From contig JAKSYS010000780.1 in the NCBI GenBank assembly GCA_022925895.1, forward strand, positions 1 to 25,913: a stretch of 25,913 nucleotides of DNA, written 5' to 3'. Position 1 is the stretch's first letter. Every line of letters starts with the position of its first letter. The notes below the pieces were generated by a model. The model worked only from the letters and a program-made list of their open reading frames with translations. It searched no databases and was not told the DNA's origin. Shown piece after piece: positions 1-25,913 of the stretch. Position numbers and translations under genes: made by a program. The DNA is from Fragilaria crotonensis (lineage: Eukaryota > Bacillariophyta > Fragilariophyceae > Fragilariales > Fragilariaceae).

Positions 1-610
1 GCTGTATGCTGTATACCAGAAGTTTGCTACTGTACTCGTCGAACAGAATAGTGACAGTAGCGTCGAGGCCAATAGAAAAGACGGCCATGCAGCCATCGGA
101 AGGTCCGGTCAAGCCACCTCCTATTAATTTAGAATGCAAGGAAATGACGTTGCCGTAATCAGCAGTACCAATCAGCATGCACGCTCCCTATGTTACTGTC
201 TTACTGAGTACTGTATCACCGAAGGTAGTACGTGGAAGGGTTAGTACTGAGATACAGCATATCACATACAGCGATACAGCATACCCTACTACTACTCACT
301 ACTCACTACTCCCAACTCCCCAGTCATATGATAGAGTCGGAATAATAGAGATAAAACAATAGCACCGGTACGAGCACTTGGTACTAGTACTGTACAAACA
401 TGTAAAACTCTGAACAACACTGTTGTGCACAGCAGGAAAGAGTATTCTCCGTCCTTCGTTGTATGACATACACACATAGAAGCCAGGAGATGCCTTCGTG
501 ACCCAACAGACGCAAGACTCCTATTTTCACTGACCCAAGAAGACAAGAATTTCAACAGCAAGCCACGATAGACACAATTAAAGTGCAAGTTCGACACCAA
601 CAAGACGACC
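1..610. other. Intergenic region, no gene recognised
   Basis: No reading frame here resembles a protein. The stretch holds a short ACTACTC/TAC-type simple repeat around 281-312 and GTAC-rich palindromic text at 381-395 (GTACTAGTACTGTAC). It ends at the ATG of the RING gene at 611, so the last few hundred bases probably carry that gene's promoter and 5' leader; I see no clear TATA box. Confidence 0.5.
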
Positions 611-1530
611 ATGTCTATGGCTGCAGCATTTTCAAACTTTCACTGGAGACCTAATATCTCCCTCGTCATAGCGCAGTGGCAAATCAGGACGTTGAGGATA
701 ACGACGTTGAAGAAGCACTGGCTGAACTTCGTCGTGTCGAGTCGACTCGCGCGACTCCTCTCGACGAAGCAATTCAAAACGGTGACGCCCATCAAGACGT
801 CGATGACGAGGAGCGCGATCTAGAAGCTGCCCTGTCTTTCGTCCCCTCCCTAATCAACACAACCTTGCGCGAATTGGAGGAGGAACGGAGTTGGCCCGAC
901 GTCGTACGAGCGTTTGTCTCCTAATCGGAGTCTTTACTATTTCGACTGTGGATTGCCACCACCCAGGCTGACTTTGGCTTGCTCATGCTGTGCTTAGTCG
1001 GCACTAGTTGGTGTGCTCGATTCATTCGTTACAATCGTGAGCGGGAAGAAGAACTCGATCGACGCATCAATGCCTACATGGAGAACAACGAGGATGGAGA
1101 AGGACGTCCTGACTTTCGTATGCTTTCGTTCCAGGCTCAACTTGCCTTGGCTATTATGGAATCTCAACGTCAAATGATGCAGGGTGGCTTTGGGCACCCG
1201 GACGGCCATGAACGAAGCGGTGTGAGCGATGAAGTGCGTAATATGTGGAGCGATTCAACTATAAGACGGTCGAAGATGTACCCGCTGCTTCGGACAAGAA
1301 GGGCGAGTACGGAAGCGTCGGTCAACACGACAGCGGCGAACCACCGTTGTACTATCTGTCTTGGAGACTATGAAGACGGAGAGGAGTTGGTCAAGCCCTT
1401 GTGGTCACACGTATCACAATGAATGCATTGGAGCCTGACGGCTGAGCATTCCAAATGTCCACTATGCAACCTCGATCTGAGTCGGTACCAATGCGGATTC
1501 AAACGTTGCCTCATCGTCGCAGCCCGATAA
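611..1530 (+). pseudogene. Membrane RING-H2 finger protein, frame broken at several points
   Basis: This is the remnant, or an error-containing copy, of a RING-H2 E3 ubiquitin ligase. The likely start is the ATG at 611. An acidic N-terminal part (about 676-924, with VEEALAELRR and DVDDEERDLEAAL) leads into one or two hydrophobic segments (about 905-1015, including LLMLCLVGTSW), then a charged linker, then a C-terminal RING. The RING ligands are visible but lie in different frames: CTICLGDYEDGEELVKPL at about 1348-1399, CGHTYHNEC from 1400, and CPLCNLDL at about 1459-1482. Breaks are seen near 655-665, near 910-924 (an in-frame TAA at 922-924), near 1395-1400 and near 1430-1436. The terminal TAA is at 1528-1530. 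The order membrane helix, linker, C-terminal RING-H2 suits a membrane-bound ligase. Whether it is a pseudogene or a good gene read badly is open; other genes in the window show the same breaks. Confidence 0.6.
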
Positions 1531-3590
1531 TTGATTGAGAGCGAGCTTTTAAATGTAGTGAATTTCGCGGCGAAGTACGCATTTTTAAGGGTTTTTTCGT
1601 AACCCGATATCGTCGAAGGTCTGCTACCACTAATAGCGGACATCAAGGCTTACATCATTACGTATGATAATAACACACACAGAATTGACTCTCAGACTGC
1701 GTGATAGATGTACAACTATTTGGATGCCTTGATCAGCAAAACACCGTATTTGGACGTTGCTGACAATTCCAGAATTAACACCAATTGAGACTCCTTTCTG
1801 TCCAGGTGTGGCTGGCAATCGTGATGGTCTTGATCTTGCTGCTAATCAGCAGGACCAGCTCCTAATAGAAAATAAAGAAGGAGGAGAGGATATTCTCGTG
1901 TATGATTTGGAGGTCAATGGTCATGGGTTATGCATTTGATCAGATTGACTCGTATTGCGGCAGAATACTACTAGTACACACCACCGAAGCTGATGAATTC
2001 CTATGAATTGGTGCCGCCAAGCGATCTGCTTTTGGTATTCCTACAGCAGTTGAATATGCATCGACACTCTGATAGAACAACCAGGTGCCAAAGAGATTCC
2101 ATACATTCCTCCATGGGTTATAGGGCAAGCAAGGTGTGCCAGACAAACACCAACATAAATAGCTCTTGCACATGGCAATGGGAACAAAAATTATTACTGA
2201 TATATGTGCCCTGCTGCAAAATCTATGATCATTTCTCTACAAGCAGCCTTATCGACAAATGACATCTCACAACCGCCCATCATTTTCTTGCAAGAATGCT
2301 GGTTACACGAATGCAAAGTGCTGCCTTTACTGCCTCGCAGCACATTAAGAGAGTCGACAACGTGGTGGCAGATTTCCTTTGCTTTACAGCAACCAACCGA
2401 GGAAAACTTCACCTGATAGCAGGTGATTGTCCACCAATCAATATCCACACTATGCGGTTTCAATTTCATTACACCGCACAGAAGAATCTGATGGATTTCG
2501 AAATTCCTAAGCTACCGGACAACATAATCTGCTGACTCTTGCTTGGACGTGCTGCAAGTCCCGGAAGTGGCATCTCTATGGGCTGCCAAGAAAGCGGCCG
2601 CAAATGTGCCAGCTATATACCAGCCAGACATGGCATATTGTATTGGATTCTTGTGATTGTGGACTTTCCAAAAACCCCTGCCTCTTCCTTTGTTGGTGAT
2701 CAAGACCTCCTGATCATTCAAGCTTTCCTCCAAGCCTAGAAATGGCAGGCCCATGGTTCACCTAATGGAGTACATCCATAGCCAGTAGCCAGTGGCGGCA
2801 AAAACTGTGCAGCAGGCCACAAGGAACCTGGTGCGGCACTTTGGAGGAATTTCCAACTAGCAAGCTAAGCCCCACCCCTTCCCAGAATTTCATTTATGTG
2901 ACCCACTTGTCATAGCCCGCGTGGCATCGTATACCAGCCAATGAAGAGCCCTCCACTCACATCAATAATCAATTATCCTAAACTCCTTCAAGGAATGTTC
3001 ACAATTGGAGGAGTTGAACAGCCTGCCCTTCATTATTCCATACACTTATTACCATATGTGTGTATGTATTTTATGTATAGCATCGTGTAAAAATACTCTC
3101 TCTACATGTACTACATGTGTTAGTATGTGTGCATCTCGCATTTCGCATTCCATGTACTGGTACTGTATGCTGATGTACAAATATTCGGAGTACACTGCAA
3201 TACAATATATGGCATATCCTGTATCTTTACGCCGATTCGGCAGTTCTGAGTTAAATACATAACTCTCCAAATAAAACAACTCAAATTTCGACAAAAAAAC
3301 TCATCGCCCTCAGTTTTGTAACTGAAAGGACGTCAAGGGTTTGTCCTTCGCTGTTCGTTGCGTTGACGAGTAATCCTTCAGTCAAGGGAATGCATAAGAG
3401 TACCAATTGGATTCAACACAAGGATTTGATCAATTGGAAGGCAAATCCAACTATTGCAACGCCAAACCATCCCACAACCCCAGTCTGATAGTTTGTTTGA
3501 GGTCGCATTTGTTGTGTGGGTGTCTGTCCTTCGTCGCAGTAGCCCCTAGTAGTTGCACACAAGTGTGCCAAAAACTAGAAACAGGTAACC
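1531..3590. other. Gene-free region between the RING gene and the SET gene
   Basis: I see no intact gene. It holds a faint retroelement relic (about 1990-2600, listed separately), a GTAC-rich patch at 3151-3178, and from about 3270 the probable promoter and 5' leader of the SET gene. The ATG at 3591 sits in the favourable context AACCATGG. Confidence 0.4.
1990..2600 (+). mobile_element. Decayed retroelement relic (RT/RNase H-like)
   Basis: Short stretches in shifting plus-strand frames read like the end of a reverse transcriptase/RNase H region. At about 2000-2070 there is IGAAKRSAFGIPTAVEYAS. At about 2341-2520 there is IKRVDNVVADFL followed by NRGKLHLIAGDCPPI and FEIPKLPDNIIC. The DN-x-VAD-x-L pattern is typical of the region just after RNase H in retroelements, where it usually reads DN-x-VAD-x-LSR. 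Stops and frame changes interrupt it throughout, so it is not functional. The family cannot be assigned from the sequence alone, and the resemblance rests on short motifs. Confidence 0.3.
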
Positions 3591-6500
3591 ATGGCATCGG
3601 ATCTTCACGACGGTGATGATCTCGCCATCATGGAGACGGATGCATTTGACTTCGGGTTAGATCACAACGAGCCTGCTCCTGTTGTGAAACGAAAGGACGC
3701 GTACGAAGATATCATGGGGATCGGGGAAGGTGAGGGTGGGAATAGGGCACTTTCGAATCGGCTAGTTGCCTTTCGGGAGTGGTTAGATCTCGAAGCCGAG
3801 GTGGCGATTCATCCGTACCTCTGCGTGGTGAATGGCGAGGCGACGGATGGAACAAAGAATGCTCCCATGCTGTCGTACGGACCGCCACCTGGTGTCAACA
3901 CGGGAAGCATCAACCCTGCCGAGGGGCGCATCGGAGTGATTGATGGTGAGGCAGATCAAGCCCTTTACGATCGATCCATGGGCTGTCAAGTTCGCGCTAC
4001 CAAAGAAATTAAGAAAGACGATGTCCTTCTTACAATGCCTCGTTCAGCAATGGTGACTCCGGATTTAGTGGCTTCAAGTGATGCCGGTAGGGCAGTCCTA
4101 GCATGTATCGAACCCTCACAGAACGGCGCCCCCGTTCATTATTGGGATGCATTCGAAAATACAGCGTCACTAGAATCGAATATTCAGGAAAAAATAAGTC
4201 TTAGCAACGGCACCCAGCTCTTGGTCAAAATTTTGCAGGAACGTAAGAAAGCGGAGACAGCTGAAGGGAAATCGCTGCAAGCGTTGGATGACGGCATTCG
4301 CCAATCCGGTGGCCTTCTGGGCACTGGAAGAAACAAAATACAGCTTCCATATACTTTGGCGCCCTGGGGTAAGATTTCGACGCGAGCGCCGATCCTGGCG
4401 TTCTTAATTCACCAGCGGTTCTCTGACTGCTTGAGGCCAGAGGTTTTGGTACCGACGCCGATATTACTGTGGAGTTGGAAGACTGCAGAAGTGTCCTATC
4501 AACTGCAGAGAGAATACAGGTCCCTGCAGGCTCGCCGACAACCTTTGCCCCGTACGCACGCATTCTTCCGTCGGCTGTCCCTTTGCCCCTTTGCTGGAAA
4601 CGTAACGAGCTTGCGCTTTTTTCTCAGTGTGTACCTGGGGTCGTACCACTTCAGGAGGTTGCGGGAATGACACTGTTATTGGCTTCAGAGTTCATCGCAC
4701 TTGTTGAGGCTGGGATTCTGCATCGTTTTCCGAGCGTTTTTCCGAGGGGGCTTATTACTTGGGAGCGGTGGGTGTGGGCAGCTTCGGTGTACACATCTCG
4801 AGCACTGCCCTCGTCCACTTATTTGGACGATAAAAATAATGCTGTTGCGAATGCATCACCCGATCCACTTTGGTTCCAGTCAGATCCCGCCGTATGGGCC
4901 GAACTTGGCGTTATGATCCCCTTTCTCGACATGCTAAATCATGAAGCTGAGTCGTCGCAAGTGGTGTGGGAGCCGCCGTCAGCCTCGAAGGGAGAAGATG
5001 GAACCTTGAGTCTCCCGCGTGCTGTGTCTCACAAGCGAGTGAAGAAGGGGGCCGAGCTGTATTGCAACTATGGACCAAATCTGAGCAATCAGCACCTCAT
5101 TCTTCAGTACGGATTCGGCCTTATCAATAACTCCTCAGATGTTGTTAGATTGGGGTGGAGCCTGGGTGATTCTGTTGGCAATGTGAAAACTCCTGAAAAT
5201 TATTCGCTTCCATTTAGGGACGAGGACCCAGAGGACAAAGGTGTCACCGCTAACGAAAGCGGTGATGGTGATCAAACTAGTCCTGAGACCCCAAAACTCG
5301 GTGAAAGTGAATTGGTGTTCGATTCTACAGAGCCGAGTGATATCAATGACTGGTGGACGGAAGAGCGCCTTTCGTTTCTCAGCCGGCAGGCTCTTTTGGG
5401 TGAGAGTATCATGAACAGTCTCACTTCTGGTAAGAAAATGCTCACTGCAGCATTCAACGACGGTTCGTATCACCCGCACCTCCTTGCGGCGTCGGTGGTC
5501 GCGACCATGGATGATGCACGAGTGATGGCTCTTCATTCGCTCTGGAGCGCAGATCCTGAAAACAGGTCGACAAGCGTTGCCATAACGAAGACTCACCAAA
5601 ATGTGCTGCGCGCTTATCTTGCATTCCATTTTGAAAGTAAGTTGGAAAAACTACTGCAGAACTTGAACAGCGGGCTTAAAGGTCATTTTGAGGATGTCAA
5701 TATTTGGACCAAGTTATCGAATGGGGGGCTTGCGTATTCCAACCCAGAGGATAAAGCAGAAGGCTGGAACAAATTCTTTGAAGCAAAGGCTTACTTCACT
5801 TCGGCAGCTGTGGAAAAACACTTCTACCCTGTTTCTCCCGAGAGCTGCGTCTTAGCTTTCTATGATGGTCAAATTCGCGCGTTGCAAACATCGATCGACG
5901 GGTTAGCAACCATGGAGAAATTCAGGTCCGGGGTCTTGCGTCAATTGGAAGACCTTGGCTTTGAGATCCTACCCAACGACGCGCTCCCTGCGGCCGAAAT
6001 GGCTGCTATTACAACAGCGTCTGCTGGCAAGGCTGAAGACAATGACAGCATTGGCAAGAATGAAGATGAGCCAAATGGTACAAGCAAGGAGAAGAGCAAG
6101 TCGAAAAGTCGTCGTCGTAACCGCAAACAACGAACTTACGCAGGCGAGGGCAAGGGTGGACCCCCAGAAAGTAGCGATGGACGTCCCGCTATCAAGCTCC
6201 ACATCGGCAATCTTGCATATTGCACTCTAGCTTCTGACTTGTTCGACTATTTTGCGTCCATTTATGGCCGAGAGTGTCTTGGAATGTCATATCCCAACTG
6301 AACGAGAAAGCGGCCGCTCAAGAGGATTCGGTTTTGTGACGATGCCGGAAGCCTCGTCGCTTCAAGCGTTACGACCAGGAACGAAGCACGAAGTCCACGG
6401 GAGAATTCTCAAGATTGCCGAGAGTAGCTCCTCTGGGTCTGCTAACAGAAACAGGGGACCTAGTATTAACACGATCGTCGTCAATGATCGTTGTGCACGA

Positions 6501-7311
6501 TGCGGCTACCGACCACGATACTGTGTCTGTTCCGTGCCAGATATCCCGGCTTTCAATGGAGCAGCCAGTCGTTTTCCATACCAAGACAACATAAGAGGGC
6601 CTGACTTGGATCATCGGGGAAGGGGTGGACCCGATTTCGATAACTACGGCGGTGGCAGTTATCGTAGAGAGCGAGATCGTGGTAGGGATTCATACAGTCC
6701 GAGTCCAGGACGTCACGGCAGCGGCAGCAGAGGCGGTCGTGACTGGGACCATGATTGGCATGGACGCGCCTACGACCGATCTCGTCGAAGTCGTTCTCCT
6801 AGCTACAGCCGTGACATGGACCCTGATCGTGATAGAAGTAGACGACGTTCTGGAGAGAGAGAGCACGGCCGAGACAGAGACAGGGATCGCCGAGACAGGT
6901 CGCGAGAGCGAAGGCGGCCCCTCGACGACCGTCGATCATCGCGCTACAGTCGCAGCCGAAGTCGGAGTCCTCTCGGTGAACCTTCAGAACTCGGTCGGTC
7001 TTCCAGGCGAGATCGAGACAGAGATCGCGACGAAGAACGTCGGATCGCCGGTATGAAATCTGCCGAACCTGCATCTAACAACAAGGATATCAGTGACGCA
7101 GAAAGCGTGTCACCACCGCCACTCGGCGGTAGTTCTGAGAGGAAACGCGCCCGAGAAAGTCGAAGGAGGCCGTAGTCGTAGTCGCAGTCGCAGTCGGGAT
7201 AGGGAAAAGTGGGAAGAGCGCAGCAGCAAAAGGATGGAAAGAAGCGAGATCGTAGTCCGCACTAGTAAAGGCGTCACACAGCATAACCGCACAAGTATTC
7301 CATACAGATGA
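3591..7311 (+). CDS. SET-domain methyltransferase fused to RRM and RS domains
   Basis: A protein of about 1,240 residues is spread over frames joined at about 4369-4442, 6270-6280 and 7160-7170. After an acidic N-terminus comes a SET domain of the Rubisco LSMT/SETD3/SETD6 type: CQVRATKEIKKDDVLLTMPR (residues ~130-150), FAPYARILPS, PFLDMLNHEAES (~445-455, the SET NH motif) and GAELYCNYGPN (~487-497), then a helical region in the place of the Rubis-subs-bind domain. A basic linker leads to an RRM (RNP2 LHIGNL at ~870, RNP1 RGFGFV at ~912), a Cys cluster CARCGYRPRYCVC (~967) and a long RS/RD-rich tail (~1020-1215). SET proteins of this type methylate protein lysine or histidine; RRM-RS proteins act in splicing. 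The SET C-lobe, the linker and the RRM start share one open frame (4427-6301), so the fusion is direct. Substrate unknown. It converges on the dioxygenase gene, with stops about 40 bp apart. Confidence 0.75.
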
Positions 7312-7349
7312 AGATAGCATCTATCAACTCAGTGTAACTAATATGGGTA

Positions 7350-8710
7350 CTAATACAATACCGATAATCCTTCCATTCGATATCTGGAGTTCAGCTCGTC
7401 CTGGCTCACATAACATCCAGAAACGGCTCGAGGACAATCGTTGAGGGTTTGAAAACTATATCGACCATGTAAGCACCTCTGTTGATCACGGAACACTGCT
7501 GTGTGAGATCTCATACAAGTAATAATTAATGTATGCCAATCGACTCACCTGATTTGCAAGCACTATTGTATCGCCAGGGCGCAGCTTCGACCAGCCGTGT
7601 GCTGTCCCTTCCAAGGATATTGTCCCACGTTGCATGCGCACTCGCAAGTTCTTCGTAGAACGAATCGTTGTCGAAAAGAGCGTCACTACGTGATGGGAGA
7701 TCGGAAGACGATCCAAGTCGTTATGTCGTATTCCACTGACAACACCTCGCCGAGTCTCAATCACCGGTCCTGATGCTTCTAGGTACCACCCTATTTCCTC
7801 ATCAATGCATTGGTATTTTCTGACAGTATTGACCAACATGTCGAAAGCGCGGGGATCTTCCGTACGGAGCTGTTCTGCAGCAGCAAATCCATCGGCGTAG
7901 ACACTGTCGCCTCCAATATCTGCCGGCGTGATCATTGTGAAAATTTGTAAACCTGGCGGGACAGCATGTATGTCAAATCTGTGTGAAGGGCAAACTGCCC
8001 TGCCCGTAGGCTGAATCAGCTGTGCTGGTTCCTTCTCCCTGCACTTCGGAACTCGTGAACCAGACACTTCCGTAAAGCGTGCGAAGGGGACCGTCTGTGC
8101 CATTAGGAAGCACAATATCAGTCCCCCCATGTCTGTATCGTTCTAGCAACGAAGCGGAAGCGATATTCTTTTTGGATGATCCTGATACAGCAGATGCCAA
8201 AGCAGCGATTCCCGCTCCGCCATCGTCAATTGGCGTATCAGTAATAAGGAGAATACCGTACGAATGCAGAACTTTCAGAGCCATGGGTATGCCGTGTCCA
8301 TGGATGAGTCGGTCAAAAGGCATTGATAAGGCCTCCGAGTTTCTTAGATCCGACTCGGTTAATCCTGTCCACAGTTCCCTGGACATCACTGGTTTCTGCC
8401 AATTTTTTGCAGTTTGATGCATCCACACTGTGGAGTACGTTGCTGACACACCGTCTGCCCAGTCAACGACATAATTATTTCCATCTAGTCTTGAAGACTT
8501 CACTTGATATCTCTGTCGTACCTGATGATTCTGAACTGGCTTTCCAGTGTCTTTGTCATGAGCAATATCCGCTCGTTGCCGAGTCGCTTGGTCGAAATTT
8601 CGTTCGTCGCTATCTCGAAGGAATTGAAGCGGGAGAGTCCTTTCTATCTGCGTCGAGAAGCTACGAACTGAAGCCATAGAGCTCATCCTTGAGCACAAAG
8701 ACAGCATCAT
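7350..8710 (-). CDS. Gamma-butyrobetaine/trimethyllysine dioxygenase-like Fe(II)/2-oxoglutarate oxygenase
   Basis: The family hydroxylates trimethyllysine or gamma-butyrobetaine in carnitine synthesis using Fe(II) and 2-oxoglutarate. The ATG at 8710 opens a Ser/Arg-rich, acid-poor leader (MMLSLCSRMSSMASVRSF) that looks like a mitochondrial presequence. An N-terminal small domain follows (VVDWADGVSATYSTVWMHQ) without the family's zinc-binding cysteines. The catalytic domain shows PLRTLYGSVWF, the iron motif HTD at 7985-7977, PPGLQIFTMI, GGDSVYADGFAAAEQLR, IRHNDLDRLP and RPGDTIVLANQ. A 70-bp intron (7479-7548, GTGAGT donor, AACAG acceptor) separates the last exon, 7478-7350, which carries LHGR (third iron ligand) and a GCYVSQDELNSRYR end. 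Frame breaks flank the HxD motif at about 7986-7990 and 7964-7970. Which of the two substrates is used cannot be decided. The mitochondrial location is inferred. Confidence 0.75.
7479..7548 (-). other. Intron in the dioxygenase gene
   Basis: On the minus strand the sequence reads CAG|GTGAGT at 7548 and ATCAACAG|AGG at 7479. Removing it (phase 0, 70 bp) joins LANQ to the conserved R-x-LHGR segment, which has an open frame of 43 codons including the TAG at 7352-7350. The fit to the family C-terminus makes this intron well supported. Confidence 0.8.
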
Positions 8711-8886
8711 GTGGTCTCAGATACAGGTGTTGATGTTTTGGCAGACGTGAGATGCGACGGTTTCAATTTCATATCAATGTTTCATCTCAATTTGTGTTCG
8801 TGTTCCGATTGGTGATTGCTCCGCGGCCAGATATCGACGATTGACATTTTGACATGCTGGCATCTGCTGGCATGCGAAAACCACCG

Positions 8887-8900
8887 ACGCATCGATGCGT
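8887..8900. promoter_or_regulatory. 14-bp perfect palindrome upstream of the dioxygenase gene
   Basis: ACGCATCGATGCGT is its own reverse complement. It lies 177 bp upstream of the dioxygenase ATG, next to a second CG-rich half (GACGCGTGG) and the short direct repeat CTGGCATCTGCTGGCATG. This could be a binding site for a dimeric transcription factor; no factor can be named. Confidence 0.25.
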
Positions 8901-9598
8901 GACGCGTGGAATAAATTAGCTCTTTGGTCGGAGCACTACCGGTAGCTGGTACGTGTACTTGTAGGCAGTACAGTACTTGTACCACCACTTTTTTTTTGTT
9001 TCGCGTCCTCAGTATAGGTTCGAATGCCCTGGCTGAGGTAAGACCATCCTTAGCACTAGGATATGAAGATAGAAATGACTACCTCTAGAAGTTTATCATA
9101 CATCTACTTTAAGGCAGATGCATTTCATGTTGCTGGTGGCACGTTCTTTGGGAGGGCAATTATTGTTCAGAGGAGGCACAAACAACAGCATGAAGCAAAG
9201 AAGCTACGCAGAGAATGAGCATAGTAGCTTCTTCTTCGTGGAGACAAAACCCTCAGCGGAGCAAGAAAGCAACAAGCTTGGAAACTTCAAACTACTTGAA
9301 GCAGGATTTTGTTTTCTGCTCATGGCAAGGCATACAGAATAGGTTGTTGACAATCATAATCATCCGCGAACAGGAAAACAAATTGTTTTTGGCATCACAA
9401 CATGGCATAAAGTGAGTTGATCTACTTGTAGTCAATAATGACTGTTTATCGTTATAATTATGGTCATTTTCAACATTAAAAAGTGATATCTACGTATTTA
9501 TTTTTTATATTAAGATTTTAACCTATTAAATGTAATGTTTCTTTTGAGTTGGTGATAGAATCGATGACTTATAAAACTATTACAAATTTATTTTTTTA

Positions 9599-9715
9599 GG
9601 AGTAAACAAAATCGGTGGATCCAATAAGTTTATTTCTGTGGGAGTCAACCCACGGTGGATTCCATAAATTCATTTCTACTGGAGTCAACAAAAACATAAA
9701 TTTGTTTCTGCAGTA
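9599..9715 (+). repeat. Degenerate ~40-bp tandem repeat, about three copies
   Basis: Units begin with GGAGT(A/C)AAC at 9599, 9641 and 9681. They run through a (C)GGTGGAT-CCA-TAA core to an ATTTATTTCT-like end. Units 1 and 2 (42 and 40 bp) align well; unit 3 lacks the GGTGGAT part. An AAATTTATTTTTTTA stretch just before 9599 may be the end of an older unit. Confidence 0.65.
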
Positions 9716-10256
9716 GCAACCGTTTTTCCAAGAGGTTGAGTTGGTGTTTTCATATCACCATAAAAAGTCATTTCTAACTTAAAAGGATAAGAAGGTCCGG
9801 TGAATGGCTGATATTTAAAAATTTACTATTCCAGCTCTGTCGGTTTGAAATTGTAACAAAAATTACCAGAGGTTGTGCTTGTAGGACTTCTGTACATCTC
9901 TACAGGAATTCAAAATGCGGATGCTCGAACTGGATTCAAATCACAAAAATGTATGTGTAACACACAACAGCAACAACGACAAGACTGATCAAGAAAACAA
10001 CAACACCTCAATCCTCTAATGGCAAAAGCACCAACATTCGAGAATTGTGGTGTCCTTGTTCGGAGAATGAGGACACTGCAACTGTCATCACAATGCAGAT
10101 GCAGGCAACAAGGATTGACTTGCTTCTGGCACCATAAGGGTTGAGCCAGAAAGAATGTTGCTGTCATTGGTGGTGTATTGTGGACTTCGGATGAGGAGAA
10201 GAGGTGGAGCAACAATCTGGTTTCAAACTTGATTCGATCAGAGTTGTGTGTGTGAA

Positions 10257-10520
10257 CTCAGAGTTTAATGCTAGTTTTGAATGGAAATTGTCAAAGTATT
10301 CAATTTTCATGTCAGCCACTCAATCTACATGGCAATATAAATCAACAAAAAATATGATGTACGTGATACATTTAAAATTAGTGTGAACGTACTCAGAGTT
10401 TTAAGCTTGTTATGAATTTCACATTGTCATAATAATCAATTTAAACATTGTAGACACAATACACACGGTGATCTAACTCAACAAAACAAGTGATGTATGT
10501 AATTATTTTAAAACGTCATA
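10257..10520 (+). repeat. Degenerate 135-bp tandem duplication
   Basis: CTCAGAGTTT occurs at 10257 and again at 10392. The next ~125 bp align between the two copies with many substitutions: (T)GAAT followed by ATTGTCA, then ATCAATTT or TTCAATTT, then CTCAA(T)C, then TCAACAAAA, then TGATGTA and TTTAAAA. The copies are clearly related but old. Confidence 0.6.
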
Positions 10521-10536
10521 ATAAAATAAACGATGA

Positions 10537-10560
10537 ATAATCAACATAAATGTTGATTAT
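10537..10560. repeat. Perfect 10-bp-stem hairpin, 4-nt loop
   Basis: ATAATCAACA, then loop TAAA, then TGTTGATTAT. It sits immediately after the 135-bp tandem duplication in the most AT-rich part of the region. No T-run follows that would make it a simple terminator. Function unknown. Confidence 0.5.
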
Positions 10561-11305
10561 AGTTTTATTTGGTGAATAGTCCCCGTTCACTATCAATATA
10601 TTTTGAACTCAATTTATTTTTTTCAAGTCACCAAAAACCACCTTGTGATGGGTATTCCAGAAACGGCAGATGATACCACTCGCTAGTGGAACTGAAGGAC
10701 AGGAAGCCAACAGAAAAACCATGAGGTCATAGTTTCATTGAAGACAGAAGAGTCAGATTGGGCATCATTGTTTTGCCTGAGAATAAAGAGATGATTGTTG
10801 ACTGACAATGCAGTGGCGGGAAAGTAGCTAGCAGTGCCAGAACAAAGTATGCGCTCAAAGAACAGAACATCAAAGTGCTTTGAGAAATTGATTGTCAAGA
10901 AAGGCAGCAAGAAGACGCAAGACTGGAAAGATTGCTTTGCATGGAAGTGAGACGACTTTGCAAATAACGAGTAAGCTGGATTGCAGCAGTGGGAATTGGC
11001 GTCCTCGTGGCTGTGCCAACGTGCCAAGCAAGGCAAATGGAGACGAGCCAGCAGCAGACATACCAAATGCATCAAATGACAGACTTGCAAAGAATCATGA
11101 CTGGCGGAGTTGTTTTGCCCTTGAATGATACTATGATACTTGAATACACTGAGGAAGCTGATGGACAGCAGCTAAGTCCTCTTGTTGTTGGTGTGTTGGT
11201 AGCTAGAAGCAAGGCAGCAACAAAGTTGGAACCAAAAATGAGAAGTGAGATTTCCACTTCGTCTTGCAGCTGTGAACAGAGTGCAACCTCAACTTCAGCT
11301 GAGAA

Positions 11306-11328
11306 AATTGGCCATTTGGTGGCCAATT
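11306..11328. repeat. 9-bp inverted repeat, 5-nt spacer
   Basis: AATTGGCCA, then TTTGG, then TGGCCAATT. The arms are perfect and it lies in the purine-rich part of the gene-free region. Function unknown; it may be chance or part of decayed mobile DNA. Confidence 0.35.
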
Positions 11329-11715
11329 GGAGAGAGGAAAGCCTTTTATCCATTAGGGTGACCAACCAAAAGCGCATGAGCAACAACAAGAGCAGCAGGT
11401 TGCAAGGAAAACCCCTTCTTGGCTGGCTGCTCTCAGAATGAAAGGATCCAGCGTGGTGGAAGACCAAACAGCACCACAGCGACCTCACATAGCAAGTGTA
11501 TTTAAAATGGATGGACAGACAAATGTATCTGTGAAAGTTGTGGCTAGAAATTGTGTCTACATCATACATGAAAAGATCAAAGACGGTGAAAACCGGATAA
11601 TTAGGTTTTATATATATATGAATATATACGAAATTTATTAGAATAAGGTGCTGGAAAGTCATATGCGCGGACGTTAGGACAGACGTCTAAATACAGCAAA
11701 TGACAAACAGTACCA

Positions 11716-11727
11716 GTACGATCGTAC
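11716..11727. promoter_or_regulatory. 12-bp palindrome GTACGATCGTAC
   Basis: A perfect palindrome 23 bp left of the retrotransposon end. Before the insertion it would have lain roughly 90 bp upstream of the CLEC16A-like start codon, so it may be part of that gene's original promoter, now moved 6.5 kb away. GTAC-centred palindromes recur in the intergenic DNA of this window. Confidence 0.25.
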
Positions 11728-11746
11728 CGTTAAGCTCATAATCGGA

Positions 11747-11750
11747 TTTT
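11747..11750. repeat. Left target-site duplication (TTTT)
   Basis: TTTT precedes the left LTR and TTTT follows the right one (18306-18309). A 5-bp reading gives ATTTT against TTTTT. If the LTR end is taken one base shorter, ATTTT matches on both sides. The low complexity of the site leaves the exact length uncertain. Confidence 0.6.
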
Positions 11751-11881
11751 TGAGTAAAGTACAGCAAACAACGATAGACGAACTATAACGGACGAGTTAG
11801 AGTTGTGAGCCCATGTGTACTCCACGGCCTTACTGTACTACTGGCTATTGTGTACTGTACTAGACCGTCTACCTTTTGTCA
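11751..11881 (-). repeat. 3' LTR of the retrotransposon
   Basis: 131 bp, identical to 18175-18305 at every base. On the coding (minus) strand it begins TGACAAAAGG and ends TTTACTCA, giving the usual TG...CA ends. It is rich in GTAC/TACTGTA words and short for a copia LTR. Confidence 0.93.
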
Positions 11882-11890
11882 GTCCCCTCG
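11882..11890 (-). promoter_or_regulatory. Polypurine tract next to the 3' LTR
   Basis: On the coding strand CGAGGGGAC directly abuts the TG of the 3' LTR. This is the position and composition expected of the primer site for plus-strand DNA synthesis. It is short and interrupted by pyrimidines. Confidence 0.55.
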
Positions 11891-12022
11891 ACCTAAGATG
11901 GGCACGTTGGACATGTTAGGTCGCCGGAGTAGACGATGATCTGAACGCCGAGATTTAGCAAACACCGCATGGGCATGCAAGGGAACCCTTAATAACCTTC
12001 GGACCTCATCGGAGGGGGAACA

Positions 12023-14084
12023 TCAAGCGTGATCAGTAATATCGTATAAGATGAGACCAACCAAATGATCTCTCTTCTGTCCACCCGGGATAATCTTAGT
12101 ACATAGATCAGCGGGATTATCGTGTGTCGAGATGTGAGCGGTGATACATTCGCCCATCGCGACAGCCTCACGCACGGCGTGATAACACACAGAGTTTGAC
12201 TTTTTCTTCAATGTAGACTCTGGACGTTGTGTATTATGTATGACTGACATATTGTCACCGTAAATCATAGATGGACCGTCAATAGGTACACCCATCATTC
12301 GTAATTTGTACCGGAGTCCCCTCAAAGCTTCCATGCCGTGTTTCATCGCGACGAATTCGGCACCAAACACACTGGTTTCAATCGTTGCCTGCTTCTTCGA
12401 GTGCCAAATTATCGGCGACATGTTGAGGTATATTAGGAACCCAGTCCTCGAACGTCGAGTACGTTGATCATTCGCATGATCCGAATCGACAAATAGTCGA
12501 ATATCCACATCTTTGCCTCGTGGCGGTGGTGCATTAGGTGGGATTGCTTCCGTCACATTCCCATAAAACGATTTCCAGTCACATTCCTTGAAGGCTGAAC
12601 GATCGATGTCCGGATACGTCGGATCGAAGACAATCCTAGCATTATGCTTCTTTTCAAGGTGGTTGAACAAATGAAACACAGCTTCAAGGTGCCCGTCACG
12701 TGGCATGATCAGGTGCGACGCAAGTTCCGACACTTCCGTTATAATATCGACTCGGCCCAACTCGACGCACCAACGTAACACTCCGATCTGCGACTGATAA
12801 AACGAAGCCTGTTCAGACGATAGCTCTGGTGTCACGTCCAACTCGGGTGCATAATTCAGCGGGAACGGGCCGGATGATCGCTTTGCCCATTTACGTGTCG
12901 GAAAGTGTCTCGCGTGAAATGCCTTGACGTTAGCAACCGCGGCCTGGATGTACTTGCTAGAGCTCATGCCCCACGCAACCACTCCATTCTGTAACGTCAC
13001 CGGTCGCAACTTTGCCCCAAGATAATACTCTGGATCTCGCATCGACCCAGCCTTCGTTTTAAAGAAGTAGTCAATCTCCCTTAAGGCCTTGAGTCCGTCG
13101 TGATGGACAACCAGTATGTCATCCACATAGAGTAAACAGTAGGCATAGTAGCGGTAGTTATCCTCTTTCCGAACCTCTGGTTTTATCCACAAATCATGGT
13201 CCGCCTTGCACGGTTCCCATCCGAGGTGCCTCATACAATCCGCGAGATGGTTCCTGAATGACGCGCCCGCGGATTTTAGTCCGTAGAGCGCGCGGACGAT
13301 GATTGCACGCTTACCAGCGTCCTGTCCAAATTCTGGCCCCAATTTGCACCAAATCCTTTCCCCAACTGGTGCGGTGAGATATGCATTTTCAATATCTGCG
13401 GTTTTGACTTCTAAGTCATTCAGCGCAGCAAGGGTCAGTGCAATCCGTACCGATTCACGAGATACGACGCTGGCATATGTCACTGTTGCCGACGGCGGTA
13501 CCGTCATGTGCCCGCCTGCAACAAGTCGTGCCTTGCGCTGGAAATCTTCCATCTTCACATCAAATACTAGGTGGCAACGCATCTCTTGAAACGTCGGCGG
13601 CGGGTCCTTCCCTTCCTCCAGGATTTCAAACGCCACCCGGACCTTTGACATTTCCTTACGAACCGCATCTTGCCAGAGTGTGTTTCCATTCTCTCTGTCG
13701 ATACGGATGCAATCTTCATACGTCTTGGGAACTTCGATCCCAAACTTGTGTGTTCGTTTGTGGTAGCGCTTGTTCACCGCGGCAATGATACGGTTCCGAC
13801 GCCTAAGGGTATAGGGAACCCACCATGCAAACGCAGCCTCAGAGTCAATTCCATGGGCCACCGCATATTCGGCAACTTCGATTGGATTCGATTCCTTCAC
13901 GTCGGCTAAACGCTCCCACGAGGTCGTACCATCCTTCCACTCTATACATAAGCGCCAGCCCTTTGTCGTCTGTCGCATTCGACGATTCGAACCCCGAGTG
14001 ATCCACATATCGGACTTCGCAATCGCAGAAGCATCTTTCCGATGGTCGACGATGCCCGATAGCAGTAGATATTGATTGCCCTCG
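12023..14084 (-). CDS. Retrotransposon reverse transcriptase and RNase H segment
   Basis: This segment copies element RNA into DNA in the virus-like particle. The RT_2 (copia) reverse transcriptase runs from about 13600 to 12900, with FDVKMEDFQRKARLVAGGH, ADIENAYLTAPVGERIW (first catalytic Asp) and LLYVDDILVVHHD (the YVDD box). RNase H follows: RLFVDSDHANDQRTRRSRTG, ETSVFGAEFVAMKHG and YGDNMSVIH supply the acidic residues, and HDNPADLCTKIIPGG is the typical copia C-terminus before the stop at 12023. The frame is open from at least the ATG at 14008 and reads naturally up to a frame break near 14083. The segment is full length and its catalytic residues are present. Confidence 0.9.
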
Positions 14085-14953
14085 AGTCACATTGCGAGTA
14101 CATGTTCTGCGCGATGATGTTGGCAGCAACCTCAGTCTTTTCTCCGTGCGGAAATTCTACCTCGTACGTACGTGTATCGAGGATCGGGTTGGCATTCGCC
14201 TTCCCACGGAGCGTTCCATCCGAGGACCGCTTGCGACCGCGAACGGTGGCCGTCATCATTTTGTCTCCTATCGGCAGGGATACTTGAGCTCCGACATATT
14301 GATCATACGTATCGTCGTCGGCCTCATCAATATCCGGAACAAAACGAAGTCCATCGTCATCTTCGCCGTCGCTGTATGGTTCATATATCGGCGTTCCGAG
14401 ATCCTCGAGCTCCGGGTCATTTACGAAGTCCTCATATTTGAACGCGTCACCAAGAGCCTTGTTCACGGACTCGGTAAACTTTTCCCGCTCCCTCTTCATC
14501 GTCTCATCTGACATTTCGTCAGGAGTTAATGACCTGACAGTAGAGCGATAAACCACTTGCCCGTTTGCCTTGAGTATCTTCCTCGTCATCGCTGGTCCGA
14601 TATCGATTGCTGGGCCAAGGTCTCTACCTAGCACCATTTTGTCGTCAGGGTACGTGGCCACTGTGTCGCGAAACATCACCCATTCATACCAACTGAAGAG
14701 CGCCAGTGCGGAGATGTCGGCCGTGTTACCCATAACGATAGTTTCCGGCACTTGCCCATCAAGTTTGTAAATGTCGTGGGCAGTGAGGGAACGCACGTAC
14801 GCTTCCCTCTCCAGGCAGTGATCCCACAATCGCTTCGGTGACCTTGAGCGAACCATCTGGCGTCCGACGCCTTTCTTCAGCTCACGTATCGCGGATTCAG
14901 CCGAGTTCGACCAGGGAGAGTACGGTTCAGTCTGTTTTACCCTTGCGCCAGCC
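14085..14953 (-). CDS. Retrotransposon integrase C-terminal half and linker
   Basis: This frame continues the integrase after a break at a GA repeat near 14952-14960. SPWSNSAESAIRELKKGVG carries the third catalytic acidic residue (Glu) of the DDE triad. Then comes the family-typical LFSWYEWVMFRD, DDKMVLGRDLGPAIDIG and STVRSLTPDE, an acidic stretch (DGEDDDGLRFVPDIDEADDD), and a small beta-rich module (QVSLPIGDKMMTATVRGRKR). The frame is lost at about 14083, where a single missing base would restore the continuation into the reverse transcriptase. Confidence 0.8.
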
Positions 14954-16193
14954 TCTCTCTGCACTTCCGACGGAAGTTACCCAGCAGTTGTTCCTTGGAG
15001 TTATCCATGATCAGCGTGTTTGGGACCCCCTCACGTTGGAAGAGTAATGAAAGGCCCTCGTGCGCTTCGCTTTTCTTACGCATGGGATACGCTCGGGTCC
15101 AACCATCCGGAGTTGCGAAGATCTGAGCATACTTGTTATTCCTCGAGCTTACGGTGTTCGACTCGAGGGTGTCCGTAAAACAGTCGATCGGGAGCCTCCG
15201 ATATCGCAATTGTCGGTCGTTTGTCCTGAACCTCCGAGTTAGGCTCGGGTGGAGCAATGTTCGAATACCGCGTTGCGTTGTCGCCTTCACGGTTCGACGT
15301 GCCGCGTTCATGTCAATTCCCCAATTCCTCGCAATCTGTTCAGCATCGAATTGCCTCCCAGGTGAAGAAGCTCTCACGGTCCGTATTGCAATTCCTGATG
15401 TGAGAGTTCCTGATAATGCGTCATCGTCAAACACAACAGAAATGCCATAGAGTGATATCCCAACGCCGTCGAGTTCGGAGTTAACGCGTCTTCCCATCAA
15501 AGATGTGTTGGACACTACACAGAGGCGGTTGGCCAGTGGGAGGGGTTCTACCCCAATTCGGTCCCCTGTGTCCGATACATATTTGAGGAGAGCGTCTTCC
15601 TGTTCGGCATAAACGGGATCGTGCGGGTCGTAGTCGGGTGCCTCGCTCGTGAGAATAATATGGGGCAGTTGATCATATTCCTCGCGTGTCGGTTTGCGGG
15701 TTGGAAACGACGAGGCTACCCCGATGATCGATAATGGTATGACGTACGGTGCGTCCGATTGTTCGATCGGAATTACCAACGAATGCGTAAGCTCAGTAGG
15801 TTGGTCAGTCAAGAAACGTGGAACATCGTTAACCTTGACGTCATTCAGTCGGAGCTGCATCGTAGAGAGTAAATTGTGTGATAAGTCGGGGATATAAATA
15901 GCCTGATTCACAATTAAGATGACGGTTCGCCCTGTCACAGCGTCATCGTATGCGAGTGCTCCGGAGACCGTTCGTAGGTCTTTAGCTACCGGACCATTTG
16001 GGTCGTACCCCGAGACGTTTATCGGTCGATCATAATCGTGCACTAATAAGGCATTACGGCCGATCGCACATTGATCGGCGTGAGAGTCAAGGTCAGTTCG
16101 TGACTCCATCACCGACGTGTCGATCACACTAAAGGTCCGAAGGGTCGAAACGTTGCGCGTGCAGTCATGGCACGTACAACTGTGGCCTGCGTG
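14937..16193 (-). CDS. Retrotransposon protease and integrase core
   Basis: After an in-frame TGA at 16194-16196 the frame runs through a Cys/His cluster (HAGHSCTCHDC), then a retropepsin-like protease with LDSHADQCAIG in place of the usual D-(S/T)-G box and YIPDLSHNLLS, as in copia proteases. The integrase follows, with RNWGIDMNAARRTVKATTQ, LPIDCFTDT (first Asp) and LIMDNSKEQLL (second Asp). I see no HHCC zinc module ahead of the catalytic core. The segment ends in the wrong frame just after FRRKCRE, at a GA-rich slippage site. The same frame is open upstream of the TGA (16197 to about 16380), so this may be one Pol frame with a premature stop. Confidence 0.85.
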   Translation of the reverse strand, partial: HAGHSCTCHDCTRNVSTLRTFSVIDTSVMESRTDLDSHADQCAIGRNALLVHDYDRPINVSGYDPNGPVAKDLRTVSGALAYDDAVTGRTVILIVNQAIYIPDLSHNLLSTMQLRLNDVKVNDVPRFLTDQPTELTHSLVIPIEQSDAPYVIPLSIIGVASSFPTRKPTREEYDQLPHIILTSEAPDYDPHDPVYAEQEDALLKYVSDTGDRIGVEPLPLANRLCVVSNTSLMGRRVNSELDGVGISLYGISVVFDDDALSGTLTSGIAIRTVRASSPGRQFDAEQIARNWGIDMNAARRTVKATTQRGIRTLLHPSLTRRFRTNDRQLRYRRLPIDCFTDTLESNTVSSRNNKYAQIFATPDGWTRAYPMRKKSEAHEGLSLLFQREGVPNTLIMDNSKEQLLGNFRRKCRERLAQG

Positions 16194-16332
16194 TCACTTT
16201 GACTTAGTCGTCTGCCGTGTCAGGGACGCATTGGTACGATTCGTCCCGGACGCAGACTTGATAGAACGGGGTTGCGTCTCATTGGACGACTCGGTTGCCA
16301 CCGATGCATCGTCGGCGTTGATAAGATCGGTC

Positions 16333-16593
16333 TTAGTGATTTGCTTGGTGAGCACCAGACTTAGACTTCGAGTCCTTGCCAGTCTTGCTATCCTTCGCAC
16401 CGGGAGTATGGCCACGCTTCTTACGTTTCTCAGCCAAGTCCCTTTTCTGGGCGGAGGTCAAGGCAGCATATTCCGCTTTTGTGTAGTAGCGGTCTTCAGC
16501 TTCGTCGCGCTTGCGTTTGTTACCGCTGTGGACCTTGACCTCCGAAATGTTCACGTTGCTTGGGACTACCTTTCGTCTTCGATGCCGTCTGCT
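16333..16593 (-). CDS. Retrotransposon Gag C-terminal segment (second frame)
   Basis: This frame begins where gag loses its sense, at about 16590. It encodes a highly basic tail (GNKRKRDEAEDRYYTKAEY, LAEKRKKRGHTPG, then SKTGKDSKSKSG) that suits an RNA-binding nucleocapsid. It lies one frame forward of gag, so either a +1 translational shift or a small sequence change joins them. It ends at a TAA at 16333, overlapping the Pol frame. Confidence 0.6.
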   Translation of the reverse strand, partial: SRRHRRRKVVPSNVNISEVKVHSGNKRKRDEAEDRYYTKAEYAALTSAQKRDLAEKRKKRGHTPGAKDSKTGKDSKSKSGAHQANH

Positions 16594-17650
16594 TGATGAA
16601 GTCCTGATATAGGGTAACACAAGCATCGAAATCGTTTCGAAGAGCTGCGTCAGACATGATTCGTGTCTTTACAGAATCGTACTTGTCAGTGCGAATGCCG
16701 TCCATCAAGTATCGAACTTTAGAACGGGCGTCAATCCCACTGTAACCGTATTCAACAAGCCCCTCGAGAATCGAGTGCTGCTGTTTATGGACATTGATAT
16801 ATTTTTCAAAGTCCCATCTGCGCTGTTCGCCATTGTAGACGGTCGATTGGAGCTTCTGCTCGGCCTGGGTTGCCATGTTATCGACATTATTGGGCCCCAA
16901 GTAATGAGTCCACAATGCAAGGTACGCCATCCTGCCGTCACGAGTTCGTTGAGCGTCTTTCACGTACGTCCAGCACGAGTTCTCGCGAGTGATTCGAGCA
17001 ATGATCTCCCAGACTTTCTGCCGGTTGACAAGATATGTCGGGTCGGGGTTGCGTACCCCCGCCGCGGTAATCCTGAAGTGAGGGGCGCGAGCGATCATCT
17101 CGTCCTGGACCGTCGCGTACCCACCTTCGGGCTCAACCGTAGGGACCGCCTCATCTTTACGGACGACGTATGCCAAAGGGATCATTTTATCACCGAGGTA
17201 GGAGCGTAGGTATTCGTGAATCGCTTCCATTGTTTTAGGCCAATCCTTGGCGTTAATCACAGGAAGATCGTCGGATGCCTTCCATGTGTCTTCGTAATCA
17301 CGTAGCTCACGAATCGAACGAATATTTTCGAGCGTCACATCCGCTGGTGTAACGGTCCTACCAATGCGGACTTGATGCCTAAGGTAGAAGGCCGCGAGCT
17401 TCAAATTCGTTTCGGCTCTAGCGTTTACCTGAATGCCAGGGTTGGGGACAGCGTTCCCAGCTGCGTTGACTTGTCCAGGGATGACACCACCTGGGCGACG
17501 AATCAACTTGGCTAGGTTCGAGATCTCGTCGTCAGACAAGAGTCTGATTTCTTCCAGGGAGTCAATTCCTTGCTCGTCAGTGATGGCCTGAGCGGCAGCA
17601 TCAAGGAAGCCAATGCGGACGAGAGCGGTGCGGACAGCGGCAGGTTCCAT
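16520..17650 (-). CDS. Retrotransposon Gag
   Basis: 376 codons starting at the ATG at 17650 (MEPAAVRTALVRIGFLDAAA). Gag forms the particle shell. The N-terminal part looks helical and SAM-like (ALVRIGFLDAAAQAITDEQG), followed by a capsid-like region (DYEDTWKASDDLPVINAKDW, AIHEYLRSYLGDKMIPLAYV, TYVKDAQRTRDGRMAYLALW). The last ~24 residues after KQTASKTKG do not look like family sequence. The natural continuation lies in the next frame, which suggests that the reading should change frame at about 16590. It is the first gene of the element, preceded by a ~525-bp leader. Confidence 0.85.
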   Translation of the reverse strand: MEPAAVRTALVRIGFLDAAAQAITDEQGIDSLEEIRLLSDDEISNLAKLIRRPGGVIPGQVNAAGNAVPNPGIQVNARAETNLKLAAFYLRHQVRIGRTVTPADVTLENIRSIRELRDYEDTWKASDDLPVINAKDWPKTMEAIHEYLRSYLGDKMIPLAYVVRKDEAVPTVEPEGGYATVQDEMIARAPHFRITAAGVRNPDPTYLVNRQKVWEIIARITRENSCWTYVKDAQRTRDGRMAYLALWTHYLGPNNVDNMATQAEQKLQSTVYNGEQRRWDFEKYINVHKQQHSILEGLVEYGYSGIDARSKVRYLMDGIRTDKYDSVKTRIMSDAALRNDFDACVTLYQDFIKQTASKTKGSPKQREHFGGQGPQR

Positions 17651-18161
17651 GGTTGGAGTGAATTACCAGTTTCGATAACAATCTTGTGGTATCAGATCCA
17701 CGTTTCGCTCTTGCTACTTTTACGTGGGTAGCCCACGGATGGGACGGTATCCGCGTCGGTTAGATGTTACTCCCGGTTAAGATAAGTAATTGTGTCACTT
17801 AATACGTATATGTCGTACATTTGGTATCTATTTCCAAAATGTCGATATCGGTTTACCCGGATGGATCGGGAAGGAAATAGAGCGTCCTCTGAATCCTCTA
17901 TAATGCAGTATATCCACGGTAGGATCCGTTGGATGGATATACGTATCCTAGGCCAATGTACCATCCACATTTAAGGTGCACTAGGATAAGGCAGTTCAAC
18001 GCATGCCCAGGCACGCAACTGTTTCATCATGGTCATGACTCATGAATCCGGCATGATGACGGCTGCCGACGGCCGTCGTTGATCAACTGTTTAACCCATT
18101 TGCTAATGGTTCATTCCAGACGTATAAGCAAAAGGTCCGACGCGACCAATGTGAGCTATTT
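17651..18161 (-). promoter_or_regulatory. Untranslated leader of the retrotransposon
   Basis: Between the 5' LTR and gag there is no open frame of note. The leader holds several inverted repeats: TAGGAT/ATCCTA (17930-17960 area), an imperfect ATCCA-CGG/CCGTTGGAT stem, and a CG-rich GGCTGCCGACGGCCGTCG block near 18060-18078. Leaders of LTR elements commonly carry packaging and dimerisation signals; that role here is inference. Confidence 0.4.
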
Positions 18162-18174
18162 GGGTCTGATAAAC
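18162..18174 (-). promoter_or_regulatory. Putative primer-binding site
   Basis: On the coding strand GTTTATCAGACCC directly follows the CA end of the 5' LTR. The TATCAGA core matches the usual copia initiator-Met tRNA site (TGGTATCAGAGC), but the flanking bases do not. A tRNA fragment or another tRNA could be the primer. Confidence 0.35.
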
Positions 18175-18305
18175 TGAGTAAAGTACAGCAAACAACGATA
18201 GACGAACTATAACGGACGAGTTAGAGTTGTGAGCCCATGTGTACTCCACGGCCTTACTGTACTACTGGCTATTGTGTACTGTACTAGACCGTCTACCTTT
18301 TGTCA
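18175..18305 (-). repeat. 5' LTR of the retrotransposon
   Basis: Identical to 11751-11881. It holds the element's promoter, firing leftward. Its outer edge is about 65 bp from the ATG of the CLEC16A-like gene, which is transcribed the other way, so the LTR now forms part of that gene's upstream region. Confidence 0.93.
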
Positions 18306-18370
18306 TTTTTTGTACTCAGAGTCGATGTGTGTATGACAATAACGAACATTTATCGACGATGACATTGACA

Positions 18371-21096
18371 ATGATGGATTGGGTTCGAAAACGGGGAAAC
18401 AGACCAATATTCAATCGAGCGACTAAGAGGACTGTACGCAGAATTGCTTGTGGTCGTGAACATTGCTGATAACGCAAATCTAGGGCGACAACGAGCTGAC
18501 ACGCAACCTGGACAGTCACCCTTTCGGCGACACACGACCATCCCAACGCACGAGGGCGACGATGTACACGCGTTGAAGTTAGTGACTGCATTCAAGCTGC
18601 TTGCGGCGACTCCAGCAGCTGGGAATGACAATGGTGCTGCGCAAGCTATGCGCTACGACTCAAGTGTTGCCACCATGGCTCATGCCCAGAAAATGGAAGA
18701 GCATTTAGTCCTGCTGATTCGATGCATAGGAGAAGTGGTTGCATACGGCGATAAACCAGGAACCTCATTCCGATCGGATCCCGTCTTCGAATACTTTTGC
18801 GAGAAGAGCATGCTCTCCTTGCTGGTGGCAATTGCGAAAGCCAAGCCATCCACCAACTCTGATCTTCATCCCATAGTATGGAGTCCTATTGTGAAATCCG
18901 AAGTACTGCGTGTGGTATCGGTACTCATTTCGAATGCTCAGGATGGTCCTTCGCTGTACTACCTTCTTTCTAACAACTTCGTCAATGAGTTGACAACATG
19001 CATGACGCCGCTAAGGCAGTGGACAGATAGTGCTCTCGAGATCATGACCCCTTTTACGTCGGATTACTAAAGAGTCTAATCCTTCAAGTGGCAGCTTCGC
19101 CGGCAGACATCTTTACTTTCCTGAAGACGGACCTAGCATTTCCTGTCTTGTCGTCAACAATCGAAGTTGCTACTTGTCCCAAGACCGACGCTACGTCTAG
19201 ATCAGCTTGCTTAAACCTGCTGGTGACTCTGCTAAAAATACCGCATCCACAAGTACGGAACTGGATTAACAACTCCGAGAATGAATTGCACATGATTTCG
19301 TCGTTTATCTGCACACGACTTATCGACCGCTACCGTCAAATGGCGAAGCTTCTTCTTGGCCCTGTCGTAGATCACATACGGTGCAACACTATGTTGATAC
19401 ACTTGACAGACGTCAGGAATCAAATTGAATTCATGAACCAATTGCTAGGATCTGGCATCCAAGCCTTCAATGTTTGTTTTTGTGAGGCGTTCTTGAGATC
19501 TGTGGTGGCCGTGCTGCTGGAGAGCATTGTCCCCCCAGAAAAGTCGCCAGTTTATTCCCGTGGGAGTTTCAGACATAGATGTGATTCCAGAACCAGAGGG
19601 TCTTGCACAACTGGCAGTTGTGTTTCTGGTTCACATGTGGTCAATATCCTACCAACCTTTCACTCGCATGTTAGCGGTGGCGCTTTTTCACAAAAACTCC
19701 ACAAATCTTTGGAAGATGGCAAAGTATAACGCTATCCAGCTCGACTACGCTCTCACCCGAGAGCTCAACTCCATCGCTCAAAGCATTGAAGGGAGTTACA
19801 TTGCAAATCCATACCGGCAAGAGATTTTGAACATATTGACTGGAGAAAGAGGGGAATGGAGATTCATTCCAGGCAGCATGCTCGTGGAGGGAGCTTTACT
19901 ATCGCCGGCGCTTGGTGGGAAGCTTCTGTCATCATTTGGCCTACTTCCTGCTTCCATGGATTCCGAGAAAACGACATATCCAACATCACCTTTGGAAGAG
20001 GCTCTCGCTTCGTTCATTCTACGGAAGCAAATAACCAAGTCTGCCGTTGCAACGATGGCTACCGAACGAGCGAGCGCAACTGCTCTCAGCTTATTTTCAC
20101 AGCTATTTGCCCTTCACGGTGCAACTGTTGCAGCAATCTTCCCCTTCGTCGCCACTCTTCAAGTCCATCGCCACAGCTCATGGGCGCTTCTGTGATCAAG
20201 CTCTAGAAGCGCGGAAGAAGACCGGTGTTTCAGACCTCTTCGTCGACTTTACACAGCTGGCCATTCGAAATCGCTACCCAAAGCTGTCGCGAGATCCAGC
20301 TAGCCGATTGCAGTATGGCTGCGTCTTGAACAGATTCGGCTTCCAAGCTTTGATGATGAATCCTTCCATTCTCGTTCGGAGATTCCGCACTGTTGGATCA
20401 AATGATGTTGAAGATTGTCGCTTTGCAATTCAAATGGCTTTGCAATTCCGTGCCACCTGTCGTGTAATCAAATCTATCACGGTGTTAAGTACTGACGGAA
20501 CGCCATCGTTTCCAACCACTGAGTGGGCCGATGATTTGTTGCTCACAATAGGCGACCTGCATGAGAAACCAGTCACTGGAACTGATTTGGACTTGCGAGG
20601 TCGCATGACCTTCAATTTCCACTCTGTCATCAAGAATCGTGCTCCTCCTCAGAAATCTCCGGGAAAGATTGGATCGGCTTCGGAATTGATTCTAAGATCC
20701 ACATCTCAGCTTGTCTTGGTACTGGACCCCACCGACATTTTCGTCGTACAACCAATGGGTGCTCGTCGCGATATCAATCGCGGGACGATTGTGTGTGGTG
20801 TGTCGCTTCGGAAGGTAATCGCCTTTGCGTCCGACGAGGAGTGGCTGCATATCGCCATTCGGAATATGGATGATGTAGGCTTTCTCATCAAGAATGGCAA
20901 TATGGCATTACATTTTGATACGGTTGGGACGTCGCTAATCGTCAAGCAGTATCTAGAACGGTCCCAAAATGTTCTGCGAGCGGAACTTAAGGATCAGATT
21001 GAGGCTCTGTTTCAGGAACGTTTCCTGCTTTCCAATGAGACTGACAATGATCTGGTGAAAGACCCTGGCAGCAAAAAGCAGGAGGTCCAGGTATAG
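18371..21096 (+). CDS. CLEC16A/GOP-1-like FPL-domain protein, frame interrupted
   Basis: About 900 residues over five frame segments. CLEC16A, fly Ema and worm GOP-1 act on endosome-lysosome membranes in vesicle maturation and autophagy/mitophagy. The probable start is ATG 18371 or 18374 (MDWVRKRGNRPIF). SIERLRGLYAELLVV and then the FPL domain follow: RCIGEVVAYGDKPG, DPVFEYFCEKSMLSLLVAI and GPSLYYLLSNNFVNELTT, the last closely matching the family's SLYYLLSNN block. Later parts show VASSPADIF-type helices, an EGLAQLAVVFLVHMWS segment and a C-terminal beta-rich region (LVLDPTDIFVVQPMGARRD, GVSLRKVIAFASDEEW) ending at 21096. Frame changes fall near 18410, 19045 (CCCCTTTT), 19535 (CCCCCC/AAAA) and 20095-20150. 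The retrotransposon sits just upstream. An inactive gene is possible, but the conservation between breaks argues for sequence error. Confidence 0.7.
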
Positions 21097-21186
21097 TGGT
21101 ATAGCAGTATTCCGACGTTGCGCCTCATGAAGAAGCAACAGACGACAGTTGTTTCAAAGTTTGTATTATATTCAATTTTAGCAGGA

Positions 21187-22206
21187 TCACTTTTTTGCGA
21201 CCATGGTGGCTATCATTGCTCCCACGGCAACCACAGCACCCAAAGGTAACCACGACGACGAAACTGAATAACGGTGAACAGGAACACTCAAGTCCACTGT
21301 CAAGAGATCTGGTAACTCCACGAGTATCTCCCTTTTCACCACCAGCACAATCTGCTTTACCAAAGCTTGCATCTGCGTGGAACGCTTCTCGACCGCTTCC
21401 AAGACTTCTTGATGACTCGCGACGGGCCCTTCGTGTCCTTCCATGATAACCTTGTTTGTAATGAGTGACAAACACAAAACTTTCATATCGCAATGATGCG
21501 CCGCCACGACTTCTGGGATAGTACTCATGCCCACCATGTCTCCCCCGAGCGATCTTAAGAAACGACATTCGGCTCGACTCTCGTACATGGGTCCAGAGAC
21601 AAAGCAATAGCACGATCCTTCAGGGCGAACAAAATCGAATCCCAGCTCCTTACTGGCTTGTCCGGCCGCGAGGCGTAAGGGTTCAAAATACGCATTGCTG
21701 GTGGCGGGGAATCGCGGACCCAATTCATCGTCATTCGGGCCGATGAGAGGATTCTTTCCTGCCAACTGAGGTATCGCCAAATGATCATCTACACAGCAAA
21801 CATCACCAACGTTGTATTCCGGATTTAATCCACCCGCGGCGTTCGTGACGATAAGAATTCTTACGGATAGACATCGCATGACGTAGACTGGCAAGACCAC
21901 AGTTTTCATATCGTGACCTTCATAGGAATGAAAGCGCCCCCGAAAGCAAATAGTTGGCACGCCACTCAACAGTCCAAAAACTAATTCGCCCTTGTGACCA
22001 GCGACTGTACATTTATTCGGAAAGCCTGGAATGGACCCGTAGTCGACACTCATCGTCAGCCCCTCGAGGGCTTGGGACAATTCCGAGAGTCCCGACCCAC
22101 AAATAATTCCAACTTGAGGCAACGGAAGCCCCGCAACACGGAGGCGATTATGCAGATAAGAGGCAGCAGCTCGATAAGGAACGAAGGAAGGATCCATGAC
22201 GAGCAT
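21187..22206 (-). CDS. Purine nucleoside phosphorylase with C-terminal membrane tail
   Basis: The enzyme cleaves inosine and guanosine with phosphate in purine salvage. It has 339 residues from the ATG at 22206; a second ATG lies three codons on, and the frame upstream has only a non-ATG start. Trimeric PNP motifs are in order: GIICGSGLSEL (phosphate loop), GRFHSYEGH (Arg and His of the phosphate/ribose site), TNAAGGLNPEYNVGD, GPMYESRAECRFLRSLG (the base-site Glu), VGMSTIPEVVAAHH and LITNKV (the base-site Asn). The catalytic frame is intact. After the fold ends, an extra tail SSSWLPLGAVVAVGAMIATM then VAKK forms one hydrophobic helix with a basic end, as in tail-anchored proteins. The usual enzyme is soluble. 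It converges on the CLEC16A-like gene (stops 90 bp apart) and diverges from the secreted-protein gene. Confidence 0.92.
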   Translation of the reverse strand: MLVMDPSFVPYRAAASYLHNRLRVAGLPLPQVGIICGSGLSELSQALEGLTMSVDYGSIPGFPNKCTVAGHKGELVFGLLSGVPTICFRGRFHSYEGHDMKTVVLPVYVMRCLSVRILIVTNAAGGLNPEYNVGDVCCVDDHLAIPQLAGKNPLIGPNDDELGPRFPATSNAYFEPLRLAAGQASKELGFDFVRPEGSCYCFVSGPMYESRAECRFLRSLGGDMVGMSTIPEVVAAHHCDMKVLCLSLITNKVIMEGHEGPVASHQEVLEAVEKRSTQMQALVKQIVLVVKREILVELPDLLTVDLSVPVHRYSVSSSWLPLGAVVAVGAMIATMVAKK

Positions 22207-22720
22207 GGTGATTAAATTCACTGCAAGTGGGACCAAACAGAAATATAACGATGAAGTTGTGTGAATGACATCATCGGAATTTACTCTCAGGCTGTATCAT
22301 ACATTATATATTACTTGCATCTAGTAGATGTGTGCGAATCTTCCGTGTTCTGAATTCGGTTTTGTCACAGCCTTGACTGAATGGTCTGTTTTGAAGGAAA
22401 CCAACTTGACAACTTTTCAGACATTGGAACCAACTTAAGCGGGCGACGGACGTGATCAACACGTACGTCAACCATTCATCGACCAGTGTAACTCGTCAGT
22501 ATCATTGGCTACTGGCAACACACGCTATTCAACCTCAACAACAACATATATATATCATACACACACATGACACATATCCCGCTCTCCGTATCGGTGTACT
22601 CGAGTATAGTATAACGCAACACAAGACTTGCAGTGAATTGGCTCCTTGCTTAGACGAAGTGCTCACCACGTTACCATCACCCGAAGATTCCCCGTCGCGG
22701 CTTTGAATGCTGAATTGAGC
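22207..22720. promoter_or_regulatory. Divergent promoter region
   Basis: About 510 bp lie between the ATGs of the phosphorylase (leftward) and the secreted protein (rightward), so both promoters must be here or overlap. A TATA-like run ACATATATATATCATAC lies at about 22544-22560, about 165 bp upstream of the rightward ATG. On the minus strand CACTTGCAG just before 22206 could be a splice acceptor of a 5' UTR intron. No other site is recognised. Confidence 0.35.
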
Positions 22721-23290
22721 ATGTTGTCGAAACGTTTGTTGGCGCTAACCACCCTTGCCGTGGCGACACAGGCATCCCACAACTACAATAATGATCCTTC
22801 GTCCCAGTATACATTCACTCAAAATGTGTCACTGGATCTGGATGATGACGTTCCGCCACCCATGACCCCGCCACCGCCTTCGGCACCCATGTTGTGCAGC
22901 GCACTAATATGCGATGGCGAATTCCTCATTTCCGCCATGATGATAAGTGGAGGAGACATTCATCAGCCTCCTAATTCAAAGTTCGACGAATCAGATGACG
23001 ACCAAGATGATGACGATGACGATGGCCATTCCAGTATGTTGTCCAATATCTCGTTGCGACGATCAGTAGCAACCTCGAATGGGGCATCCTCATCTTTCGT
23101 AAAGGTTGCGACTTCAGATTCCCAGAAGGATAACGTTCCTACGAGTGGATTGCCAGCCTTTGTGAGCTCGCAACATCAGATATTGAGGTCGAAACTTATA
23201 ACTGTTCCTCGTGTTCGTCATCGTGATTCGCCCTACATGGATGGTGCGTCGTACCAATTGTTACAAACCATATTTCAAGAAAGAAGATGA
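22721..23290 (+). CDS. Small secreted acidic protein, function unknown
   Basis: 189 codons from ATG 22721. Residues 1-18 (MLSKRLLALTTLAVATQA) form a classic signal peptide, basic then hydrophobic with a small-residue cleavage site. No ASAFAP-type plastid motif follows, so the endomembrane system or cell surface is more likely than the plastid. The mature part has a proline run (PPPMTPPPPSAP), a CSALICDG segment, and an Asp-rich block (DESDDDQDDDDDDG) that could bind calcium or other cations. The rest is Ser/Arg-rich and shows no known domain. The frame ends at TGA 23288-23290. A neighbouring frame stays open to 23429 (YYIYVRFCCGIPDA), so a late frame break is possible. I do not recognise the family. 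Confidence 0.55.
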   Translation: MLSKRLLALTTLAVATQASHNYNNDPSSQYTFTQNVSLDLDDDVPPPMTPPPPSAPMLCSALICDGEFLISAMMISGGDIHQPPNSKFDESDDDQDDDDDDGHSSMLSNISLRRSVATSNGASSSFVKVATSDSQKDNVPTSGLPAFVSSQHQILRSKLITVPRVRHRDSPYMDGASYQLLQTIFQERR

Positions 23291-23572
23291 AATTAATCAC
23301 CAGGCCTTCTGTGAAACCGCACATGCGTATTTTTCTGTGATTATTGTGCCACACCCCAATGCCAGTCAAGAGGGACTCCGTGGTTACTACATCTATGTTC
23401 GATTCTGCTGTGGAATCCCGGACGCTTGATTAGTTATAAATGTAATTGTTCATGAACCATTCTTTTACTATTGTGAATTTACTCGGCGCTAAATCGTGAT
23501 GGAGGGACATTTCAACAACGCCTACGTCTGCAGCAAGGCTCGTTTGCTTGGAGGAATAACCGACGGGGCAAC
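23291..23572. other. Short intergenic region between convergent genes
   Basis: About 280 bp between the stop of the secreted-protein gene and the end of the EHD gene. It may include the true C-terminal ends of both, since both appear to continue in another frame. No RNA gene or terminator is recognised. Confidence 0.4.
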
Positions 23573-25525
23573 TCACTTGGAACGGGTCTCCTTTTGAATC
23601 ACGGCATCCACTAGAAACATGGCCACAACGTACTCCTCATGATCAAAGTATCCATCTCGATCAATATCACTCAAGTTCCAAATTTGACGAAGCTGGTCTT
23701 TCCCAAGACCCGTTTTGACCAGCACCTCACGCGCCGTAGCCGTGTCAAGAAGCCTCCTTAGGACCCAACGATTCAAAGGTGCTCAACAAGCGATCAGCAG
23801 AATCTTGCAGCGCCCTGCGTCGAACAACAACGTGAGTTAGTTTCTTGTTTTGTGACCTGACGTATTTCCCAGTCCAAACAACTTACCAATAGTTATCAGT
23901 GTCGGCCTCGTCAAAACCGAATGGATTTGAGGCGTTGTCTGCTTTCTTGCCAAATTTGTCATTTCGGGTCGGTAGAGGAACGTTTGCGTTGCTTCCTGAA
24001 ATCGAGCTGGCAGCAAGCTTGGCTTTGAGAGTCGCCGGCGAATCCTTTTCACTGGGCAACAACTCCATAAGCTGAGGGATTTCATTGTTCAAGACACCAT
24101 CCAATTCCTCTATTTGTTTGGCAGAGAGCGTCGAGAACTCGGAGAATTTGACCTCCTTCAGCTTTTCCGAAAACATTTTGATATCGGGAAAGTCTCCGGA
24201 GCCAAATTGTATTTCTTCAAAATGACGCGGAACACGCCTGGGAGATCACTAATGAGTTTCTGCTGTTTCTTTTCCTTACCCATGAGAGATGGCATTTGTG
24301 CCTTGAGGTGTCCAATGATATACGCAAGCGTCTTGACCTTGCGGATGCGCTTCACTAACTCGTTGATCTTGCGGACAGCCGATTGGCGAGGCAAGATCGC
24401 TAGGTCCTTCATAAGGTCTCTTTCTTCATCCTCGAAGAGTGCTGCATTATCCATATTCTGAAGAGGTTGCTGCCAGAACGAGCCGACGTAGACACGAGCG
24501 ACCCTGGAGATGTCATTGTCTTGCCGAGCGACCACAAGAGGGCGCCGTAGACTTAAAGAAAACGATGTCAGTGATTGGCCGAACCAAGAGCATGGTTCTC
24601 GAGTCATGATGCACAACTTACCTCTCATGAGCTGTTGGCGATCAATCTGATCTGCCTTGTTCAAAATGCATCGGATCTTGTCTTCGTGCCCCTTGAGAAC
24701 ATCAATCGCCCCCTTAAGCTCATCCGAAATATCAAGTTTGTGAGCGTCGAAGAGCAAGATAATCAAATCGGCTCGCTCGGCGAACCATGCCACCACCTTG
24801 GTGAAGTCATAGCCACGATTAGTTCGCTGTTTTTCTCCCGATAAGATACCAGGTGTGTCAATGAGAGTGATGGAGCGCAAGACGCTGGAAGGCAGCTGGG
24901 AACCCTCGAATCGACTCAGGAAGGAAACACCAAAACGTTCAAGACCGCGAAAGGGCAAATCTGGGTGTACTGAAAGGGCGTTTCCAGGAATGGTGCGTTC
25001 CTCGCCCATTGATCAGCACTGCATGTGGTGGTGAGAAAAATCGAATCATCATGTGATGTCAAGAAAAGGGCAATTGTCGCCAATCTAGACCTACCAGTGA
25101 ATCGATCTGTAGGGCTCGGGTCCAATTCTTTGGCCGGGGAAGTCTTGTCCAAGGAGATAGCGAATAAAACTAGTCTTTCCGACACTGTATTGCCCCACGA
25201 GAAGCACCTGCGGTTTAGCTGTGTGGAGAGTTGAGAGTATTGGACACGATTCCGGGTCATACAAAAAACAAAATGATCGAAATACGACAAGTACCCACTT
25301 CACTAACTCACCATCAAACTCCACATCAGTCAGAAGCGGACTTTCGAAGAAATAGTCGTAACGGTAACGCTTTTCGACCGGCAAAACTGCCTTGCGGTAG
25401 ATCGCCTTGAGCTTGGCGGATATCAAGGCTGTTCGGTCAGCACTGTCACCGGGAATAGAACCAGCGTCCATCGAAACATTTCTCTTGCTTACTTCAGGAG
25501 CATTCATCCAACTTTGGTCTGCCAT
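23573..25525 (-). CDS. EHD-type dynamin-related ATPase with C-terminal EH domain
   Basis: EHD proteins bind ATP, form oligomers on membranes and drive endocytic recycling. From ATG 25525 (MADQSWMNAPEVS) comes the helical YRYDYFFESPLLTDVEF region, then the dynamin-like G domain: VLLVGQYSVGKTSFIRYLLG (P-loop), IGPEP (switch), SITLIDTPGILSGEKQR (G3), FDAHKLDISDEL and ILNKADQIDRQQLMR (G4). The family helices follow: RVYVGSFWQQPL, AILPRQSAVRKINELVKRIR and LAYIIGHLKAQMPSLMGK. Then come NPFGFDEADTDNYW and a C-terminal EH domain (REVLVKTGL, LRQIWNLSDIDRDGYFDHEE with an EF-hand loop, YVVAMFLVD). Four introns are placed with confidence. Frame breaks occur near 25110, 25003, 24490, 24190, 23755 and 23585. 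The true stop may lie beyond 23573. All nucleotide-binding motifs are present. Confidence 0.85.
23815..23886 (-). other. EHD gene intron 4
   Basis: Minus strand TATTG|GTAAGT at 23886 and CGACGCAG|GGCG at 23815, 72 bp, with a CTAACTCAC branch-like site. Splicing joins DNYW to ALQDSADRLLSTFESLG, in frame and matching the lead into the EH domain. Confidence 0.75.
24552..24621 (-). other. EHD gene intron 3
   Basis: Minus strand ATGAGAG|GTAAGT at 24621 and TTTCTTTAAG|TC at 24552, 70 bp. Splicing yields QQLMR-VYGALLWSLGK, the expected EHD sequence. Unspliced, the frame stays open but inserts unrelated residues. Confidence 0.85.
25019..25094 (-). other. EHD gene intron 2
   Basis: Minus strand TTCACTG|GTAGGT at 25094 and CACATGCAG|TG at 25019, 76 bp with a pyrimidine-rich stretch. 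It links the TDRFT block to the segment preceding EERTIPGNAL. A small frame break sits just after the acceptor (near 25003). Confidence 0.65.
25219..25311 (-). other. EHD gene intron 1
   Basis: Minus strand TTTGATG|GTGAGT at 25311 and CCACACAG|CTAAACCG at 25219, 93 bp. Removing it joins TDVEFD to AKPQVLLVGQYS, exactly the EHD pattern. It is also open when unspliced. Confidence 0.85.
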
Positions 25526-25913
25526 GATAACTTCTTAGATGAGATGCTTGGATCGATTAGTTCCAAAGGCCTTTGGTGGAATGGCAGTCGTAGAGCCGTT
25601 GAATGTTGAAGTCACAATGGTGGCAGGGACAACAACTACCGGTACCAGAGATGCTGGCAACGGAGGTATCTTGCTTACATCTACAGTTACGTAGGAGCAA
25701 TTAATAGCGTCCGTTGAATTGCAGATCTGGACACCTCCCGTGCTCCAGTGGAGTATGGGTACAATGCTACTGTATGAACGTACTCTACAACTAGTAGATC
25801 ATACAGTATTTCGAAGGACCGAGCAATTGACGTTGCCTTATTACTTGTACTCCACACTGAACAGACATGTACTCTCAGTACTCCAGTATGCTCGTAGTGG
25901 TACGGTATAATAA
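25526..25913. other. Upstream region of the EHD gene
   Basis: No gene is recognised. This is the EHD promoter side, rich in GTAC and TACTGTA/TACAGTA words, and it includes the inverted repeat at 25768-25808. No TATA box is clear. Confidence 0.4.
25768..25808. repeat. 10-bp perfect inverted repeat, 21-bp spacer
   Basis: TACTGTATGA at 25768-25777 and TCATACAGTA at 25799-25808. It lies about 245 bp upstream of the EHD start codon. This could be a binding site for a dimer, or a remnant of the GTAC/TACTGTA repeat words seen elsewhere in the window. Confidence 0.35.

Follow-up and report, generated by a model that had tools for sequence, protein, structure and literature searches.

The window analysed here is a 25,913-nucleotide stretch of Fragilaria crotonensis DNA. 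It raises the question of whether one gene on the + strand, at about 3591-7311, joins a SET methyltransferase domain at its N-terminal end to an RRM and a C-terminal RS/RD tail. Along the strand, the domain order is SET, C-terminal region, acidic-then-basic linker, RRM, CxxCx6CxC motif and RS/RD tail. The explanation we consider probable is a single nuclear gene for a protein of about 1,200 residues, an LSMT/SETD-class methyltransferase with an hnRNP-type RRM, a cysteine motif and an RS/RD tail that would be targeted to RNA complexes. The breaks in its reading frame would then most likely be errors.

The predicted methyltransferase domain

The N-terminal part (3591-4448, + strand) is read in frame 0 from the ATG at 3591 and holds the SET N-lobe, with MGCQVRATKEI at 3978-4010. 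This frame or exon ends somewhere around 4430-4450. The remainder of the SET domain (4544-5116, + strand) lies in frame 2, with the motifs FAPYARILP (4544-4570), IPFLDMLNHE (4916-4945) and YCNYGPNLSNQHLILQYGF (5060-5116). It belongs to the ORF 4427-6301, which is open over 624 codons, whereas none of 1000 dinucleotide-preserving shuffles was open in frame 2 over that length. Behind the SET domain follows a region (5117-5971, + strand) ending in RQLEDLGFEIL (5939-5971), which, judged by position alone, would correspond to the substrate-binding domain of LSMT. The SET C-lobe, the basic linker and KLHIGNL that had been reported for this ORF are all present, while the post-SET region assigned to it is without a profile match.

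Profile searches gave modest results. With Pfam, the N-lobe ORF and the frame-2 ORF had no matches up to E 1 when searched separately. Joined over the first frame break, they matched the SET profile over its whole length (1-105 of 105) with 16.7 bits, below the cut-off of 22.4. Neither post-SET nor Rubis-subs-bind was matched in the joined protein up to E 10 in Pfam, a search in which the HMMER filters drop most matches above 0.1. No NCBIfam family was found on the SET part.

Comparison with solved structures supports a SET domain. The frame-2 ORF by itself matches PAP7 in the PDB at E 2.7e-4. With phmmer, Rubisco LSMT is matched by the joined SET protein at a whole-sequence E of 4.1e-6; the match consists of two collinear stretches, which reach 0.27 and 0.17 when taken singly. 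PAP7/pTAC14 is matched in a single C-lobe stretch (residues 411-495), which has the best stretch score, with a whole-sequence E of 3.6e-4. The SETD3 chains follow weakly at 0.07-0.13. At the N-lobe, residues 131-168 of the joined protein match positions 33-70 of Rubisco LSMT (2h21). Further on, NHE stands opposite NHS of 2h21, and NYGP...QYGF opposite QYDL...DYGF, so that the NH and both tyrosines in NYGP/QYGF, residues we take to be catalytic in LSMT, are retained. The aligned N-lobe segment reads GCQVRATKEI; here the second glycine of GxG, presumably the AdoMet motif of the SET N-lobe, is replaced by Q. Therefore, activity could be reduced or lost. Judged from these alignments, this is a divergent SET domain whose nearest solved structures belong to the LSMT/SETD class. 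The class assignment made by the sequence-only reading thus stands in its collinearity with Rubisco LSMT, with a likeness weaker than was implied, as the sub-threshold Pfam score indicates. Two AlphaFold models, made without an alignment, had a mean pLDDT of 34.9 and 30.2 and were unusable.

The predicted RNA-binding and C-terminal regions

A single hnRNP-like RRM lies at 6194-6431 (+ strand), with RNP2 as KLHIGNL (6194-6214) and RNP1 as RGFGFV (6321-6338). The reading frame breaks between these motifs at about 6272, and a full RRM carrying both is obtained only when this break is bridged. For Pfam RRM_1, the first half gives no match and the second half alone 15.4 bits. Joined, the halves score 25.8 or 27.2 bits depending on the choice of join, above the cut-off of 20.7 and over positions 2-53 of 70 in the profile. 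According to phmmer against the PDB, the joined RRM matches hnRNP A2/B1 with a whole-sequence E of 3.5e-13 and the second half alone with 1.1e-7. These values sum both RRMs of the target, the best single stretch being 2e-5 for the joined form and 0.012 for the half. The hnRNP A2/B1 match covers residues 15-88 of the joined RRM protein (P0001), rows for hnRNP A1 extend to 93, and the alignment holds two surplus residues at the 6272 break. Three NCBIfam families were found on the RRM part, all below their cut-offs. Once the halves are joined, the RRM is statistically real and, as a prediction from sequence, well supported.

After the RRM, the pattern CxxCx6CxC can be read in CARCGYRPRYCVC (6492-6530, + strand), which falls in no profile family. 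It may bind zinc, and we take it to resemble the start of DTW-domain proteins. The RS/RD-rich tail (6648-7175, + strand) runs in frame 0 until the stop codon at 7173-7175. The 134 residues that begin at 6648 comprise 33% R, 17% S and 15% D, and contain 22 RS/SR against 32 RD/DR/RE/ER dipeptides. That RGFGFV and this tail follow after a small frame break was correctly noted earlier, both lying in frame 0 past about 6272. The RS repeat continues as GRSRSRSRSRDREKWEERSSKR in frame 1 (7168-7311, + strand; stop 7309-7311). The proposed gene end at 7311 is indeed the stop of the frame in which the repeat continues, and reaching it takes a further break that had gone unnamed.

Frame breaks across the window

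The gene thus contains three breaks, at about 4430-4520, at 6272 and at 7165. The first (4427-4520, + strand) leads from frame 0 to frame 2 and may be either a sequence error or an intron, for which 4449-4519 (71 bases) was the candidate chosen from the SET alignment. There are 26 frame-keeping GT-AG introns of at least 20 bases that could account for it, and an intron at 4430-4520 is possible. In frame 2, the stretch 4449-4519 has a score of +0.18 to +0.20 per codon, compared with about 0 in frames 0 and 1. Scoring as coding, it leans slightly towards an error over an intron. Its donor, GTACCG, is unlike the two donors marked by eye in the EHD gene of the window (GTAGGT and GTAAGT). At 6272, 72 GT-AG introns of at least 20 bases would give an open frame to 7172, one of which preserves LHIGNL, LECHIP and RGFGFV together. 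This one, at 6241-6274 (34 bases), was rejected, as it deletes LFDYFASIYGRE, the first RRM helix between the motifs. An error in the sequence is the best reading of the small break within the RRM. The third break is seen in the RS repeat itself, which shifts from frame 0 to frame 1 near 7165.

Similar breaks are found in other genes of the window. A TauD/TfdA-family dioxygenase gene (7486-8716, - strand) adjoins the SET-RRM gene and has two breaks at or beside CCC runs. By its motifs, we take it to be trimethyllysine- or butyrobetaine-dioxygenase-like. GSLP, LHTDLTYMLS and PPGLQIF lie in three different frames within about 60 bases, HTD and PPG presumably being conserved motifs of the family. 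Its second ORF alone scores 38 bits and the first has no match; joined they reach 64.6 bits, part of which stems from simply adding the first ORF. The gene for an EHD-family dynamin-like ATPase (23883-25534, - strand) has likely introns, some stretches resembling normal ones, and a break directly after GPEP, adjoining a P-loop region that matches EHD4. The TDRF that we would expect after GPEP is found in another frame. An FPL-domain gene (18375-21096), presumably CLEC16A-like, is divided among four overlapping ORFs, with shifts of frame from one to the next, one of them within MTPF/PFYVG. Apart from these genes, a retrotransposon (12023-17662, - strand), which we take to be of the copia type, has RVT_2 in 12023-14083 and is spread over several frames.

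Since the TauD-family and EHD genes are broken inside conserved motifs just as the SET-RRM gene is, the breaks in the latter are probably for the most part base-call indels, not biology. With several genes of this sequence interrupted by frame breaks, automatic gene models will come out divided or cut short. A purine nucleoside phosphorylase-like gene (21187-22296, - strand; PNP_UDP_1, 143.6 bits) has its domain in one unbroken ORF, with a hydrophobic stretch behind it. The ORF 925-1422 ends in what appears to be the start of a RING segment, CTICLGDYEDGEELVKPL, with no Pfam match in that piece. Rfam, at the gathering threshold, and ARAGORN found nothing across the window.

Continuity between the two halves

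Whether there is one gene or two is decided in the linker (5972-6193, + strand), which is acidic and then basic (KSKSKSRRRNRKQR at 6092-6133) and holds an in-frame ATG at 5999. Frame 2 is directly seen to be free of stops from the SET C-lobe through to RNP2. The absence of stops is only moderately telling, as the 79-codon linker was open in 13 of 1000 shuffles, frame 0 is likewise stop-free over 5960-6190, and the longest open runs in the non-coding stretches of the window reach 43-157 codons.

Codon usage learned from the PNP, EHD, TauD-family and FPL genes alone gives frame 2 a score of +0.21 per codon over 5960-6190, compared with -0.05 for frame 0 and -0.55 for frame 1. The linker score was the same whether or not the background included off-frame codons of the SET-RRM gene, and frames 0 and 1 then ranged from -0.05 to -0.07 and from -0.55 to -0.57. 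Frame 2 was on top in all 11 overlapping 90-base segments from 5880 to 6269. The preference fades in 6091-6190, with +0.08 for frame 2 against +0.04 for frame 0. As a control, 230-base segments were taken from stretches without a recognised gene; 64 of their 1182 frames were stop-free and one of these also scored as high as the linker, in segments that overlap and that are assumed to be gene-free. In a leave-one-out check, the in-frame scores of eight out of nine coding stretches lay between +0.11 and +0.25. For the RRM stretch the value was 0.001, which does not set it apart from another of its frames. The RS tail had its higher score in frame 1 instead of the frame in which it is read, so that in these parts the method is limited by biased composition. 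Together, the unbroken frame 2 and the codon usage over the linker make a single fused gene likelier than two, and the proposed fusion order is supported. Given the indel errors nearby, an unseen indel in the linker could still mask a gene boundary.

Such a boundary would separate two genes on the same strand, a SETD/LSMT-like one ending at about 5990 and an RRM-RS one starting at about the ATG 5999, with an error in the linker fusing their frames. Each protein would be ordinary by itself, the ATG stands just past the SET-protein region, and frame breaks are common in the window. The stop-free runs of linker length in its non-coding stretches and the weak codon preference in 6091-6190 would also fit. 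However, frame 2 scores best on either side of the ATG, with +0.32 over 5960-5998 and +0.29 over 5999-6090. Moreover, the roughly 220 bases from the last SET-protein residues to RNP2 would be tight for a terminator and a promoter. We therefore regard two genes as rather unlikely, while taking the possibility seriously.

The breaks could also be genuine, in two ways. They could be true mutations in a pseudogene, a fusion that formerly worked, as three breaks in one gene and the degenerate GxG (GCQ) would suggest. However, similar breaks in other conserved genes point to a fault of the sequence and not of this gene, and the SET parts have normal codon usage, which makes decay improbable. Alternatively, the fusion could be real and 6272 a programmed +1 frameshift or another regulated site, yielding a short SET-only and a long SET-RRM-RS form. 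The break does lie within the RRM, and without a shift the frame soon ends (6301), which would give a SET protein that lacks a working RRM. However, no recognisable slippery sequence is seen by eye at GGCCGAGAGTG, and errors have to be invoked anyway for the two further breaks of the gene and for several in other genes. Regulated shifting is accordingly very improbable. The single gene with sequencing errors is the reading followed below.

Possible role

For such a fused protein, its activity as an enzyme, its location in the nucleus, its binding of RNA and its substrate are all predictions. The RRM and the RS tail would most likely bind RNA and other RS proteins. This binding would bring the enzyme together at pre-mRNA or at complexes engaged in splicing, and its SET domain would there methylate a nearby protein side chain, on lysine or histidine. 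The targeting to RNA or spliceosomes suggested by the sequence-only reading is a plausible prediction. More tentatively, and on balance doubtful, an LSMT/SETD-class enzyme would be a permanent part of the splicing machinery, anchored through the RRM and RS region that it carries itself, and would methylate proteins bound to RNA or splicing factors.

SETD1A offers a precedent for the presence in speckles of a SET enzyme that carries an RRM. According to PMC10671326, its RRM binds RNA in vitro and the protein co-localises with SC-35 speckles. The precedent is mixed, since SETD1B is reported to be excluded from speckles and to have yielded no measurable RNA, and the RRM of yeast Set1 to bind RNA differently (PMC10671326). 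If the fusion is real, it would link a class of non-histone protein methyltransferases directly to RNA processing, with RNA-bound and RS proteins as the candidate substrate pool.

Comparison with known proteins

Scans for relatives covered viruses and prokaryotes and have no bearing on algae. The SET ORF had 2 pattern matches in viral contigs and 8 in genome contigs, and the SET C-lobe core 12 and 54, respectively. The RRM ORF had 19 in viral contigs and the second half of the RRM with the cysteine motif 10. None of these matches was confirmed by tblastn. No fusion of an LSMT-class SET domain with an RRM is described in the titles and abstract beginnings listed from the open PMC literature, a weak negative given its partial coverage.

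To our knowledge, the known members of the LSMT/SETD class act on plastid enzymes, on actin and on other substrates outside splicing, and they are not usually joined to splicing-type domains. The joining was therefore fairly called unusual as far as this class is concerned. With Rubisco LSMT, SETD3 and SETD6, the protein appears to share the split SET domain with a long insert, and it shares the NH and YGF segments (2h21, 1mlv; SETD3 weakly). It differs from them in its weak similarity, in having no Rubis-subs-bind match and in its C-terminal RRM-RS extension. PAP7/pTAC14, which shares the single C-lobe match, is a subunit of the plastid RNA polymerase, and we know of no RRM-RS region in it. 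For the alga Nannochloropsis oceanica, a homologue of LSMT has been reported (PMC11012178).

Another SET fusion in a diatom is the SET-JmjC protein of Phaeodactylum tricornutum, whose partner domain is JmjC and not an RRM. PMC3145265 reports this protein with a PCR on cDNA given as data not shown. SR and hnRNP A/B proteins share the RRM sequence and the RS/RD tail. In contrast to them, the RRM here is not N-terminal and stands behind a methyltransferase, and RD/DR/RE/ER dipeptides outnumber RS/SR.

The combination of an RRM with a SET domain is in itself known from Set1/SETD1A (PMC10671326), which qualifies the unusual character claimed for the joining. Set1/SETD1A (KMT2F) thus shares with this protein a SET enzyme bearing an RRM, whereas the order here is SET followed by RRM and the SET domain matches another class, that of LSMT and PAP7. 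In Set1/SETD1A, the RRM is N-terminal to a C-terminal KMT2-type SET domain and no RS tail is known.
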